Shown here piece by piece: positions 1 to 64,000 of a DNA stretch of 64,000 nt. The DNA is taken from assembly GCF_002803155.1 (NCBI RefSeq), contig NZ_NNBP01000012.1:186001-250000 (forward strand), given 5' to 3'. The number at the start of each line of letters is the position of its first letter. Position 1 is the first letter of the stretch. A model generated the notes under the pieces. It had not been told where the DNA came from, did not search any database, and saw only the letters and a list, made by a program, of their open reading frames with translations. Made by a program: the position numbers and the translations under genes. The DNA is from Streptomyces sp. CB02959 (GTDB lineage Bacteria; Actinomycetota; Actinomycetes; Streptomycetales; Streptomycetaceae).

Positions 1-162
1 GATACCGAAGACGCCCAGCTCGGCGAGCCTGTAGTAGAAGTCGCGGGGCGCCTGGCCGGCGGCGCACCACTCGTCGTACACGGGCACGACCTCGGCCTCG
101 ATAAAGGCGCGTATGGTCTCGCGGAACGCCTCGTGATCCTCGTTGAACACCGTCCGACGCAT
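1..162 (-). CDS. Acyl-CoA dehydrogenase, N-terminal part (cut by window edge)
   Basis: The first 54 codons begin at an ATG at 162 preceded by a GGAGG ribosome site. The protein starts MRRTVFNEDHEAFRETIRAF and continues with the FYYRLAELGVFG pattern typical of the helical N-terminal domain of acyl-CoA dehydrogenases, flavoproteins that oxidise acyl-CoA thioesters. It reads away from the TetR gene on the same strand and lies beside the leucine-catabolism operon. The remainder, including the FAD site and catalytic Glu, lies outside the window, so substrate cannot be inferred. Confidence 0.8.
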   Translation of the reverse strand, partial: MRRTVFNEDHEAFRETIRAFIEAEVVPVYDEWCAAGQAPRDFYYRLAELGVFGI

Positions 163-257
163 GCCCTTGGCCTCCTTCACCACCACACTAAGCGTTTGCT
201 CAGCGAAAGCTACCCGCCGGTCACCAAAGCTGTCCAGAGCGGGGAAGGAGCGGCCCC

Positions 258-914
258 TCAGTCCGCCCGGCGCGACATCGCCACACCCCGCGCGCCGTCC
301 GCGACCGCCTCCGGCACCCCGGCGTCCACCGCCCCGAACGCCCCCAGCGCCAGCCGGTGCAGCAGCAGCGCCATCTCCGTACGCCCCGGGAGCGAGCCCG
401 GCCGACCCAGGTGCGGGGTGGAGTTCAGCAGCCCGAAGACCGCGTGCACGGCCGCCCGCACCTCGGACTCCGACGACTCGGCGTGGACCTGCCGGACGAC
501 CTCCACCCACAGCTCGACGTACTGCCGCTGGAGCTGCCGGACCCGCTTGCGGTCGGCCTCCCGGAGGCGGTCCAGTTCACGGTCGTGCAGGGTGATCAGG
601 GGCCGGTCGTCGAGCGCGAAGTCGATATGCCCGTCGATCAGCGCGTCGAGCACCGCCGCCGGGGTCTCGCCGCCCTCCTCGACCCGCATCCGGCCGCCGG
701 CCAGCAGCCGCTCGCTGATCCCGACGAGGAGCTCGGCGAGCATCGCGTCCTTGCCGGCGAAGTGCCGGTAGAGCCCGGGCCCGGAGATGCCCACGGCCGC
801 CCCTATCTCGTCCACGCCGACGCCGTGGAAACCGCGCTCCGCGAAGAGCCGGGCGGCCTCCTTGAGGATCTGCTCGCGGCGGCTGGTCGGGGCGGGGGCC
901 TGCGCATTACTCAT
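258..914 (-). CDS. TetR-family repressor next to the leucine-catabolism operon
   Basis: A 218-residue protein of normal TetR length. Residues about 13-59 form the helix-turn-helix domain (REQILKEAARLFAERGF, then VGISGPGLYRHF), and the rest is the variable ligand-binding part. It is divergent from mccB, with two inverted-repeat sites between the genes at 935-984. That arrangement fits a local repressor of the carboxylase operon relieved by an acyl-CoA intermediate. The ligand is inferred from context; only the fold and the arrangement are seen. Confidence 0.85.
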   Translation of the reverse strand: MSNAQAPAPTSRREQILKEAARLFAERGFHGVGVDEIGAAVGISGPGLYRHFAGKDAMLAELLVGISERLLAGGRMRVEEGGETPAAVLDALIDGHIDFALDDRPLITLHDRELDRLREADRKRVRQLQRQYVELWVEVVRQVHAESSESEVRAAVHAVFGLLNSTPHLGRPGSLPGRTEMALLLHRLALGAFGAVDAGVPEAVADGARGVAMSRRAD

Positions 915-934
915 GCCGTCGATTGTAGACAGGC

Positions 935-984
935 GGGTTAGTGGTCGTTAACCTGTGGGAAACGGGGTTAACGCCCATTAACCC
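935..984. promoter_or_regulatory. Two inverted-repeat operators in the TetR/mccB divergent region
   Basis: Site 2 (965-984) is a perfect inverted repeat, GGGTTAA-N6-TTAACCC. Site 1 (935-953) has arms GGTTA and TAACC separated by eight bases. Both contain the same TTAAC half-site and lie between the divergent starts at 914 and 1051, the usual place for a TetR autoregulatory operator. The binding protein is inferred from position. Confidence 0.7.
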
Positions 985-1050
985 GTCTGGCCCCGGGACA
1001 CACCCCGCGGCGCCCGGCGGGCAGCCGACCGAGCGAGGGGGCCCATAGCG

Positions 1051-2691
1051 ATGGAGGCCATCGAGCAGGCACCGGTGCTGGCCAGCACCGACGACCCGGC
1101 GTCCGACGCCTGGCGGGCCAACGAGGCCGCGCACCGCGAACTGACCGGGCAACTGCGCGCGAAGCTGGCCGCGGCCCGGCTGGGCGGCGGCGAGAAGGCG
1201 CGGGCGCGGCACACCGCCCGCGGCAAGCTGCTGCCCCGCGACCGGGTGGACGCACTGCTGGACCCCGGCTCCCCGTTCCTGGAGCTGGCACCGCTGGCCG
1301 CGGACGGGATGTACGACGGGGCCGCGCCGGCCGCCGGGGTGATCGCCGGCATCGGCCGGGTCAGCGGCCGGGAGGCCGTGATCGTCGCCAACGACGCCAC
1401 CGTCAAGGGCGGCACGTACTACCCGATGACGGTCAAGAAGCACCTGCGCGCGCAGGAGGTGGCACTGGAGAACCGCCTCCCGTGCCTGTACCTGGTCGAC
1501 TCCGGCGGCGCGTTCCTGCCGATGCAGGACGACGTCTTCCCCGACCGCGAGCACTTCGGGCGGATCTTCTACAACCAGGCGCGGATGTCCGCCGCCCGCA
1601 TCCCGCAGATCGCCGCGGTCCTCGGCTCCTGCACGGCCGGCGGCGCCTACGTCCCGGCGATGAGCGACGAGGCGGTGATCGTGCGGAACCAGGGCACGAT
1701 CTTCCTCGGCGGCCCCCCGCTGGTGAAGGCCGCCACCGGCGAGGTGGTCAGCGCCGAGGAACTGGGCGGCGGCGAGGTGCACTCCCGCACCTCCGGGGTC
1801 ACCGACCACCTCGCCGAGGACGACGCGCACGCCCTGCGGATCGTCCGCACCATCGTCGCAACCCTCGGCGACCGCCCGCCGCTCCCCTGGTCCGTCCGGC
1901 CCGTCGAGGAGCCCAAGGCCGACCCCGCCGGGCTCTACGGCGCGGTGCCGGTGGACTCCCGCACGCCCTACGACGTCCGCGAGGTGATCGCCCGGATCGT
2001 CGACGGGTCCCGCTTCGCCGAGTTCAAGGCCGAGTACGGCACGACCCTGGTCACCGGCTTCGCCCAGGTGCACGGGCACCCGGTGGGCATCGTCGCCAAC
2101 AACGGCATCCTGTTCTCCGAATCCGCCCAGAAGGGCGCCCACTTCATCGAGCTGTGCGACCAGCGCGGCATCCCGCTGCTCTTCCTCCAGAACATCTCCG
2201 GCTTCATGGTCGGCCGCGACTACGAGGCGGGCGGCATCGCCAAGCACGGCGCGAAGATGGTGACCGCGGTCGCCTGCACCCGCGTCCCCAAGCTGACCGT
2301 CGTCATCGGCGGCTCCTACGGAGCGGGCAACTACTCGATGTGCGGCCGGGCCTACTCCCCCCGCTTCCTGTGGATGTGGCCCAACGCCAAGATCTCGGTG
2401 ATGGGCGGCGAGCAGGCCGCGTCGGTCCTCGCCACCGTCAAGCGCGACCAGCTGGAAGCCCGCGGCGAGGAGTGGAGCGCGGCGGACGAGGCCGCCTTCA
2501 AGGACCCGATCCGCGCGCAGTACGAGACCCAGGGCAACGCCTACTACGCGACCGCCCGGCTGTGGGACGACGGCGTCATCGACCCGCTGGAGACCCGCCA
2601 GGTGCTGGGCCTGGCCCTGACGGCCTGTGCCAACGCCCCCCTTCCCCAACGGGACAGCGCAGCGCCGGGCTTCGGCGTCTTCCGGATGTGA
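1051..2691 (+). CDS. mccB: Methylcrotonyl-CoA carboxylase, carboxyltransferase (beta) subunit
   Basis: The protein has 546 residues and both carboxyltransferase halves. The stretch [17 protein letters not shown] followed by the [17 protein letters not shown] pattern is characteristic of methylcrotonyl-CoA carboxylase beta subunits rather than propionyl-CoA ones. It transfers carboxyl from biotin to 3-methylcrotonyl-CoA in leucine degradation and should pair with the biotin subunit encoded immediately downstream. The HMG-CoA lyase and acyl-CoA dehydrogenase genes that follow support this substrate. The start lies after a purine-rich GAGGGGG about 12 bases upstream. In S. coelicolor the equivalent gene is often called accD1. 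Confidence 0.9.
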
Positions 2692-2699
2692 GAGGACCT

Positions 2700-4766
2700 A
2701 TGACCACCTTCGACACCGGCCTGTTCGACACCGTCCTGGTCGCCAACCGCGGGGAGATCGCGGTCCGCGTCATCCGGACGCTGCGCGCGCTCGGCATCCG
2801 CTCGGTCGCGGTGTACAGCGACGCGGACGCCGACGCCCGGCACGTCCGCGAGGCCGACACCGCGGTCCGGATCGGCCCGGCCCCGGCCGCCGAGAGCTAC
2901 CTGTCCGTGGAACGCCTGCTGGCCGCCGCGGCCCGCACCGGCGCCCAGGCCGTCCACCCCGGCTACGGCTTCCTCGCCGAGAACGCCGGCTTCGCCCGCG
3001 CCTGCACCGACGCCGGCCTGGTGTTCATCGGGCCGCCCGCGGACGCCATCGACCTGATGGGCGACAAGATCCGGGCCAAGGAGACGGTCCGCGCGGCCGG
3101 CGTCCCGGTCGTCCCCGGCTCGTCCGGCAGCGGCCTCACGGACGCGCAACTGGCCGCCGCGGCACGGGAGATCGGCATGCCCGTACTCCTCAAGCCGTCG
3201 GCCGGGGGCGGCGGCAAGGGCATGCGCCTGGTCCGGGAGGCCGCCCGGCTCGCCGACGAGATCGCCGCCGCCCGCCGCGAGGCCCGCTCGTCCTTCGGGG
3301 ACGACACCCTGCTGGTGGAGCGCTGGATCGACCGGCCCCGGCACATCGAGATCCAGGTCCTGGCGGACGGCCACGGCAACGTCCTCCACCTCGGCGAGCG
3401 CGAGTGCTCCCTCCAGCGCCGCCACCAGAAGATCATCGAGGAGGCCCCCTCGGTCCTGCTCGACGAGGCCACCCGGGCCGCGATGGGCGCGGCGGCCGTC
3501 CAGGCAGCCCGCTCGTGCGGCTACCGCGGCGCCGGCACCGTCGAGTTCATCGTCCCCGGCAAGGACCCGTCCGGCTACTGCTTCATGGAGATGAACACCC
3601 GCCTCCAGGTGGAGCACCCGGTCACCGAGATGGCGGTGTCCTTCGACCCGACGGGCGCCGGGGGCGGGCTGGACCTCGTCGAATGGCAGCTGCGGATCGC
3701 CGCCGGGGAGCACCTCCCCTACGCCCAGGAGCACCTCTCCTTCTCCGGGCACGCCATAGAGGCCCGGATCTGCGCCGAGGACCCGTCCCGCGACTTCCTG
3801 CCGACCGGCGGCACCGTGCTCACCCTGCGCGAGGTCGACGGTGACGGCGTGCGCACCGACTCCGGCCTCGCCGAGGGCGTCGAGGTCGGCAGCCGCTACG
3901 ACCCGATGCTCGCCAAGGTCATCGCGTACGGCCCGGACCGGGCGAGCGCCCTGCGGAAGCTGCGGGCCGCACTGGCCGCCACGGTCACCCTCGGCGTGCC
4001 GACCAACGCCGGGTTCCTGCGCCGCCTGCTGGCCCACCCGGACGTGGTCTCCGGCGAGTTGGACACCGGGCTGGTCGAGCGGGTGGCGGCCGACCTGGTG
4101 GGCGACGCGGTGCCGGACGAGGTGTACGCGGCGGCCGCCGCGGTCCGGCAGGCGGCCCTGGAGCCGGCGGCGGACGCGGCCGGCTGGCGCGACCCGTTCG
4201 CCGCGCCGACCGGCTTCCGGCTCGGCGGCACACCCGCCCCGGTACGCCACTGGCTGCGGATCCCCGGGCAGGACCCGGTGGCGTACGACGTCCGGCCCGG
4301 CGCCGCCCCGGAGCGCTTCGAGGTGACCGCCGACGCGGTGCGGCTCACCGTCGACGGCGTCCGGCACACCTTCCACCGCGGCGGCGACTGGCTGGGCCGG
4401 GACGGCGACGCCTGGCACGTCGCCGACCACGACCCGGTGGCCGAGGCGCTGCGCGCGGCGGCCCGCGGGCACGGGGTGGACACCCTCGCCGCCCCGATGC
4501 CGGGCACCGTCACCGTCGTCAAGGTGGCCGTCGGCGACGAGGTCGCCGCCGGGCAGGGCCTGCTGGTGGTGGAGGCGATGAAGATGGAGCACGTGATCTC
4601 CGCGCCGCACGCCGGGACGGTCACCGAACTGGACGTCACCCCCGGCAGCACGGTCGCCATGGACCAGGTGCTGGCCGTCGTCGCGCCCCACGAGGACGCC
4701 GCCGGCAGCACCTCAGGGGACGCCGGGACGGCGGCCCCCGGCACGGACGAGGAGGCCACGGCATGA
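2700..4766 (+). CDS. mccA: Methylcrotonyl-CoA carboxylase, biotin carboxylase/BCCP (alpha) subunit
   Basis: The protein has 688 residues. An N-terminal biotin carboxylase ([19 protein letters not shown]-grasp with [10 protein letters not shown]) is joined through a linker to a biotin-carrier domain with the motif [10 protein letters not shown]. The biotinylated lysine is K628. It carboxylates its own biotin with ATP and bicarbonate and hands it to the MccB partner. A GAGAGGA ribosome site precedes the ATG, which lies eight bases after the mccB stop. The open frame extends upstream through mccB, but only this start gives the family N-terminus. Confidence 0.92.
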
Positions 4767-5719
4767 CCACGCACGGCACACCCGCGACCGGGCTCCCCAT
4801 GGAGGTGGCCGCCGAGGGGCTTCCCACCCGCGTGCGGATCCACGAGGTCGGCCCGCGCGACGGCCTCCAGAACGAGCAGGCGGTCGTCCCCACCGAGGTC
4901 AAGGCGGAGTTCATCCACCGGCTGGCCGCCGCCGGCCTGCCGGTGGTCGAGGCGACCAGCTTCGTGCACCCCAAGTGGGTGCCCCAACTCGCCGACGCCG
5001 AAGCGCTGTTCCCGATGCTGGGCGACCTGGACCCGCGGCAGCTGCCGGTACTGGTGCCCAACGAGCGGGGCCTGACCCGCGCCCTGGCCCTGGGCGCCCG
5101 CCGGATCGCGGTGTTCGGCAGCGCCACCGAGTCGTTCGCCAAGGCCAACCTCAACCGCACGGTCGACGAGGCGCTGGCGATGTTCGAGCCGGTCGTCCGG
5201 CGGGCCCGGGACGAGAAGATCCACGTCCGCGGCTACCTGTCGATGTGCTTCGGCGACCCCTGGGAGGGCCCGGTGCCGATCGCCCAGGTCGTCCGGGTCT
5301 GCCGGGCCCTGCTCGACCTGGGCTGCGACGAACTCAGCCTGGGCGACACCATCGGCGTGGCCACCCCCGGCCACGTCCAGCACCTGCTCGCCGCGCTCAA
5401 CGAGGCCGGCGTGCCCACCTCCCTGCTGGGCGTCCACTTCCACGACACCTACGGGCAGGCCCTCGCCAACACCTTCGCCGCGCTGCAGCACGGCGTCACC
5501 ACCGTCGACGCCTCCGCCGGCGGCCTGGGCGGCTGCCCGTACGCCAAGAGCGCCACCGGCAACCTCGCCACCGAAGACCTCGTGTGGATGCTGCACGGCC
5601 TCGGCATCGAGACCGGAGTCGACCTGGCGCGGCTGACCGAGGCCAGCGCCTGGCTGGCCGGAGTCCTCGGCCGCCCCAGCCCCTCGCGCACCGTCCGTGC
5701 CCTCTCCCACAAGGAGTGA
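4763..5719 (+). CDS. hmgL: Hydroxymethylglutaryl-CoA lyase
   Basis: The 318-residue TIM-barrel enzyme splits HMG-CoA to acetoacetate and acetyl-CoA, the last step of leucine degradation. Visible signatures are the N-terminal [11 protein letters not shown], the metal-binding HFHDTYGQ, and the glycine-rich GGLGGCPYA loop with the catalytic Cys. Its ATG overlaps the mccA stop by four bases (ATGA), indicating translational coupling. Length and motifs are complete. Confidence 0.93.
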
Positions 5720-5722
5720 CCC

Positions 5723-6877
5723 ATGTCCCTGGACCACCGCCTGCCCGACGAGCTGGAAGAACTCCGGCGCACGGTCGAGGCGTTCGCACACGACGTCGTC
5801 GCACCGGAGATCGGCGCGTACTACGAGCAGCACGCCTTCCCGTACGACATCGTCCGCCAGATGGGCCAGATGGGCCTGTTCGGCCTGCCGTTCCCCGAGG
5901 AGTACGGCGGGATGGGCGGCGACTACCTGGCGCTCGGCATCGCCCTGGAGGAGCTGGCCCGGGTCGACTCCTCGGTGGCGATCACCCTGGAGGCCGGCGT
6001 CTCACTCGGCGCGATGCCGCTCTACCGCTTCGGCACCGAGGAGCAGAAGCGGGAGTGGCTGCCGAAGCTGTGCAGCGGCGAGCTGCTCGGCGCCTTCGGC
6101 CTGACCGAACCGGACGGCGGCTCGGACGCCGGCGCCACCCGGACCACCGCGGTCCGCGACGGCGGGGACTGGGTGATCAACGGCAGCAAGTGCTTCATCA
6201 CCAACTCCGGTACGGACATCACCGGCCTGGTGACGGTCACCGCGGTCACCGGCCGCAAGGCCGACGGCTCCCCGCAGATCTCCGCGATCATCGTGCCGTC
6301 CGGCACCCCCGGCTTCACGGTCGCCGCCCCGTACTCCAAGGTCGGCTGGAACGCCTCGGACACCCGCGAGCTGTCCTTCTCGGACGTCCGCGTCCCGGCC
6401 GGCAACCTCCTCGGCGAGGAGGGCCGGGGCTACGCGCAGTTCCTGCGGATCCTCGACGAGGGCCGGATCGCCATCGCCGCACTGGCCACCGGCCTCGCCC
6501 AGGGCTGCGTGGACGAGTCGGTGCGGTACGCCAAGGAGCGGCACGCCTTCGGCCGCCCGATCGGCAGCAACCAGGCCATCCAGTTCAAGCTGGCCGACAT
6601 GGAGATGCGCGCCCACACCTCCCGGCTGGCCTGGCGCGACGCCGCCTCCCGGCTGGTGCACGGCGAACCGTTCAAGAAGCAGGCGGCGCTCGCCAAGCTG
6701 TACTCCTCCGAGATCGCGGTGGACAACGCCCGCGAAGCCACCCAGATCCACGGCGGCTATGGCTTCATGAACGAGTACCCGGTCGCCCGGATGTGGCGGG
6801 ACGCCAAGATCCTGGAGATCGGCGAGGGCACCAGCGAGGTCCAACGGATGCTGATCGCCCGGGAGCTGGGCTTCTAG
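5723..6877 (+). CDS. acdH: Acyl-CoA dehydrogenase of the leucine/isovalerate operon
   Basis: The 384-residue protein has a complete acyl-CoA dehydrogenase fold. It includes the FAD/substrate motif GAFGLTEPDGGSDAG, the C-terminal helical signature IHGGYGFMNEYPVARMWRD, and the EGTSE segment that carries the usual catalytic Glu. It starts three bases after hmgL behind an AAGGAG site and ends the operon. Genomic partners make branched short-chain acyl-CoA the likely substrate. The S. coelicolor gene at this place is known as acdH. Confidence 0.9.
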   Translation: MSLDHRLPDELEELRRTVEAFAHDVVAPEIGAYYEQHAFPYDIVRQMGQMGLFGLPFPEEYGGMGGDYLALGIALEELARVDSSVAITLEAGVSLGAMPLYRFGTEEQKREWLPKLCSGELLGAFGLTEPDGGSDAGATRTTAVRDGGDWVINGSKCFITNSGTDITGLVTVTAVTGRKADGSPQISAIIVPSGTPGFTVAAPYSKVGWNASDTRELSFSDVRVPAGNLLGEEGRGYAQFLRILDEGRIAIAALATGLAQGCVDESVRYAKERHAFGRPIGSNQAIQFKLADMEMRAHTSRLAWRDAASRLVHGEPFKKQAALAKLYSSEIAVDNAREATQIHGGYGFMNEYPVARMWRDAKILEIGEGTSEVQRMLIARELGF

Positions 6878-6964
6878 GGGCGCACCCCCTCGACGGGGCG
6901 CACCCCTCCGGGACGGGCGAACAGATCCCGTAGGGGTCGGCGGCGCCCCCTGTGGGGCCACAAC

Positions 6965-7000
6965 GGGGCGGCGCCGGGAGGCTATTCCCGGCGCCGCCCC
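6965..7000. terminator. Bidirectional hairpin between acdH and the hexosaminidase gene
   Basis: A perfect 15-bp stem (6965-6979 with 6986-7000) closes a six-base loop between two convergent genes. There is no T-run, as is common for Streptomyces terminators. Just downstream (7001-7075) short direct repeats of the CGACGTCACCG type occur, with no assigned role. Confidence 0.8.
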
Positions 7001-7069
7001 GCCCACGTCACCGCTCCGACGTCACCGCCCCGCGGACGTCACGGCCCCGCCCACGTCACCCCTCCGACG

Positions 7070-8665
7070 TCACCGCGCCGGCCACGCCACCTCCGGCGCC
7101 CGGTGGTAGCCGATGCCCTGGGCGTCCCACCGCGGCCCCTGCGCGGCCAGCCGCGCCCGGTACCCGTCCCAGCCGTGCGTCCGGGCCGGCGACCAGCCCA
7201 GTTCGGCGATCCCGGGCAGCCGCGGGAAGGCCATGTACTCGATGTTCGCCGAGGTCGTCAGGGTCTCCGACCACAGGGGCGCCTCGACGCCCAGGACCGC
7301 CGCGCCGGGCGCACCCTCCAGGTACGTCCCCGGGTCCCAGTCGTAGGCGCGCCGGACGTCGACATAGCCGGCCCAGTTCAGGCCCAGCGGGGTGTCCTTG
7401 TCGTACTTCATGTCGAGGTAGGCGCGGTCGGCGGGCGACAGCACCAGCCCGGTCCCGTGCTTCGCGGCGTCGGCGACCTGCGCGCGCTCCTCCGCGCCCG
7501 TCTTGTCGTAGCCCCAGTACTGGGCGATGGCCCCCTTGGCCGGGTGCGCCCCGGTCAGCTGGTGCCAGCCGACCACGGTCTTGCCGTATTTGGCGACCAC
7601 CGGCTGCACCCTGTCCATGAAGGCGACGTAGTCCGCATGGCTGGTGGAGTGCGCCTCGTCGCCGCCGATGTGGAGGTAGCGGCCGGGGGTGAGCGCGGCG
7701 ATCTCCCGGATGACGTCGTCGACGAAGTCGTAGGTGGCCTTCTTGGGCACGCACAGCGAGCTGAAGCCGACCTTGGTGCCGGTGTAGAGCGGCGGCGCCT
7801 CGCCGTTGCAGTTGAGGTCGGCGTACGAGGCGAGCGCGGCGTTGGTGTGGCCGGGCATGTCGATCTCGGGGATGACGGTCAGATAGCGCCCGGCGGCGTA
7901 GCGGACGATCTCGCGGTAGTCGTCCTTGGTGTAGTAGCCGCCGCGGCCGCCGCCGACCTGGGTGCTGCCGCCGTAGGTCGCCAGTCGCGGCCAGGAGGCG
8001 ATCGCGATCCGCCAGCCCTGGTCGTCGGAGAGGTGCAGATGCAGCTTGTTGATCTTGTACTGGGCGAGCTGGTCGATGTACCGCTTGACCTGCTCGACGG
8101 TGAAGAAGTGCCGGGAGACGTCCAGCATCGCGCCCCGGTAGGCGTAGCGCGGGGTGTCGGAGATGGTCCCGCCGGCGATCCGCCACGGGCCGGGCTGCCG
8201 GCTCTTCTTCTCGACGGCGGCCGGCAGCAGCTGGCGGAGGGTCTGGACGCCGTGGAAGAGGCCGGCCGGGCGGGCGGCGCTGATGGTGACCGCGCGGCCG
8301 CCGGAGGTCAGCTTGTAGCCCTCCGCGCCGAGGCCGCGGGTGTCCCGGCCGCCGAGCCGGAAGACGATGCCGTCCGAGCCGCCGCGGGTGGTGACCGGCA
8401 GCGCGAAGCCGGTGGCCGGCCGCAGCAGCCCGGCCAGGTAGCCGGCGATCTGCCGGGCCTCGCCGGAGTCGCCGGGCACCCGGATCCGGGTGCGCTCGCC
8501 GATCGTGTACGCGTCGCCGGCCGGGCGGACCGAGGCGGGCGCCGGGATCACCCGGTCCAGCGGGGTGGCGGCGGGGGCCGCGGCGCCCTGCGGCGGCACG
8601 GCGGCGGTCACCGTGCCGGCCGCGGCGACCAGCAGCAGCGAGAACAGGAGTCGGCGTCGTCTCAT
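7070..8665 (-). CDS. Secreted beta-N-acetylhexosaminidase (GH20)
   Basis: The protein has 531 residues. An N-terminal signal peptide (RRRR, then a hydrophobic LLFSLLLVAAAG core) is followed by a GH20b-like domain and the GH20 barrel. The catalytic Asp-Glu pair lies in the motif HIGGDEAH (D336, E337), and the preceding MPGHTNAA and YRGAMLDVSRHFF segments are typical. It releases GlcNAc from chitobiose and related glycans outside the cell. The gene is convergent with acdH and divergent from a small gene and glmS, with a DasR-like site between them, which fits induction by chitin breakdown. Confidence 0.93.
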   Translation of the reverse strand: MRRRRLLFSLLLVAAAGTVTAAVPPQGAAAPAATPLDRVIPAPASVRPAGDAYTIGERTRIRVPGDSGEARQIAGYLAGLLRPATGFALPVTTRGGSDGIVFRLGGRDTRGLGAEGYKLTSGGRAVTISAARPAGLFHGVQTLRQLLPAAVEKKSRQPGPWRIAGGTISDTPRYAYRGAMLDVSRHFFTVEQVKRYIDQLAQYKINKLHLHLSDDQGWRIAIASWPRLATYGGSTQVGGGRGGYYTKDDYREIVRYAAGRYLTVIPEIDMPGHTNAALASYADLNCNGEAPPLYTGTKVGFSSLCVPKKATYDFVDDVIREIAALTPGRYLHIGGDEAHSTSHADYVAFMDRVQPVVAKYGKTVVGWHQLTGAHPAKGAIAQYWGYDKTGAEERAQVADAAKHGTGLVLSPADRAYLDMKYDKDTPLGLNWAGYVDVRRAYDWDPGTYLEGAPGAAVLGVEAPLWSETLTTSANIEYMAFPRLPGIAELGWSPARTHGWDGYRARLAAQGPRWDAQGIGYHRAPEVAWPAR

Positions 8666-8802
8666 GGACGGTCCCTTCGGCGAGCTTCGTCAGCGGCACG
8701 TTCTGCGGGGCGTTCTGCGGGCGACGCACCCGGGGGCGCACGTTCTGCATGGCATGGAGCGACCGGACGGTGACCATGCGTACCGCGCGCCCGGTTGCCG
8801 GT

Positions 8803-8818
8803 CAAGGTGTAGACCAGT
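8803..8818. promoter_or_regulatory. Candidate DasR operator (dre-like site)
   Basis: On the minus strand this reads ACTGGTCTACACCTTG, matching the well-known Streptomyces dre consensus (ACTGGTCTAGACCAGT) at 12 of 16 positions. It lies 138 bases upstream of the hexosaminidase start and 81 bases before the small gene preceding glmS. DasR is the GlcN-6-P-responsive repressor of chitin and GlcNAc genes. Both neighbours belong to that physiology. Confidence 0.6.
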
Positions 8819-8898
8819 TTCCGGGCGCGTTCGGTGTCCACTGCCCGATATCGGGCAGATTTCTTGCGATTCTCCGCGCGGCCCCGCAATATCGACGG

Positions 8899-9174
8899 GT
8901 GCTCGAACGCCGTCCGTCCCACGAGGACCTCATCGACCACCTGGTCCGCAGCACGCCGCTCCAGCGCGGCGAAGCGGCCCGGGTGGTGCTGGACGTGCTG
9001 GCGTACTTCGACGAGAGCACGGAGGGGTTCGTCCGCCGCAGACACCGCGAGCTGCAGTCCCAGGGGCTGCGGAACGAGGCGATCTTCGAGCGGATCGCAC
9101 ACGAGCTGCCGCACCGCGCCGTGTCCCCACCGTCGCTCTCGCTGCGCCAGCTGCGGCGCCTGGTCTACGGCTGA
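8899..9174 (+). CDS. Small conserved protein of unknown function upstream of glmS
   Basis: A 91-residue, charged, helical protein from a GTG at 8899. The conserved-looking part begins LERRPSHEDLIDHLV and ends LSLRQLRRLVYG. An in-frame ATG at 8749 would add 50 residues of low similarity to anything; the region around 8803 looks regulatory, so the shorter form is preferred. No membrane segment or catalytic motif is seen. It precedes glmS by 79 bases. I do not recognise a function. Confidence 0.6.
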   Translation: MLERRPSHEDLIDHLVRSTPLQRGEAARVVLDVLAYFDESTEGFVRRRHRELQSQGLRNEAIFERIAHELPHRAVSPPSLSLRQLRRLVYG

Positions 9175-9253
9175 CGGCCTTCGGAGCCGAGAACAGCCCG
9201 GACCGGCCGGCGACGGCCGAGCACCCATGAACGCCAACGAGAAGGGTCACCGT

Positions 9254-11083
9254 ATGTGCGGGATCGTCGGATACATCGGCAAGCGCGACGTCGCGCCGCT
9301 GCTCCTTGAGGGCCTGCAGCGCCTGGAGTACCGCGGCTACGACTCGGCCGGCATCGCCATCCACGCCAAGGGCACCGGCAAGGCCCCCGGCGGTCTGAAG
9401 ACCGCCAAGGCCAAGGGCCGGGTCCGGGAACTGGAGTCCCGCCTGCCGAAGCGCTTCGCCGGCTCCACCGGCATCGCGCACACCCGCTGGGCCACCCACG
9501 GCGCCCCCACCGACGAGAACGCCCACCCGCACCTCGACACCGAGGGCAAGGTCGCGGTCGTCCACAACGGCATCATCGACAACGCCGCCGAGCTGCGCGC
9601 CCGGCTGACCGCCGACGGCATCGCGTTCGCCTCCGAGACCGACACCGAGGTGCTGGCCCACCTCATCGGCCGCTCCACCGCCCCGACGCTGGAGGAGAAG
9701 GTCCGCGAGGCGCTCCGCCACGTCGAGGGCACCTACGGCATCGCCGTCCTGCACGCCGACTTCGCCGACCGCATCGTGGTCGCCCGCAACGGCTCCCCGG
9801 TCGTCCTGGGCATCGGCGAGCACGAGATGTTCGTCTCCTCCGACGTCGCCGCGCTGGTCTCGCACACCCGCCAGGTCGTCACCCTCGACGACGGCGAGAT
9901 GGCCACCCTCAAGGCCGACGACTACCGCACGTACACCACCGAGGGCTCCCGTACGACGGCGACACCGGAGACCGTCGAGTACGCGGCCGAGTCGTACGAC
10001 CTGGGCGGCCACGACACGTACATGCACAAGGAGATCTCCGAGCAGGCGGAGGCGGTGGACCGGGCGCTGCGCGGCCGGATCGACGACCGCTTCTCCACCG
10101 TCCACCTCGGCGGCCTCAACCTCGACGCCCGCGAGGCCCGCGCGGTGCGCCGGGTGAAGATCCTCGGCTGCGGCACCTCGTACCACGCCGGCCAGATCGG
10201 CGCCCAGATGATCGAGGAGCTGGCCCGCATCCCCTCGGACGCCGAGCCGGCCTCCGAGTTCCGCTACCGCAACCCGGTCGTGGACCCCGACACCCTCTAC
10301 GTCGCCGTCTCCCAGTCCGGTGAGACCTACGACGTGCTGGCCGCCGTCCAGGAGCTCAAGCGCAAGGGCGCCCGGGTGCTCGGCCTGGTCAACGTGGTCG
10401 GCTCGGCCATCGCCCGGGAGACCGACGGCGGCATCTACGTGCACGCCGGCCCCGAGGTCTGCGTGGTCTCCACCAAGTGCTTCACCAACATGGTGGTCTC
10501 CTTCGCGCTGCTCGCCCTGCACCTGGGCCGGATCCGGGACCTGTCGGTCGCGGACGGCAAGCGGATCATCGAGGGCCTGCGCAAGCTGCCCGGCCAGATT
10601 GACGAGATCCTCAAGGGCGAGGACGAGATCAAGGAGCTCTCGGCCCAGTACGCCGACGCGAAGTCGATGATGTTCATCGGCCGGGTGCGCGGCTACCCGG
10701 TGGCCCGCGAGGCGTCGCTGAAGCTCAAGGAGGTCTCGTACATCCACGCCGAGGCGTACCCGGCCTCGGAGCTCAAGCACGGCCCGCTGGCCCTGATCGA
10801 GCCGGCGATGCCGACGGTCGCGATCGTGCCGGACGACGACCTGCTGGAGAAGAACCGTGCCGCGCTGGAGGAGATCAAGGCCCGCAGCGGCCGGATCCTC
10901 GCCGTCGCCCACGACAAGCAGGAGAAGGCCGACCACACCATCGTGGTGCCGAAGAACGAGCCCGAGCTGGACCCGATCCTGATGGGCATCCCGCTCCAAC
11001 TCCTCGCCTACCACACGGCGTTGGCCCTGGGCCGGGACATCGACAAGCCCCGCAACCTCGCCAAGTCCGTCACGGTCGAGTAG
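9254..11083 (+). CDS. glmS: Glutamine--fructose-6-phosphate aminotransferase
   Basis: The 609-residue enzyme makes glucosamine-6-phosphate, the first step to UDP-GlcNAc and peptidoglycan. The N-terminal glutaminase domain starts MCGIVGYIG; the mature N-terminal Cys is the nucleophile, which fixes the start at 9254 and rules out the in-frame ATG at 9227. Two SIS sugar-isomerase domains follow (LGCGTSYHAGQ, SQSGETYD), and the protein ends KSVTVE as in the family. An AGAAGG site precedes the start. Confidence 0.95.
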   Translation: MCGIVGYIGKRDVAPLLLEGLQRLEYRGYDSAGIAIHAKGTGKAPGGLKTAKAKGRVRELESRLPKRFAGSTGIAHTRWATHGAPTDENAHPHLDTEGKVAVVHNGIIDNAAELRARLTADGIAFASETDTEVLAHLIGRSTAPTLEEKVREALRHVEGTYGIAVLHADFADRIVVARNGSPVVLGIGEHEMFVSSDVAALVSHTRQVVTLDDGEMATLKADDYRTYTTEGSRTTATPETVEYAAESYDLGGHDTYMHKEISEQAEAVDRALRGRIDDRFSTVHLGGLNLDAREARAVRRVKILGCGTSYHAGQIGAQMIEELARIPSDAEPASEFRYRNPVVDPDTLYVAVSQSGETYDVLAAVQELKRKGARVLGLVNVVGSAIARETDGGIYVHAGPEVCVVSTKCFTNMVVSFALLALHLGRIRDLSVADGKRIIEGLRKLPGQIDEILKGEDEIKELSAQYADAKSMMFIGRVRGYPVAREASLKLKEVSYIHAEAYPASELKHGPLALIEPAMPTVAIVPDDDLLEKNRAALEEIKARSGRILAVAHDKQEKADHTIVVPKNEPELDPILMGIPLQLLAYHTALALGRDIDKPRNLAKSVTVE

Positions 11084-11096
11084 GTCCGTGAAAAAA

Positions 11097-11144
11097 GGCG
11101 CTGGCTCCGCGTGCGTGCCACCATACGCACGCGGAGCCGGCGCC
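11097..11144 (+). terminator. glmS terminator
   Basis: A long hairpin has 20-bp arms (11097-11116 with 11125-11144), one T-G pair and an eight-base loop, starting 13 bases after the glmS stop. It is preceded by a run of A and followed by TCCCCTTT. Confidence 0.85.
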
Positions 11145-11407
11145 TCCCCTTTGCCGGCGTCGCCCATTACGCCGGCGGGATGCCGCCGCCCCGGAATCCG
11201 TCACGTCCCGGCCGGCAGCACGTCGTCGTGACCGTTTTCTACCCGTCACAAGCGCACAACCAACCTCCGGACGGCCACCGGACTGCCGTTGCCCACAATC
11301 CCCATGACGCCCCCTCAACTGTGGACATGCCGAGGAGAGTCGATCAACGGGGGGTGTGCGCAAGGGAGTTCAGCCTCGTCCCGGCCGGGACAGAATCTCC
11401 GCCGGCG

Positions 11408-11929
11408 TCAGGGAATGACCATGACCGGGCGCTGTGCGCGGCGGGCCAGCCGGCCGGCCACCGAGCCGAAGATCCGGCCGACGAGTCCGTGCGTCGAGCC
11501 GACCACGATCGCGTCGGCCTCGTACTCCCGGCCGACCTCCTCCAGCTCGTGGCAGATGTCGCCGCCGCGCTCGACGAGGATCCAGGGGACCTCGGTGAGG
11601 TGGTCGGCGCACGCGAGCTCCAGTCCGAGCACCTCGGTGCGGTGATCGGGGACGTCCACGAAGACCGGAGGTTCGCAGCCCGCCCACACCGTCGTCGGCA
11701 GCCGGTTGGCCACGTGGACGATGATCAGGCCGGAGCCGTGGCGCCGCGCCAGACCGATTGCATACGCCAACGCGCGCTCGCTCGACGTGGAGCCGTCGAA
11801 GCCGACCACGACGCCGTGCCGGAAGGCGGGATCGCAGGAGTGGTGCTTCTGTTCCACCGCTTCGAGGTCCGCCATCGGATCGGCGACCTGCTTGCGGTCC
11901 GCGGGTTCAGGGGTTTCGTGACCGGCCAT
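11408..11929 (-). CDS. Universal stress protein (UspA family)
   Basis: A single UspA domain in 173 residues. The strand-Asp motif GVVVGFDGS begins near residue 38, and the ATP-binding loop GSTHGLVGRIFGSVAGRL lies near the C-terminus with the Gly-x2-Gly-x9-Gly-Ser spacing of ATP-binding members. The first 37 residues are an unstructured extension; an internal ATG (MADLEAVEQ) is an alternative start. It stands alone, convergent with glmS. Confidence 0.88.
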   Translation of the reverse strand: MAGHETPEPADRKQVADPMADLEAVEQKHHSCDPAFRHGVVVGFDGSTSSERALAYAIGLARRHGSGLIIVHVANRLPTTVWAGCEPPVFVDVPDHRTEVLGLELACADHLTEVPWILVERGGDICHELEEVGREYEADAIVVGSTHGLVGRIFGSVAGRLARRAQRPVMVIP

Positions 11930-12941
11930 GGGTGTCTCGGCGAGAACGTCCTCTTGCGGAGGGGCGAACGGGGAGCGGCGATTGACTTGATCCGGCAGTT
12001 GACCTGGGCGGCTCGATCAAGGAGCAGGAGCCTTAGTTCAAAGAGGAACAACACGACTGGGAATCATCTTTCCAAGCCGATACCCCAAGAGTACGGCGCT
12101 ACTCCTTCACTGCCCAGAACGCCCACGGGTCACCGGGCGCCCTCACGGGGCGGTCCGGGGCCGCAAGCGTTCCCCGGAGCATGCCGGAGCGTGGCGCGGA
12201 TGGCAATGCCCCGCCCTGCCCCCGTACGTACCCCCGGCGGCGCCCCCCGAGCGTCGGCGGCGCCGCCCTCGCCACCCGGCCGCGGTGATCATCACTACGC
12301 CGGCACCGCACCGTAGATCACCCGACCCGGTGAGCGGCGCCGTCCCCCCGGGCGCACCCGGCCGTCCCCGGCACCCGTCTCCTTGATCACTGGCGGAGCC
12401 TTCCGGGCGGGCACGAACGGGCACCGCCGCCGGTCCCGCGGGCGCGGCCGGGGCCCGTCGCGCCGAACCGGGTGGACAACCACGCGCCCCCGTGCTGGAG
12501 GCACCCCCAACCAGAGGTGCAGAACGGGGCATACCGGGACGGGAGCGCAAAGGGGCGGACCCTTGAGCGGGGGGCGTACGCCGGCCGATTGAGGGCTCCG
12601 CAAGTCTGCGCACGACCGTTTTCAGCCAACTTCCGGCCCGTACTCACCCCTTGCCCCGGACCCCCCTCAACCCCGGTGTGAGCAGGGAGGAAAGGACCGC
12701 CGGGCATGGTTGTGCCCTACTGCGAACGGGCAGAGCCGAGACGCGTACTTCCCATGCAGGCCCGACGAGTGGAACGCTTCGTGATCGAATGCTTCGCGCC
12801 AAGTTGCCATATCGACATACCAGCGGGTGGTGAACTTGGCACTCCATCCTCACGGGACACAGTAGATTCGATCTTGGTAGCTACGGCGGGGGAACTGTGC
12901 AAGACCGAGAGGGCGAGACGACCGAGGGGGGCTTAAGTGCC
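11930..12941. promoter_or_regulatory. Long non-coding region between usp and adpA
   Basis: About 1 kb with no convincing gene; the open frames here are Arg/Pro-rich GC artefacts. The adpA-proximal 300 bases are noticeably more AT-rich than the rest and should hold the adpA promoter and leader. A TAGATT at 12863-12868 is a possible -10 element. A TTGGCA at 12836-12841 is 21 bp away, too far for a textbook pair. Long regulatory upstream regions are known for adpA in other Streptomyces. Confidence 0.5.
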
Positions 12942-14213
12942 ATGAGCCAGGACTCCGCTGCCGTACCACCAGATGCCGCCCGCAAGCTCGCCGCCCGACG
13001 ACGCCGCGAAATAGTCGCGGTGCTCCTCTTCAGCGGCGGCCCCATTTTCGAGAGCTCCATTCCGCTCTCGGTCTTCGGCATCGACCGCCAAGACGCAGGC
13101 GTTCCGAGGTACCGGCTACTTGTGTGCGCGGGCGAAGACGCGCCTTTGCGCACGACCGGGGGGCTCGAACTGTCGGCCCCCTACGGGCTGGAGGCGATCT
13201 CCCGTGCCGGGACGGTCGTCGTACCGGCCTGGCGTTCCATCACCCAGGCCCCGCCACCCGCGGCGCTCGACGCACTGCGTCGCGCGCACGAGGAAGGGGC
13301 CAGGATCGTCGGGCTGTGCACGGGGGCGTTCGTCCTCGCCGCGGCCGGACTGCTCGACGGCCGACCGGCCACCACCCACTGGATGTACGCGCCGACGCTC
13401 GCCAAGCGCTACCCGTCCGTCCACGTGGACCCGCGTGAGCTCTTCGTCGACGACGGCGACGTCCTCACCTCCGCCGGCACCGCCGCCGGAATCGACCTGT
13501 GCCTCCACATCGTGCGCACCGACCACGGCGCCGACGCGGCCAACGCGCTCGCCCGCCGCCTGGTCGTCCCGCCCCGGCGGACCGCGTCCGACCTCGGGCA
13601 CCAGCGCTACCTGGACAGGTCGTTACCGGAGGAGATCGGCGCCGACCCGCTCGCCGAGGTCGTCGCCTGGGCGCTGGAGCACCTCCACGAGCAGTTCGAC
13701 GTGGAGACGCTGGCGGCCCGCGCGTACATGAGCCGGCGCACGTTCGACCGGCGGTTCCGCTCCCTCACGGGCAGCGCTCCGCTCCAGTGGCTGATCACCC
13801 AGCGGGTCCTCCAGGCCCAGCGGCTGCTGGAGACCTCCGACTATTCGGTGGACGAGGTCGCCGGGCGCTGCGGGTTCCGCTCGCCGGTCGCGCTGCGCGG
13901 CCACTTCCGGCGGCAGCTGGGCGCCTCGCCCGCGGCCTATCGGGCGGCCTACCGCGCCCGCCGGCCGCAGAACGGTGCGCCCGAACCAGCGCTGCGTCCG
14001 GAACGGGCCGAGCGTCCGGAGCGTGAACGGGCGGCGCTGGGCAGCGAGCGGTTCTCCGCCGCCGCGCTGGGCGGGCACGGTCTGGCCGCCGAGGCGGCGG
14101 ACGTGGCCAAGCCGCCGTCGGAGGGTTACGCCGCGCGGCTGCCGGAGACCCCGGTCGGCCGGGGGGCCGGTCGCCCCGTACTGCCCGGTCAGCGGGAGCG
14201 CCCCGTAGGGTGA
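12942..14213 (+). CDS. adpA: AdpA, central developmental regulator of Streptomyces
   Basis: The 423-residue protein closely matches the AdpA sequence I know. It has an N-terminal ThiJ/PfpI/DJ-1-like domain ([23 protein letters not shown]) and a C-terminal AraC/XylS DNA-binding domain with two helix-turn-helices ([16 protein letters not shown] and [20 protein letters not shown]). Leu228, between the domains, is encoded by the rare codon TTA (13623-13625), the hallmark making AdpA synthesis depend on the bldA tRNA. The start at MSQDS matches known AdpA N-termini rather than a longer GTG form. The orn gene follows directly, as in other streptomycetes. The tail after residue 345 is variable. Confidence 0.96.
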
Positions 14214-14218
14214 GACGT

Positions 14219-14839
14219 ATGAACGATCGCATGGTGTGGATCGACTGCGAGATGACCGGACTCTCGCTGGCGAGTGACGCGCTTATCGAGGTGGCCGCCC
14301 TGGTCACCGACTCGGAGCTGAACGTGCTGGGTGACGGGGTGGATGTGGTGATCCGTCCCCCGGCCGAGGCGCTGACCACCATGCCGGAGGTGGTGCGGCA
14401 GATGCACACCACCTCCGGGCTGCTGGCCGAGCTGGACACCGGTACGACGCTGGAGGCGGCCGAGGCACAGGTGCTTGACTACATCAAGCAGCATGTGCCG
14501 GAGCCGGGCAAGGCGCCGCTGTGCGGAAACTCCGTCGGCACCGACCGCGGCTTCCTGCTGCGCGACATGCCGACGCTGGAGAGCTACCTGCACTACCGGA
14601 TCGTCGATGTGTCGTCCGTGAAGGAACTGGCCCGGCGCTGGTTCCCGCGGGCGTACTTCAACAGTCCGGACAAGAACGGCAACCACCGGGCACTGGCGGA
14701 CATCCGCGAATCCATCGCGGAGCTGCGCTACTACCGGGAGGCCGTGTTCGTGCCGCAGCCGGGGCCGGACACGGAGACCGCGAGGGCCATCGCGGCCAAG
14801 CACAAGCTGCCCGCCGAACCGGCGCCGGCGGCACAGTGA
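14219..14839 (+). CDS. orn: Oligoribonuclease
   Basis: The 206-residue DEDDh 3'-5' exoribonuclease degrades 2-5-nt RNA and pGpG. Motifs are WIDCEMTG (first Asp and Glu), the central [11 protein letters not shown], and the C-terminal [12 protein letters not shown] (His and Asp). The ATG at 14219 lies five bases after the adpA stop; a GTG at 14210 overlapping that stop is an alternative. It is likely co-transcribed with adpA. Confidence 0.95.
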
Positions 14840-14843
14840 CGCA

Positions 14844-14878
14844 GCTCGCTCCCAGGGACGCGAAACCTGGGAGCGAGC
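14844..14878 (+). terminator. orn terminator
   Basis: A perfect 13-bp stem (14844-14856 with 14866-14878) and nine-base loop four bases after the orn stop. A TTTTTCTC run follows some 20 bases later. Confidence 0.85.
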
Positions 14879-14944
14879 ACCCCTCCGGAGCCTGTACACT
14901 TTTTCTCAGCCGGTGGGGAAAAGGAACCACACAGCACCGGTCTT

Positions 14945-15018
14945 GGTGGGTATAGCTCAGCTGGTAGAGCACCTGGTTGTGGTCCAGGATGTCGCGGGTT
15001 CGAGTCCCGTTACTCACC
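14945..15018 (+). tRNA. tRNA-His (anticodon GTG)
   Basis: A full cloverleaf is visible: acceptor GTGGGTA/TACTCAC with an extra 5' G opposite discriminator C, the tRNA-His identity feature. The anticodon stem CCTGG/CCAGG holds the loop TTGTGGT (anticodon 14979-14981), and the T-arm contains GGTTCGAGTCC. CCA is not fully encoded. Its 3' part is the prophage attachment core, so the last 22 bases are supplied by the integrated element. A TACACT about 45 bases upstream is a weak -10 candidate. Confidence 0.95.
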
Positions 15019-15019
15019 C
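14997..15019. other. attL core (23 bp, within tRNA-His 3' end)
   Basis: Identical over 23 bp to 58004-58026; the bases on each side differ (G/T before, A/C after). It covers the T-loop to the discriminator, so the tRNA stays intact after integration. The integrase gene begins 109 bases to the right, the normal position for a tyrosine integrase and its attP. Confidence 0.93.
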
Positions 15020-15024
15020 AAAAG

Positions 15025-15064
15025 GATCGGCCCCTGACCTGGGAAAACAGGTCAGGGGCCGATC
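15025..15064 (+). terminator. Phage-supplied terminator behind tRNA-His
   Basis: A perfect 16-bp stem (15025-15040 with 15049-15064) closes an eight-base loop whose outer G-C can also pair, and TCTTTCATTTC follows. It lies just inside the element and replaces the host tRNA terminator displaced to 58036. It also shields the integrase gene from tRNA transcription. Confidence 0.85.
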
Positions 15065-15127
15065 TCTTTCATTTCCCGGCCAAACGCGGGCCTAACGCAC
15101 CCCCAGAAACGCCCCTACTCTCGGCCC

Positions 15128-16390
15128 ATGGCGACCATCAGAGAGCGGACCCGCAAGGACGGTTCCTCGATCTTCCAGGTCCGTTGGGTCCAAGGGGGAC
15201 GCGGCGGGACCAACGAGACGGAGTCGTTCGCCGAGCCGGAGCAGGCAGATCAGTTCCGGAAGCTCGTGGACGCGCACGGCCAGGAGTGGCCCCCGGGCTG
15301 GATCAAGGGCCGCGGATTCGTCGAGCCGGACACCGACCCCGACGACATCCCTTTCGTCGACTGGGCGACCCGCTACGTCGACCGGCTGACGGGCATCGAC
15401 GAGCGCACCCGCGAGGACTACCACCGAGACATCCGGATCCACCTGTCCCTTCTCCAGCACACCACCCGGGCCGGCGTCGTGACTCCGGCGACCATCTGCA
15501 ACCTCACGGCCGATGACATTCAGGACTGGGTACGGGCCGAGGAGAAGGGGGCGCCGGACGAGGGGGACGCCGAGAAGTGGGCGCGGCGGCCCGCCGACCC
15601 GAAGTCGATCGCGAACCGCCACGGCCTCTTGTGGTGCATCGTTCAGGCCGCGGTCGAGGCCGAGCCGCAGCTACGGACTACGAACTGCTGCAAGGGCACC
15701 AGCCTGCCTCGGGTGGACGACCACACCGAGGAGGAGATGTGCTTCCTGGAGCACGACGAGTACGCGCGAATAGCTGCGGAGATCAAGGATCCCGCGGCCC
15801 GGGACCTCGCCGACTGGCTCGTCAGCACGGGGATGCGGTGGGGCGAGGCTACGGCCCTCCAGGTGCGCGACTTGGCCCTAACCGCCGACCGGCCCACGGT
15901 GTCCGTGCAACGGGCCTGGAAGAAGGCGAAGAAGGGTTCTGAGGCGGCGTTCTACCTCGGGCCGCCGAAGACCCGGAAAGCGCGGCGCGTGCTGGCCCTG
16001 TCCCCCGCGCAGGTGGAGATGGCGCGGCGCCTGGTGGTCGGCCAGCCGCCGGCGGGGTTCGTGTTCCGGGCGGCCATGGGCGGGGCGTGGCGGCACGCGA
16101 ATTTCTACAACCGGAAGTGGATGCCGGCGGTGAAGAGCGCCGTTGAGAAGGGACTACCGAAGCGTCCGCGGATTCATGATCTGCGGCACACGCACGTCTC
16201 GTGGCTGATCGGCGCGAACATCCCTCTCCCTGCGATCCAGAACCGGTTGGGGCACGAGTCGATCCAGACGACGGTCGACCGGTACGGGCATCTGGTGCGA
16301 TCTCTGGACGGGGAGATCGTGGCCGCGGTTGAAGCCGCCCTGTCCGGGCCGGCGATTCCAGCACAGGGCAGGCTGCGCAGCGTGGTCTAG
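15128..16390 (+). CDS. int: Tyrosine integrase of the prophage
   Basis: The 420-residue tyrosine recombinase performs site-specific integration at tRNA-His. An arm-binding N-terminus (MATIRERTRKDGSSIFQVRW) is followed by a SAM-like core-binding domain (about 75-190) and the catalytic domain. Catalytic residues visible are R237 (STGMRWGEA), H350 and R353 (IHDLRHTHV), H376 (LGHES) and the nucleophile Y386 (VDRYGHL). The C-terminal tail after Y386 is about 35 residues. Its stop codon overlaps that of the convergent small gene by three bases. Confidence 0.95.
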   Translation: MATIRERTRKDGSSIFQVRWVQGGRGGTNETESFAEPEQADQFRKLVDAHGQEWPPGWIKGRGFVEPDTDPDDIPFVDWATRYVDRLTGIDERTREDYHRDIRIHLSLLQHTTRAGVVTPATICNLTADDIQDWVRAEEKGAPDEGDAEKWARRPADPKSIANRHGLLWCIVQAAVEAEPQLRTTNCCKGTSLPRVDDHTEEEMCFLEHDEYARIAAEIKDPAARDLADWLVSTGMRWGEATALQVRDLALTADRPTVSVQRAWKKAKKGSEAAFYLGPPKTRKARRVLALSPAQVEMARRLVVGQPPAGFVFRAAMGGAWRHANFYNRKWMPAVKSAVEKGLPKRPRIHDLRHTHVSWLIGANIPLPAIQNRLGHESIQTTVDRYGHLVRSLDGEIVAAVEAALSGPAIPAQGRLRSVV

Positions 16391-16629
16391 CAGGCGGGCG
16401 CGTAGGGGAGGGCCCCGGCGCCGGGTTCGCCCCAGTTTTGTATCCACTGGCCATGCCGGACGAAGTGGCAGAGGTGGTCATTTATTGCGTCGAGGAGTTC
16501 GGGGGTCATGTGGCCACGCCGCACGAGCCATATGACCTCGCCTCTTCGCTCAACCAAGAGGAGGGTGGTTCCGTCGGGCAGGTCGTCGCTGAATTCGACA
16601 CGTGCTGCTGTCATTCTGCTCTGAGTCAT
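16387..16629 (-). CDS. Small prophage protein, convergent with int and downstream of an SOS box
   Basis: An 80-residue protein (MTQSRMTAARVEFSDDLPDG onwards) with a beta-rich first half (TTLLLVERRGEVIWLVRRGH) and a helical second half (TPELLDAINDHLCHF). No known domain is recognised, though the pattern looks like a conserved Streptomyces small-protein family. The ATG at 16629 is preferred; an upstream ATG at 16656 would leave only a few bases to the SOS-like operator at 16662-16675. Context suggests a DNA-damage-induced function such as antirepression or growth control; this is inference. Confidence 0.6.
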   Translation of the reverse strand: MTQSRMTAARVEFSDDLPDGTTLLLVERRGEVIWLVRRGHMTPELLDAINDHLCHFVRHGQWIQNWGEPGAGALPYAPAC

Positions 16630-16661
16630 AGGACCCCCACTCGACGCAAGGCACATACATC

Positions 16662-16675
16662 CGAACGCACGTTCG
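16662..16675. promoter_or_regulatory. LexA (SOS) box
   Basis: The 14-mer CGAACGCACGTTCG fits the Gram-positive/actinobacterial LexA consensus CGAACRNRYGTTYG at every position. With one more pair on each side it is a 16-bp palindrome. It is 33 bases upstream of the small minus-strand gene start at 16629, a place where LexA would block its promoter. Confidence 0.75.
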
Positions 16676-16803
16676 GGCGTGCAGGCTACCGTGGACTTAC
16701 GCCCCTCAGGCGGATCACCATGGTGTCATTTCGGACAGCCTTCAACCACACCTATGCGCGAACATGACTATCCGTAACACCGACGGCCACAGGTGGGCCT
16801 GAC

Positions 16804-17217
16804 TCAGGCGCCCCCGCGCTCGAATGTGGCCAGCAGGCGGGCGAGTTGCTCACGCTGCGCGGGCGTCAGATTCTCAGCGTGCTGCACCAGGGCGCGAGCC
16901 TCGCCGGACGTCGACCAGACGGTGTCGATGCCGAGGAACTGTGCACCAGCAGCGTCTTGGAGTCGCCCCAGGGGAAGCGAGAGGGCCGACGCAAGGGCCG
17001 TCAGCTCTGGCACCTGTGGCGGAATCACCGGCTGGCGCTTCTCCAGGCGGTCGAGCCAGCCACGCTTGATGATTGGCCTTTCGTCGGCATCCCGATTCTG
17101 CGGATGCTCCTCTACCGCACGAAGGCTCATGCGCAGCTCTGCGCGTCGCTCCCGCACGAGATCGGACAGCTGCGTTCGCGCTGCCTGCCGATCATCCTCT
17201 TCGACCATGGTCGTCAT
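16804..17217 (-). CDS. XRE-like helix-turn-helix protein, candidate prophage repressor
   Basis: A 137-residue protein with an N-terminal helix-turn-helix-like region (LSDLVRERRAELRMSLRAVEEH onwards, then WLDRLEKRQPVIPPQVPELTALASAL). A short helical tail (LTPAQREQLARLLATFERG) may serve in dimerisation. The ATG at 17217 has AGGAG 13 bases upstream; longer in-frame starts run into the operator region. It is divergent from a Cro-like gene with repeated TGGACA sites between them, the usual lysis-lysogeny switch layout. The repressor role is inferred from this. Confidence 0.65.
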   Translation of the reverse strand: MTTMVEEDDRQAARTQLSDLVRERRAELRMSLRAVEEHPQNRDADERPIIKRGWLDRLEKRQPVIPPQVPELTALASALSLPLGRLQDAAGAQFLGIDTVWSTSGEARALVQHAENLTPAQREQLARLLATFERGGA

Positions 17218-17317
17218 CCTGCCACTCCTGGGGGCGAGCCGGGCGTCCGGTGTCCATGATGCGGATGAGCCGCAGGTTCCGTTTTCCCTGGTCACAGGCA
17301 CAGGGTGACTCACTCGC

Positions 17318-17452
17318 TGGACAAAGTGTCCACGCTAAAGGGCGACCCCGCATAGGGCGTACCCCGGAAATGACCAAATAGAAAGCCTGACCATCTGGAT
17401 GGACAAGACGTCCACCCGCATGGGATGCTCAGCCTGTCCATCTGGATGGACA
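17318..17452. promoter_or_regulatory. Operator cluster with repeated TGGACA half-sites
   Basis: Three inverted repeats share the half-site TGGACA/TGTCCA: TGGACA-AAG-TGTCCA at 17318-17332, TGGAC-AAGAC-GTCCA at 17400-17414, and an 18-bp perfect palindrome at 17435-17452. A 16-base block (CCATCTGGATGGACAA) occurs twice, at 17391 and 17438. All lie between the divergent regulators at 17217 and 17474, so they are likely binding sites for one or both. Confidence 0.75.
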
Positions 17453-17473
17453 AACCGCCAAAGGAGGTGGACA

Positions 17474-17773
17474 TTGGTCCCGCGTGACTCCCGCTACCGA
17501 CTCCTGGACGCCGACCTGCTGCGACGCCTCATGCGACGCACGGGTACGGGCCAACGAATCTCCATACGCGATCTCGCGGACGCGGTGGGATGTGCCACGG
17601 GCACGATCGGCGATCTCCACAGCGGGGCCCGGGAGTGCGTCACCGCCGACACCGCGCACGCACTGTGCCACGTGATCGGAGTGGACGTACTCGTCCTTTT
17701 CGCACCAGTCGGGCGGTCCGTGCCGGTTCCCGAGGGTGAAATCCCGCCAGTTGGCCTTAGGGCGCTGGCATGA
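17474..17773 (+). CDS. Small XRE/Cro-like helix-turn-helix regulator
   Basis: The 99-residue protein starts at a TTG at 17474 with an excellent AAGGAGGTGG site in front. It has a classic helix-turn-helix, RISIRDLADAVGCATGTIGD, followed by the helical VTADTAHALCHVIGVDVLVLF. It is the first gene of the rightward early operon and divergent from the candidate repressor, so a Cro-like role is likely. Its stop overlaps the next start (ATGA). Confidence 0.75.
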   Translation: MVPRDSRYRLLDADLLRRLMRRTGTGQRISIRDLADAVGCATGTIGDLHSGARECVTADTAHALCHVIGVDVLVLFAPVGRSVPVPEGEIPPVGLRALA

Positions 17774-18045
17774 GCGCGCCGAGCCTCTTCACCTACGACG
17801 AGGCCGCCGACGCGCTCAGGGTCCAAAAGACCTGGTTGCAGCGTCACATCAAGGCGTTGCCTCACACCAAGATCGGCCGTGAGGTCCTGTTCACCGAGGA
17901 GCACCTCGCGGAAATCGTCCGCGCATTCCACGTGGCTCCAGTCACCGGGCCTCTCGCGGACACCTCGGCGGCACCGGCCGCCTCGAACCCCCTGGCGACC
18001 CTGCGCCCGCTTCCGGCGCGCAGGTCACTCCGCCGCACTTCCTGA
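17770..18045 (+). CDS. Excisionase-like winged-helix protein
   Basis: The 91-residue protein has a MerR/Xis-type DNA-binding fold (FTYDEAADALRVQKTWLQRH, then KIGREVLFTEEHLAEIV). The tail is Pro/Ala-rich and disordered. Such proteins serve as phage recombination directionality factors; its place in the operon after the Cro-like gene and near int fits Xis, but an activator role is possible. Confidence 0.6.
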   Translation: MSAPSLFTYDEAADALRVQKTWLQRHIKALPHTKIGREVLFTEEHLAEIVRAFHVAPVTGPLADTSAAPAASNPLATLRPLPARRSLRRTS

Positions 18046-18136
18046 CGGACGTGAGTCGGGGCCGCTACCGGCTGGACCCCGGCGCGACCCCTTCGGCTCA
18101 CCTCACCACTCCATTCCCAGAGAAATGAGGCTCCCC

Positions 18137-18490
18137 GTGGGCATCAACCTTATCCGCCCCGCCGCTGTGGCTGACGCCCAGCGCCGCGGGCACATGGCCG
18201 CACTGTCGGCGGCCGAGCACATCGTCAGCATCTGCCCGCAGGCGCCGGACACGGTGACCGTCACCTGCTCCCCGTGGGCACCGGAGAAGCCCACGGTGCG
18301 GCTGTACTTCCACCGCAGCGAGGACGGCGTCAAAGCCTTGGCTCGTGAGTTGACCACGGAGACGACGACTCGCCCGCACAGTGACGACGACCCGGCCCCG
18401 TACACCTTCGTGGACACGATCGTGAACGGCGTACCGGTCCACGCCTGGACTCTGGGTGACGGTCCGGCGGATGCCGAGGGAGCAGCGTGA
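18137..18490 (+). CDS. Phage protein of unknown function
   Basis: A 117-residue protein from a GTG at 18137 with ATGAGG six bases upstream; an in-frame ATG at 18125 is the alternative. It has an alpha/beta pattern (HMAALSAAEHIVSICPQAP, then TVTCSPWAPEKPTVRLYFH) and an acidic tail. It is unrelated to families I know, and its stop overlaps the next start. Confidence 0.65.
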   Translation: MGINLIRPAAVADAQRRGHMAALSAAEHIVSICPQAPDTVTVTCSPWAPEKPTVRLYFHRSEDGVKALARELTTETTTRPHSDDDPAPYTFVDTIVNGVPVHAWTLGDGPADAEGAA

Positions 18491-19017
18491 ACACGCTCCT
18501 GATCAAGGCTGCGGCGGACCTGATCTTCCGTGCGATGCAGACGCACCGGACGCCTGCGGGTATCGCGATGGCGTTGGACGCCGCGGGGATGCTCCAGTCG
18601 CCGGAGACCGCGGCCGAGGCCGAGCGCCTGCGGGCCCGGGTCGCCGAGCTGGAGCAGCAGACCGCCGCTGTGCGGGTGCTGCACGCCAAGTACCCGGACA
18701 GCGAGCACTGCACGCAAGACGACGAGCAGTGGCCCTGCCTGACCTTGTGCGCCCTCGGCGCGGCCGGCTCGGCGTCGTTGTGGCAGCGAGTCACTGACGC
18801 CCTCAACGCCCTTGTGGCTGCCGGCATCCCGGTGCACGTCGAACCGGATGGGCACATCAGCAACCCGGCCGCCGACGAACACATCGAGTGGGACCGCGCG
18901 GCCGGCCGCTGGCGGCTCGTTCACGACGACGAGCCCCAGCTCACCGCCGAGCAGGCCGAGGCCCGCCGCCGCGACTACCGCGCCCGCATGCGGGCCGCCG
19001 GGGGTGACATCCCGTGA
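18487..19017 (+). CDS. Phage protein with coiled coil, unknown function
   Basis: A 176-residue early-operon protein. Residues about 38-60 form a short coiled coil (AAEAERLRARVAELEQQTA). The C-terminal part is mixed and ends in an Arg-rich helix (AEQAEARRRDYRARMRAAG). Starts and stops overlap both neighbours, indicating a coupled operon. No enzymatic motif was found. Confidence 0.7.
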   Translation: MNTLLIKAAADLIFRAMQTHRTPAGIAMALDAAGMLQSPETAAEAERLRARVAELEQQTAAVRVLHAKYPDSEHCTQDDEQWPCLTLCALGAAGSASLWQRVTDALNALVAAGIPVHVEPDGHISNPAADEHIEWDRAAGRWRLVHDDEPQLTAEQAEARRRDYRARMRAAGGDIP

Positions 19018-19097
19018 TCGTCCTCGTCCTCGTCGCCCTCGCGTTCCTTGCGCTGTGGCTCCTCGAACTGGCCCTTGGAGGGACCGATGTCCGCTGA
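19014..19097 (+). CDS. 27-residue single-span membrane microprotein
   Basis: GTG at 19014 overlaps the upstream stop (GTGA), and the frame reads MIVLVLVALAFLALWLLELA then GGTDVR before a TGA. It is one hydrophobic helix with an acidic C-terminus. The end overlaps the next gene start at 19087. The coupling on both sides argues for translation; the role is unknown. Confidence 0.55.
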   Translation: MIVLVLVALAFLALWLLELALGGTDVR

Positions 19098-19425
19098 ACT
19101 CCCGGCCGTATCTGGGCCGTTCCGTATCTCCGTCGAGCCGATCCCGGCCGGCGTGACCCTCGACATCTCGACGTTCGTCGAGGCCCTCGTCCTCGACCTC
19201 GTCACCGAGCACGCCGACGCGCTCGCCGAGATCCTCGCCGAGCAGGACGAGGACCGGCCGTACGACGGCCACCGGCCCGAGTCCCTGCTCGTCGAGGAGT
19301 TGCTCGACGCGGTGTCCACGCGGATCCCGGTGTACGGCGGGCAGTGCCTCGCGCTGGCCGACCGGATCCGGGCGGTGGCCGCTCCGAAGGCCGTGCCGTC
19401 GCAGCGTGAGGCGGGTGCCGCATGA
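19087..19425 (+). CDS. Acidic phage protein of unknown function
   Basis: A 112-residue protein from an ATG with GGAGGG behind it. It is strongly acidic in the middle (EALVLDLVTEHADALAEILA, then EQDEDRPYDGH) and helical throughout. No family was recognised. It overlaps both neighbours in the early operon. Confidence 0.65.
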   Translation: MSAELPAVSGPFRISVEPIPAGVTLDISTFVEALVLDLVTEHADALAEILAEQDEDRPYDGHRPESLLVEELLDAVSTRIPVYGGQCLALADRIRAVAAPKAVPSQREAGAA

Positions 19426-19874
19426 GCGCCCGCGACGATCTGATTGACGAGTACGGCCGGGCCGAGACGGACCCGCTCGGAACGCTCACGGAACTGCGCG
19501 TGAAGCTCGACGCTTACCGCGCTGAGGTGCTTGCCGAGGCCAAGACCGAAACGGTCGCGTGGCTGGTGAAGAAGGCCCGCGAGCAGACCGTGTGGGACGC
19601 CCGGGTCCTCGCGTCGAAGGTGGACCGCGGCGCTGTCCGTGCCTTCCTCGGCACGGGCCACTGCCGGGACGTCATGGATGAGCACCGCGCCGAGGTGCTG
19701 CGGAAGGCCGCCGACGCCATCAACGCCCTTCCGCAGGACTACGAGTGCGACCCCGGCCGCGGGGACGCAGCAGACTTGCTGCGTCGGATGGCCGACGTTG
19801 CCGGGAAGGACACCCCCCGGGGCGAGTCCACCCGCGCCGTGATCGTCGCCGAGGGCGGCGATGCGAATGCCTGA
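19422..19874 (+). CDS. Phage protein of unknown function
   Basis: A 150-residue mostly helical, charged protein (RDDLIDEYGRAETDPLGTLT onwards; EHRAEVLRKAADAINALP later). It starts at an ATGA overlap and runs 14 bases into the exonuclease gene, a tight coupling. No motif allows a function to be named. Confidence 0.68.
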   Translation: MSARDDLIDEYGRAETDPLGTLTELRVKLDAYRAEVLAEAKTETVAWLVKKAREQTVWDARVLASKVDRGAVRAFLGTGHCRDVMDEHRAEVLRKAADAINALPQDYECDPGRGDAADLLRRMADVAGKDTPRGESTRAVIVAEGGDANA

Positions 19875-20913
19875 AACCGTGCAGGCCGGGGCTACGGCCC
19901 CGGCCGCCGGTCGGCGAATCACGCCGACCGGCCGCCTCATCCTCCCCGCCACCGCCGACCGCGCCGACTGGCTCACCGCCCGCCGCGGCGGCCTCGGCTC
20001 CTCCGACATCGCCGCCATTCTCGGTATCAGCCGGTACGGCAACGCCCTTTCCGTCTACCACGACAAGACCGGCGGCCTGCCGGTGGACGGCGACGACTCC
20101 GAACCTGCCCTCTGGGGCAGGGCATTCGAAGAGACTGTGGCCCGCGAGTGGGCCCGGCGGAACCGCAGCGTGATCCGCCGTGTCGGGCTGGTCGCCAACA
20201 CTGAGCGCCCCTGGCAGATGTGCACGCTCGATCGCCGCGTGCTGGAGTGCCCCTTGGCCGACGGCCGGGAGCGCTGCGCCGTAGAGATCAAGTGCCGCGA
20301 CAAGATGAAGGCGTCGCAGTTCCGGCAGGGCGTTGCGGACGACGTGCTCGTCCAAACCCTGTGGCAGGCCGACACCTGCGGGTTCGACCACGTGCACGCC
20401 GCCGTGCTCATCGGCGGCAACGACTACCGGCAGTACGTCGTCCGTGTCGCTGATCACGCCGATCTGCTCGGCGACTTGCGCACCGCCGGGGCCCGTGCGT
20501 GGCAGCAGATCTCCACCCGCCGGCCGCCGGTCCTCGCCGACGACGCGGACCCGGACGTACTGCTCGACCTCTACGACCGGCTGCACCCGGACCGCTCCGG
20601 CGCGCTCGACATCACCCGCGATGTCGACACGCAAGACGCGGTGGCCGACTACCTCGACGCGCACAACAACGAGGCCGAAGCCAAGAGCCGGAAGAAGCGG
20701 GCCAAGGCCCGGATCCTCGCCGGGCTCGGCGACGCGACCGCCGCGACCGTGTTGGACCGCACATTCGTGTCCCTCGACGAGACCAGCCGCGAGCACTGCG
20801 ACACCCGCCGCCTAGCCGAGCGCTGGCCCGAGGCGTACGCGGATTGCGTCGAGGACCGCGTCTCGCACCGCCTCAACATCCCCCGCGTGATCCGTGAGGA
20901 GCACAACGCATGA
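19861..20913 (+). CDS. YqaJ-type viral recombination exonuclease
   Basis: A 350-residue lambda-Exo/YqaJ-family PDDEXK nuclease that degrades double-strand ends 5'-3' to make 3' tails for annealing. Signatures are GLGSSDIAAILGISRYG (about 44-60), the active-site Glu in ALWGRAFEE (E90), and the catalytic pair in VEIKCRDK (E142, K144). The C-terminal third is helical and Lys/Arg-rich. The ERF annealing protein is the next gene, forming a two-component recombinase. An ATG six bases further on is an alternative start. Confidence 0.88.
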   Translation: MRMPETVQAGATAPAAGRRITPTGRLILPATADRADWLTARRGGLGSSDIAAILGISRYGNALSVYHDKTGGLPVDGDDSEPALWGRAFEETVAREWARRNRSVIRRVGLVANTERPWQMCTLDRRVLECPLADGRERCAVEIKCRDKMKASQFRQGVADDVLVQTLWQADTCGFDHVHAAVLIGGNDYRQYVVRVADHADLLGDLRTAGARAWQQISTRRPPVLADDADPDVLLDLYDRLHPDRSGALDITRDVDTQDAVADYLDAHNNEAEAKSRKKRAKARILAGLGDATAATVLDRTFVSLDETSREHCDTRRLAERWPEAYADCVEDRVSHRLNIPRVIREEHNA

Positions 20914-21695
20914 CCACCTTGCAGGAACGCGCCGCGGCGGCCGCCGGCCGCGCCGACACCACCAACGACACCGGGCCCGCCGCCGAGCCGGACCAGACGA
21001 CGGAGTACGCCCCGGCCCCTGACCCCATGGCCGACTACGAGCCGGGCGACGGCGACCCCGAGATGGTGCCCGTCCACCTCGCGTGGCTCCGCGTCCGCCG
21101 GGAGGTCCGCGCCATCGCCAAGGGCGAGCTGTACAACGGCGGCGGCACCCGCTTCAACTTCCGTGGCGTCGACACCGTGGTCAACACCTTCGGGCCCGTG
21201 ACGCTGAAGCACGGCATCAACGTCTTGCCGGTGAACGTCGAGGCGTCCTACCGCGACACCACCACCAGCAAGGGCAGCAAGATGCGGGAGTGCACCGCCT
21301 GCGTCACCTGGCTCATCGTCGGGCCCAAGGGCGACACCCTCACCCTCCAGACGCAGGGCGAGGCACTCGACTCCGCGGACAAGGGCACCGCCAAGGCCCA
21401 ATCCGTCGCGCTGCGGGTGCTGCTCCTCACGAGCGGCCTGACACCCACGCACGACAAGGACCCCGACGCCTCCCACATCGAGCGGGGCATGGACGCGCCC
21501 GCCCGGACCGCCGAGTCGTACCGGGATGAAGTACTCAACCCGAAGACCAGCCCTGGCCGCATCCAGCAGATCGGCTACGAGGTCGAGAACGCCCGGATGT
21601 TGGGCGCCAAGGTCACGAACGAGAACGGCGAGTCGGAATCCCTCGGGTCTCTCGGCCTGCGGATCTACAACGAGCGTACCGGCGGTGGCGCATGA
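20910..21695 (+). CDS. erf: ERF-family single-strand annealing protein
   Basis: A 261-residue protein. The N-terminal 50 residues are disordered and acidic. The ERF core has FNFRGVDTVVNTFGPVTLKH and GEALDSADKGTAKAQSVALR, motifs shared by P22 Erf-like recombinases that anneal complementary single strands. Coupled to the YqaJ exonuclease upstream, it should catalyse phage homologous recombination or circularisation. Confidence 0.9.
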   Translation: MTTLQERAAAAAGRADTTNDTGPAAEPDQTTEYAPAPDPMADYEPGDGDPEMVPVHLAWLRVRREVRAIAKGELYNGGGTRFNFRGVDTVVNTFGPVTLKHGINVLPVNVEASYRDTTTSKGSKMRECTACVTWLIVGPKGDTLTLQTQGEALDSADKGTAKAQSVALRVLLLTSGLTPTHDKDPDASHIERGMDAPARTAESYRDEVLNPKTSPGRIQQIGYEVENARMLGAKVTNENGESESLGSLGLRIYNERTGGGA

Positions 21696-22408
21696 GTTGG
21701 CACCTTGGCCGCCTCGCCGGGTTCGACCTCGAAACCACCGGCCCGGACCCGCTCACCGCCCGCATTGTCACCGCCTGCGTGGTGCAGTGCGGCGGCGGGC
21801 AGGACACCGCCTCGACGACGTGGCTCACCGACGTGGACGGCCACGAGATCCCCGACGAGGCCGCCGCCATCCACGGCGTCACCACCGCCCGCGCCCGCGC
21901 CGAGGGCGTCGACCTGCGGGCCGCGGTCGAGCAGATCCTCGACACGCTCGCCGTGGCGATGGCCGCCGGTACCCCGCTGGTGGCGATGAACGCCCGCTAC
22001 GACTTCACCGTCCTCGACCGCGAGGCCCGCCGATACGGCATGACGCCGCTTACCGGCCGGCCCGGACAGTTCCGTGTCGTCGACCCGTTCGTCATTGACA
22101 AGCAGGTCGACCGCTACCGCCGCGGCAAGCGCACCCTCACCGCCCTGTGCCAGTACTACGCGGTGCCGCTCGACGGCGCGCACTCCGCGGACGCCGACGC
22201 CCTCGCCGCCTGCCGAGTCGCATGGCGGCAGGGCACCCGGTACCCGGCGCTGGCCGCCATGAGCCTCGACGAGCTGCACACGGCACAGACCGCATGGGCC
22301 GCGGACCAGGCCGCCGGACTCCAGGAGTACTTCCGGAAGGCCAACCCGGACGCCTACGTCGAGCCGGCATGGCCGGTCATCCCGCACCAGACGGGAGGCG
22401 GCCAGTGA
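21692..22408 (+). CDS. DnaQ-like DEDDh 3'-5' exonuclease
   Basis: A 238-residue RNase-T-fold nuclease. Exo I is FDLETTGPDP, Exo II lies around NARYDFTVLDRE, and Exo III has the His/Asp pair in GAHSADADALAAC. It resembles polymerase III epsilon proofreading exonucleases but is freestanding. Within the recombination block it may trim 3' ends or aid replication with the host polymerase. Confidence 0.88.
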   Translation: MSWHLGRLAGFDLETTGPDPLTARIVTACVVQCGGGQDTASTTWLTDVDGHEIPDEAAAIHGVTTARARAEGVDLRAAVEQILDTLAVAMAAGTPLVAMNARYDFTVLDREARRYGMTPLTGRPGQFRVVDPFVIDKQVDRYRRGKRTLTALCQYYAVPLDGAHSADADALAACRVAWRQGTRYPALAAMSLDELHTAQTAWAADQAAGLQEYFRKANPDAYVEPAWPVIPHQTGGGQ

Positions 22409-22575
22409 TCGCCATCGTCCTCGGCGGCCTGCTCGGATTCGGGTTCATCGGCCTCTTGATCCTGCCGCGCTACCTCGGCACCCGCCGGATCCACGCCGCC
22501 ACCACCGCCCCGTTCCACACCATCCGGACGGCTCCCGGTGGCTGCCCTGCCACACCACCGCGTGCGGCCACATGA
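22405..22575 (+). CDS. 56-residue single-span membrane microprotein
   Basis: GTG overlaps the upstream stop. The N-terminus is one membrane helix (IAIVLGGLLGFGFIGLLIL) followed by a basic, Pro-rich tail. The stop overlaps the next ATG (ATGA). Coupling suggests it is translated; function unknown. Confidence 0.55.
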   Translation: MIAIVLGGLLGFGFIGLLILPRYLGTRRIHAATTAPFHTIRTAPGGCPATPPRAAT

Positions 22576-22658
22576 CCACCCGCCACGAACCCACCCCGGA
22601 CGGCCGGTGGCGCTGCACCGGCGCCGGCTGCGGCCACATCACCAAGGGGGACCAGTGA
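22572..22658 (+). CDS. 28-residue Cys-containing microprotein
   Basis: It begins in an ATGA overlap and ends in a GTGA overlap. The peptide MTTRHEPTPDGRWRCTGAGC continues GHITKGDQ and resembles half of a zinc ribbon (C-x4-C). It could join with a metal site in another protein. Real expression is inferred from the double overlap only. Confidence 0.45.
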   Translation: MTTRHEPTPDGRWRCTGAGCGHITKGDQ

Positions 22659-23242
22659 CCACCACGCCCCTGTTCGACGCCGCCCCGGCCGCCACCACGG
22701 CGGCCGGGCCCCGGCCCCGCATTCTCGGACTCGACCTCTCCCTCACCAGCACCGGCGTGGCCCTCCCCGACGGCACCACCTACCGCATCAAGACCCGCTC
22801 ACAGGACGGCGATCACCGCCTCGTCATCATCCGGGACCACCTCCGCCGGATGCTGTCCACCCACGGCCCGGTACACCTCGCTGTGGTGGAAGACCTGCCG
22901 CGGAACGCCATGGCGGCCGGCGCCACCGGCATGGTGCAGGGCATCGCCCGGTGCGAACTCGCCGACGCCGAGGTCCCGGTCGCGTTCGTGGTGCCGGCCA
23001 CGCTCAAGAGCTACGCCGCCGACCACGGCCGGGCCGACAAGGCGCGCATGGCCAACGCCGCGTACCTCGCGGCCGGGGTGCAGTTCGCTGACGACCCGGG
23101 CGGCGATCAGTGCGACGCGTGGTGGCTCCGCGCCGCCGGCCACGACCGGGTGGGCACCCCGCTGTTCGACCTCCCCGAGGCGCAGCGGGCACGCCTCGCC
23201 AAGGCCAAGTGGCCTGCCGGGTTGCCGCGGTGGGCCCGATGA
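22655..23242 (+). CDS. RuvC-like Holliday-junction resolvase
   Basis: A 195-residue RNase-H-fold protein from a GTG at 22655. Acidic residues expected of RuvC are in ILGLDLSLTSTG (D27), HLAVVEDLP (E79), and a C-terminal GGDQCDAWWL. It would cut branched intermediates formed by the Exo/ERF pair or resolve replication concatemers before packaging. The frame is open further upstream but overlaps the microproteins. Confidence 0.82.
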   Translation: MTTTPLFDAAPAATTAAGPRPRILGLDLSLTSTGVALPDGTTYRIKTRSQDGDHRLVIIRDHLRRMLSTHGPVHLAVVEDLPRNAMAAGATGMVQGIARCELADAEVPVAFVVPATLKSYAADHGRADKARMANAAYLAAGVQFADDPGGDQCDAWWLRAAGHDRVGTPLFDLPEAQRARLAKAKWPAGLPRWAR

Positions 23243-23472
23243 CCCCGCGTGCCCGCCGTGGCACCAAGGCCAAGGCCACTTCGGGCCCGGTCCTCCTCGA
23301 CTGGCGGGACTCCTCGCACTGGTCGAGCCAGCCCAAGCCCTGCCGTTACTGCGGATTCGACACCTGCCTCCGCGACTCGCGGCGCAAGCCTGCACACAAG
23401 ACCTGCGCCGAGGAAGCCCTCGCCCAACAGGCCGCCGACGCGGCCGACGCATACCGAAAGGACACCCTCTGA
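23239..23472 (+). CDS. Small Cys-motif phage protein
   Basis: A 77-residue protein starting at an ATGA overlap. The motif KPCRYCGFDTCL with a later KTCAEE suggests a small zinc-binding site; both ends are Ala/Arg-rich. Its stop TGA shares a base with the next ATG. No family was recognised. Confidence 0.6.
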   Translation: MTPRARRGTKAKATSGPVLLDWRDSSHWSSQPKPCRYCGFDTCLRDSRRKPAHKTCAEEALAQQAADAADAYRKDTL

Positions 23473-23909
23473 TGCCCAAGCTCAACCCCGCGCAGGCCCC
23501 CGAGGTCAAGCTCGACGCCGCCACCGCGGCCATCGAGGCCAGTCTCACCGTCGAGCAGCGCCGGGGCCTGTTCGAGAAGCCGGGCACCACCGTGGTCGCC
23601 ATCGTCGAACTCACCTCGAAGTCATACACCGGCCACGCCGAGGGCGAGGAGAAAGAGCCGCAGGTAAAGGTCCGCGTCACCGGCTGCGAGGTCGCCCGCG
23701 CGGACGGCGAGGCCGCGACGCTCCTCGAAGCTAAGCGCGCCATGTGGAGGGCCCGCCGAATGGACGGAACCCTCGACGAGGTAGGCCCCGGCCCCCGCGA
23801 CCCCGAAGCCGTGATCGGCGACGCGTTCGCCAACTACCCCAGCGAGGACGAATACCGCGCTCACGAGCGCACCCGCGAGCAGCGGCGCCGCGACGAGTAC
23901 GTCAGGTAG
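23472..23909 (+). CDS. Phage protein of unknown function
   Basis: A 145-residue protein; beta-rich in the middle (TTVVAIVELTSKSYTGHAEG, VRVTGCEVARA) and very charged at the end (ERTREQRRRDEYVR). Last gene of the first early block, followed by a hairpin. No known motif. Confidence 0.65.
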   Translation: MPKLNPAQAPEVKLDAATAAIEASLTVEQRRGLFEKPGTTVVAIVELTSKSYTGHAEGEEKEPQVKVRVTGCEVARADGEAATLLEAKRAMWRARRMDGTLDEVGPGPRDPEAVIGDAFANYPSEDEYRAHERTREQRRRDEYVR

Positions 23910-23921
23910 CCACCCGCCGCC

Positions 23922-23945
23922 GGCCGGGGCCACCGCGCCCCGGCC
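23922..23945 (+). terminator. Hairpin after the first early block
   Basis: An 8-bp perfect GC stem (23922-23929 with 23938-23945) and eight-base loop between two early genes. Likely a partial terminator or attenuator; no T-run. Confidence 0.4.
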
Positions 23946-23990
23946 CTCGTCCCCGCCACACCGGGCACTACGCACGACACGGAGATCACG

Positions 23991-24812
23991 TTGAGCACAG
24001 ACGAGCAGGCAGGGCAGACCGGCGGGAGTGTCCCGCACGCTTTCCGTAACGCCCTGTTCTGGCGCTGGGCACCCGTCATGCCCAAGGGCATCCCCGCCTC
24101 GTTCGTGACCGTGCTCTACGCCCTCGGCGCCGCCGCGGACACCGCCGGCCGGCTCCGCTTCCGCGACGGCAAGGCGATCCGCATCAAGGACATCGCCGCC
24201 GCGGTGAAGGCCGACGAGAAAGACGTACGCCGCTACCTCACGGCCGCAATCGCCGCCGGGGTGGTCAGCATCCAAGGAGAGTCCCGCAGAGGCAGGGCGA
24301 CCCTGTACGTCCTCATCCTGTCCCCGTGGCCGGACTGGACGGCCGCGCTCGCCTCACTGGAGACGACGAAACGCAAGCCGCGAAAGGCCCCGCCATGGGT
24401 CGAGGGCGAGACAAAGAACGGGGGCGTGTCCCCCGAACCAGAGAACGGGGGACACGCCCCCGGACTCACTGCCCCCGATCCCGAAGAAGAACGGGGGACA
24501 CGCCCCCCTTTGAGTTCGGGGGACACGCCCCCGTTTGGTTCGGGGGACACGCCCCCGAACAACCCAGGGATAGCCAAGGAACTACACCAAGACATGGCGG
24601 GGGTAGGTGAGCAACCACAGGTAGTGGACGCTCCCGAACCACAAGCCGAACTCCCCCAAGAACCACACCCCACCGAGCAGCACGCCGACTACGGCCGCGA
24701 CTTCGCACGCTGCTCCCTTTGCGGACACCCCCTCATCCACACCCTCGGTCGCCCCACCCGAACCGCGCACACCCTGTGCGAACGCAGAGCAGCCGAGAGG
24801 AACGCCTCATGA
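23991..24812 (+). CDS. Replication-initiator-like winged-helix protein with internal iterons
   Basis: A 273-residue protein from a TTG at 23991 with CGGAG eleven bases upstream. Residues 15-110 look like the winged-helix N-domain of phage replication initiators (FRNALFWRWAPVMPKGIP, RIKDIAAAVKADEKDVRRYL). Residues about 140-190 are low-complexity because the DNA there is a repeat array. The C-terminus has a small zinc-finger-like motif (CSLCGHPL with a later LCERR). As in lambda O, an initiator carrying its own origin is the simplest reading. No helicase or loader was recognised nearby. Confidence 0.6.
   Translation: MSTDEQAGQTGGSVPHAFRNALFWRWAPVMPKGIPASFVTVLYALGAAADTAGRLRFRDGKAIRIKDIAAAVKADEKDVRRYLTAAIAAGVVSIQGESRRGRATLYVLILSPWPDWTAALASLETTKRKPRKAPPWVEGETKNGGVSPEPENGGHAPGLTAPDPEEERGTRPPLSSGDTPPFGSGDTPPNNPGIAKELHQDMAGVGEQPQVVDAPEPQAELPQEPHPTEQHADYGRDFARCSLCGHPLIHTLGRPTRTAHTLCERRAAERNAS
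24419..24557. repeat. Five iterons inside the initiator gene, candidate replication origin
   Basis: A 17-bp near-palindrome, CGGGGGACACGCCCCCG, occurs at 24446, 24517 and 24541, with a one-base variant at 24492 and an inverted copy at 24419. A half copy sits near 24471. Counting it, starts are 22-27 bp apart. The copies fall in more than one reading frame and give different peptides, so conservation is at the DNA level. An array like this within an initiator gene is typical of lambda-type origins. Confidence 0.7.
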
Positions 24813-25036
24813 CACCCATAGAGCACCTCCTCGCCGAGGAACTGCCCACCGGACAGTGGGGCGGACCCCGACACGCCCAACAGGTCCGCACAACCGCCCT
24901 CAGCCGCCCCACAACCCCCCTCGAAGCAGCCGAACACGTCGCCGCCCTCGAAGCCGAACTCGACCGCCTCGACGGACGCGGCACCGGCAACCCCCACCGC
25001 CACCTCCAGGCAGTACCCGAAACCCCCGCCGCCTGA
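24809..25036 (+). CDS. Small phage protein
   Basis: A 75-residue protein in an ATGA overlap with the initiator. It is helical (TPIEHLLAEELP, PLEAAEHVAALEAELDRLDG) with a disordered end. Possibly an accessory to the initiator; that is inferred only from coupling. Confidence 0.55.
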   Translation: MTPIEHLLAEELPTGQWGGPRHAQQVRTTALSRPTTPLEAAEHVAALEAELDRLDGRGTGNPHRHLQAVPETPAA

Positions 25037-25120
25037 CCACCAACCCGGCTGCAACCCCACCACCGGCAGCCACCCCAACACCCCCACCGCCAACCACCCC
25101 GCCCCCGAGGAGGACTGACC

Positions 25121-25696
25121 ATGAACACCCCACTGCGCCCCGGCTTCCTCGGCGACGCCACGGCCGCCTGCGCCCTCGCCGGGGCCGACTTCTACGCCAC
25201 CGACACCGCCGGCCAGGACGACGCCAAGGCCGTCTGCCTCGGCTGCCCGCTGCGCCCCGCCTGCCTCGACTACGCCCTCACCAACGACGAGCGGTTCGGC
25301 GTCTGGGGCGGCCTCACCGTCAGGGAGCGCAGCCGGCTCCGGCACGACGCCGGCCGGTGGGTGGACGATGAGGGCCGGCTCCGCCTCGCCTGCGGCACCG
25401 GGCCGGCGCTCGCCGCACACCGGGCGTACGGGGAGACGTGCGAGACGTGCCTCGGGGCGCAGGCTGCGCGCACCGAGGCGGCCCGGCGCGGCCGGCTGGC
25501 CGCCGAGCACGAGAAGGGCGGGACGGTCCGCGGCTACGGGATTCATCGCCTGTTGGGGGAGCCGGCGTGTGCGGGGTGCCTCGCGGCGCAGGCCCGGCAG
25601 TCCGCGGAGCAGCGGAAGGCACGGACCGCCGCTCGGGGCGGGGCCGTTGTGCCGCTCAGGCCGCGTCGGGCACGCCGCCTACAGGCCGCTTCCTAG
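25121..25696 (+). CDS. WhiB-like (Wbl) iron-sulfur regulator with Cys-rich extension
   Basis: The 191-residue protein has a full WhiB domain. Four cysteines C17, C39, C42 and C48 (C-x21-C-x2-C-x5-C) ligate a 4Fe-4S cluster, followed by the turn GVWGG (60-64) and a basic segment. Beyond residue 85 the protein carries two copies of an H-R-x-x-G-E...C-x2-C-L-x-A-Q motif (about 105-115 and 160-172) not present in host WhiB proteins. Wbl proteins bind the primary sigma factor, and phage-encoded versions are known from mycobacteriophage TM4. Here it may switch host or late phage transcription. Confidence 0.88.
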   Translation: MNTPLRPGFLGDATAACALAGADFYATDTAGQDDAKAVCLGCPLRPACLDYALTNDERFGVWGGLTVRERSRLRHDAGRWVDDEGRLRLACGTGPALAAHRAYGETCETCLGAQAARTEAARRGRLAAEHEKGGTVRGYGIHRLLGEPACAGCLAAQARQSAEQRKARTAARGGAVVPLRPRRARRLQAAS

Positions 25697-25737
25697 ACCA
25701 CCCACCCCACCCGACGACATCAGGAGACCAACCGCCG

Positions 25738-26207
25738 ATGACCACCCTGGACCCCACCGAACTCCAGCTCCTCGCCGCCCTCATCGGCCGCACCATCCAG
25801 GCAACTTCCGTCCGCCTCGGCACGGCCGAGGGAACGGCCGACCTGACCGCTGCTCTCACCGTGGCCGTCGCCAGCTACATGGGACGGCAGCTCGGCCCGA
25901 GTGCCTCGGTGCTATCTCGGCCGAGCGCACCCGGCAGGACACCCGTTGGGGCGAGCAGAACCACCCTGACGGCACCGGCAACAAGGAGCAGCAGGACGCC
26001 GCTCAGTCTGCGCGCCGCTGGTGCCAGGACGCTTTCGACCCCGGGTACGGCACTTGGTCTGACGTGCTGGCCGAGGCGAACGCCGAGCGGGACCCGGCCA
26101 AGCTGCGCGCCGAGCTGATCCAGGTCGCCGCGGTCGCCGCCGCCTGGTGCGAGGCCATCGACCGGCGGGCCGGCACCGAACCGGCGCTGGCAGCCGACTC
26201 CCGCTGA
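25738..26207 (+). pseudogene. Frameshifted phage gene
   Basis: An ATG at 25738 opens a frame (MTTLDPTELQLLAALIGRT onwards) that reads sensibly to about 25900 and then degenerates to Pro/Ser/Arg. From there the -1 frame gives ISAERTRQDTRWGEQNHPDG, then LRAELIQVAAVAAAWCEAID, a pattern familiar from actinophage hypothetical proteins, ending at 26207. That frame has no start codon nearby. A missing base near 25899 would join the two. No canonical slippery site is present, so a mutation or sequencing error is more likely than programmed shifting. Confidence 0.55.
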
Positions 26208-26214
26208 CCCGCCC

Positions 26215-26242
26215 GGCCCGGCCGGCAGCGTGCGGCCGGGCC
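26215..26242 (+). terminator. Early-operon terminator
   Basis: A 9-bp perfect stem (26215-26223 with 26234-26242) and ten-base loop, eight bases after the stop of the frameshifted gene and ahead of a convergent gene. A three-codon ATG frame at about 26260 follows, too short to call. Confidence 0.65.
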
Positions 26243-26273
26243 CGAGCACCGGAGACCCACATGCCCGAGTGAG

Positions 26274-27329
26274 TCAAGACGTGCCCGGTGAAATGACAGG
26301 GAATGGGCCCCAAAGGACGTTGGCATTACTCCCAACCTGCACGCCACCGAAGCTGACCGTAGCGTTGGTGACCTGCGCGCCGACGAAGCTGACTGTGCCG
26401 CCGGTGAACTGTGCCTCTGAGAAGCTGACGATCCCGCCGATGAACTTTGCGGCGCCGAAGTGGAGGACGCCGTCGTTGACTTGCGCGTGATTGAACATGG
26501 CCCAGTCGCCGACAAACTGTGCGCCGCCGAAGGTGACCGAGCCGCCGATGAACTGCGCATTGAGGAAGCCGACGGTGTCGCCAGTGAACTGCGCGCCTAC
26601 GAAACTGACCGTGCCGCCGATGAACTTGGCATCCAAGAAGTTGACGGTGTCACCGGTGAACTGCGCGCCACCGAAGTCGACTAAGCCTTCAGTGAAATGT
26701 GCACGGCTGAAGTGTCCGCCGTCGAAGATGGCGCCGGTGAAGTTCAGATTGCGCCCGCACCACGTCGTTGGTGCCGTTGGGTCTTGGAGGTGGTCGCTGA
26801 TCGTTCGGATGATGGTAAGCCGAACCTCCCGCTCGCCTGTCTTGAAGCCAGTTGCAGTGTGTTCGGGCTCGTAAGGCATGCGCAGGTATGCACACAGCAC
26901 GTCGATGCACACCTGCCGCTGTTCGGGCCAGTCATCTGCGAGCCGCGCCATCGCGTACACGCCGGCAAGCCGAACGGCGGCCTGCTCGTGACCTAGCTGC
27001 TCTGCCGCAGCCGAATACCGGTCGGCAAGCTGGCTTGCATCCGCCCGGTGTGCGTCACCCTCCGCGAGGAGTTGCTTGCGGTAGGCGTAGATTCCGGTGA
27101 GGACGGCGCCCACGAGAGTGAGGACGGTAACGGTGGTCTTGATGACGTCGTTGACGTCGACTGGCTTCCCCGTCCGGTTCTGCGCAGTGAGGAGCGTGTC
27201 CGCGCCTTGGTACAGGCCGTAAGCAAGCATTCCCACAACGGCCAGGGCGGTGGGAGCGACGATCCACACGGACCACAGGTGCGGCGTATGGCGCCCTTGT
27301 GGCCGCTGACGCTCTAAGGGGGTAGGCAT
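26274..27329 (-). CDS. Membrane protein with a 12-residue repeat array (pentapeptide-like family), prophage moron
   Basis: The 351-residue protein has two N-terminal membrane helices (about 18-41 and 63-84). A conserved helical linker follows (SAAAEQLGHEQAAVRLAGVY, then EQRQVCIDVLCAYLRMPY), known from actinobacterial pentapeptide-repeat membrane proteins. Residues 210-341 are eleven consecutive 12-residue units of consensus AQFTGGTVSFxG. It is antisense to the surrounding phage genes and uses its own transcription, as morons do. Lysogenic conversion or superinfection exclusion is plausible, but unproven. Confidence 0.82.
   Translation of the reverse strand: MPTPLERQRPQGRHTPHLWSVWIVAPTALAVVGMLAYGLYQGADTLLTAQNRTGKPVDVNDVIKTTVTVLTLVGAVLTGIYAYRKQLLAEGDAHRADASQLADRYSAAAEQLGHEQAAVRLAGVYAMARLADDWPEQRQVCIDVLCAYLRMPYEPEHTATGFKTGEREVRLTIIRTISDHLQDPTAPTTWCGRNLNFTGAIFDGGHFSRAHFTEGLVDFGGAQFTGDTVNFLDAKFIGGTVSFVGAQFTGDTVGFLNAQFIGGSVTFGGAQFVGDWAMFNHAQVNDGVLHFGAAKFIGGIVSFSEAQFTGGTVSFVGAQVTNATVSFGGVQVGSNANVLWGPFPVISPGTS
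26307..26702 (-). repeat. Eleven 36-bp coding repeats
   Basis: Each 36-bp unit encodes 12 residues starting Ala-Gln-Phe or a close variant. Unit length is constant across all eleven copies, while sequence varies, so the array is old rather than freshly amplified. Confidence 0.8.
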
Positions 27330-27459
27330 GGTGTCAAGGATGGATCAGATGCCTTTGTTCGCATGGCCAGTTTGAACAGACTGAGATCGGAGCAAACGGC
27401 CACATCGTCAATGATGCCCTCGCCTACTGGCGCGGCCAGTAGCCCCACCCCACCGCAGC

Positions 27460-27487
27460 GCCCCGCCCGTCCCCGGACCGGCGGGGC
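27460..27487 (-). terminator. Terminator of the small minus-strand gene
   Basis: An 8-bp perfect stem (27460-27467 with 27480-27487) and twelve-base loop directly after the stop of the gene ending at 27489. Confidence 0.5.
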
Positions 27488-27488
27488 G

Positions 27489-27701
27489 TCATCGCGTCCA
27501 CACATCCGGGCCCGGCCCGCGCCACTCAATCAAGGCGAGGTCATCCAGGGCCACCGTGTCCAGGTCGACCCCGGCCCGGCGCAGGAACTCCAACAGGTCG
27601 GCCGGCCCGTACGCCACCCCTACGATCGCGCCCCGAATCGTCACCCGCCAGCCGCCGGACGGCAACGGCGGATGCACCACCACGGGGGGACGCTCGGCCA
27701 T
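27489..27701 (-). CDS. Small prophage protein of unknown function
   Basis: A 70-residue protein (MAERPPVVVHPPLPSGGWRV; then VGVAYGPADLLEFLRRAGVD and a Trp-ending tail). It reads as a compact alpha/beta fold and has GGTGGGGG before the ATG. It lies in the antisense accessory block; no family was recognised. Confidence 0.6.
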   Translation of the reverse strand: MAERPPVVVHPPLPSGGWRVTIRGAIVGVAYGPADLLEFLRRAGVDLDTVALDDLALIEWRGPGPDVWTR

Positions 27702-27756
27702 ACCCCCACCGTGCGCCCACTAAGGCGACGACGCATGTCAACGGCCGTCAGCCGGT

Positions 27757-28002
27757 CTACTTCCCGCGCGAGATCTGCGACGCCCGGTAGCCGCTCGTAC
27801 CGATCTCGGCCCCGATCTCGTCGTACGTCCGCCCCTCACCGTGCGCGCCGAGCACCGCCTGTTGACGGACCTCGCGCACGACCCGGTGCAGCGCCGGCCA
27901 CTCCCGGAGCAAGACCGAAGTCTCCCGCGCCCGCTCGATCGGGTCGGCGATCCCCTCCAGGGCGCGCACCGCCGCGCGCACCGCGTCCGCTTCACCAGCC
28001 AC
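27757..28002 (-). CDS. Small sigma-region-4-like helix-turn-helix protein
   Basis: The 81-residue protein starts at a GTG at 28002 with GGAGG eight bases before. A helical N-terminus (VRALEGIADPIERARETSVL) is followed by a helix-turn-helix (GRTYDEIGAEIGTSGYRASQ). Similar small proteins are common in Streptomyces plasmids and phages. A palindromic operator lies just upstream at 28048-28087, which fits autoregulation and control of the divergent gene at 28186. Confidence 0.65.
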   Translation of the reverse strand: MAGEADAVRAAVRALEGIADPIERARETSVLLREWPALHRVVREVRQQAVLGAHGEGRTYDEIGAEIGTSGYRASQISRGK

Positions 28003-28047
28003 CTCGGCCACCTCCAAACCGGAGAGTACGGCCCGCCCCGGCGGGGC

Positions 28048-28087
28048 GAGAGGGGTACCCTTCACGCGCGAGAGGAGTACCCCTCTC
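28048..28087. promoter_or_regulatory. Palindromic operator pair in a divergent promoter region
   Basis: GAGAGGAGTACCCCTCTC at 28070-28087 is an 18-bp palindrome with one mismatch. A half copy, GAGAGGGGTACCC, is at 28048, and the outer arms also form an 11-bp inverted repeat 18 bases apart. It lies between starts at 28002 (minus) and 28186 (plus). Confidence 0.65.
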
Positions 28088-28185
28088 AACCGTCTGACGC
28101 GCGTCTGCGCGCCGACGACGCCGACAACAACGGCCCCCGGCGTGTGGCTGCACTCCGGGGGCCCGACCAGGAGAGGTGAGTCTCC

Positions 28186-29076
28186 ATGGCCAACGCACAG
28201 CGTAGCCGTATCGCCCTCGGCGGGCGCCTGTCCCGCCGCACCACCGCCCACGCCCCCGCGCGGCCCGCCCCCGCCGCTATCCCGTGGTGGGCCGCCCTGT
28301 TCACCGACGCCGGCCGGCCCATCGTCGCCGTCATCGTCATGGTCATGTGCGCCCCCGGCGAGCACCACCTCGGCGTGCTCGCCGGGTGGGACACCCACCT
28401 CGCCTGGGGCATGGCATCCGTCCTCGCCGCCTATGCCGGCATCGCCGCGGTGGTCGCATCACGCCGCCCGTCCGGCGCGCCAGGCCGCCTCTCGGCCATC
28501 GTCGGCGCGTGGCTGGCCCTCGGCGCAGCCATGGCTGCACAACCCGTGTCGCATCTCTTCGTGACCGGGCATTGGTCGGCGACCCCGTACGCTCCGGCGT
28601 GGCTCGTGATCAGCGTCTCGTGCGTGCCGCCGCTCGTCCTCGGTCACCTGCTGCACCTCGCCGCGACACCCGTCGTCACCCCGTCGAGCAGCGTCGCCGA
28701 CCCGGCGGACGCCCCCGTCGTCGAGCGCGCCGAGGCCCCCACCCCGGCCATGCCTGCAATGCCCCCGACGCCGGAGCAGGCCCCTGCCCCGCAACTCCCG
28801 CCCGCCGAGCCGGCAAAGACGGCAGCGATCGCCTACCGCGACCGTCGGTGCGCAGCGATCCGCCCGCTCTACGACGGCGGCACGCGGCCCGGCACTGCCG
28901 CGATGCGGGATGCGCTCATCGCCGCCGGGCACGGCCGGGTGGGCGACTCCACCATCCGCGGCCAGATCAGGGCTGAGGTCGAGCAGCGCGAGCCCGTGCT
29001 CGCCACGTACCCGCCCGCGCTGCCGACACCGAGCGCAGCATGTGCGCAGCCGGTTCGCGCCGGACTCCAAAGGTAG
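28186..29076 (+). CDS. Four-helix membrane protein with C-terminal helix-turn-helix-like tail
   Basis: The 296-residue protein has four predicted membrane spans (about 45-65, 68-90, 100-122 and 128-150). A Pro/Ala-rich linker and a C-terminal domain (AIRPLYDGGTRPGTAAMRDA, then IAAGHGRVGDSTIRGQIR) follow; the tail resembles a helix-turn-helix. This layout is like the DUF2637/Spd-type proteins of actinomycete plasmids and integrative elements. Here it sits alone, so a spread function cannot be assumed. The operator upstream suggests it is repressed. Confidence 0.65.
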   Translation: MANAQRSRIALGGRLSRRTTAHAPARPAPAAIPWWAALFTDAGRPIVAVIVMVMCAPGEHHLGVLAGWDTHLAWGMASVLAAYAGIAAVVASRRPSGAPGRLSAIVGAWLALGAAMAAQPVSHLFVTGHWSATPYAPAWLVISVSCVPPLVLGHLLHLAATPVVTPSSSVADPADAPVVERAEAPTPAMPAMPPTPEQAPAPQLPPAEPAKTAAIAYRDRRCAAIRPLYDGGTRPGTAAMRDALIAAGHGRVGDSTIRGQIRAEVEQREPVLATYPPALPTPSAACAQPVRAGLQR

Positions 29077-29249
29077 ATTTTTTCGTGTCGCAAAAAGGTG
29101 AGCGCCTAGGTGCCCTGACCTGGGCTTTCGCTATGCATTCCAAGCATCAGAGCATTTGGAAGTTGTGATTCGCTGCTAGAGTCCCCAGCAAGCAAATGTG
29201 TACACCAGCCCCCGCTGGGCGAATGCGGACTCTGCCCACCTAAAGCAGT

Positions 29250-29284
29250 GGCCCGCCCTTGGCGTGCAGGCCAGAGGGCGGGCC
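29250..29284 (+). terminator. Hairpin downstream of the membrane-protein gene
   Basis: A perfect 10-bp GC-rich stem (29250-29259 with 29275-29284) and 15-base loop, 174 bases after the stop at 29076. Confidence 0.6.
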
Positions 29285-29299
29285 AGGTTGGGCAGTTGG

Positions 29300-29328
29300 G
29301 GCCCGGCTAATTAATCCTTAGCCGGGCC
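29300..29328 (+). terminator. Second hairpin before the late genes
   Basis: A perfect 11-bp stem (29300-29310 with 29318-29328), seven-base loop TTAATCC, followed by TCTTCCTT. Best rho-independent-looking terminator in this region. Confidence 0.75.
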
Positions 29329-29743
29329 TCTTCCTTCGTGCCCTTGCTCTGGACGACGCCATCATCGGAAGATCTTGATGACCTCCATGATGAGCCGGAT
29401 CGCAAGCCAGCTCCAGTCCATCGCGGCCTGTCGCCGGTGTCGTCGTCGTTCGTGACGAGGACACACGCAAGGATCTTGATCATCCATAACCCCTCCATGC
29501 CGGCTATACGGCAGTCGTGTTGACGCCATGCCCTCGCGGCGTGGAATCAACAGACCGCCGTACAGCGGTAGAAGAGGCTGCCGCCACCATATACGAGTGC
29601 GCTACCTCCGGATGTCTTGCCGCCTGCAACACCTCTGACTCCTGGGGTATCTCAGTAGGGAATGACGGTCTTTCACATTCCTCCCACACCTCGCCTTGGC
29701 GCGTGCCACGATGCGGCCACCAGCACGCGTCCAAGGGGGGACC

Positions 29744-30196
29744 ATGCGCACACGCGCCACCACCGCGGTACTCGCCGCACTGCTGCCCGTCGCACTCACC
29801 GCGTGCAGCAGCACCGGCGACGGCAAGACGGCGAAGAAGCCGCCCGTGCTCACCACACCGACCAACCACGCGCCCTCGGCCACCGCGGACCAGGCCCGTG
29901 CCGACCTCGAAAAGGCCGTCCGCACCTACACCGCCGCCTACTTCAAACCGGACGTGACGACGGCGTACAGCCTGATCTCCACCCGGTGCCGGGAGCAAAT
30001 CACCAAGCCTGGCCTTGGAATGCTGCTCGACCGCGCCCACAAGGCGAGCGGCGCCCGCACCGTCAAGACGTTCACCATCGACAAGTTCTCGGGGGACATG
30101 GCCCGGGTCTCGTACGGCGTCGGCGAACCGCAGTACGACCAGCACGACCAGCCATGGACGCGCGAGGGCGGGCACTGGCGCTTCGACGCCTGCTGA
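29744..30196 (+). CDS. Lipoprotein, possible lysogenic-conversion or superinfection-exclusion factor
   Basis: The 150-residue protein has a lipoprotein signal: MRTRATTAVLAALLPVALTA followed by the lipidated Cys in a LTAC lipobox. The mature part is a short linker plus an NTF2-like alpha/beta domain (ADLEKAVRTYTAAYFKPDVT, then a Trp-rich end). AAGGGGGG precedes the ATG. Surface lipoproteins next to phage structural genes often block superinfection, but the function here is inferred. Confidence 0.65.
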   Translation: MRTRATTAVLAALLPVALTACSSTGDGKTAKKPPVLTTPTNHAPSATADQARADLEKAVRTYTAAYFKPDVTTAYSLISTRCREQITKPGLGMLLDRAHKASGARTVKTFTIDKFSGDMARVSYGVGEPQYDQHDQPWTREGGHWRFDAC

Positions 30197-30307
30197 CGAC
30201 CGGCCAGCCGCTCCCGGCCAAGGGAGCGGCCCGGCAGGCGACTTGGGGCACCCCCGGCTCCGTGATCTGGAAACTCCGTACCCTCCCGACCAGGGAGGCG
30301 ACCGGGC

Positions 30308-30724
30308 ATGGCAACGAAGATCAACGAGGACATAGCGACCCTGCGGGAGCACGAGGTCCTCCTCATGCACACCCGGCGCCGCATGCCGTTCCGCGACATC
30401 GCCGCCGAGCTGAACATCAACGTCAAGACGGCCTATGAGGCGTGGAAGCGCGGCATGCGCAAGTACGCCGAGGCCGCCGCCGCTGAACGAGACATCGAGA
30501 TCGGCCGGCAACTCGCCACCCTTGAGGCGCTGCTTGACGGCCTCATGCCCAAGGCGATCACCGGGGATGCCCGCGCCGCCGAGGTCATCATCAAGGCGTT
30601 GGACCGGCACGCGCGGTTGCTCGGCCTCGACGCCCCCGTAAAGGTCGACGCCAAGCTGACGGACGCCCTCACGGCCGAAGTCGAGGCCCTCGCCGACGAG
30701 ATCGCCGAGCGGGCCGCCCGGTGA
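30308..30724 (+). CDS. terS: Terminase small subunit
   Basis: The 138-residue protein has an N-terminal helix-turn-helix (RRRMPFRDIAAELNINVKTA) and a helical oligomerisation part (LATLEALLDGLMPKAITGDA). It sits directly before the large terminase with an overlapping stop/start (GTGA), the standard arrangement. It would recognise the phage packaging site. Confidence 0.8.
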   Translation: MATKINEDIATLREHEVLLMHTRRRMPFRDIAAELNINVKTAYEAWKRGMRKYAEAAAAERDIEIGRQLATLEALLDGLMPKAITGDARAAEVIIKALDRHARLLGLDAPVKVDAKLTDALTAEVEALADEIAERAAR

Positions 30725-32070
30725 CCCTCACCGCGGAGCAGCGAGCGCGGCTGGAGCGGATGAGCCCGGCCGCGCTCCGCGCGCTGCGCGACCGCCTCGC
30801 AGACCGGCTCTGGCACGACCGGTGGAACGCGTGGACGCCGTACGAGTGGCAGGTCCCGCCAGCCGAGGTCGAGACGCACGGGATGTGGTTGCAGCTCGGC
30901 GGCCGAGGCACCGGCAAGACCGACGGGTGCGCGCGGTACGTCGTCGAGCACGTCAACGGGCCCCCGTGCGACGACCGCATCCCCGGCGGACACCGGCTCT
31001 CCATCATCGCGCCGACGCAGGGTGACGCGGTCGAGTCGGCGGTCAACGGGCCGTCGGGCCTGCGGGCTCATGACCCGCGGGTGGTGGTGCGGACCACGGT
31101 CGGCGGCACACACGTGCGCTGGCCAAGCGGCGCCGAGGCCAAGTTGTTCGGCGCGCACTCCCCGGACGACATCGAGCGTCTCCGCTCGGGCGGTAACCGC
31201 TGCTTGGTGTGGCTGGAGGAAGCGGCAGCGATGCGTCGGCTTGGCGACGCGCTCACGCACTCGGCGATGGGTCTCCGGCTCGGGCTCCGCCCGCACTACA
31301 TCGCATCGACAACGCCCAAGCCACGCCGCGAAATCCGGGACCTCATCGGGCGGGACGACGTACTCGTCACCCGCGGCCGGACCCGCGACGCGACTCACCT
31401 CCCCGAGCTGATGCGCACCAAGTTGATCGCGCAGTACGCCGGCACCCGGCTGGAGCGACAGGAACTCGACGGCGAGGTCATCACCGATGTCGAGGGCGCG
31501 CTCTGGTCGTGGAGCCTGCTTGACGCCACCCGTGTGGGCGCGATGCCCGACACCGCCCGCCTGGTCGTTGCCGTGGACCCCGCGGCCACCTCGACCGACG
31601 AGGCCGACGAGATGGGCATCATCGTGGCTGGCCTGTCCCAGCAGTACGTACCGGACCGCAACGGCACTGTGCGGCAGCACGGTTACGTGCTCGACGATCT
31701 CTCGGGCCGGATGCCGCCGATCGAGGCGGCCCGCCGAGCGGTGCAGGCGTACCACGCGCACCGGGCGGACGCGATCGTCGCCGAGGTGAACAACGGCGGG
31801 GAGTGGATCGGCACGGTGGTTCGGCAGGTCGACCCGACGGTCAACTACCGTACGGTCACTGCCAGCCGGGGCAAGGCCACCCGCGCCGAGCCCGTCGCCG
31901 CTCTGTTCGAGCAGCAGGCCGCGCACATCGTCAACGGCCTGCCTGGCCTTGAGGAGCAGCTCGCCACCTGGGTGCCGGGCGAGTCCTCGCCCGACCGGCT
32001 CGACGCCATGGTGTGGGCCCTCACCGATCTGATGCTCGCCTCGGCGGGCAACCTCGCCGCGGTCGTATAG
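30721..32070 (+). CDS. terL: Terminase large subunit
   Basis: The 449-residue packaging motor has an ATPase domain with Walker A GGRGTGKT (60-67) and Walker B CLVWLEEAA (161-169). The C-terminal RNase-H-like nuclease has acidic motifs AVDPAAT (D286), AEVNNGG and SPDRLDAMVWAL. The GTG start overlaps terS. All key residues are present. Confidence 0.95.
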   Translation: MTLTAEQRARLERMSPAALRALRDRLADRLWHDRWNAWTPYEWQVPPAEVETHGMWLQLGGRGTGKTDGCARYVVEHVNGPPCDDRIPGGHRLSIIAPTQGDAVESAVNGPSGLRAHDPRVVVRTTVGGTHVRWPSGAEAKLFGAHSPDDIERLRSGGNRCLVWLEEAAAMRRLGDALTHSAMGLRLGLRPHYIASTTPKPRREIRDLIGRDDVLVTRGRTRDATHLPELMRTKLIAQYAGTRLERQELDGEVITDVEGALWSWSLLDATRVGAMPDTARLVVAVDPAATSTDEADEMGIIVAGLSQQYVPDRNGTVRQHGYVLDDLSGRMPPIEAARRAVQAYHAHRADAIVAEVNNGGEWIGTVVRQVDPTVNYRTVTASRGKATRAEPVAALFEQQAAHIVNGLPGLEEQLATWVPGESSPDRLDAMVWALTDLMLASAGNLAAVV

Positions 32071-32080
32071 GAGGCCACCA

Positions 32081-34387
32081 GTGGGACGATTCCGAGACGT
32101 GCTCGACGCCGCCATCGGCCGGCGCGCCGCGCCCGGCGGCGGCCTCGACACCCTGCGGGACCGCCGCCCCGTCACCGTGGCATCCGTCGGCGGACAGCAG
32201 TCGCTCACCCTGGACCTCGACGCCGAGGCCCGCGGGTACGCGCACTCCGCGGTGGCCTACCGGTGCGTGGCGGCCATCGCCGACAACGGCTCGTCGGTGC
32301 CGCTCGTGGTGCGGCGACCGGACGGCGCGGAGATTACGGGGCACCCTGTGGCCGCGCTCTTCAACAAGCGGCCGAACCCCCTGATGAGCGCGAGGGTGTT
32401 CAAGTCCCTGGTCTTGCAACAGAGCGAGTTGGCAGGGCAGGCGTTCGTCTGGCTCGACCGCGGCGAGACCGGGCTCGGCCCGATCACCGCGATGCACCCG
32501 GTGTACGACCCAGTAGACGTGATCGTCTCCAAGCCCCTGGCGCAGCGGCCGACGACCGCTGATCTGGTCGGGTTCGTGATCCGCCGGCTCGACGGGGTTC
32601 AGGTGCCCGTCCTGCCGGACGAGATGCTGTGGCTCCGCTACCCGCACCCGTTCGACCCGCTCGGGTGCCTCGCCCCGTGGAAGGCCGCCCGGCACGCGGT
32701 CGATATGGACGCCTACGCACGGGAGTGGCAGCGCTCCAGCTACGCCAATGGCGCCGCACCGACCGGCGTCCTGTACGTCGGGGACATGGACGAGCGGAAC
32801 CTCGCCGCCACCCGCGCCGCCTGGCGCTCATCCATGCAGGGACCGGCCAACACCGGCAGAACGCTGGTGGTGGGATCCCCGCCCGGATCGCAGGGCAAGG
32901 GCGTCGAGTACGTCCGCGTTGGCTTCACCGCGGAAGAGATGGACTACCTCGAATCGCGAATGGCCAATGCCGCCGAGGTGATGTTGGCGTTCGGCGTGCC
33001 GCACGACTACCTGAGTGCGGGCACGACGTACGAGAACAGGTCGGCGGCCAAGATGACGCTTTGGTCAGACACCATCGTCCCCAAGCTGGAGATCATCGGC
33101 AGCGAGATCGACCGTGTCCTCCTCCCGTCCGACGCCGAGGACGCCGAGTGGGACCTCTCCGGCGTGACCGCGCTGCAAGAGGCGCAGGACTCCGTGGCCA
33201 ACAGGACCCGGGCCTCGGTTTACTCGGACACCCTCACGATCGACGAGGCCCGCGCCGAACTCGGCAAGGAGCCGCTACCGGGAGGGATCGGTGCCCACAC
33301 CCTCACCCCGTACCGCGCGCAGTGGGCGCCCGTCCAAGGTGCGCCCGCCCCCGACGCCGCCCGGTCGTGGGATGTCGACTTTTCCCGCCTGCCCGTCGCC
33401 GAGGATGCGCTCGGCCTGGCGGTCGAGCAGGCCCTCGTCCGTCTGCTGGGGCAGGCGCAGGGCGACGCCCGACCGGCGCCCATCCGGCCCGAGTTGACGC
33501 GTGCCGACGACGCCCCGTCATCGCCGTCACCTGCCGAGGTGGCCGATGCGTACGACGCGTTGGAGACCGCCGGCCGCGCCGCGGTGCGGTCCCTCGCGCG
33601 GGAGCAGCAGACCCGCGTCCTGCGGGATTTCGACCGGCTCATGGGCAAGCCCGTCCGGTCTGCTGCGTGGCTGGACGAGGTGCGAGAGCAGGCGTGCGCG
33701 CTCGCCCGCGAGGACACCGTCCGCCTCGCCCCGCCGGACCCCGAGGAGACGACCGCGGACCGGATGACTGACCTCGACGTAGCGACCGGCCCGGAGGGGT
33801 GGGAGCAGCGCGTCCGGGTGCGGGACCTGTTCGACGGGTCCTACTGGCGGCGCCGGACCCGCGAGGTACTGCGCCCGTTCGTCGAGCGGGCGTGGCGCCG
33901 GGGCGGGGCGTCGATCACCTCGGCGTTCGACCTCGACGAGCCGGCCGTGTCAGGCGCGCTGCGGGACCGCATCGACGAACTCGCCGACCGGGTCACGGCG
34001 ACGACGGAGCAGGTTCTTCGGTCGCAGATCCTCGCGCACGGTGTCGCCGAGGGCGAGTCGGTGCCAGAGCTGCGGGCCCGGATCCAGCAGGTGTTCACGA
34101 ACCTCAGCGACTTCCGGGCAACGATGATCGCGCGGACCGAGACCGTCGGCGGATACAACGCCGCCTCCCACTTGGCCGCGCTCGACGCCGGAGCCGTCCG
34201 CAAGACGTGGCTCGCCACCAACGACCAGCGCACCCGTGAGACGCACCGCGAGGAGAACGGCCGGTCGGTGCCGCTGAATAAGCGGTTCACGCTCACCAAG
34301 AGCCGGTGGCCCGCGGACCCGACCGCGCCCGCGTCCCAGTCGATCCAGTGCCGGTGCGCCCTCACCTACGAGTTCGAGGAGAACTGA
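32081..34387 (+). CDS. Portal protein fused to MuF-like minor head protein
   Basis: A 768-residue protein from a GTG with AGGAGG. Residues 1-400 are an HK97-type portal (YRCVAAIADNGSSVPLVVRR; the VPHDYLSAGTTYENRSA hallmark). After a variable linker, residues about 560-768 form a MuF/SPP1-gp7-type minor head domain (IARTETVGGYNAASHLAALD; ending IQCRCALTYEF). In most phages these are two genes; here they are one polypeptide with no internal stop. The portal half forms the DNA channel and the MuF half should lie inside the capsid. Confidence 0.9.
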   Translation: MGRFRDVLDAAIGRRAAPGGGLDTLRDRRPVTVASVGGQQSLTLDLDAEARGYAHSAVAYRCVAAIADNGSSVPLVVRRPDGAEITGHPVAALFNKRPNPLMSARVFKSLVLQQSELAGQAFVWLDRGETGLGPITAMHPVYDPVDVIVSKPLAQRPTTADLVGFVIRRLDGVQVPVLPDEMLWLRYPHPFDPLGCLAPWKAARHAVDMDAYAREWQRSSYANGAAPTGVLYVGDMDERNLAATRAAWRSSMQGPANTGRTLVVGSPPGSQGKGVEYVRVGFTAEEMDYLESRMANAAEVMLAFGVPHDYLSAGTTYENRSAAKMTLWSDTIVPKLEIIGSEIDRVLLPSDAEDAEWDLSGVTALQEAQDSVANRTRASVYSDTLTIDEARAELGKEPLPGGIGAHTLTPYRAQWAPVQGAPAPDAARSWDVDFSRLPVAEDALGLAVEQALVRLLGQAQGDARPAPIRPELTRADDAPSSPSPAEVADAYDALETAGRAAVRSLAREQQTRVLRDFDRLMGKPVRSAAWLDEVREQACALAREDTVRLAPPDPEETTADRMTDLDVATGPEGWEQRVRVRDLFDGSYWRRRTREVLRPFVERAWRRGGASITSAFDLDEPAVSGALRDRIDELADRVTATTEQVLRSQILAHGVAEGESVPELRARIQQVFTNLSDFRATMIARTETVGGYNAASHLAALDAGAVRKTWLATNDQRTRETHREENGRSVPLNKRFTLTKSRWPADPTAPASQSIQCRCALTYEFEEN

Positions 34388-34388
34388 C

Positions 34389-34739
34389 ATGGCCGCAACC
34401 CTGCTCCGCGGCGAGGTGCCGTGCGTGCTCCAGGCCGCCGAGCACGAGCAGTACCGCGACGCCTACCGGCCGCCGGGAGTCCCGCTGCGCGAGGTGCGCC
34501 GCGGCCCGTACGACGGGCAGAGCGGGGCGGTAATGCGCACCCCGGACGGCAGCCTGCCCCGAACGCTGGTGCTGGCCCGGGGCCGGATCGTCTACGCCCT
34601 CGACCGCGAAGCGGACGGGGTGGCGACGTACCGGTACGCCCCAGCTCTGTCGCCCGCCCACCGGCCGTTGATGGAAGCGGTCGCCGAGCAGTACGCCGAG
34701 CACGCCGCCCGCGGGGCGCAGGAAGGACAGCAGCGATGA
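34389..34739 (+). CDS. Small head-region protein of unknown function
   Basis: A 116-residue protein between portal and protease. It is beta-rich (GAVMRTPDGSLPRTLVLARG, IVYALDREADGVATYRY) with a helical end (LMEAVAEQYAEHAARG). It overlaps the protease start (ATGA). No family was recognised. Confidence 0.68.
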   Translation: MAATLLRGEVPCVLQAAEHEQYRDAYRPPGVPLREVRRGPYDGQSGAVMRTPDGSLPRTLVLARGRIVYALDREADGVATYRYAPALSPAHRPLMEAVAEQYAEHAARGAQEGQQR

Positions 34740-35383
34740 CGGAGATCGAGTTCCGCGCGGCGGTCGACATCGACCTACGCGCGGTCGACCAGGGGGACGG
34801 CACGTTCGAGGGGCTGGCCTGCCGGTACGGGGTCGTTGACTCGTACGGGACGACGTTCCGCCAGCGGGTGTTCCGCAAGGGGCTCAAGGGCTCCTACGCC
34901 ATGCTCTTCATGCACTCCCCGATGCAGCCTGTCGGCACGTTCACCGCCGAGGAGCGGGACGACGGTCTCTACATCTCCGGCCGGTACGACGACACCGCGG
35001 CCGGCCGGGACGCGCGCACCATGGCCCGGTCGGGCAGCGCGCCGGACCTGTCCGTCGGGTTCGTCCGGACCGACCTCCCGCCGTGGGAGAAGCTCGCAGA
35101 GATGAGCGACGAGGACCGCGCCGCCGTAGTGGAGACCATCCGCTCGGCCCGGCTCGTCGAGGTCAGCCAGATCACCGCCCGTATGGCCGCGGTCCCCGGC
35201 TCCAAGCTGAAGACCGTACGGAGCGCACTCGGGGCACTGTACGAGGACATCTCGGCCCCGGCGCCGCCTTCCCCCAACGGCCAAGCCGCAGCCGAGAAGG
35301 AACGGCAGGCCGCCAAGGCGCAGTGTCTCGCCCAGCGTCAGCGGCGGGTGGCACTACTGCGGTTGGTGGGGGTCCCTCGATGA
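34736..35383 (+). CDS. HK97-type prohead protease
   Basis: A 215-residue U35-type serine protease that trims capsid scaffolding. Family features include FEGLACRYGVVDSYGTTFRQ, the active His in LFMHSPMQPVGTF, and the Ser in the DLSVGF strand. Downstream, the expected major capsid gene is 2 kb away instead of adjacent; the intervening DNA is not phage-like. The C-terminus (LLRLVGVPR) looks natural, but a minor truncation by the insert cannot be excluded. Confidence 0.88.
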   Translation: MTEIEFRAAVDIDLRAVDQGDGTFEGLACRYGVVDSYGTTFRQRVFRKGLKGSYAMLFMHSPMQPVGTFTAEERDDGLYISGRYDDTAAGRDARTMARSGSAPDLSVGFVRTDLPPWEKLAEMSDEDRAAVVETIRSARLVEVSQITARMAAVPGSKLKTVRSALGALYEDISAPAPPSPNGQAAAEKERQAAKAQCLAQRQRRVALLRLVGVPR

Positions 35384-35389
35384 CGCAGG

Positions 35390-35883
35390 AACGCCTAGAA
35401 GGACTAGGACGGTCCCGGGGCGGTCTGACCTGCAAAATCCACCTCGCCGGCGAGGGTGGGTGCCGGCCCATTGCCTTCGTGGTCACGCCCGGCCAGTGGG
35501 GCGACGCGCCGCAGATGATCGAGGTCCTTGAACGCATCGCCGTTCCCCGACCGCAGGGCGGACGGCCCCGCACCCGCCCTGACCACCTCGGCGGCGACAG
35601 GGCATACAGCTCACGCCGCAACCGCCGCTACCTGCGAAGACGCCAAATCAAGCACACCATCCCCGAGCCGAAGGATCAGCGGGCCAACCGCACAAGACGC
35701 GGGAGCAAGGGCGGCCGGCCCACCGGCTTCGACAGCGAGACCTACAAACGCCGCAACGAGGTCGAGCGGACGATCAACCGGCTCAAGAACTCCCGAGCCG
35801 TCGCCACCCGCTACGACAAAAGGGCCTACGTCTTCCACGGCACCGTCACAGTCGCCGCAATCCGGCTCTGGCTCCGCCCGTGA
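35390..35883 (+). pseudogene. IS5-family transposase, C-terminal remnant
   Basis: About 165 codons correspond to the catalytic half of an IS5-type DDE transposase: GLGRSRGGLTCKIHLA, GGDRAYSSRRNRRYLRRR (second Asp), GRPTGFDSETYKRRNEVERT with the Glu, then NRLKNSRAVATRYDKRA. The N-terminal third, including the first Asp, is missing. An ATG at 35381 overlaps the protease stop but gives only the remnant. No terminal inverted repeats were seen, so this is a dead fragment marking the left edge of a foreign insert. Confidence 0.85.
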
Positions 35884-35957
35884 GATGTGCCCGGCACCTG
35901 GTTACGCCCAGAACTGCTTAGCCCCCAGCAGCGTTCGTCCCATACAGTGCCGAAGCC

Positions 35958-36251
35958 ATGACGGCACTTGCATCCTTCACTTTCGTGCGCCACATCGACG
36001 GGCTCCGCTACCACTTCGAACGCGACGGCGAGCACAACGGCCGCCCCACCTACCGCCGAACGGACGGGAACGTGCGGTGTGTCTGGTCGCCGACCGACGG
36101 CTGGCACTGTGAGATCGCCGATGGCCTCGTCACCGCTTACCCCCTCAACAGCCGCGCTGACGAACCCGAGCCCCCGGCCACCGTCTGGCGCAGCTTCAAG
36201 AACGACCGCTCCTACCTCTACGACCTCCGGGCCCTCGACTCCGAAGAATGA
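35958..36251 (+). CDS. Small protein within the non-phage insert
   Basis: A 97-residue beta-rich protein (TFVRHIDGLRYHFERDGEHN, TDGNVRCVWSPTDGWHCEIA) ending in a helical segment. No signal or membrane part. It is flanked by the transposase remnant and a truncated gene, so it probably came from a chromosome. Function unknown. Confidence 0.6.
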   Translation: MTALASFTFVRHIDGLRYHFERDGEHNGRPTYRRTDGNVRCVWSPTDGWHCEIADGLVTAYPLNSRADEPEPPATVWRSFKNDRSYLYDLRALDSEE

Positions 36252-36386
36252 TCCGCCGGACAGGCCCTAGCTGCGGTGTCGCCCCTGGGCACGAGGAACG
36301 CGCTGGTGGTGACGCTCCTTGCGCAGCTCGGGGTGGTGGCGGTGACGGGGCTGCTGAATCTGCGGCTGCCCCGGGTGGTCGGCTGA
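36252..36386 (+). pseudogene. C-terminal fragment of a membrane protein gene
   Basis: After a stop at 36249, one frame reads LAAVSPLGTRNALVVTLLAQ then LGVVAVTGLLNLRLPRVVG before a TGA. That is a plausible membrane-span ending of a larger transporter-like protein. There is no start codon or 5' part. It indicates that the insert is chopped chromosomal DNA. Confidence 0.45.
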
Positions 36387-36439
36387 GACGCAGGTGGTCG
36401 GCCGAGAGCTGATCGGGACCGGCCGCGCCAGGTACGGCA

Positions 36440-36476
36440 GCAGGGCCCGGACCACGAGTCGTGGTCCGGGCCCTGC
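36440..36476. terminator. Very strong bidirectional hairpin inside the late region
   Basis: Perfect 18-bp arms (36440-36457 with 36459-36476) around one central base. It follows the DUF6243 gene on the minus strand and lies across the path of late transcription from terminase to capsid on the plus strand. Confidence 0.85.
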
Positions 36477-36508
36477 CCCGTGCGGTACCGCCCTGCTGCG
36501 GCGGTGCG

Positions 36509-36724
36509 TCAGCTCTGTGCGGTGTCGTCGCCCGCCTGCCCGGCGCCCTCAGCTGCGCCTGCCTTCTCGCGCATCTTGCGCACCAGCTCCGCCTTCTGGG
36601 CGGCTGCACCCTGGCGATCGAGGTTGCGGTGCGGACCGTTGTTCTGCCGTTCGGTGCGGGACAGCTTCTTGCGCTGGCCGCCGCCCATGCCCACGGGGTT
36701 GTTGATGTTCTTGCTCACGGTCAC
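36509..36724 (-). CDS. DUF6243-type small Streptomyces protein
   Basis: A 71-residue protein from a GTG at 36724 with GGGAGA upstream. The sequence NNPVGMGGGQRKKLSRTERQ followed by a Lys/Arg-rich helix (KAELVRKMREKAG) matches the chromosomal DUF6243 family known from streptomycetes. It is highly basic and likely disordered. Antisense position in a capsid operon supports that it was captured from a host chromosome. Confidence 0.8.
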   Translation of the reverse strand: MTVSKNINNPVGMGGGQRKKLSRTERQNNGPHRNLDRQGAAAQKAELVRKMREKAGAAEGAGQAGDDTAQS

Positions 36725-37406
36725 GGGTTCTCCCGGTAATGATGTGAAGTGATCTACGGATTCATCGGCGGGGGGACGGGCGGCGACGTCGAAGGACGTC
36801 AGCAGGGGCCCATCACGCTCACTCGTAAATCGGCGCCTGGAAGAACATGACAAAGACGTTACCCGGTTCCGCCGGCCCCGCACACCAACCTTTTCGCCGC
36901 CCCGGCGTCGGCCGGGCCTTCGGCGGGCGCCCAGGGTCAGCCGTTTCCTTCCGGGAATCTCAGCACAGCCAGCATCCGCCGGTAGTCACCGCCCCCCGGG
37001 GCAGGTCCAGATGGGCGTTACTGGGCCGCCGCGGGCGTTGTCAGTGGTCGCGAGCATACTGACGGCATGAGAGATCATCTCACTTGCGCCCCACCGTTAC
37101 GAGACAACCTTTAGCCAAGCAACCCTCCGAGCGAGTTCGCTCGTGCTGGCGTCGACACTGTGCCGCTACGGACGCTGCACAGGCGCCACCACGGCGCCGG
37201 CTCAGGTAACCGGTCCTCATGACGCGACTTGCGGCACCCATCGTCGCGGCGCCGGCCATCTGCTCTACTCTCGGCGCATCCGGGCCGCCCGTACCGGACG
37301 TAAACGCCACGGGCATGCCGGGCGCGATCCACCGGCCGTGACAGACGGACGCAGACCCCCAGACATCTGGGCGGCTGCGCGCCGTCCACGGACCGAGAGG
37401 ACCGCC
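36725..37406. other. 682-bp region before the capsid gene
   Basis: No full gene. A 15-residue frame, MRDHLTCAPPLRDNL (37067-37114), resembles a truncated acetyltransferase N-terminus and contains a TTA codon. A small palindrome CCCAGACATCTGGG lies near 37357. Any promoter serving the capsid-to-lysis genes downstream of the terminator at 36440 must lie here; I see no clear -35/-10 pair. Confidence 0.4.
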
Positions 37407-38708
37407 ATGAGCAACCGCGTGCGTCCCATCGGCCGCCGCCGCGACGGACGGCCGATCTACCCCATCAAGGGCGGCGCCCCAACCCTCACAGAGCAGCGCG
37501 ACGAAATCGTCCGCCTGCTCCAGGACCCCGACTATGACGGGGACCTCGACGAGCTGATGCAGCGCGCCGACCAGATCGCCGCGCAGATCGACCAGGCCAA
37601 CCAGCGGGACGCCCGCCTGCGAGCCCTGCGCGCCGCCGCGCTCCCGGCCAGCGACCCGGACCCGCGTCCGCAGACCCGACGCACCGAGCCCGGCCACCAG
37701 CCCGACGACCACGGCGCCCCGCACCCGGTCACCGCGGCCGAGGCGTTCATCCGGTCCAAGGCCCTCGCCAACTTCCGCGCCAACGGCGCCGTCGGCAAGT
37801 TCTCCGTTGAGCACCGCGACGCCCCCACCGGAACGGTCACCACGACCAACGGCGTACCGACCCGGCCGGAGCGCCAGCCGGGCCAGATTCCGACCAACCC
37901 GGACTTCCCGCTGCTGGTCGCGAACCTCCTCGATCGGCAGACCAGCAGCGGCAACACCCTCGAATACGTCCGCGACACCTCCGGCCCGGTCGCGGGCACC
38001 GGCACGTGGAACAAGGCCACGGTCGTGCCCGAAGGCACCATGAAGCCGCAGTCCGGCCCGTTCTCGTGGGACACCATCACGACCAGCCTCAAGACGGTCG
38101 CCCACTGGGTCCCCATCACCCGCCAGGCCGCGGACGACGACGGCCAGATGATGGGGTACATCAACGGCCGGCTTACCTACGGCCTTGAGTACCAGCTCGA
38201 CCGGCAGATCCTCACCGGCACCGGCACCACGCAGATGCAGGGGATTCTCACCACGCCGGGGATCGGCGCCTATCAGCCGGGCGTGGGCAGCACCGACGCG
38301 AAGCTGATCACGGTCCGCAAGGCCCGCACGCAGGCCGAGTTGGCGCTGTACCCGCCGGATGCCGTGGTGATGAACCCGCTCGACTGGCAGGACATCGAGT
38401 TGGACACGGACGCGAACGGGCAGTTCCGCGTCATCACCAGCGTCACCGAGCCGGGCGCAGCGATGCGTCTGTGGGGCCTGACCGTCGTGACCACCGTCGC
38501 CATGGCGCAGGGCACCGCGCTCCTCGGCGGGTTCCGGACCGGCGCCACGCTGTGGGAGCGGCAGGGGATCACCATCCTCATGACCGACAGCCACGCGGAC
38601 TTCTTCCTCGCGAACACGCTCGTGATCCTCGCCGAGCGCCGCGCCAACCTGGCCGTGCACACCCCCCGCGCCTTCACCAAGGTGACGTTCGCCGCGGCCA
38701 CTTCCTGA
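37407..38708 (+). CDS. HK97-family major capsid protein
   Basis: A 433-residue protein with GAGAGGA before the ATG. The N-terminal 105 residues are a helical delta/scaffold domain (LTEQRDEIVRLLQDPDYDGD, DQIAAQIDQANQRDARLRAL) to be cut by the protease. The mature part has the HK97 fold (VPITRQAADDDGQMMGYING, DADADFFLANT-like end HADFFLANTLVILAERRANL). It is complete, so capsid assembly is feasible if the gene is transcribed. Confidence 0.92.
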   Translation: MSNRVRPIGRRRDGRPIYPIKGGAPTLTEQRDEIVRLLQDPDYDGDLDELMQRADQIAAQIDQANQRDARLRALRAAALPASDPDPRPQTRRTEPGHQPDDHGAPHPVTAAEAFIRSKALANFRANGAVGKFSVEHRDAPTGTVTTTNGVPTRPERQPGQIPTNPDFPLLVANLLDRQTSSGNTLEYVRDTSGPVAGTGTWNKATVVPEGTMKPQSGPFSWDTITTSLKTVAHWVPITRQAADDDGQMMGYINGRLTYGLEYQLDRQILTGTGTTQMQGILTTPGIGAYQPGVGSTDAKLITVRKARTQAELALYPPDAVVMNPLDWQDIELDTDANGQFRVITSVTEPGAAMRLWGLTVVTTVAMAQGTALLGGFRTGATLWERQGITILMTDSHADFFLANTLVILAERRANLAVHTPRAFTKVTFAAATS

Positions 38709-38747
38709 CTCGTCCCTGCCCGTCACGACACCGTGAGGAGGCCCACC

Positions 38748-39002
38748 GTGGCCGCACGCAAGACCGAGGACCGGCCGCAGGCCACCGTCCGCACCCAGGA
38801 GTACGCCGCCGGCAGCGGGTGGGAAGTAGGCCAGACCGCGCCCGACGATGCGTTCCGCGCGCTCGACGACCAGGCCGCGCCGTACGGCCCCGTCGTCCGC
38901 ACCCACCCCGGCGGGCACGCCCGACTCATCGTCGCCAAGGGCGCCACCGTCACGGAGTCCGCGGCGCGCGAACTCGCCGCCGCCGAGACCGTCGAGGACT
39001 GA
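38748..39002 (+). CDS. Small head-associated protein
   Basis: An 84-residue protein from a GTG with GAGGAGG. It sits between capsid and connector, where decoration or minor head proteins occur. Charged, no motif (HARLIVAKGATVTESAAREL near the end). Confidence 0.6.
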   Translation: MAARKTEDRPQATVRTQEYAAGSGWEVGQTAPDDAFRALDDQAAPYGPVVRTHPGGHARLIVAKGATVTESAARELAAAETVED

Positions 39003-39008
39003 CCGCCG

Positions 39009-39686
39009 GTGTACTGCTCTGTCGCGCAAGCCCGATCCGCGGGGTGCACCGGGACCGACCCAGAGGTCACCGCGTGGATCGAGGCTGCCACCGAGCGGAT
39101 CACCGCGTACACCCGGCAGGCTTTCGAGCCCCTCTCCATGGTGGTGGTGGGGGACGTGACGCCCGGGGGCCTGGTGCTGCTCCCGCGTCGCGTCCGGTCG
39201 GTCTCGTCGGTGACCCCGCTCACCGACGGGGCCGACGACGCCCCGTCCCTCCCGCCGTCGGCCTACCGCGTCACGTCGTCTGACGTGCTCGGGCAGATCG
39301 ACGCCGTCCACCTCACGTGGGGCGGGTGGGACGACCTCATCGCCGGTGCTGAGTCGTGGGCCGGCGGGTGGGGCAGCCTGCTCGGCGAGCACGAGCAGGT
39401 GCGTGTGGAAGGCGAGTTCGGCACGGCCTCGGTTCCGCCGGTGGTGGTGCAGGCGTGCGCGCTGCTCGCCGCGCACATCCAGGCGCAGGCCGCGCCGTCC
39501 GACGCCGACGCCGCGCAGGACCCCACCCTCGATGTCGACGACGAGGGCAACAACGTCCGCATCGAGCACACCGACGGCCCGTCGGCGACACCCGTCGCCG
39601 CATCGGCGTCGACCGGCTCGACGCAGGTGGACGCCCTTCTCGCCGGGCACCTCAACCACGGCCCGTCCCTCATCGGGGGCGTGTAA
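39009..39686 (+). CDS. Head-tail connector (gp6-like adaptor)
   Basis: A 225-residue protein from a GTG. A helical N-terminus (PEVTAWIEAATERITAYTRQ) is followed by a beta domain with LTWGGWDD, as in phage head-to-tail adaptors that dock on the portal. Its TAA overlaps the next ATG. Position after the capsid gene supports the call. Confidence 0.75.
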   Translation: MYCSVAQARSAGCTGTDPEVTAWIEAATERITAYTRQAFEPLSMVVVGDVTPGGLVLLPRRVRSVSSVTPLTDGADDAPSLPPSAYRVTSSDVLGQIDAVHLTWGGWDDLIAGAESWAGGWGSLLGEHEQVRVEGEFGTASVPPVVVQACALLAAHIQAQAAPSDADAAQDPTLDVDDEGNNVRIEHTDGPSATPVAASASTGSTQVDALLAGHLNHGPSLIGGV

Positions 39687-40135
39687 TGGCCCGCCGCTAC
39701 TTCGACACCTCGGCGACCGCGCGGATCAACACCCGCGCCTACGAGCGGGGCCTACGACGGGTCCTCGGCCGGATGTCCGCCGACGTGCGGCGCGCGGTCG
39801 AGCGGACCGGCACCGACGTGCAGAACGAGGCCCGCCGGGTGGCGCCGGTCGACACCGGCCGGCTCCGGTCGTCCATCGTCGCCCGGCCGACCCGTGGCCG
39901 CGGTGCTGGGTACGAGGTCGGCACGAACGTGAACTATGCCGCGGCGGTGGAGTACGGGACGGCCCCGCACGTGATCGTGCCGAAGAACGGCCGCGCGCTC
40001 TACTGGCCCGGCGCTGCTCACCCGGTCGCCAAGGTCAACCACCCCGGCACCGCCGCAAAGCCGTTCCTGCGGCCGGCGGTCGAGGCCACAGAGTTCTTCT
40101 TCCGCCGCAACCTCGAACAGATCAGGGGGCGGTGA
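39686..40135 (+). CDS. HK97-gp10-like tail completion/neck protein
   Basis: A 149-residue protein with the family signature ARRVAPVDTGRLRSSIVARP and VGTNVNYAAAVEYGTAPHVI. It connects head and tail. Coupled to both neighbours by overlapping codons. Confidence 0.85.
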   Translation: MARRYFDTSATARINTRAYERGLRRVLGRMSADVRRAVERTGTDVQNEARRVAPVDTGRLRSSIVARPTRGRGAGYEVGTNVNYAAAVEYGTAPHVIVPKNGRALYWPGAAHPVAKVNHPGTAAKPFLRPAVEATEFFFRRNLEQIRGR

Positions 40136-40584
40136 TGGCCGCGACCACCGAGGGCGCCATCAAGGCCCGCCTCGAATCCCTGGCGTTCGGGGTGCCCGCG
40201 TTCCGCGACGGCCCCCGCGACGGGCAGGCCCCGCCGTTCATCGTCATCCAGCAGCAGGCCATCACCACCAACACCGGCGCCTGCGGTGACTTCGGTGACA
40301 CCGCGGCCGAGATCGTCGTCACCGAGACCCTCACCGTCGACCTCATCCAGCACGCCCGCGCCGCGACCGGCGCGGCCCGCGCCCGCAACGCCGAGCGATA
40401 CGGCCTCGCCGAGGTGCTCGCCGTCGCGCTGCACGGCTGCACCTTGCCCGCCGCGCCGAGCCCGGTATCGGCCGTGCGCGTGCGGGACATCGACCGGTTC
40501 CCCATCGCCGACAACCGGGTCCGCCACTCGATCACCGTCGAGGTACAGCGGACCCTGACACCCGCCGAGGTGATCCCCGCATGA
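40135..40584 (+). CDS. Tail terminator-like protein
   Basis: A 149-residue protein. The pattern EGAIKARLESLAFGVPAFRD and later VTETLTVDLIQHARAATGAA fits the alpha/beta tail-terminator class that ends siphovirus tails. The assignment rests on position between the gp10-like and major tail genes; sequence evidence is weak. Confidence 0.55.
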   Translation: MAATTEGAIKARLESLAFGVPAFRDGPRDGQAPPFIVIQQQAITTNTGACGDFGDTAAEIVVTETLTVDLIQHARAATGAARARNAERYGLAEVLAVALHGCTLPAAPSPVSAVRVRDIDRFPIADNRVRHSITVEVQRTLTPAEVIPA

Positions 40585-40934
40585 GCATGCCCCCGATCTA
40601 CGTCCCGCTCGACCGTGACGAGGTGGTGCGCAGCCTCGGCAACCGGCTCCCGCCCCGCACCGGCCGGCCCATCCTCCGCATCTCCGCAGATCAGGAGACG
40701 CAGACCGGTGGAGTGTGCGTGTTCCCCGTCGCTGGTCTGCCCGGCTACCTCTTCTACCTGCTCGACGGCGTGATCGTCGAGCAGGACGCCGGGACGGTGG
40801 ACGACGCCCTCGCCGCGCTCGTCCCCGGCAGCGCGCTGGAGACCGTACCGGGCGACCTGCCGCCCGAGTCGCCGCCGCGGGACGAGACGTGGCAGGTCAT
40901 GGCCGCGCCGTCCGCAGACCTCTCCGTCGAGTAG
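40581..40934 (+). CDS. Tail-region protein of unknown function
   Basis: A 117-residue protein in an ATGA overlap with the preceding gene (PPIYVPLDRDEVVRSLGNRL onwards; a hydrophobic LPGYLFYLLDGVIVEQD). No family recognised. Confidence 0.6.
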   Translation: MSMPPIYVPLDRDEVVRSLGNRLPPRTGRPILRISADQETQTGGVCVFPVAGLPGYLFYLLDGVIVEQDAGTVDDALAALVPGSALETVPGDLPPESPPRDETWQVMAAPSADLSVE

Positions 40935-40977
40935 CAGACCCACGTGGGCCGGACCCCGGCACCAGGAAGGAACCGCA

Positions 40978-41547
40978 ATGCCTCTCTCCCCGATCACCAA
41001 GGTGTACGGCGTCCAGGACGCCAAGATCAGCCGGCTCACCGCGGACCCCGCCGGCGGCGCCGCCACGTACGACGTGCCCATCGACGTGCCGGGTATCAAG
41101 TCGTTCGAGATCAGCGGCGACATCGAGACGAAGAAGCTCCGCGGCGACAACGGGCCGCTTGCGACCAACTCGGCTATCTCGGGCATCACCGTCAAGGTCG
41201 AGCACGCCAAGTTGTCGCTCGCGGCTCTGGCGGCCATCACTGGCGGCACGACGACCGGCACGGGCACCACCCCGGCGCAGACCTCGACGTACTCGCTCAC
41301 CGGCTCCAGCACCCTCCCCTCGTTCAAGTTGGAGGGGGTCACTCCTGCCAACGGCGTGGACATCATCGGCGGTGACCTGCACTGGGTCCTCTACTGCTGC
41401 ACCCTCAGCAAGTTTCCCGAGGTTGGGTTCGCCGATGAGGACTTCCGCACCGTGTCGTTCGAGGCGGACGCCGACCCGCTGATCTCCTCCGGCAAGTGGC
41501 TGGACGCGGTGATCAACGAAACCGCCGTAGCCATCGCCGTCACGTGA
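40978..41547 (+). CDS. Major tail protein
   Basis: A 189-residue beta-rich protein (YDVPIDVPGIKSFEISGDIE, LPSFKLEGVTPANGVDIIGG) placed before the tail chaperone pair and tape measure, where siphovirus tube proteins lie. AGGAAGG precedes the ATG. A hairpin follows it, as often seen after highly expressed structural genes. Confidence 0.82.
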   Translation: MPLSPITKVYGVQDAKISRLTADPAGGAATYDVPIDVPGIKSFEISGDIETKKLRGDNGPLATNSAISGITVKVEHAKLSLAALAAITGGTTTGTGTTPAQTSTYSLTGSSTLPSFKLEGVTPANGVDIIGGDLHWVLYCCTLSKFPEVGFADEDFRTVSFEADADPLISSGKWLDAVINETAVAIAVT

Positions 41548-41552
41548 GACCT

Positions 41553-41586
41553 GCCGGGCGGGTCGTCCCCGCGCCGCCCGCCCGGC
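41553..41586 (+). terminator. Hairpin after the major tail gene
   Basis: Perfect 10-bp GC stem (41553-41562 with 41577-41586) and 14-base loop, six bases after the stop. Probably partial termination or mRNA 3'-end protection. Confidence 0.5.
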
Positions 41587-41639
41587 CGCACGCAACACCC
41601 GCAGGCCGAACCCCGGCACTGACCCAAGGACACACCACC

Positions 41640-42149
41640 ATGACCACAGGCATTGACCTGCTCGCCCCCGGCACCACCATCACCCTCGCCGACGACACCG
41701 AGGTCCCCCTCGTCTACTCGTTCCGCGGACTGGCCCTCATCGAGGCCCGGTTCGGCTCCGTCGCCGCGGTGCAGTCCGTGATTCAGGCGGACGGCGCAGC
41801 GTTCGGCCCGCTCATCGAGATCATCGGCGCCGGGGCCGTCTCGTCCGGGATGTTCGAGCCGTACGTCCGTGAGCACCAGGACGCCAAGGGCCGCCGGCAC
41901 GTGACCGAGATCGTCTACAAGCGGCGCGACGGCCGGCAGTTGGGCGACCTGCTGCACCCGGGCCACCTCGATTCGTATGTCACCGCGTTCACCCGCGCCT
42001 TTGAGCAGGCGATGAAGAGCGCCGAGGGAAACGCCGCGGCGGCCCCGGCCGCCCGGCCGGTCGAGACGGTGACGCCTTCCCCTGGGCCGAGTGCTACTAC
42101 CTCGCCGTCGGCGCCCTCCACCTTCCGCCCGGCGCCTTCTGGGACATGA
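41640..42149 (+). CDS. Tail assembly chaperone, short form (gpG-like)
   Basis: A 169-residue product of the zero frame. The core (TTGIDLLAPGTTITLADDTE, VYSFRGLALIEARFGSVAAV) resembles actinophage gpG homologues, while the last 30 residues after the slip site are Pro/Ser/Ala-rich and meaningless-looking. It coats the tape measure during tail assembly. Confidence 0.85.
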   Translation: MTTGIDLLAPGTTITLADDTEVPLVYSFRGLALIEARFGSVAAVQSVIQADGAAFGPLIEIIGAGAVSSGMFEPYVREHQDAKGRRHVTEIVYKRRDGRQLGDLLHPGHLDSYVTAFTRAFEQAMKSAEGNAAAAPAARPVETVTPSPGPSATTSPSAPSTFRPAPSGT

Positions 42150-42271
42150 CGCTGCACCAGCTCATGACGCTGGCCGACCAGCACCGCGCCGCGCACCGCA
42201 GCGGCACCGCTCCCGAGCAGCAGACCAGCGGCCCCGGACTCATGGACCTCGCCGCGATGACCCGCAGATAG
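41640..42271 (+). CDS. Tail assembly chaperone, long form (gpG-T-like) by -1 frameshift
   Basis: Slippage at 42026-42032 fuses the short-form body to the -1 frame, which is open from the slip site to the TAG at 42269. The extension carries FPWAECYYLAVGALHLPPGA and WDMTLHQLMTLADQH, the usual gpT-type domain of actinophages. The tape measure gene begins 13 bases later. Total about 210 residues. Confidence 0.85.
42026..42032 (+). promoter_or_regulatory. Programmed -1 ribosomal slippery site GGGAAAC
   Basis: The heptamer G-GGA-AAC is exactly in X-XXY-YYZ register with the zero frame (codons 42027-42029 and 42030-42032). It lies about 120 bases before the zero-frame stop and opens into the T-domain frame. 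Confidence 0.85.
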
Positions 42272-42283
42272 GAGGTGGCACCG

Positions 42284-45200
42284 ATGGCCGAGCAGATCAA
42301 TCTCCCCAACCTGATCAGTCATCTTCAGGTCGATCTCCAGAACACGAGCGGGATCGTCGCGGACGCCACCCGGCAGGGCTCGACCGTCGGGCAGGCGCTC
42401 GGCGAGTCCCTGCAACGGCGAGTGCAGGCGGCGACGAACAACATCCCGCCCGTCGAGATCAGGGACGACTCCAACCAGTTTGACCGGGACCTCGACCGGA
42501 TCCGGCGCGACCTCGACCGCCTCGGCCGCCAGCGCATCGGCGTCGATATCAGCGTCGAGGACGCCCTCAAACAGCTCGACAGGCTCGAACCCCACGTCGA
42601 GCGCCTCGCGCGGACCCACCCAGACATCGGCGTGCGGGCGTTCGTATCCGAGGCCGCCGCGAACCTCGCGGACATCCGCGCGGCGGCCACCGCCGTGGAC
42701 GCGGCCAACCCAGAGATAGACGTGCACGTCGACGTGCACGATGCCGAGGCCAACACGGAGAGGTTGCGGGGCGCGCTCGGCCGGCTCGGCGACATGGCGG
42801 GCAGCCTCGGCGGCCTGTCAGCGTCGCTGTCTCGGGTGGGTGCGGCGGTGGGGGCGATCGTGCCGGTGGCCGCGGGTGCTACGGCGGCTCTGGCGCAGAT
42901 GGCTCCGGCGGCGGGTCTGGCCGCTACCGGGGTGCTCGGGGTGGCCACGACGGCGGGCGCGCTGAAGCTCGCCGTGTCTGGTGTGGGCGACGCGGTGAAG
43001 GCGGCGTTCGACCCGACCAAGGCGGACGAGTACGAGCAGGCCCTCGCGAGGCTGACGCCGTCCGCGCGGGCGTTTGTGGGCGCCCTGCGGGACGCCAAGC
43101 CGGGTTTGGACGCGATCAAGGCTTCCGTTCAAGAGAAGGTGTTCGCTGGCCTCGACACGCAGTTGAGGAGCACCGCGGCGGCCACCCTGCCGGTACTGCG
43201 GCAGGCCCTCGACGCGTCCGCCGGCACCCTCAACCGGATGGCACAGAGCGCTCTGTCGGCGGCGCGGACGCTTGGCCGGGACGGCACCCTCGGTATCGCC
43301 CTCCAGGGCGCCACGGCGGGCATGTCCTCGTTCTCTCGTCTGCCGGGGATCGTGGTGCAGGGGCTCGGGCAGATCGGCGCTGCCGCTGCGCCCGCTTTCC
43401 AGCGGTTGAGCGGCGCCGCGGGGCAGGCGCTCGACCGCCTCTCGGAGCGGATGAGCGCGGCGTTCAAGTCCGGTGCGATGGAGCGCGCGATCGAGACGGC
43501 CGTCAGCCTGTTCGGTCAGCTCATGCAGATGGCTGGCAACGTCGTCGGGATCATCGGCAACCTGTTCTCCGCCGCGCAGACCAGCGGCGGCGGGTTCCTC
43601 ACCACGCTGACGCAGATCACGGGCAGCATGCGGCAGGCGTTCGCCACCCCCGAGGTGCAGAGCGGTCTCCGGGCGCTGTTCGGGACGATGGCTCAACTCG
43701 CGCAGACGGCGGGGCCGTTGCTGGCCTCGGCCCTTGGCGTCGTCGGGCAGGTGCTCACCGCCCTCGGGCCGCCCGTGCAGTCCCTCATCCGGACTCTGGG
43801 CGCCGCCCTCCAGCCGGTCATCCGAGCACTCGGTCCGGTCCTCGGCGAGGCGGCCAAGGCGTTCGGATCGCTGCTCACCGCGCTGGCGCCGCTGCTGCCG
43901 GCCGTCGGCAAAATCATCGCCGCGCTGCTTCCCGCGATTGAGCCGATTTTCGGGGCGCTCGGTCGGGTATTCAAGGCGATGGCTCCGGTAATTCAGAATG
44001 TGGCGTCCGGAATTGGCGCCTATCTGGCACCAGTGCTTTCGGGGCTGGTGACGATCATTGCGAAGTTGATCAGTGGGTACGCTGACCAACTCGTCACGAT
44101 CTTCAATTCGCTGGCACCGATCATGCCGCAGCTCGCGGCGTCGATGGGCGAGGTCGGTAAGGCCATCGGGAAGGTTCTGGTAGCGGTGGCGCCCCTGCTC
44201 CCGCAGCTCACGGAGATGGGCACCAAGGTGGCGGCGCAGCTCCTCCCTGCCGTCGTCAAGATCCTGCCGCCGCTGGCCAAATTCGCCGCCGCTTTCGTCT
44301 CCCTCAGTGCGGAAGCGATCACGAAGTACGTGATTCCCGCACTGCAAAAAGTCATCGACTTCATGAAGATGCTTCAGAGCAAATTGCAGCCGGGCATTGA
44401 CGCGGTGAAGTGGATTGTCGATAAGATCTCCAGCCTTTTCGAGTGGCTTTACGATCACCTCGTCGGGCACTCCGTCATCCCGGACATGGTGCGCGACATC
44501 GTCTCGTGGCTGGCCTCACTGCCCGGTAAGGCTCTCAGCGTGCTCGCATCGCTGCCGGGCCGAATCGCCTCACTGGCGAGCGACGCCGCCGGCCGCTTCA
44601 CCAACATGATCGAGTCCGGCATGGGCGACGCCATCGCGTGGGTGCGGAGCCTGCCCGGCCGGATCACGGGCGCCCTCGGCAACCTCGGCTCTCTCCTGTG
44701 GAACGCCGGTGCCTCGATCGTCCACGGCCTCATCGCGGGTATCCGGGCCGCGATCCCCGGCGTGCAATCGGTGCTCGCTGGACTCACCAGCCTCATCCCG
44801 GATTGGAAGGGACCGCCGCGGCGGGACGCAACGCTGCTCACCCCGGCCGGCCGGACCCTGATCGACGGCCTCATCAGGGGCATCACTGGCAGCACGTCGT
44901 CCCTCAAGTCCACCCTCGGGAAGGTCACAACGCTGATCGCGCGGGCAATCGACGTGAACGCCGGCAACCGCCGCAAGGTCTCTGGACTCGGGTCCCTTCT
45001 CGACCGTGTCCGGCGCGATAACGCCAACTTGCTCCAACTGGCCGCGCGTCGGGACGCGGTGGCGACGAGGCTGGCCGCGGCGACGAAGCGCCTGGCGAGC
45101 ATCACCGCGGACCGCGCCAAGCTCGCCGCCGAGACGGCCGGCAAGGTGCTCGGGGAGACGAGCATCACCGAGGGCCACGCCGACGTGAACTCGGTGACCG

Positions 45201-45868
45201 CGATCACCGTCGGTCTGCAACAGGCGGTGAAGAAGGCGCAGGACTTCGCCGCCCAGATCGCCGCGCTCCGCGCCCGCGGCCTGCGCGCGGACCTGCTCCA
45301 GCAGATCACGGACGCAGGCGTCGGGGGCGGGGCGGCCACCGCCGCCGCACTGTCCCGCGCGTCGGACGCCGAACTCGCCCGCGTCAACAGCTTGCAAGGG
45401 CAGCTCGCCACCGCGGCGGGGAAGGTCGGCGGGGCGGTGGCGGACCAGATGTACGGGGCCGGTGTTCGCGCGGCGCAGGGGATGGTGGACGGCCTCAAGC
45501 GCTCCCAGTCGCTCATCGAGCGGCAGATGTCTCTCATCGCCGCGGTGATGACGAACACCATCAAGTCGAAACTCAAGATCCATTCCCCATCACGGGTGTT
45601 CGCCGACATCGGCGCGCAGACGGCCGAGGGCCTGCGCCGCGGCATGCTCGGCGCGGCCGGGGCGGTGGCTGCGGCATCCGGCGCGCTCGCCACCGCGGCC
45701 ACCCGCGGCGCGGCCGGCGTGCCCGCCGTCGGCGCGCTCAGCAGCGCCTACGCCGGCCCCAGCTCCGGCGGGACACCGAACCAGACGTTCAACCTGTACA
45801 AGACGGACGCCACGCCGGACGGGATCCTGCGGGCCCTGTCCTGGTCTGGCCTCGTGGGGAGGCGGTGA
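42284..45868 (+). CDS. Tape measure protein
   Basis: The 1194-residue protein, the longest in the prophage, sets tail length. The helical N-terminus (DRDLDRIRRDLDRLGRQRIG) is followed by hydrophobic helices around 190-260, long Ala/Leu-rich repeats (TLGAALQPVIRALGPVLGEA) and a C-terminal coiled region ending in SKLKIHSPSRVFADIG, a motif common in tape measures. GGAGG ends nine bases before the ATG at 42284; a GTG at 42275 overlaps that site and is rejected. Confidence 0.93.
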   Translation: MAEQINLPNLISHLQVDLQNTSGIVADATRQGSTVGQALGESLQRRVQAATNNIPPVEIRDDSNQFDRDLDRIRRDLDRLGRQRIGVDISVEDALKQLDRLEPHVERLARTHPDIGVRAFVSEAAANLADIRAAATAVDAANPEIDVHVDVHDAEANTERLRGALGRLGDMAGSLGGLSASLSRVGAAVGAIVPVAAGATAALAQMAPAAGLAATGVLGVATTAGALKLAVSGVGDAVKAAFDPTKADEYEQALARLTPSARAFVGALRDAKPGLDAIKASVQEKVFAGLDTQLRSTAAATLPVLRQALDASAGTLNRMAQSALSAARTLGRDGTLGIALQGATAGMSSFSRLPGIVVQGLGQIGAAAAPAFQRLSGAAGQALDRLSERMSAAFKSGAMERAIETAVSLFGQLMQMAGNVVGIIGNLFSAAQTSGGGFLTTLTQITGSMRQAFATPEVQSGLRALFGTMAQLAQTAGPLLASALGVVGQVLTALGPPVQSLIRTLGAALQPVIRALGPVLGEAAKAFGSLLTALAPLLPAVGKIIAALLPAIEPIFGALGRVFKAMAPVIQNVASGIGAYLAPVLSGLVTIIAKLISGYADQLVTIFNSLAPIMPQLAASMGEVGKAIGKVLVAVAPLLPQLTEMGTKVAAQLLPAVVKILPPLAKFAAAFVSLSAEAITKYVIPALQKVIDFMKMLQSKLQPGIDAVKWIVDKISSLFEWLYDHLVGHSVIPDMVRDIVSWLASLPGKALSVLASLPGRIASLASDAAGRFTNMIESGMGDAIAWVRSLPGRITGALGNLGSLLWNAGASIVHGLIAGIRAAIPGVQSVLAGLTSLIPDWKGPPRRDATLLTPAGRTLIDGLIRGITGSTSSLKSTLGKVTTLIARAIDVNAGNRRKVSGLGSLLDRVRRDNANLLQLAARRDAVATRLAAATKRLASITADRAKLAAETAGKVLGETSITEGHADVNSVTAITVGLQQAVKKAQDFAAQIAALRARGLRADLLQQITDAGVGGGAATAAALSRASDAELARVNSLQGQLATAAGKVGGAVADQMYGAGVRAAQGMVDGLKRSQSLIERQMSLIAAVMTNTIKSKLKIHSPSRVFADIGAQTAEGLRRGMLGAAGAVAAASGALATAATRGAAGVPAVGALSSAYAGPSSGGTPNQTFNLYKTDATPDGILRALSWSGLVGRR

Positions 45869-46755
45869 CGATGCTCTCCGAGGCCATCGGCCGGATCCAG
45901 TGGGGTGACCTGCTCATGGGCCCCGGCACGCCGTACGGCGTCGAGTCCCTGCTCGGCCTCGACGACCTGCCGGACGTGCGGAGCGACGACACCAACCGGC
46001 CGTCCCAGCACGGGGAGTACAGCGGCCCGGACTACACCGGCGCCCGCACCATCCAACTCGGTCTGGTCCTGCGTGCCGATGACCCGGCCGCGCTGCGGGA
46101 CCTGAAATTGGCACTGCGCCGGGCGACACAGCCGGCACCTGCTCCGGCCCCGCTCCGGTTCCTCGACTGGGACATCGTGGCGTACGGCAAGATCCGCAAA
46201 CGCTCGATCCCGTACGACGCCCACTACCTGTGGACGACGGGCGAGGCCGCCCTTGAGGTCTACTGCCCGGACCCGCGGCTGTACTCCCTCACGGAGTACA
46301 CAGCCAGCACGACGGCGTATAGCCCGAGCGCCGGCCGTACCTACCCGCTCACCTACCCGCGGACGTACGGCTCGGCGGGATCGTCCGGCCGGCTGACCAT
46401 CACCAACGGCGGGGACAGCATCGCCTATCCGCTGCTGCGCATTGACGGGCCGGTCGCTCAGCCGGTCGTCGAGGTAATCAGCGCCGCGGCCGGCGGCTCC
46501 AACACGGCCGGGGATAGCTCGACGCTCAGCATCACCGGCACGCTCCAGCCGGGTGAGTACCTCACCGTCGACACCCGCACGCGGGCGGTCCTGCTCATGG
46601 GATCCGCGCCCCGCCGTGACTGGGTCCGGGCCGGCTCCGAGTGGCCGGTCCTGCCGCCCGGTGACTCCGAGATCGCCTACCGAGGCGCGGCCCTGCCGGG
46701 CGCGCCCGGCCAAACGTCCCTGCTCACCGTCACGTGGCGGGACACGAGCCTGTAG
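45865..46755 (+). CDS. Distal tail (Dit-like) protein
   Basis: A 296-residue protein after the tape measure, in a GTGA overlap. It has the siphovirus distal-tail pattern: an N-terminal tube-like domain (YSGPDYTGARTIQLGLVLRA, then AALRDLKLALRRATQ) and a C-terminal galectin-like beta domain (GSAGSSGRLTITNGGDSIAY). Joins tail tube to baseplate. Confidence 0.82.
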   Translation: MTMLSEAIGRIQWGDLLMGPGTPYGVESLLGLDDLPDVRSDDTNRPSQHGEYSGPDYTGARTIQLGLVLRADDPAALRDLKLALRRATQPAPAPAPLRFLDWDIVAYGKIRKRSIPYDAHYLWTTGEAALEVYCPDPRLYSLTEYTASTTAYSPSAGRTYPLTYPRTYGSAGSSGRLTITNGGDSIAYPLLRIDGPVAQPVVEVISAAAGGSNTAGDSSTLSITGTLQPGEYLTVDTRTRAVLLMGSAPRRDWVRAGSEWPVLPPGDSEIAYRGAALPGAPGQTSLLTVTWRDTSL

Positions 46756-46770
46756 AGGAAGGGGCCAGCG

Positions 46771-47925
46771 ATGGCCGAGATCACCCCGCCCGCCTGGATG
46801 CAGGGCGGCTCTTACCCGGCGCGCACCGACCGGCTCGGCGCCATCAGCGCGTCCATGTGCTATCCGGGGTTTGCTGCCGATGAGGCCACGCCGCTCCGGA
46901 TCCGGCAGGGCGTCAAGCCGAGCTACCAGTCCTACCAGCTGAGGGTACGGGCGGCGGCCACGCCGAACATGAGCGTCATCGTCAGCGCGGGATTCGCCTG
47001 GGTCGACAACCACGACGTTGGCGGGTATGGCGCCTACACCTGCGTCAACGACGCCGACAAGTTCCTCACCATCGCCCCGGCGGGCGCGGCCGGCCAGTAC
47101 CGCAAGGACGCCGTTGTCGCCTCGGTGTACGACGCCGAGACCAGCGGCAGCACCTCGGAGTGGCGCCTTGAGGTGATCCAGGGCGCTTACGCCTCGTCGG
47201 CCGCCACTGCGGTTCTCCCGGCCCTGCCAGCCTCGGCGCAGATCCTCGCCTCGATCGCAGTGGCCCCGCAGGTCACGAGCATCACGAGCGGCAACATCGC
47301 CGATCTGCGGAATTTCAGTGTGTCCATCGGCGGGATCCTGCCCGTCGCCTACAGTGTCCTGCCACCACGCCCCCACCCGGGGCAGGTGTTCTACCTGTAC
47401 GACATCGATCAGTTCGCCTACGGCCGGGCCGACGGCAGCATCATGCCTCTGGCGCTCGGGGCGGGGGCCGGCGGGTTCGCACGCAAGTCCGCCGACACCT
47501 CCCGCGCCTCCACGGTTGCCATGTCGGCCGATCCGCACCTCTCGGTGTCGGTGACCGCCCTGTCGACGTACACCGTGGACGCGTACCTCGTGTACTCCGG
47601 CGGCACCACCGGTGACCTGAACGTGGCGCTGTCCGGGCCGGCCGGCTCGGATGGTTCTTGGAGTGCGGTGGGGCTCGGCCGCGGCGTCCCCGCCTCGGTC
47701 GGCATCGACGGGTTTACCGTGCGGATGAACCCCAACAGCGTCGCCAACACGCAGCCGCGCAGCTACGGCGCGGACACCACGGACGAGACCCTGCACCTGC
47801 GGGGGATCCTGCGCACCGCGGGGAGTTCGGGCCCGTTGGCTGTGCAGTGGGCGCAGGCGGCCACGGACACCACGGCGACGATCATGCGCACGGACTCGTG
47901 GCTGCGCGTCCAACGGGTGGCGTGA
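46771..47925 (+). CDS. Baseplate/minor tail protein, candidate receptor-binding protein
   Basis: The 384-residue protein opens with MAEITPPAWMQGGSYPARTD, an N-terminus shared by actinophage baseplate proteins. A beta-rich first part with VSAGFAWVDNH and GQYRKDAVVASVYD is followed by a jelly-roll-like C-terminus (DLNVALSGPAGSDGSWSAVG). No separate tail-fibre gene exists in the element, so it may contact the host surface. Confidence 0.7.
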   Translation: MAEITPPAWMQGGSYPARTDRLGAISASMCYPGFAADEATPLRIRQGVKPSYQSYQLRVRAAATPNMSVIVSAGFAWVDNHDVGGYGAYTCVNDADKFLTIAPAGAAGQYRKDAVVASVYDAETSGSTSEWRLEVIQGAYASSAATAVLPALPASAQILASIAVAPQVTSITSGNIADLRNFSVSIGGILPVAYSVLPPRPHPGQVFYLYDIDQFAYGRADGSIMPLALGAGAGGFARKSADTSRASTVAMSADPHLSVSVTALSTYTVDAYLVYSGGTTGDLNVALSGPAGSDGSWSAVGLGRGVPASVGIDGFTVRMNPNSVANTQPRSYGADTTDETLHLRGILRTAGSSGPLAVQWAQAATDTTATIMRTDSWLRVQRVA

Positions 47926-49085
47926 TGGCTGGCCACACCTACACCTACCTGTTCTGCGACCTGCGCACGGACGCGGTACTCGCGGAACTGCCCCTACGTG
48001 ACGTGCGGTTCTCCACTGAGCTGAACGGCATCGGCACCCTCAGTGCGACGGTGCCGTACACCGACGACACGATCCCGCTGGACCCCGACACCGCGACCCG
48101 GCCGGCCCGCACCGCCGTGTGGGTGGACCGGGACGGGGTGATCGTGTGGGGCGGGATCGTGTGGACGCGAGAACTCGTCGAGGGCGGGAAGGCAATCCAG
48201 GCCGCCGAGTTCATGTCGTACTACCAGCGGCGGACCGTCCGCACGACGCTTTCCACCGACCAAAGCCTGATCACGAATCCCGCCTATGTGCCTGACGGCC
48301 AGTGGCTTTACGCTGATCAGCGTTACATGGTCTGGTCGTTGCTCCGGTACGCCGCCGTCCAACCGTACGGGGATATCGGCGTGGGAATTTCAAATCTCGC
48401 GGGCGAACCTGCAACCGGCATTTATCGAGTGGCGACATATTTCGGGTACGAGCGGCCGGTAATCTATGACGCCATCGCCGCTCTCGCTACGGCGGACGAC
48501 GGGTTTGATTTCGGTGTCGAGTGCTATTGGACGCAGCCGGCCAACAACAACCCGCCGGCCCGGGTGAAGCGGGCCCGGGTCTGGTATCCGCGGCGGGGTC
48601 GCCAGTCGGCGGCCGAGTCGGGTCTCGTGTTCTCCAGCGGCGGGCCCGAGCCGAGCATCCTTGACTACGACTGGCCCGAGAACGGCGTCGAGGTGGCGAC
48701 CGACGTGACCGCGCTCGGCGCCGGGACCGGCGAGGCTCGGCTCAACAGCTCGGCGCAGGCGTCCGACATGCTCACGGCCGGCTACCCGCTGCTGGAGCGG
48801 GTGACGACGTACTCGGATGTCCTCGACCAAACCCGGCTGGACGGGACGGCCCGTGCTGATCTGGCCGCCGCCACGCAGGCTGACACGCAGCCGACCTTTC
48901 AGGTGGTGGCGGATGCGGATCCGGTCTACGGCTCGTATCAGGTCGGGGACGTGGCCCTCGTCGTGATCGCCCCGGACGAGCGGATGCCGACCGGGCGCCG
49001 GAGCGAGCTGCGGATCCTGTCCATCGAGACGACCGTCACCGAGTCGGGCGGCGAGCGCATCACCCTCAAGTGCGGGGCGGTGTGA
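47925..49085 (+). CDS. Minor tail protein (Gp37-like)
   Basis: A 386-residue protein from an ATG overlapping the upstream stop. It has the ReqiPepy6-Gp37-like pattern: DVRFSTELNGIGTLSATVPY, WVDRDGVIVWGGIVWTRELV, and a C-terminal VGDVALVVIAPDERMPTGRR. It belongs to the tail-tip hub class. Confidence 0.8.
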   Translation: MAGHTYTYLFCDLRTDAVLAELPLRDVRFSTELNGIGTLSATVPYTDDTIPLDPDTATRPARTAVWVDRDGVIVWGGIVWTRELVEGGKAIQAAEFMSYYQRRTVRTTLSTDQSLITNPAYVPDGQWLYADQRYMVWSLLRYAAVQPYGDIGVGISNLAGEPATGIYRVATYFGYERPVIYDAIAALATADDGFDFGVECYWTQPANNNPPARVKRARVWYPRRGRQSAAESGLVFSSGGPEPSILDYDWPENGVEVATDVTALGAGTGEARLNSSAQASDMLTAGYPLLERVTTYSDVLDQTRLDGTARADLAAATQADTQPTFQVVADADPVYGSYQVGDVALVVIAPDERMPTGRRSELRILSIETTVTESGGERITLKCGAV

Positions 49086-49086
49086 C

Positions 49087-49572
49087 GTGCCTGCCTACTC
49101 CAAGAGCCGGGACCCGATGGAGCGCCTTGCGATCGTCGAGGAGCGCCTCGATCGGCTGGAGCGCGCCGGCCGCGAGGTCGACGAAGTCCCTTTCTACCCC
49201 ACGAACATGCGGGTGATGGCCTACGACGATACGGCCGCGTCTTTCATGACGACGTGGGAGACGATCATCACGCCGCGCGCAGCGATGCTTTCACTCGGCC
49301 TCGTCTTCATCGGTGACTACGTGAGCCCCACTTACACCGGCGGGGCGTGGCAGGTAGTCGTCAACGACACCACCGTCATTGCGTCGGGCAGCGTGCCCGC
49401 GTCACTCACGTACACCTTTCCAGCGGTGACGCTCGACCTTTCCCCTTACCGGAATTCCCCGGATCTCAAAATCCAGATTCAGACCAAGCGCACCAGCGGC
49501 GCGACTACCGGCGGGAAATTCGGCGGCGGCGGTTCCATTGGCTCTGCCGCCCGGTTCGCCCGCCAACTCTGA
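49087..49572 (+). CDS. Tail-tip associated protein
   Basis: The 161-residue protein starts with a GTG and a short coiled coil ([20 protein letters not shown]) for trimerisation. A beta domain ([37 protein letters not shown]) and a Gly-rich end follow. Probably a small tail protein or a receptor-contacting trimer. Confidence 0.6.
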
Positions 49573-49582
49573 GAGGAACACC

Positions 49583-50362
49583 ATGGCAACTCCCCTTTCC
49601 TTCGACCGCTTCATCACCGCCCTGCGGGCCGAGGGACTCACCGTCGAAATCGTCGGCGACGCCGAGCACCACAACCGCGCCGGCCACGGCGCGTGGGGCC
49701 CGATGAACGGCGTGATGATCCACCACACCGTGACCAAGGGCACCGATTCGAGCGTGAGCATCTGCCGCACCGGCTACGCCGCCCTGCCGGGCCCCCTGTG
49801 TCACGGCGTGATCGACAAGGCGGGCACCGTCCACGTCGTTGGGTACGGCCGGGCCAACCACGCTGGCGGCGGCGACCCGGCAGTCCTGCGGCACGTCATC
49901 GCCGAGGACTACGGCGAGCGCCCGCCCCGCCCGACCAAGGGCAACGCGGACGGCGTTGACGGCAACTCGCGCTTCTACGGGTTCGAGTGCGTCAACCTCG
50001 GCGACAGCAAGGACCCGTGGCCAGCCGTCCAGTACGACGCCATCGTCAAAGCAACCGCCGCACTGTGCCGGGCACACGGCTGGACGGCCCGCTCGGCAAT
50101 CGCCCACCGGGAGTGGTCGGACGACAAGATCGACCCGGCCGGCGGCCCGTTCGTCGGCATGGCCGACTTCCGGGACGACGTGGCGGCCCGCCTCAAGGTC
50201 CGGCCCGGCAACGGCTCGGCCGCGACGTACACGGTGAAGAGCGGCGACACCCTCGGCGCCATCGCTGTCCGGTTCAAGACCACCGTCGCCGCCCTGGTGA
50301 AGCTCAACGCCATCAAGAACCCCGACGTGATCCGCGTGGGGCAAAAGCTCAAGCTCAAGTAG
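49583..50362 (+). CDS. Endolysin: N-acetylmuramoyl-L-alanine amidase with LysM
   Basis: The 259-residue lysin has an Amidase_2 domain: zinc His in [10 protein letters not shown], a second His in the [13 protein letters not shown] segment, and the fold motif [12 protein letters not shown]-terminal LysM repeat ([20 protein letters not shown], then [14 protein letters not shown]) binds peptidoglycan. It cuts the amide between muramic acid and L-Ala to lyse the host. GAGAGGAA precedes the ATG; holin follows. Confidence 0.92.
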
Positions 50363-50371
50363 GAGTTGCTC

Positions 50372-50617
50372 ATGAACACGTCCGCGTTCTGGAAGGCCAC
50401 CGCCGAGCGTGCCGTCCGCACCTTCGCTCAGGCCCTCGTCGCGATCCTCGGCGCCAATGCGACCGGGATCGTCGACGCCGATTGGCCCGGCGCTCTGTCG
50501 GCCGCGGGGATGGCTGCGGCCCTCGCCCTGCTCACCGCGATAGCCACCAGCGGTGGCCCGACCGGGCCGGGCCTTACCGAGACGGTGAACCCCCGTCTTC
50601 CCCGTGTGATCCAGTAG
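50372..50617 (+). CDS. Holin (phage r1t type)
   Basis: An 81-residue membrane protein with two spans: FAQALVAILGANATGIVD (about 18-36) and LSAAGMAAALALLTAIATS (about 45-63). The start FWKATAERAVRTFAQAL is the family hallmark. AGGAG precedes the ATG. It forms lesions that release the endolysin. Confidence 0.85.
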   Translation: MNTSAFWKATAERAVRTFAQALVAILGANATGIVDADWPGALSAAGMAAALALLTAIATSGGPTGPGLTETVNPRLPRVIQ

Positions 50618-50627
50618 GAGGACCCCC

Positions 50628-50894
50628 TTGGACGCCACCACCCTCGGCAGCGTGCTCGCGCTCGCAGGGGTGCTCTCCGGCGCGGTGGTGGCGTACCTCG
50701 GCAAGCGGGGCGAGAACGCCCTCACCGGCTACAGCTCTCTCACCGACAACCTGCAAGAGGAGCGCGACCGGCTCGACCGGAAGACTCACGAGCAGGCCCT
50801 CGCCCTCGCCGAACAGGCAGCGCTCCGCGCCCTCGACCAGGCCGAGATTGCCCGACTCCGCGCCCTCGTCATCACCCTGGGAGGTACCCCGTGA
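50628..50894 (+). CDS. Single-span lysis-cassette protein with coiled coil
   Basis: An 88-residue protein from a TTG with AGGAGGA. One N-terminal membrane helix (LGSVLALAGVLSGAVVAYLG) is followed by a long charged helix (LQEERDRLDRKTHEQALALA). Could be a second holin or holin regulator. It overlaps the next gene (GTGA). Confidence 0.6.
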   Translation: MDATTLGSVLALAGVLSGAVVAYLGKRGENALTGYSSLTDNLQEERDRLDRKTHEQALALAEQAALRALDQAEIARLRALVITLGGTP

Positions 50895-51562
50895 CCCGCA
50901 CCGAGCGGGCCCTCGCGCACCGCTGGCGATCCCTCGCGCTCGTCTGCACGCTCGTCGCGCTCGCCGGTGCCGTACTGATCATCTGGGCCCGGATAACGTC
51001 CGAGGCCAGCCGCGCCGACCAGCTCGCCGCCGAGGCCGACCGGCGCGGCTCGGCGGTGTCGACGCTGGCGTCCGATGTCCGCACGCTGCGAGCGCAGGTG
51101 AAGGCGGCCGGCCGCACGCCGGCCGCGCCGGATCCGTCGCAGGCCATCGCGGGCCTGTCGGACCGGGCGCGGGTGCCGGTGCCGATCCCGGGGCCGGTCG
51201 GCGCGACGGGACCGCAGGGGAAGCCCGGCGCGACGGGGCCGTCTGGTGCACCCGGGCGGACGGGTGCGGCGGGCAGCGATGGGAAGGACGGATCCGATTC
51301 GACGGTCCCGGGGCCGGCTGGTCCCGCGGGTCCGGCCGGGCCTGCTGGCCCTGCGGGGACGGCGGGGAAGGACGGGGCGCCGGGCCGGGATGGTGCTCCG
51401 GGCCGGGACGGGCAGACCTGCCCGACCGGGTATCGCCTCCAGGTCCCGCCGGGCGATCCGGACGCGCTGGTGTGCCGTCGTGATGGCGCGCCCACGTCGC
51501 CGGACCCCGGCCCATCAAAATCGCAGCCGGCCATCCTCACCCCGGACCGGCGGCGTATGTGA
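50891..51562 (+). CDS. Membrane-anchored collagen-like protein in the lysis cassette
   Basis: A 223-residue protein with a short basic N-terminus, one membrane span (LALVCTLVALAGAVLIIWA), and a coiled coil (about 42-75). A collagen-type Gly-x-y run follows at about 98-175 (GPVGATGPQGKPGATGPSGA onwards, interrupted once by SDSTVP). A Cys-containing tail QTCPTGYRL ends near VCRRDG. Trimerisation through the collagen part is expected. The role in lysis or attachment is unknown. Confidence 0.8.
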   Translation: MTRTERALAHRWRSLALVCTLVALAGAVLIIWARITSEASRADQLAAEADRRGSAVSTLASDVRTLRAQVKAAGRTPAAPDPSQAIAGLSDRARVPVPIPGPVGATGPQGKPGATGPSGAPGRTGAAGSDGKDGSDSTVPGPAGPAGPAGPAGPAGTAGKDGAPGRDGAPGRDGQTCPTGYRLQVPPGDPDALVCRRDGAPTSPDPGPSKSQPAILTPDRRRM

Positions 51563-51572
51563 GCGCCCCAAG

Positions 51573-51609
51573 GCAAATGGCCCCCACCTGTAAGGTGAGA
51601 GCCATTTGC
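51573..51609. terminator. Late-operon terminator
   Basis: Nine-bp outer stem (51573-51581 with 51601-51609) plus an inner CACCT/AGGTG stem (51585-51589, 51593-51597), located after the last lysis gene and before a convergent gene. Confidence 0.75.
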
Positions 51610-51642
51610 TACGCCGTCCGGGCGTCCATCAGATGTACCGTC

Positions 51643-52008
51643 TTAAAGCAGCGACTTTTCGATGGCCTCAAAAATGTCCGAGTCGGTTTCCTTCTGCCAG
51701 TCCGGGAGAGCGGGCCAGTCAGCCACGTATCCAGGCTTCGGGCTTTCGAAGTGCTTATACATCTGAGCCGTCCAGCAAGTGGCGACGAAGCGCCCCTTCT
51801 GTTCGCGCGTGAGTCGCGTTGCGTTCCCGTCGCTCAATGCGAGGAATTGGCGAACCTGCTCATACACGGCACCTGCCGCTTGACGCTCCCATTCGGGAGT
51901 GCCATCCCAAGGCGTCACATATCCCGGCTTCGGGTCTCCAGGGAAATGCTCGCGCACCCCCGCGATCCATGCCTCACGGAACACCTTTGACCCATCTCGC
52001 TGCGACAC
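51643..52008 (-). CDS. Partner protein of the XRE-TPR regulator, internally duplicated
   Basis: A 121-residue protein from a GTG at 52008, two bases after the regulator stop, with AAAGGGG upstream. Two similar halves repeat the pattern HF-x-PKPGYV-x2-W...W (REHFPGDPKPGYVTPW and YKHFESPKPGYVADW), each followed by an amphipathic helix. Family not recognised; the pairing with the regulator suggests a joint role. Confidence 0.68.
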   Translation of the reverse strand: MSQRDGSKVFREAWIAGVREHFPGDPKPGYVTPWDGTPEWERQAAGAVYEQVRQFLALSDGNATRLTREQKGRFVATCWTAQMYKHFESPKPGYVADWPALPDWQKETDSDIFEAIEKSLL

Positions 52009-52010
52009 TC

Positions 52011-53273
52011 TTACCCCTTTCTCAACATCGTTTGCAGGGAACCGATTTCAGTACTGAAGGAGGCCACGCGACCATCTCGCCCGCACTTCTGTAGATCCAT
52101 TTGAAGACCTTGGAGCCGACGTGCGATATACCCCGAGCCGGATTGCTTGGCGAGTTGAAGCGCCTCACCGCCATAGGTTATGACTTGCTCCACGTCACGG
52201 CGCTTTGCCCCAACTGCGGCCAGGTCCACCAGCACCGCCCCGCGACGCCGGAAAGACTGGCCTTTGGACAGCGCCCTCGATTCGAGTGCGCGCTTGAGTG
52301 TCTCCTCGGCAAGGTCCAACCGCCCGAGCTGCACGTACCGCGCCCCCCGTTCTTCAGCGAGTCGAGACCCATCGAATCGAAGCCATCCACCGGTGTGGAC
52401 AGGCGTAGCCAGGTCGGCTACGCGCTGCGCTTCATCAAGGGCTCTTTCGCAGGCACCTAGGTTTTGCAGCCCGGCATACACCTCAGCTTGCACCGAGGCA
52501 ACCCAATGGCGGGTGGACAATGCACTGTCACCACGCTTAGCAACTCGCCCCGCTACGTCCAGGGTTTCGGCGGCTTCCGTGTAGCGCCCCTCATAGAGGT
52601 CGACATAGGCATGACGAACGAGTGCACACGCCCATAGGTCAAATGCTTGCACGTTACTGCTCGCAGATGCGGCCAAAGCATAGGACGCTGCTGCGTCCGT
52701 GTAGCGATTTCCATCAAACGAGAGTTCTCCGGCGAGTTGAAACAAGTCGCCCGCGGCCTCACATAGGCCAGCCCCGCGACTCGATTCCTTCAGTGCATCA
52801 TTCAGCGCGCCAAGCTGATCCTGCACAACAGGGGTCACGGATCTTTTGGAACGGGCCAGTTGATAAACCTGCCACAGGTGACTGTTCATCAATCGGAAGT
52901 CGTCCGCCGAACGTCGGTCTACTATCTCGGCTATCGCGTCTGCGTCGCCGGGTGCCAGTGCAGTCAAGGCGCCCGCCACCACCATCAGGCGTAGAAACTC
53001 ACGTCGGATCATGTCATCGATTTCCTCAGTGCCGTGTCGGTCGCAAGGCGGCGACGCGGTGCACTCCTGGAAATCTGCTCGTGGCGGAGTCAGCAATGCG
53101 TCGAGTTCGTTGAGGCTCAGTTGTAACGCTTCGGCCATCTTGGGCCGGTGATACGCCTCGGGTGTTGTCACTCCGCGGTCCCAGCGGCCAACCGTTGTGC
53201 GGTCGACACCGATTACGGCGGCGAAGCGCTCCTGACTGTAACCCATGGCTTTTCGCTGTTCGGCTAGGCCCAC
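52011..53273 (-). CDS. XRE-family regulator with TPR domain
   Basis: The 420-residue protein has an N-terminal helix-turn-helix (MGYSQERFAAVIGVDRTTVG, then RWDRGVTTPEAYHRPKMAEA), a short linker (about 63-95), and a C-terminal half of tetratricopeptide-like helix pairs (AASYALAASASSNVQAFDLW, LGRLDLAEETLKRALESRAL). This architecture is common in Streptomyces regulators. It is divergent from the small-protein/Nudix/ASCH operon and has direct repeats upstream. GTG start with GAAGGGG. Confidence 0.88.
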   Translation of the reverse strand: MGLAEQRKAMGYSQERFAAVIGVDRTTVGRWDRGVTTPEAYHRPKMAEALQLSLNELDALLTPPRADFQECTASPPCDRHGTEEIDDMIRREFLRLMVVAGALTALAPGDADAIAEIVDRRSADDFRLMNSHLWQVYQLARSKRSVTPVVQDQLGALNDALKESSRGAGLCEAAGDLFQLAGELSFDGNRYTDAAASYALAASASSNVQAFDLWACALVRHAYVDLYEGRYTEAAETLDVAGRVAKRGDSALSTRHWVASVQAEVYAGLQNLGACERALDEAQRVADLATPVHTGGWLRFDGSRLAEERGARYVQLGRLDLAEETLKRALESRALSKGQSFRRRGAVLVDLAAVGAKRRDVEQVITYGGEALQLAKQSGSGYIARRLQGLQMDLQKCGRDGRVASFSTEIGSLQTMLRKG

Positions 53274-53322
53274 TTCAGCCCCCTTCCCTGCTCGATCAGG
53301 GTCTTACCCATGCTGCGCAACT

Positions 53323-53355
53323 GTGCATCGGAGGTGCATCAAGGGTGCCGCATGG
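53323..53355. promoter_or_regulatory. Three 11-bp-spaced direct repeats between divergent cargo operons
   Basis: GTGCATCGGAG, GTGCATCAAGG and GTGCCGCATGG follow one another from 53323, in phase with the DNA helix. They lie 50 bases upstream of the XRE-TPR start and 128 bases before the rightward operon. Likely a regulator site or part of the promoters. Confidence 0.5.
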
Positions 53356-53482
53356 ATGCGGTGGCCCGCAGCGATCCCCGGCGGTTGGCTATGAGTGCTC
53401 GCCGGAACGGCTTCCACGGCCGTGGCTCGGCGCGTTGTCAACGGGGGACGGAAGGACAACCGAGCAACCAGTAGGAGGCGCC

Positions 53483-53656
53483 ATGAGTGGCATGACACTC
53501 GCGGTGTACCGAACCGACAGAGCAGGGAACCGGGTATCCCTCCGGCCGGAGAGTCGAGTGAAACCCTCGGCACGTATCCCATCAACGGGGGCGTGGCCGC
53601 CCTGCCAGTGCCACCGGTGCGGGGGCCCGACCAGGACTTGCGCGGGCACACGGTGA
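53483..53656 (+). CDS. Small Cys-rich protein, first gene of the cargo operon
   Basis: A 57-residue protein with TAGGAGG before the ATG. The end, PPCQCHRCGGPTRTC, is a compact zinc-binding-like motif. Similar small proteins accompany XRE regulators in Streptomyces. GTGA overlap with the next gene. Confidence 0.62.
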   Translation: MSGMTLAVYRTDRAGNRVSLRPESRVKPSARIPSTGAWPPCQCHRCGGPTRTCAGTR

Positions 53657-53865
53657 CGGCTCCGACCCAGTACTCACAAGAGCCAGTTGAGTTGCCCATC
53701 GATGGATGGTTGTACGGCGTCCGCCTGGCGCCTGAGTGCGGCGTCTGCGCGGCCTTGAAAGCCGAACTCGACGAAGCACTGAGTGACCGGAACTTGAAAA
53801 AGGCGTACGAGGTAAGCCGGGAAATCCGTAGCCACCCGAGCGGACACAGGAAGGGGCGGCGGTGA
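53653..53865 (+). CDS. Small cargo-operon protein
   Basis: A 70-residue protein from a GTG overlapping the upstream stop. It has a Cys pair in APECGVCAALKAELDEALSD and a basic helical end (KAYEVSREIRSHPSGHRKGR). Unknown role. Confidence 0.6.
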   Translation: MTAPTQYSQEPVELPIDGWLYGVRLAPECGVCAALKAELDEALSDRNLKKAYEVSREIRSHPSGHRKGRR

Positions 53866-54044
53866 GTTCTTCCCAAGACGTCGGCCGCACGTTCGCCCCG
53901 GACAACGAGCGCGAACGAGCCGGCGACGAGCCAGAGATGCATCGGGGCTACGTCCTCCCCGGAGTGACGTTCGTGCCTGCCGAGAAGGTCCCGCCCTGCC
54001 CCTACACCTGCGACATTTGCCGCACCGCAGGGAGACAGGCGTGA
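53862..54044 (+). CDS. Small cargo-operon protein
   Basis: A 60-residue protein from a GTG overlapping the previous stop. The end PYTCDICRTAGRQA carries a C-x2-C pair. It is otherwise polar and probably unfolded (MSSSQDVGRTFAPDNERERA). Confidence 0.55.
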   Translation: MSSSQDVGRTFAPDNERERAGDEPEMHRGYVLPGVTFVPAEKVPPCPYTCDICRTAGRQA

Positions 54045-54199
54045 GCCCCCGGCAGTGCACCGCGCGCCACCCGTGGCCCGTCCAGCACCGGCCTCCTGGC
54101 CTACCGAAGTGGGCCCGGTGCGACGGGCGCCACAAGCACAAGGGAAGCCACCGCACGCGGCTCCCCAGACTCGGGCTCGACCTGTGGTGGGCGGGGTGA
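54041..54199 (+). CDS. Small His/Cys/Trp-rich cargo protein
   Basis: A 52-residue protein from a GTG. Pattern CTARHPWPVQH, then WARCDGRHKHKGSHRTR and a Trp-rich end. Recalls short metal-binding proteins common near Streptomyces XRE clusters. GTGA overlaps on both sides. Confidence 0.55.
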   Translation: MSPRQCTARHPWPVQHRPPGLPKWARCDGRHKHKGSHRTRLPRLGLDLWWAG

Positions 54200-54402
54200 T
54201 GACGACGACCAGCGAACCCGCGTACGGCGTGATGTCGGGGACCGTCGGCGACGACGTGATGACCGTCCACGAGTTGGTCTGGGTCGCCGGCAAGCAGCGG
54301 CCGAAGTGCGGCGACGGCTCCCCGGAGGACCGGGTCGAGGAGTGGTTCCGCCGGGTCAACTGCCCCTACTGCCTGGCCGACGAGCAGGCCCCCGCCGCCT
54401 GA
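54196..54402 (+). CDS. Small cargo-operon protein with a Cys pair
   Basis: A 68-residue protein; GTG at 54196 overlaps the upstream stop, and an ATG follows as second codon. The end RRVNCPYCLADEQAP holds a C-x2-C. A hairpin (54500-54538) follows before the next gene. Confidence 0.58.
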   Translation: MMTTTSEPAYGVMSGTVGDDVMTVHELVWVAGKQRPKCGDGSPEDRVEEWFRRVNCPYCLADEQAPAA

Positions 54403-54499
54403 CCGCACAGACCCCCGGCGCACGGATCGCCGGGCGCGCTCCTCGCCGCCACACCCGGGGCTTTCCTCTCTTCCCCCTGGGATGGCGGATGAGAGCGCA

Positions 54500-54538
54500 G
54501 CGCCCGCCCGTAGGTTGGCCGCCGCGGCGGGCGGGCGC
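54500..54538 (+). terminator. Hairpin within the cargo operon
   Basis: Perfect 10-bp stem (54500-54509 with 54529-54538) and 19-base loop, 98 bases after a stop and 35 bases before the next start. May separate the small-protein genes from the Nudix part. Confidence 0.5.
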
Positions 54539-54573
54539 ATCCCCATCCTGTACCCCACGACGAGGACACTGTC

Positions 54574-54756
54574 ATGACCCAACCCACCCCCGACGACGAG
54601 CAGTTGTTCCGCGACATCTGCGCCCTCGGTGCGACGGTCAACGCCGCCCGGGACGAGGGTCTGCCGCCCGCGGTGCGCGAGGTGCTGGACGACCTCGCCG
54701 CCGAGCAGGCCGCGGACATCTCCCGCAACCACGGCACCGGCAGGGGGACCGCGTGA
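54574..54756 (+). CDS. Small acidic cargo protein
   Basis: A 60-residue acidic helical protein (DDEQLFRDICALGATVNAAR, then VREVLDDLAAEQAADISRN). It is coupled to the Nudix gene by a GTGA overlap. Unknown role; possibly a partner of the Nudix protein. Confidence 0.58.
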   Translation: MTQPTPDDEQLFRDICALGATVNAARDEGLPPAVREVLDDLAAEQAADISRNHGTGRGTA

Positions 54757-55244
54757 CCGCGCCGGCACGGGACCAGTTCACCAACCCGGACGGCCGCCGG
54801 GTCGGGGCGCTTGCCCTCTTCCGCAACGCCGCCGGCCATCCCCTGATGCTCCGCAAGCGCGACCGGGACGAACTCCCGTGGTGCCTTCCCGGCGGGTGCG
54901 CCGTCGGCGGCGAATCCGCCCTCGCGGCGCTGCGCCGGAAGGTGCTGGAGGAGACCGGACTGCACGCCACCCCCGGTCTGCTGCTGGTCGAACACCACAT
55001 GCCGGCCACGACCAAGGTGGCGGAGGGGAGCAACCTCATCTTCGACTGCGGAGAACTCTCCTCCAAGGCGGAGGTCCGGTTGAAGAGCGCCGAGTTCAGC
55101 GAGTACGCGTTCATCGCCCCGGAACAGCTCGCAGACGCAGCACAGCCCCACACGGCCGCGCGGGTGCAGGCCGCTCTGTACGTCGCCAAGGTGGGCGGCG
55201 GAGCGCTGTTCCTGGAAGGCGCCAGCCGGCCGTACGTGCCCTAG
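54753..55244 (+). CDS. Nudix hydrolase with altered Nudix box
   Basis: A 163-residue protein with the Nudix fold. The box reads G-CAVGG-E-SALAALR-RK-VLEETGL, fitting GX5EX7REUXEEXGU except that the Glu of RE is Lys. The two metal-binding Glu in the EE pair are present. In MutT the replaced position is a catalytic residue, so activity may be changed or lost. Substrate cannot be inferred. It precedes the synthetase-like gene. Confidence 0.83.
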   Translation: MTAPARDQFTNPDGRRVGALALFRNAAGHPLMLRKRDRDELPWCLPGGCAVGGESALAALRRKVLEETGLHATPGLLLVEHHMPATTKVAEGSNLIFDCGELSSKAEVRLKSAEFSEYAFIAPEQLADAAQPHTAARVQAALYVAKVGGGALFLEGASRPYVP

Positions 55245-55252
55245 CCCCGACT

Positions 55253-55288
55253 CCCGTCCGGCTGGCCGGCCGATTCCGGCCGGACGGG
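55253..55288 (+). terminator. Hairpin after the Nudix gene
   Basis: Perfect 10-bp stem (55253-55262 with 55279-55288), 16-base loop, eight bases after the Nudix stop. Confidence 0.6.
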
Positions 55289-55315
55289 CGCCTGGCCCCT
55301 GACGGTCGCCAGGCC

Positions 55316-55358
55316 GCTCCGCACGTCCCCTCCCTGTGATGCGCGGGACGTGCGGAGC
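55316..55358 (+). terminator. Strong hairpin in the leader of the synthetase-like gene
   Basis: Perfect 14-bp stem (55316-55329 with 55345-55358) and 15-base loop, 40 bases before the GTG start. It may terminate upstream transcription or act as an attenuator. The T-box core sequence expected for synthetase leaders was not found. Confidence 0.55.
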
Positions 55359-55398
55359 ACCAGATCAGTGCACCCACCACAAGCGGAAGGGAACGGAT

Positions 55399-56511
55399 GT
55401 GTCTTATCCCGTCTCACCGAACACCGTGTTGGCCAATGCGCTTACCCATGCCGAGGACGTGCTCGCTCCGCGCATCGCCTTGATGCGCCCGGCCGGCGTC
55501 ACGTTCGTCGTGGGCACGCAGATCAACGGCGTTCCCCATCTGGGTACCTCGCTCGTCCAGTCCCTCAGCTTCGCCGCCGCGGCGCGCGTCCGCGACCGCT
55601 TCGAGGTGCCCGTCACCGTGCACTTCGGCGCCCTCGACAACGCCCCGCACGAGGTCGTCACCGACCCTGCCTCGGGCCACCGCTACCAGCGGGCCTACGC
55701 CCACGCGCTCGGCGAGGCCGCCCTCGTCGAGCAGGTCAACGAGCTGTACCGGCCGCTCTTCGACGAGCTGTCGCGCCAACTGCACATCCCGTACGCCATC
55801 GAGATGTACTCCCAGCAACAGGCGGAAGAGCGGTTCCGGCGTACCTGGCTGAGCGCGCATCGCCGCCTCGACGCCACGCGGTGGTGGCTCGACCCCTCGC
55901 ACGGCGTGCCGCACGTCCGCATCCCCTGCCCGCGCCCGGGATGCGGATGGGCCGAGAAGTACGCCGAGCGCACCCGGATCCTGCTGGACACCGACTGCGC
56001 CGAGATCACCGCGGTATGCCTCCACCACGGGCCCTACGAGGTCGCCGTCCACCCCTCCGGTGGCGGGTACCTCGACCTGGCGACGCTCTACCGGAACCTC
56101 GTCAAGGAAGTACTCCTCGCCGAGGAACGTGACCGGCTGTACGTCATGGTCAAGGGCGGCGACTGGGTGTTCGGCTCACAGCTCGTCGACTGCGCCATGC
56201 AAGCCGCCGGGCTCGGCGCGAGCGGCCAGCTTCCCGCCCGCCTGTTCTGCCCGCAGGTCGTCACCGACACCGGCGCCAAGCTGAGCAAGTCCCTGATCCG
56301 CGACGGTCGCGCCCCCTTGCCGGATGGCGCTGCCCCCTGGATGCTCGACACCCGCATGTGGGCAGGCTCGTTGCCCGAGTACGCCGGGGGCCTGCTGCGC
56401 ATGGCCGATGTGCTGCTGAGCGACCCGCGGCACTTCTTCCGCTCGTACTCGGCCAGCGAACTCGGCCGCCTCATGACAGCGCCTGCGACAAGGAGCATCC
56501 CCGCACCATGA
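55399..56511 (+). CDS. Class I aminoacyl-tRNA-synthetase-like protein
   Basis: The 370-residue protein starts at a GTG with GGAAGGGAA upstream. The class I Rossmann core is visible: the first signature is GVPHLGTSL (P46-H47-L48-G49, a HIGH variant), and the second is KLSKS (K294-S298). A Cys-containing insert (C177, C182, C200, C207) looks like a zinc ribbon, as in class I LysRS-like enzymes. After KLSKS only about 70 residues remain, so an anticodon-binding domain seems absent. It probably adenylates an amino acid, but the acceptor is unknown. The ASCH gene is coupled downstream. Confidence 0.7.
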   Translation: MSYPVSPNTVLANALTHAEDVLAPRIALMRPAGVTFVVGTQINGVPHLGTSLVQSLSFAAAARVRDRFEVPVTVHFGALDNAPHEVVTDPASGHRYQRAYAHALGEAALVEQVNELYRPLFDELSRQLHIPYAIEMYSQQQAEERFRRTWLSAHRRLDATRWWLDPSHGVPHVRIPCPRPGCGWAEKYAERTRILLDTDCAEITAVCLHHGPYEVAVHPSGGGYLDLATLYRNLVKEVLLAEERDRLYVMVKGGDWVFGSQLVDCAMQAAGLGASGQLPARLFCPQVVTDTGAKLSKSLIRDGRAPLPDGAAPWMLDTRMWAGSLPEYAGGLLRMADVLLSDPRHFFRSYSASELGRLMTAPATRSIPAP

Positions 56512-56864
56512 CCGACACCACGACCCGCGTCCACGAGCTGAACCTGTTCCGGCGCTACTTCGATCTCGTCGCCGCGGGCCGGAAGAGCATCGAGGTGCGG
56601 GTCCGGTACCCGCACCTCGAAGACCTCGCGGCTGGCCACCTGATCCGCTTCCGGATCAAGGGCACCGAGGAGACATGCGAAGTACGCGTGACGCGAGTCA
56701 CCCGATACGACGACTTCGAGGCACTGCTCGACGGCGAGGGGCCAGCGAACATCAACCCCACGTCCAGCCGCGAGCAGCAGCTCACCAACATCCGGACCAT
56801 CTACCCCCCGGAGAAAGAGGCGCTCGGCGCGCTCGCCATCGGTATCGAACTCGTCGAGTCGTAA
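56508..56864 (+). CDS. ASCH-domain protein
   Basis: The 118-residue protein has an ASCH (PUA-like) fold. It shows FDLVAAGRKSIEVRVRYPHL, GHLIRFRIKGTEETCEVRVT and the later IYPPEKEALGALAIGIEL. ASCH domains bind RNA or nucleotides. The ATG overlaps the synthetase-like stop (ATGA), so the two are made together; an RNA-directed complex is a reasonable guess. Confidence 0.82.
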   Translation: MTDTTTRVHELNLFRRYFDLVAAGRKSIEVRVRYPHLEDLAAGHLIRFRIKGTEETCEVRVTRVTRYDDFEALLDGEGPANINPTSSREQQLTNIRTIYPPEKEALGALAIGIELVES

Positions 56865-56877
56865 GCGTTCGCCCCCT

Positions 56878-56910
56878 CGCCCCGCCTGCGTGCTCGTGAC
56901 GGGCGGGGCG
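56878..56910. terminator. Cargo-operon terminator
   Basis: Perfect 9-bp GC stem (56878-56886 with 56902-56910) and 15-base loop, 13 bases after the ASCH stop, followed by TTCTGCT; convergent with the next gene. Confidence 0.7.
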
Positions 56911-57026
56911 TTCTGCTGCGCACACGCCGGGCGCCAACCCGAGGTGTTCGTGGACGCCGCCCGCGCTTGCCTCACAGAGCCCCTTGGTGGCACGCCGGCA
57001 GCGGAGCAGGATTGCATGTAGGCACG

Positions 57027-57662
57027 TCACGACAGCCAGTCGTCGAACACCTCGTGCGTCACAGCGCGGAGCAATTCGTCCTCCACCGGGCCAGCACCAG
57101 GACGGGATGCGTCGAACCCGTACGGGACCCCTGAGGCAGCCCACACCTGTTCGGCGCCCGGCGTGGCCGCGACGCAACCGAGGCGCAGGTCACCGGCGAT
57201 CCACAGGACACCACGCCCGTCGGCCATGCTGTGCCACACGCCGTCGGGAACGGCCGAGGAAAGTACCCGCGCCACGCCGCCGTCAGGGCGCAGGAGGAGC
57301 AACAACCGATCACCGCTGCCTGTCTGCTCCAGCTGGCACGGCCACGACTGGAACGGATGCTCCTGGGCGACGTTCACGATGGGCTCCGACCTTGCGTAAG
57401 CGGTTGAAGCGATGCCCCAGGCCAGGGGCACGCTACACAAGGCACCGGTGCACAGCATGACGGCCCAGCCCGGAGTGGCGAGCCCTCCGGGGATCCACAC
57501 CGTCAGCAGCACGGTGACACCCACGACCGCCAACAGGCCGGCCACCCACGACGCGCCGCGCCACACTCGCTGCTCGTGCCGCATCCACTCCATTCGCCCC
57601 GGGGGGAAGTACTGCGCCGCCGGCTGCGACGACACCTGATAGCCGTACTCGTCCGCCAGCAT
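57027..57662 (-). CDS. Two-span membrane protein at the right end of the prophage
   Basis: The 211-residue protein has two adjacent membrane helices (about 40-62 and 66-90; SWVAGLLAVVGVTVLLTVWI, then PGWAVMLCTGALCSVPLAWG). A soluble C-terminal domain (SWPCQLEQTGSGDRLLLLLR, then ADGRGVLWIAGDLRLGCVAA) resembles a beta-rich sensor. The ATG at 57662 has GGGGG just upstream; an ATG at 57692 is possible. Antisense, single gene; function unknown. Confidence 0.65.
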   Translation of the reverse strand: MLADEYGYQVSSQPAAQYFPPGRMEWMRHEQRVWRGASWVAGLLAVVGVTVLLTVWIPGGLATPGWAVMLCTGALCSVPLAWGIASTAYARSEPIVNVAQEHPFQSWPCQLEQTGSGDRLLLLLRPDGGVARVLSSAVPDGVWHSMADGRGVLWIAGDLRLGCVAATPGAEQVWAASGVPYGFDASRPGAGPVEDELLRAVTHEVFDDWLS

Positions 57663-57692
57663 GAAGCCCCCAACTCCGTTGCGATGCCTCAA

Positions 57693-58003
57693 TGATGGCC
57701 GAGTGCAGCAAGGTTGGGGAGACCACCGCCAGCCGATGGTCGGATCAGCGAACCCCCTTCGCGGTCCGCCCTGTGGGACATGGACGGGACCTTCTGCGGC
57801 TTGCGGCGTCGGGCCGTTTCCAGATCACGGTTAGGCGGTTTTCTACTCACCGCCTGCGGGCCCGACCCTGTGTGGCCGAGCCGTTTGGCCGCGGCCAAAC
57901 GGGACCGCAATCGGGGTCGGTGAGCGTCAACGAACGACATCGAACTGCACCGGTTTCGCCCGATTTTACGAGTTCTCGCAGGTCACAATAGGGTCAAAAA
58001 ACT
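57693..58003. other. Non-coding right end of the prophage
   Basis: 311 bases without a gene before attR. It holds a 22-bp perfect palindrome (57881-57902), an inverted GTCGGGCC/GGCCCGAC pair (57808-57815, 57859-57866) and an AT-rich stretch directly before the core (AATAGGGTCAAAAAAC). This could contain integrase arm sites. Confidence 0.5.
57881..57902. repeat. 22-bp perfect palindrome near attR
   Basis: Arms CCGTTTGGCC and its complement meet around GC. It is about 100 bp from the attR core; it may bind a recombination protein or be the terminator of an unseen transcript. Confidence 0.6.
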
Positions 58004-58026
58004 GGTTCGAGTCCCGTTACTCACCC
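58004..58026. other. attR core (23 bp)
   Basis: Exact copy of 14997-15019, reproducing only the tRNA-His 3' end; the remainder of a tRNA is absent here. Host DNA resumes at 58027. Confidence 0.93.
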
Positions 58027-58035
58027 CAGCATAAA

Positions 58036-58061
58036 GGCCCCCGATCTTCGGATCGGGGGCC
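58036..58061 (+). terminator. Original host terminator of tRNA-His
   Basis: Perfect 11-bp stem (58036-58046 with 58051-58061) capped by a TTCG tetraloop, then TTCGGTGTTT. It is separated from its tRNA by the prophage and would again follow it on excision. Confidence 0.85.
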
Positions 58062-58112
58062 TTCGGTGTTTCCGGGTCAGATGCCGCCGCCGGCACGGGC
58101 GGCGGCGGGTGC

Positions 58113-58763
58113 TCAGTAGCCGACGGTGTAACGCTCCCCGATGTGACGGGGCTGCTCGACCTCGTCGACGATGGCGACGGCGTAGTCCTCGGTGGAGATC
58201 CGGCTGCTGCCGTCCGCATCGACGAGCAGGTCCTCGGTGGCGGTGCGGTAGCTGCCGGTGCGCTCGCCGGGCTCGATGGTGGCGGACGGGCTGAGGTTGG
58301 TCCAGCGGACGTCGGAGACGGTGCGGTAGAAGTCCAGGGCGTCGCCGTGCGCGTGCATGATCTGGAGCAGGACCACCGGGAGGCCCTCGGTGTCCCAGAC
58401 CTGGGTGCCGTCGGGCTTGCGGAGCGAGCCGGCGCCGCCGACCGTGATCAGGCGGGGCGCGTTGCCGCCCAGCCTCCGCACCCCCTCGACCAGCGCCTCG
58501 GCGGCGGGCCGGATGGTGGCGATGTGGCCGGCGCCGTCGCCGCCGCCGACCGCGCTGACCACCACGTCCTGGTCCTTGGCCACCTCGGTGACGGACTCCG
58601 AATCGAGCGCGTCGCCGTAGACCACGGTGAGGGCCGGGTGGGTCACGGTGACCTTCGCGGGGTCGCGGACCACCGCGGTGACCTGGTGGCCGCGGCGCAG
58701 GGCCTCGTCGAGGATGCGGCTGCCGATGGTGCCGTTGGCCCCGAACAGAGCGATCTTGGACAT
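58113..58763 (-). CDS. NAD(P)-binding oxidoreductase (NmrA/SDR-like)
   Basis: A 216-residue Rossmann protein. The dinucleotide motif is IALFGANGTIGSRIL near the start; VVVSAVGGGDGAGH and LITVGGAGSLRKPDG follow as in NmrA-like atypical SDR proteins of this size. The ATG at 58763 has GGGAGAA. Divergent from an AraC-type gene that may regulate it. Confidence 0.85.
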   Translation of the reverse strand: MSKIALFGANGTIGSRILDEALRRGHQVTAVVRDPAKVTVTHPALTVVYGDALDSESVTEVAKDQDVVVSAVGGGDGAGHIATIRPAAEALVEGVRRLGGNAPRLITVGGAGSLRKPDGTQVWDTEGLPVVLLQIMHAHGDALDFYRTVSDVRWTNLSPSATIEPGERTGSYRTATEDLLVDADGSSRISTEDYAVAIVDEVEQPRHIGERYTVGY

Positions 58764-58926
58764 GGTGCGTTCTCCCAGTGGTTCGGTGCGGGCTAGGTGC
58801 GCCCGGGGGTAGGGCGCGGGGTGGCGGCCTCCGTGGTGCGGCTGCCGTTTTCCGCCATCAGCCTTGCTGACGTCTCCTACGCTAGGGGTATCAACGGGAG
58901 ATTCCGGGGTAGCGAGGCGACGGGTC

Positions 58927-59835
58927 ATGGTGAAAAAGCGACAGGACCCCCGAGAGGATGCAGAGGCGATCCGCGAGGTGGCGTTCTCCGCGCCGGCCGG
59001 GCGGCCCGCCGGGGTGGAAGTGCTGACCCTCGCCGAGCTGCGCGAGCGCGCGGACGCCTGCCGGCTCTCGACGCCGCACCGGCCCGGTTTCCACCACCTG
59101 CTGGTCCTGGACCGCGGGCACCTGGTGCACTGCGTCGACTTCCGGGAGCACGCCCTGGAGCCCGGGGACCTGCTGTGGTCACGGCCCGGGCAGGTGCAGC
59201 ACTTCGGGGACCTGACCGGGGCGGAGGGGCGGCTGGTGCTCTTCGAGTCCGGGTTCCTGGATCCGGCGACCGCCGCCGCGGCCCGGATCGAGGACTGGTA
59301 CGGGCCGGCCGTGCTGCGCCCCGAAGGCGCCGCGGCCCGGGCGCTGGACGAGGCATTGACGCAACTGCACCGGGAGTTCGGGGCGCTGGGCGGGCTACCG
59401 CTGGAGGTGCACCTGGAGGTGCTGCGGCACCTGCTGGCCGTCCTGGTGCTGCGGGCCGCGCATCCGGAGGGGCCGGCGGACCGCCCGGACGACGGGGCGT
59501 GCGAGGCGGGCGAGACGTACCTGCGGTTCCGGGACGCGGTGGAGCGGGGATTCGCCCGCAGCCGCCGGGTCGCCGACTACGCGCGGACGTTGGGCTATGC
59601 CCCGCGCACCCTGTCGCGGGCCACCGAGGCGGCGGCCGGGGTCGGCGCGAAGGAGTTCATCGACCGGCGGGTGGTGCTGGAGGCCAAACGGCTGCTGGCG
59701 CACGGCGACCAGCCGGCGTCGCGGATCGCGGACCGGCTGGGTTTCGCGGACGCCACCAACTTCAGCAAATTCTTCCAGCGGCAGGCCGGGATCTCGCCGA
59801 TCGCGTTCCGGGCCGCGGTGCGGGGCGGCGACTGA
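58927..59835 (+). CDS. AraC-family transcriptional regulator
   Basis: The 302-residue protein has an N-terminal cupin-like sensing domain (LLVLDRGHLVHCVDFREHAL, PGDLLWSRPGQVQHFG) and a C-terminal AraC double helix-turn-helix (VADYARTLGYAPRTLSRATE; IADRLGFADATNFSKFFQRQ). The ATG at 58927 starts the recognisable protein; a GTG three bases on is possible. Target genes likely include the divergent oxidoreductase. Confidence 0.87.
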   Translation: MVKKRQDPREDAEAIREVAFSAPAGRPAGVEVLTLAELRERADACRLSTPHRPGFHHLLVLDRGHLVHCVDFREHALEPGDLLWSRPGQVQHFGDLTGAEGRLVLFESGFLDPATAAAARIEDWYGPAVLRPEGAAARALDEALTQLHREFGALGGLPLEVHLEVLRHLLAVLVLRAAHPEGPADRPDDGACEAGETYLRFRDAVERGFARSRRVADYARTLGYAPRTLSRATEAAAGVGAKEFIDRRVVLEAKRLLAHGDQPASRIADRLGFADATNFSKFFQRQAGISPIAFRAAVRGGD

Positions 59836-59899
59836 CCGGCTCGACCGGCCGGCTCCCGTCGTCGGGAAGGGGCGGGGCGAAGGGGCGCGGGGCGGAAGG

Positions 59900-59940
59900 G
59901 GCGGGGCGCGGCGGGTGGGGGTGGGCCGTCGCGCCCCGCC
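59900..59940. terminator. Hairpin between convergent AraC and chitinase genes
   Basis: Perfect 11-bp GC stem (59900-59910 with 59930-59940), 19-base loop, in a G-rich spacer. Confidence 0.55.
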
Positions 59941-59981
59941 TGGGAGCGGTCCGGGACGGGGGGATCCGGACCGGTGGGGGG

Positions 59982-61025
59982 TCAGCCGGTGTAGGCGCCG
60001 AACGTCTTGGTGAAGGCCAGCGGGGCCTGGTCGACGGAGCTGCAGGTCGGCTGGGCGGAGGGGGACGATCCACCGGGGCAGGGCTGGTCGCGGGTGGCGG
60101 ACCACATGGACAGCCACGCCAGGTGCCTGCTCTGGGCGAACTTCACCAGGGCGGTGGCGTCGGCGGGCTTGAAGACCTCGCCCTGGACGTCGTTGACGCC
60201 GATCATCGGGGTGACCGCCACGGTCTTCCAGGCGTCCGCGTCGCTCCGGCCGAGGGCCTTCTTGACCTGGGCCTGGGTGGCGGTGGCGGCCTGGGTGGCG
60301 TAGGTGCCCATGTTGCCGTTGTAGGAGGAGCCGTAGTCCATCGCCATGATGTTGACGGCGGAGACCTGCACGCCGTTCTGCTTGGCGTTGCTCAGCAGGT
60401 TGACGCCGTCCTGGGTGAGGCCCTCGGGCATCACCGGCAGGGTGAAGGAGACGTCCAGGCCCGGGTGCTGCTTCTGGAGCTGGGCGACGGCCTGGGCGCG
60501 GCGGGTGTTGGCGGCGGTGTCGGGCAGCGCGCCGCCCTCGATGTCGAAGTCCACCTTGGTGAGCTTGAACTGGTCGACGGCCTTGCCGTAGGCGGCGGCC
60601 AGTTCGGACGCGGAGGAGCAGGCGGCGGCGAGTTCGGTGCCGTTGGCGCCGCCGAAGGAGACCCGGACGTCGCCGCCGGCCTTGCGCAGTGCCGGTATCT
60701 GCTTGGCCACCGCGTCGCTCCCGAGGTCGCCGGAGCCGCCCCACTTGGGGACGCAGCCGCCGCCGGAGGTGAGGAAGGCGAGGGTGAAGTGCTTCACCCC
60801 GGTCTTCTGCGCGGTGCCGGTCAGGTCGTAGGCAGGGGTGAGGGAGGTGTCGACGTACGGGGTGAAGCCGGCCTTGGCGGCGGTGGGGGCGGCCTGCGGG
60901 GCCTTGGTGGCCATCGCGGAACCGGCGACGGCGAACCCGCCGCCGACCGCCAGCGCGCCGGCCGCCGCCGAGCCGATCAGCTTGCTCGTGCGGCTCATCC
61001 GGCGCCGGTGTGCCGAGGGACTCAT
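59982..61025 (-). CDS. Secreted GH18 chitinase-like protein
   Basis: The 347-residue protein has a signal peptide (basic RRRMSRTSK, hydrophobic AAAGALAVGGGFAVAG) ending near residue 38-40. A single GH18 barrel carries the catalytic D-x-D-x-E in KVDFDIEGG (D159, D161, E163). No carbohydrate-binding module is attached. The start at 61025 has AGGCACGAG before it; an ATG at 60998 is possible. It hydrolyses chitin or related glycans. Confidence 0.88.
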   Translation of the reverse strand: MSPSAHRRRMSRTSKLIGSAAAGALAVGGGFAVAGSAMATKAPQAAPTAAKAGFTPYVDTSLTPAYDLTGTAQKTGVKHFTLAFLTSGGGCVPKWGGSGDLGSDAVAKQIPALRKAGGDVRVSFGGANGTELAAACSSASELAAAYGKAVDQFKLTKVDFDIEGGALPDTAANTRRAQAVAQLQKQHPGLDVSFTLPVMPEGLTQDGVNLLSNAKQNGVQVSAVNIMAMDYGSSYNGNMGTYATQAATATQAQVKKALGRSDADAWKTVAVTPMIGVNDVQGEVFKPADATALVKFAQSRHLAWLSMWSATRDQPCPGGSSPSAQPTCSSVDQAPLAFTKTFGAYTG

Positions 61026-61176
61026 CTCGTGCCTGCCTGTCGTCACATGGGGGGTGGGGGCGCACCCGTGGGGGAAGGTGCGCTCCGCACGCTAGCGGCA
61101 GCGAAACGGACAAATGCCGGGTTCGGTACGGCGGTTGGCGGACTTATGGCCGCCTTAAGGAAGCGGAAGGGAACGG

Positions 61177-62676
61177 TTAAGAGCCCGCGCCCCGACCCGG
61201 GGACCGGCGGCCCGGCGCGGTGCCGCGGACGGCCCGCCGGCCCCGGACGCCGAACGCCCGGCCGCCGAACAATCGGCCGCCGATCCGGCGACGCAGCCGG
61301 TGGCCGCGCCGGGCGCCGGGGTGGGCGCGCCGCCCGTCCAGGGCCAGCCAGACCCGGACCTCGGTGCCGCCCAGCACGGAGCGGCCGATCCGGACGTCGC
61401 CGCCGGTGGACTCCGCGAGCCGGCGGACGATGTCCAGGCCGAGGCCGGTCGAACCTCCCGCGGCCGCCGCCGGTTGCTGCCCCCCGCCCCCGCCCGACCA
61501 GCCGCGGCGCAGCGCGGCGGCCGGGTCGGCGATGCCCGGTCCGGCGTCCGAGACCAGCACGATCACCGCGTCGTCGGCGTTGTGCACGTCGACGGCGAAG
61601 GCGGTGCCCTCGGGGGTGTGGCGGAAGACGTTGCCGAGCATGGCGTCCAGGGCCGCGGCGAGGTCGGGGCGGGCGACCGGCACCCGCACCGGGCGGTCCG
61701 CACCGGCGACCCGTACGGTGCGGTCCTCGTCCTCGGCCAGCGCCGACCAGAAGTCCATCCGGTCGCGGATCACTTCGGCCGCGTCGCAGCCGGCCACCGA
61801 GGCGGCGGCCTGTGCGGTGTGCTCCCGCTGGGCGCGGGCGGTGCGGATGATCTGGTCGACCTCGCCCTCCAGTTGCTCGACGGCGGCGCGGGTCTGCTCG
61901 GCGGCCGGACCGTCGCCGAGCGAGGCGGCGTTGAGCCGGAGCACGGTCAGCGGGGTGCGCAGCCGGTGCGAGAGGTCGGCGGCCAGCTCGCGTTCGTTGG
62001 CGAGGAGTTGGACGACCTGGTCGGCCATGGAGTTGAAGGCGCTGGCCGCCGAGCGCAGTTCCTTGGGGCCGTCCTCCCGCACCCGGACGCCGAGGTCGCC
62101 CCGGCCCAGGTCGTGGGCGGCGGCGGACAGTCGCTCGGCGGGGAGCACCATCCGGGTGCCGAGCCGGTCGGCGACCGCGACCGAGCCGATGACCAGTGCC
62201 AGGCCGACGCCGGCCAGCACCGCCCAGGAGGTGGCCACCCCGTTGGTGAGCGCGTCGTCGGGGACGTACACCTCGACGACCGCGATCCCGGAGGCGACCG
62301 CGGTGGGCTGGAGCAGTGAAGTGCCGCCGGGGACCTGGGCGATGGAGGCCCGGCCGAGCCGGACCGCGGCGGCGACGTCGGCGGGGGCGGCCCGGCGGGC
62401 ACCGATCTCGGCCGGGCCGCCGTCCTTGCCGCCCCCCGGGACATGGACGCCGATCCGGCCGCCGGGGCCGGCCTCGGCGCTGGCCAGGGCCCGTTCCAGC
62501 TGGGTGCGGTCGGTGGTGATGGCGAGGACCGGGCCGAGGGCGGCGGCCTGGCGCTCGGCGCCTCCGTAGGCGCGGTCGGAGGCCATCTCCTTGACCACCA
62601 GCCCCAGCGGCACCGCGAACGCGACCACGACCATCGTGGTGACCGCCAGGGCCACCTTGACCAGGGCCCACCTCAC
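61177..62676 (-). CDS. Sensor histidine kinase
   Basis: The 499-residue kinase has two membrane spans (about 8-28 and 150-170) enclosing an extracellular sensor. It continues with HAMP (RMVLPAERLSAAAHDLGRGD), DHp with the phospho-His H237 (ADLSHRLRTPL), and a HATPase domain (GNVFRHTPEGTAFAV; VSDAGPGIADP; GLGLDIVRRLAESTGG). The last 50 residues are a run of Arg/Gly-rich sequence, unusual for the family. The regulator gene lies 34 bases upstream on the same strand. Confidence 0.92.
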   Translation of the reverse strand: MRWALVKVALAVTTMVVVAFAVPLGLVVKEMASDRAYGGAERQAAALGPVLAITTDRTQLERALASAEAGPGGRIGVHVPGGGKDGGPAEIGARRAAPADVAAAVRLGRASIAQVPGGTSLLQPTAVASGIAVVEVYVPDDALTNGVATSWAVLAGVGLALVIGSVAVADRLGTRMVLPAERLSAAAHDLGRGDLGVRVREDGPKELRSAASAFNSMADQVVQLLANERELAADLSHRLRTPLTVLRLNAASLGDGPAAEQTRAAVEQLEGEVDQIIRTARAQREHTAQAAASVAGCDAAEVIRDRMDFWSALAEDEDRTVRVAGADRPVRVPVARPDLAAALDAMLGNVFRHTPEGTAFAVDVHNADDAVIVLVSDAGPGIADPAAALRRGWSGGGGGQQPAAAAGGSTGLGLDIVRRLAESTGGDVRIGRSVLGGTEVRVWLALDGRRAHPGARRGHRLRRRIGGRLFGGRAFGVRGRRAVRGTAPGRRSPGRGAGS

Positions 62677-62710
62677 GGCGTCTCCTCGGCCGCCACGTCG
62701 CGCGGGGCGC

Positions 62711-63403
62711 TCACCGTGGCGGCTCCAGCTTCACGCCGACGCCGCGCAGGGTGTGCAGGTACCGCGGCCGGGCGGCGGTCTCGCCCAGTTTGCGGCGCAG
62801 CCAGGACAGGTGGACGTCGATGGTCTGATCGTCCCCGTAGGACTGCTGCCAGACCTCGGCGAGGAGTTCCTTGCGGGGGACGACCACGCCGGGGCGCTGG
62901 GCGAGGAAGGCCAGCAGGTCGAACTCGCGGCGGGTGAGGTCGAGCGCGGTGCCGTCGAGCGCGGCCAGGCGGCGCAGCGGGTCGATGGACAGCCCGCCGA
63001 CCAGGATCACTCGTGAGGGCGGTTCCGCACCGGGTGCCGTGCCCCGGGCCCGGCGCAGCACGGCCGCCATCCGGGCCGAGAGGTGCTCGACCGAGAACGG
63101 CTTGGTGAGGTAGTCGTCCGCGCCGTCGTTCAACAACCGTACGATCTCGGCCTCGTCGTCCCGCGCGGTCGCGATGATCACCGGGACGTCGGTGATGCCG
63201 CGCAGCATCTTCAGCGCCTCGCCCCCGTCCAGGTCGGGCAGACCGAGGTCGAGGACGACCAGGTCGAAGCCGACCTGTGCCACCTCGCGCAGCGCTTCCA
63301 GGGCGGTCCCGACGCTGCGCACCGCGTGGCCGGCCTCGGTCAGATGCCGGATGAGCGCGGAACGTACGAACTGGTCGTCCTCGACCACGAGCACTCGTGC
63401 CAT
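62711..63403 (-). CDS. OmpR-family response regulator
   Basis: The 230-residue protein has a receiver domain (VLVVEDD start, phospho-acceptor D52 in LVVLDLGLPD, and Lys in YLTKPFS) and a C-terminal winged helix (LTRREFDLLAFLAQRPGVVV, then VWQQSYGDDQTIDVHLSWLR). Partner of the histidine kinase downstream. Confidence 0.93.
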   Translation of the reverse strand: MARVLVVEDDQFVRSALIRHLTEAGHAVRSVGTALEALREVAQVGFDLVVLDLGLPDLDGGEALKMLRGITDVPVIIATARDDEAEIVRLLNDGADDYLTKPFSVEHLSARMAAVLRRARGTAPGAEPPSRVILVGGLSIDPLRRLAALDGTALDLTRREFDLLAFLAQRPGVVVPRKELLAEVWQQSYGDDQTIDVHLSWLRRKLGETAARPRYLHTLRGVGVKLEPPR

Positions 63404-63512
63404 GGGCGGCACCGTACGCCATACGGGCGAGTTTCCTTACGCGTGGTTGACAACCGGACGGCACGGCGAGCGGCACAGCAACGGCTGCGACCGGCGCGAC
63501 GGGTGGGGCAAG

Positions 63513-64000
63513 ATGAGCCAGATGCAACGAGGTCTGGTTCATGCGGCGGCTTGGACGCTGGCGACCGGCGCCGCGGTCACCCTGTCGTGGTTCGGCGTGC
63601 ACACCGTACTGTCCGGCACGGTCTACGACGCGCCGCGGGCGCTGCCCCTCTCCGACCAAGTAGCCGCCTCGGCCCTGCCGCAGGTCTCCTCCACCCACCG
63701 GCCGAAACCGTCCGCCCCGGCCTCCGCGAGCCCGTCCTCCTCCCCCGCCGACGACCGGCCGGCGCGCACCGCCGCCCCGACCCGCGGCACCGGCGACCTC
63801 GTACCGGCCGCCTCCGCCAGCCCGGGCGGCAGCACGTCGCCGGCCACCGGCGGCCGGGTCCGCAGCTTCGCCACGTCCGGCGGCCGGGTGGTGCTCTCCC
63901 TGGGCTCCGACTCCGCCGAGCTGGTGTCGGCGACCCCCGACGCGGGCTGGGAGATGCAGGTGTGGAAGCAGGACCAGTGGCTCCGGGTCGACTTCACCGG
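63513..64000 (+). CDS. Membrane-anchored or secreted protein, partial (window edge)
   Basis: The first 162 residues from an ATG at 63513. One N-terminal hydrophobic segment (LVHAAAWTLATGAAVTLSWF) is followed by a long Pro/Ser/Ala-rich linker and the start of a beta domain (SFATSGGRVVLSLGSDSAEL). Divergent from the two-component system, and possibly its target; C-terminus is not seen. Confidence 0.75.
   Translation, partial: MSQMQRGLVHAAAWTLATGAAVTLSWFGVHTVLSGTVYDAPRALPLSDQVAASALPQVSSTHRPKPSAPASASPSSSPADDRPARTAAPTRGTGDLVPAASASPGGSTSPATGGRVRSFATSGGRVVLSLGSDSAELVSATPDAGWEMQVWKQDQWLRVDFT

Follow-up and report, generated by a model that had tools for sequence, protein, structure and literature searches.

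The locus and its prophage setting

The window, a stretch of 64,000 nucleotides from Streptomyces sp. CB02959, carries a prophage in which a gene for a class I synthetase-like protein is overlapped at its 3' end by a gene for an ASCH protein. The features considered here are the following.

14946-15019, plus strand: tRNA-His gene, whose 3' 23 bp (14997-15019) are attL
15128-16390, plus strand: tyrosine-integrase-like ORF of the prophage, judged by inspection
52011-53273, minus strand: XRE-type regulator with a weak TPR match (HTH_3, E 1.6e-8)
54574-54756, plus strand: ORF of 60 aa that overlaps the start of the Nudix gene and matches no family
54753-55244, plus strand: Nudix protein with an altered box (PF00293, E 1.7e-12)
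55316-55358: perfect 14-bp inverted repeat between the Nudix and synthetase-like genes
55399-56511, plus strand: class I synthetase-like protein, 370 aa, GTG start, recognised by motifs and predicted fold
56508-56864, plus strand: ASCH protein, 118 aa, ATG start, GxKxxExR motif (PF04266)
58004-58026, no strand: attR, an exact copy of the 23-bp tRNA-His 3' end

The prophage and the attR site of the original prediction were borne out by the recurrence of the 23-bp tRNA-His repeat and by the integrase-like ORF, and its placing of phage cargo near attR is supported for the synthetase-like/ASCH pair. The divergent XRE-TPR regulator that it had described was also recovered. It lies 1.3 kb ahead of 54574, separated from it by small ORFs, and about 2.1 kb ahead of the synthetase-like gene; its TPR_MalT match (E 8e-4) is under the cut-off.

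An intact Nudix box reads GX5EX7REUXEEXGU. In the Nudix protein RK replaces RE, such that the relaxed pattern matches and the strict one does not; the altered box that had been predicted is thus present in a protein that matches the Pfam domain. The proposal that this gene belongs with the other two in a three-gene cassette was not confirmed and the observation holds for two genes, since tblastn found no homologue of the window Nudix protein in 40 genus loci, in 90 loci of a wider set that shares some strains with the first or in 13 viral or phage loci, and no Nudix domain occurs among 71 immediate upstream genes, which fall into 21 BLAST clusters (the largest, of 23, is HATPase-type). The lone nearby case is an annotated NUDIX gene on an Amycolatopsis plasmid, 1.4 kb downstream of the enzyme copy and on the opposite strand, and the Nudix protein was rejected as a partner of the pair. 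No homologue of the 60-aa ORF was found at the related loci searched. A regulatory hairpin conserved ahead of the synthetase-like genes was also rejected, as the 14-bp form of the repeat is not shared among the 40 loci listed; repeats of 12 or more pairs were present at 16 of 109 loci vs 2 of 109 in composition shuffles. Matches of the Nudix and XRE neighbours to PADLOC profiles are weak and look generic.

The synthetase-like protein and its ASCH partner

Both class I signatures expected in the ORF at 55399-56511 are there, PHLG at residues 46-49 and KLSKS at residues 294-298, together with KGGDW and Cys/His zinc-type motifs in a catalytic core of LysRS-I type. The predicted model (pLDDT 89.4, pTM 0.89) and the motifs give a class I aminoacyl-tRNA synthetase fold with a Rossmann core and both HIGH and KMSKS, and its closest fold is LysRS-I 1irx (Foldseek E 1.1e-8; VIA Z 19.5 over 291 residues, compared to 16.8 for BshC, 14.2 for CysRS and 13.1 for MshC). 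In the alignment, residues 16 to 370 of the model cover residues 3-338 of the LysRS-I chain, which has 507, and the predicted fold stops where the LysRS-I C-terminal region, its anticodon-binding part, starts. The anticodon-binding domain is therefore absent from the synthetase-like protein by alignment of the predicted model, as had been anticipated. Structure prediction had been set beforehand as a check, and it returned no normal anticodon domain while the ATP-site motifs were kept in the predicted fold. By eye against Streptomyces LysRS-I, a Cys-type insert also stands ahead of the G-x-D segment in both proteins.

In sequence searches the protein stands apart. It is matched by no Pfam or NCBIfam model, by neither PF01921 (LysRS-I) nor PF01406 (MshC/CysRS) at E 1, and in the PDB by two chance-level hits (best E 0.97). 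Among 18 members of the family no PF01406 match was found at E 10, although the fold similarity to MshC/CysRS reaches Z 13-14, whereas a Macrococcus member matched PF01921 at E 9.4e-5, the best member score of 21.9 bits being under the cut-off of 27. Shallow family profiles did not separate LysRS-I, MetRS and CysRS/MshC, with MetRS on top over 71 columns around KMSKS. A full-length match is to PHROGs phrog_35625 (E 5.6e-179), which was also matched by one representative from each of clades B, C, D and E. This family is labelled tRNA synthetase, carries no function beyond the label and does not record the ASCH link; it was probably built on phage copies like those of Picard and Mojorita.

The ASCH protein matched PF04266 at E 1.2e-12 (48.8 bits against a cut-off of 21.2). 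Its nearest solved relatives by sequence are the archaeal 2z0t (PH0355), 1xne and 1s04 (E 2e-16 to 2e-11), deposited as hypothetical proteins, and by fold the ASCH domain matches 2z0t. We know of no synthetase-like partner for these three. The GxKxxExR motif is present in the ASCH of 109/109 units. According to the available text of PMC9599836, amidohydrolases of YqfB type use a Lys-Thr-Glu triad; a YqfB-like deacylase was rejected here because Glu, not the catalytic Thr, lies three residues past Lys in 109/109. As described in the accessible part of PMC5615036, ZmASCH cleaves single-stranded RNA.

The two genes behave as one unit. The predicted translational coupling is present in the window as an ATGA overlap at 56508, and 108 of the 109 distinct loci of the main clade have ASCH downstream of the synthetase-like gene, the last one being cut by a contig end. 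Among the 99 unfused units, the junction is an ATGA overlap in 87, a 1-nt overlap in 9 and another spacing in 3, while in the 10 remaining units of the 109 one open frame runs through both genes with ASCH as the C-terminus, the position that the anticodon-binding part occupies in LysRS-I. A model of one such fusion displays two confident domains matching 1irx and 2z0t (TM 0.91 on target); its predicted domain arrangement is not fixed, the pTM being 0.74. Partner protein distances correlate at r 0.83 over 105 units, where 1000 permutations reached at most 0.28, and within the main clade at r 0.64 (91 units; permutation maximum 0.21). PHxGT is kept in 104/105, K[LIM][SA]KS in 105/105 and KGxDW in 105/105 full-length main-clade proteins, and comparison of the synthetase-like gene with seven relatives gave dN of 0.14-0.24 and dS of 0.61-0.81. 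As judged from such sequence comparisons, both genes are under purifying selection and, therefore, the pairing appears to be more than chance.

The pair was found on 12 viral contigs, and the Streptomyces phages Picard and Mojorita have it too; its carriers include phages, plasmids and chromosomes. With fragments counted, 41 of 295 genomes of the genus have matches to the enzyme, and 212 relatives were found in the species collection. No intact synthetase-like gene lacking ASCH was found in the main clade. The genomic survey thus upheld co-conservation for the pair and went against it for the Nudix gene. Taken together, coupling, fusion, correlated distances and carriers indicate, at the level of sequence, a mobile and co-evolving unit. 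The earlier view that no system of this composition is known to have been described agrees with a search of open-access papers, which returned nothing on a synthetase-like enzyme with ASCH, on LysRS-I paralogues in gene clusters or on phage Picard.

Distant relatives and their neighbourhoods

Outside the main clade the association with ASCH takes other forms. At 7/7 clade-B loci there is, within 5 kb, a gene of ZmASCH type (profile E 3e-7 to 5guq), and on 2/2 Macrococcus plasmids another such gene overlaps the synthetase-like gene (E 3.5e-5 and 7.5e-5 when ten loci were searched by profile). Neither the clade-B nor the Macrococcus genes passed the Pfam ASCH cut-off, the Macrococcus gene had no Pfam or PDB match, and both were weak against the main-clade ASCH profile and are placed by the ZmASCH-type profile only. 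The clade-B type of ASCH is also found without the enzyme: out of 200 genomes it is present in 17, and 6 of these have the clade-B enzyme. The enzyme stands with no ASCH detected by two profiles on one Pantoea plasmid and at the three loci of clade C (about 42-46% identical), so that ASCH appears, from these loci, dispensable for some members of the family. Since two distant lineages have a different ASCH type and two have none, the link probably arose more than once. A scan of viral contigs with the Macrococcus protein found no relative.

The genes around these distant enzymes are biosynthetic-looking and include genes of amino-acid-modifying and ATP-grasp types. At the three clade-C loci, PALP, AurF, OCD, carbamoyltransferase and methyltransferase genes precede the enzyme, with PhyH and ABC genes opposite; this content was assigned by Pfam on L063 only, up to PhyH, L064 having the same gene clusters, and in L173 OCD-, carbamoyltransferase-, methyltransferase-, PhyH- and ABC-like ORFs were recognised by inspection. 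At the clade-B locus L174, alanine-dehydrogenase and AdoMet-decarboxylase genes are accompanied by methyltransferase genes, one of them a weak match. On the Macrococcus plasmids the enzyme has an MFS transporter and two ATP-grasp genes beside it, and on the Pantoea plasmid methyltransferase, LOG-type, EamA and Ham1 genes. For clades B to E, a small-molecule acceptor fits these neighbourhoods at least as well as RNA.

Proposed function and alternatives

Synthetase cores that lack the tRNA-reading parts are known as side-branches of translation that each serve a different acceptor. We propose, with about even confidence, that the pair forms a LysRS-I-related aminoacyl ligase, split in two or sometimes made as one chain, whose acceptor is read by ASCH and which travels as phage cargo. 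The large protein would bind ATP and an amino acid to form an aminoacyl-adenylate, and amino-acid activation of this kind is likely. With no anticodon-binding domain, it would not charge tRNA by anticodon reading, and recognition of the acceptor would pass to the ASCH protein or the fused C-terminal ASCH domain. The acceptor class is less sure; if ASCH recognises RNA or a modified nucleotide, as seems most plausible, the amino acid would be put on an unusual acceptor and not on ordinary tRNA. Temperate phages, plasmids and chromosomes would carry the unit as accessory cargo under varying regulators. A replacement LysRS was rejected, as the host genome carries a separate LysRS-I gene elsewhere and the anticodon domain is missing from the window protein. 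If an RNA or nucleotide is indeed aminoacylated, phage cargo would be tied to directly testable chemistry in a sizeable family whose main clade has a constant partner of the PUA/ASCH superfamily.

Class I synthetase cores have been turned to non-translational aminoacyl chemistry before, in MshC and BshC. These, like SbzA and the cupin-MetRS enzymes, belong to other subfamilies than the window enzyme, and to our knowledge none of the four has an ASCH partner. Moreover, a cupin was found neither among the 71 upstream genes nor in a scan of the seven window proteins from 51646 to 57692, which separates the pair from the cupin/MetRS hydrazine synthetases. SbzA and the MetRS-like enzymes also use such cores outside translation: in the available texts, SbzA moves Ile from Ile-tRNA to a metabolite (PMC6331615) and MetRS-like domains make hydrazines (PMC11705231). 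With these precedents and the biosynthetic-type genes around the clade-B, clade-C, Macrococcus and Pantoea enzymes, it is conceivable, though we hold it only tentatively, that a small metabolite or a nucleoside is what the enzyme couples to an amino acid, with ASCH serving in product immunity or processing. The main-clade units, however, have no constant biosynthetic neighbour, as seen in the many clusters of their upstream genes.

The ligase proposed above could be extended, more speculatively and with considerable doubt, to a widespread mobile conflict system of a novel sort in which the LysRS-I-related enzyme makes an aminoacylated RNA or nucleotide, ASCH, drawn from different types on more than one occasion, recognises this product or shields the carrier from it, temperate phages bear the unit as lysogenic cargo, and ASCH outlasts the enzyme as an immunity gene. 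A toxin/antidote or defence module, in which the synthetase-like half would be toxic via aminoacylation and ASCH its antidote, is unlikely in our estimate. Mobile elements and translational coupling are consistent with it, as are matches of three upstream genes to Pfam PycTM and the occurrence of ASCH proteins beside predicted toxin systems in the accessible part of PMC7641849. Thirteen loci of the genus set keep a near full-length ASCH with the synthetase-like gene broken (6) or absent (7), two of the latter with a remnant tail, and the reverse decay was found 0 times in the main clade. On the other hand, 3/6 broken copies are single frameshifts, possibly sequencing errors, 5/7 enzyme-absent loci have no remnant and may never have had the gene, and with the larger gene at 3.1 times the length of the other, neutral decay alone gives 13/13 with a chance of about 0.03; the decay says nothing on toxicity. 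PADLOC profiles matched neither the synthetase-like nor the ASCH protein (0 families at E 0.1), and a known anti-phage defence system was rejected for the pair.

GluQ-RS is a truncated class I synthetase that acts on a tRNA base, derives from GluRS and is a single gene. Its outline anatomy resembles that of the pair, a truncated class I core with an RNA binder of the PUA superfamily, fused at the C-terminus in some units, and would point to an enzyme that modifies a base in one particular tRNA with an amino acid, ASCH making the delivery. This seems rather improbable: by ARAGORN the attachment-site tRNA-His is the window's only tRNA gene, and no tRNA-modification family was present among the neighbours scanned with Pfam. 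Least probable by far is that the enzyme is a degenerate paralogue without catalytic activity, retained as a decoy or as a scaffold for RNA binding, since although identity to every solved synthetase is low and disabled copies exist in the genus, the ATP motifs are kept in 104-105 of 105 full-length proteins and the gene is under purifying selection.

A synthetase-like and ASCH gene pair at the prophage right end

The 10.36 Mb genome carries a prophage of about 43 kb delimited by a 23-bp repeat (the tRNA-His 3' end and an exact copy of it), and a synthetase-like gene (370 aa) followed by an ASCH gene (118 aa) lies near the right repeat, in agreement with the original prediction. The features concerned are:

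14997-15019, tRNA-His 3' end, left 23-bp repeat
15128-16390, tyrosine-integrase-like ORF of the prophage
52011-53273, minus strand, XRE-type regulator, prophage right end
54574-54756, 60-aa ORF, prophage right end
54753-55244, Nudix gene, prophage right end
55399-56511, synthetase-like gene, GTG start, prophage right end
56508-56864, ASCH gene, ATG start, ATGA overlap with the synthetase-like gene, prophage right end
58004-58026, exact copy of the 23-bp tRNA-His repeat, right prophage boundary

Matches to the synthetase-like protein were found in 41 of 295 genus genomes (fragments counted). The species collection yielded 212 relatives, the best 80 of which were retained; of the 80 named relatives listed, 76 are from Streptomyces. 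The predicted coupling to ASCH was borne out in the main clade, where ASCH is present at 108 of 109 distinct loci, the remaining locus stopping at a contig edge. When these 108 loci and the window were considered together (109 units), both proteins shared a single open frame in 10, and the 99 unfused junctions comprised 87 ATGA overlaps, nine 1-nt overlaps and three other spacings. Against seven relatives, dN/dS ranged from 0.20 to 0.39 in the synthetase-like gene and from 0.16 to 0.31 in ASCH. The protein distances of the partners were correlated over 105 units (r 0.83; maximum of 0.28 over 1000 permutations) and within the main clade only (91 units, r 0.64; maximum of 0.21 over 1000 permutations).

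The unit was also found in 12 viral contigs, ten at 69-80% and two at 54% identity, and two Streptomyces phages, Mojorita and Picard, carry it. The Mojorita copy adjoins a serine integrase, and the annotation of its genes reads tRNA synthetase and RNA binding protein. Plasmid-borne copies occur in Streptomyces, Amycolatopsis and Prauserella. The pair is an uncharacterised, mobile two-gene enzyme unit.

Loss within the unit looked one-sided in the loci found. In the genus set, a near full-length ASCH stands beside a broken synthetase-like gene at six loci (L058, L060, L061, L066, L068, L069), and seven loci (L259-L265), two of them with a remnant tail, have ASCH without the synthetase-like gene, while the converse, ASCH lost beside an intact synthetase-like gene, was found at no main-clade locus. 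This asymmetry is suggestive only, since three of the six broken genes differ by a single frameshift each, possibly a sequencing error, the gene may have been absent from the outset at five of the seven loci, and the synthetase-like gene is 3.1 times longer than ASCH, giving a chance of about 0.03 of one-sided loss by length alone.

Fold and motifs of the synthetase-like protein

The window protein matched no Pfam family at E 1 and no NCBIfam entry, and was placed by PHROGs in phrog_35625, labelled 'tRNA synthetase' (E 5.6e-179). Its AlphaFold2 model, built with 18 homologues, reached a pLDDT of 89.4 and a pTM of 0.89, and the closest among Foldseek's top-ranked solved structures was class I LysRS (E 1.1e-8). 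Comparison with VIA gave a Z of 19.5 (rmsd 3.4, 291 residues) for LysRS-I, above BshC (16.8), CysRS (14.2) and MshC (13.1). Profile comparison with LysRS-I, MetRS and CysRS/MshC alignments gave three weak scores, MetRS being the best, and did not separate these families. A Macrococcus member matched PF01921 at E 9.4e-5, below the curated cut-off. A separate LysRS-I is encoded in the host genome.

Among 105 full-length main-clade proteins, PHxGT is retained in 104 and the KLSKS motif and KGxDW in all 105; of the two Cys motifs, one is retained in 103 and the other in 105. Across 17 sequences from five clades, Q41, N43, P46, H47, G49, T50, C177, C182, C207, H210, D255, K294, K297 and S298 are invariant. 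The class I core with both signatures is thus upheld. So is the proposed lack of an anticodon-binding domain, as model residues 16-370 align with LysRS-I chain residues 3-338 of 507, and the remainder of that chain has no counterpart in the predicted model.

In a fusion of the two proteins (L103; 70% identity to the window protein), both modelled domains were confident (overall pLDDT 89.4) and the linker was not; the pTM of the whole model was 0.74. One half matches the LysRS-I structure 1irx and the other the archaeal ASCH protein 2z0t (TM 0.91 on target).

Distant clades and the possible acceptor

The more distant clade B is represented by seven loci, spread over 6 of 200 genomes from a single family of the class. 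At all seven a second ASCH-like gene, in one case cut by a contig end, lies within 5 kb of the enzyme; with 17 of the 200 genomes carrying it, this gene is also present where the enzyme is not. A profile of this ASCH-like gene matches ZmASCH (5guq family; E 3e-7), although the Pfam ASCH model reached E 0.028 at best, in 3 of 10 members. At locus L174 the neighbours are alanine-dehydrogenase, methyltransferase and AdoMet-decarboxylase genes. Separately, L070 has an ORF at about 8001-8927 whose N-terminal stretch looks M20-peptidase-like by eye and which continues as the C-terminal portion of a synthetase-like protein of clade-B type; L070 also contains a ZmASCH-type gene.

In clade C (L063, L064, L173; about 42-46% identity), where no ASCH was found, the enzyme lies downstream of genes for ornithine cyclodeaminase (OCD), a carbamoyltransferase and a methyltransferase, and opposite are PhyH and ABC genes (gene families from a Pfam run on L063). 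This set recurs, with PALP and AurF in L063 and, by clustering, L064; no NRPS-like ORF was seen by eye in the L063 stretch. The arrangement resembles a small gene cluster dedicated to a modified amino acid. Plasmids carry two further lineages:

L180 4134-8048 and L181 13506-17420, Macrococcus: two ATP-grasp genes, enzyme and an overlapping 137-aa gene; regulator and MFS transporter opposite; tyrosine recombinase adjoining
L182 8240-12020, Pantoea: operon of methyltransferase, synthetase-like, LOG-type, EamA transporter and Ham1-family genes

The 137-aa gene matched the ZmASCH-type profile at E 3.5e-5 and 7.5e-5 (ten loci searched), and no ASCH was found on the Pantoea plasmid. The enzyme therefore occurs with two ASCH types and, in two clades, without ASCH.

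Class I synthetases form aminoacyl-adenylate, and from its predicted fold and retained motifs the protein should do the same. Lacking an anticodon domain, it could not choose tRNA in the LysRS manner. The constant coupling, the C-terminal fusion and the presence in two forms argue that ASCH would supply acceptor recognition; domains of the PUA/ASCH superfamily are described as nucleic-acid-binding, some binding modified bases (PMC7641849). The catalytic triad described for the hydrolase YqfB, which includes Thr (PMC9599836), is not retained, Glu standing at the Thr position in 109/109. A split ligase with an RNA or nucleotide acceptor has, in our judgement, about an even chance of being correct. 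The distant-clade contexts argue about as much for a small-molecule acceptor, with precedents in SbzA (PMC6331615) and MetRS-like hydrazine enzymes (PMC11705231), and a small-molecule ligase is a tentative alternative. A toxin and antidote pair appears improbable; it concerns role and the two ligase readings concern chemistry, so that the three overlap.

Neighbouring genes

The Nudix gene had been proposed as the third member of the cassette, and this part of the prediction failed. No tblastn homologue of it was found at 40 genus, 90 wider and 13 viral or phage loci, and none of 71 immediate upstream genes, which fall into 21 BLAST clusters, has a Nudix domain (Pfam: HATPase_c_2 23, AAA_28 3, PycTM 3). 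The Nudix gene is a bystander. On one Amycolatopsis plasmid an annotated NUDIX gene lies 1.4 kb downstream of the unit, on the opposite strand. The XRE regulator was likewise rejected as a fixed partner, its homologues being weak and confined to single loci in the genus and wider sets; HTH_31 was found in 9 and HTH_3 in 5 of 68 divergent genes. The upstream genes of L139, L141 and L143 form one cluster of three, one member having predicted membrane segments, and are possibly the three PycTM (Pycsar effector) matches.

A perfect 14-bp inverted repeat (55316-55358), preceded by a GC-rich hairpin, stands directly before the synthetase-like gene and is not common to other loci. In the viral contig carrying the 80% copy (L226), the pair lies, as in the window, downstream of relatives of two window genes near the lysis end (50628-50894 and 50891-51562), and a phrog_12213 gene stands in place of Nudix. 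The protein of 50891-51562, beside presumed prophage lysis genes, has a collagen-like Gly-X-Y stretch and a 62% relative in that contig.
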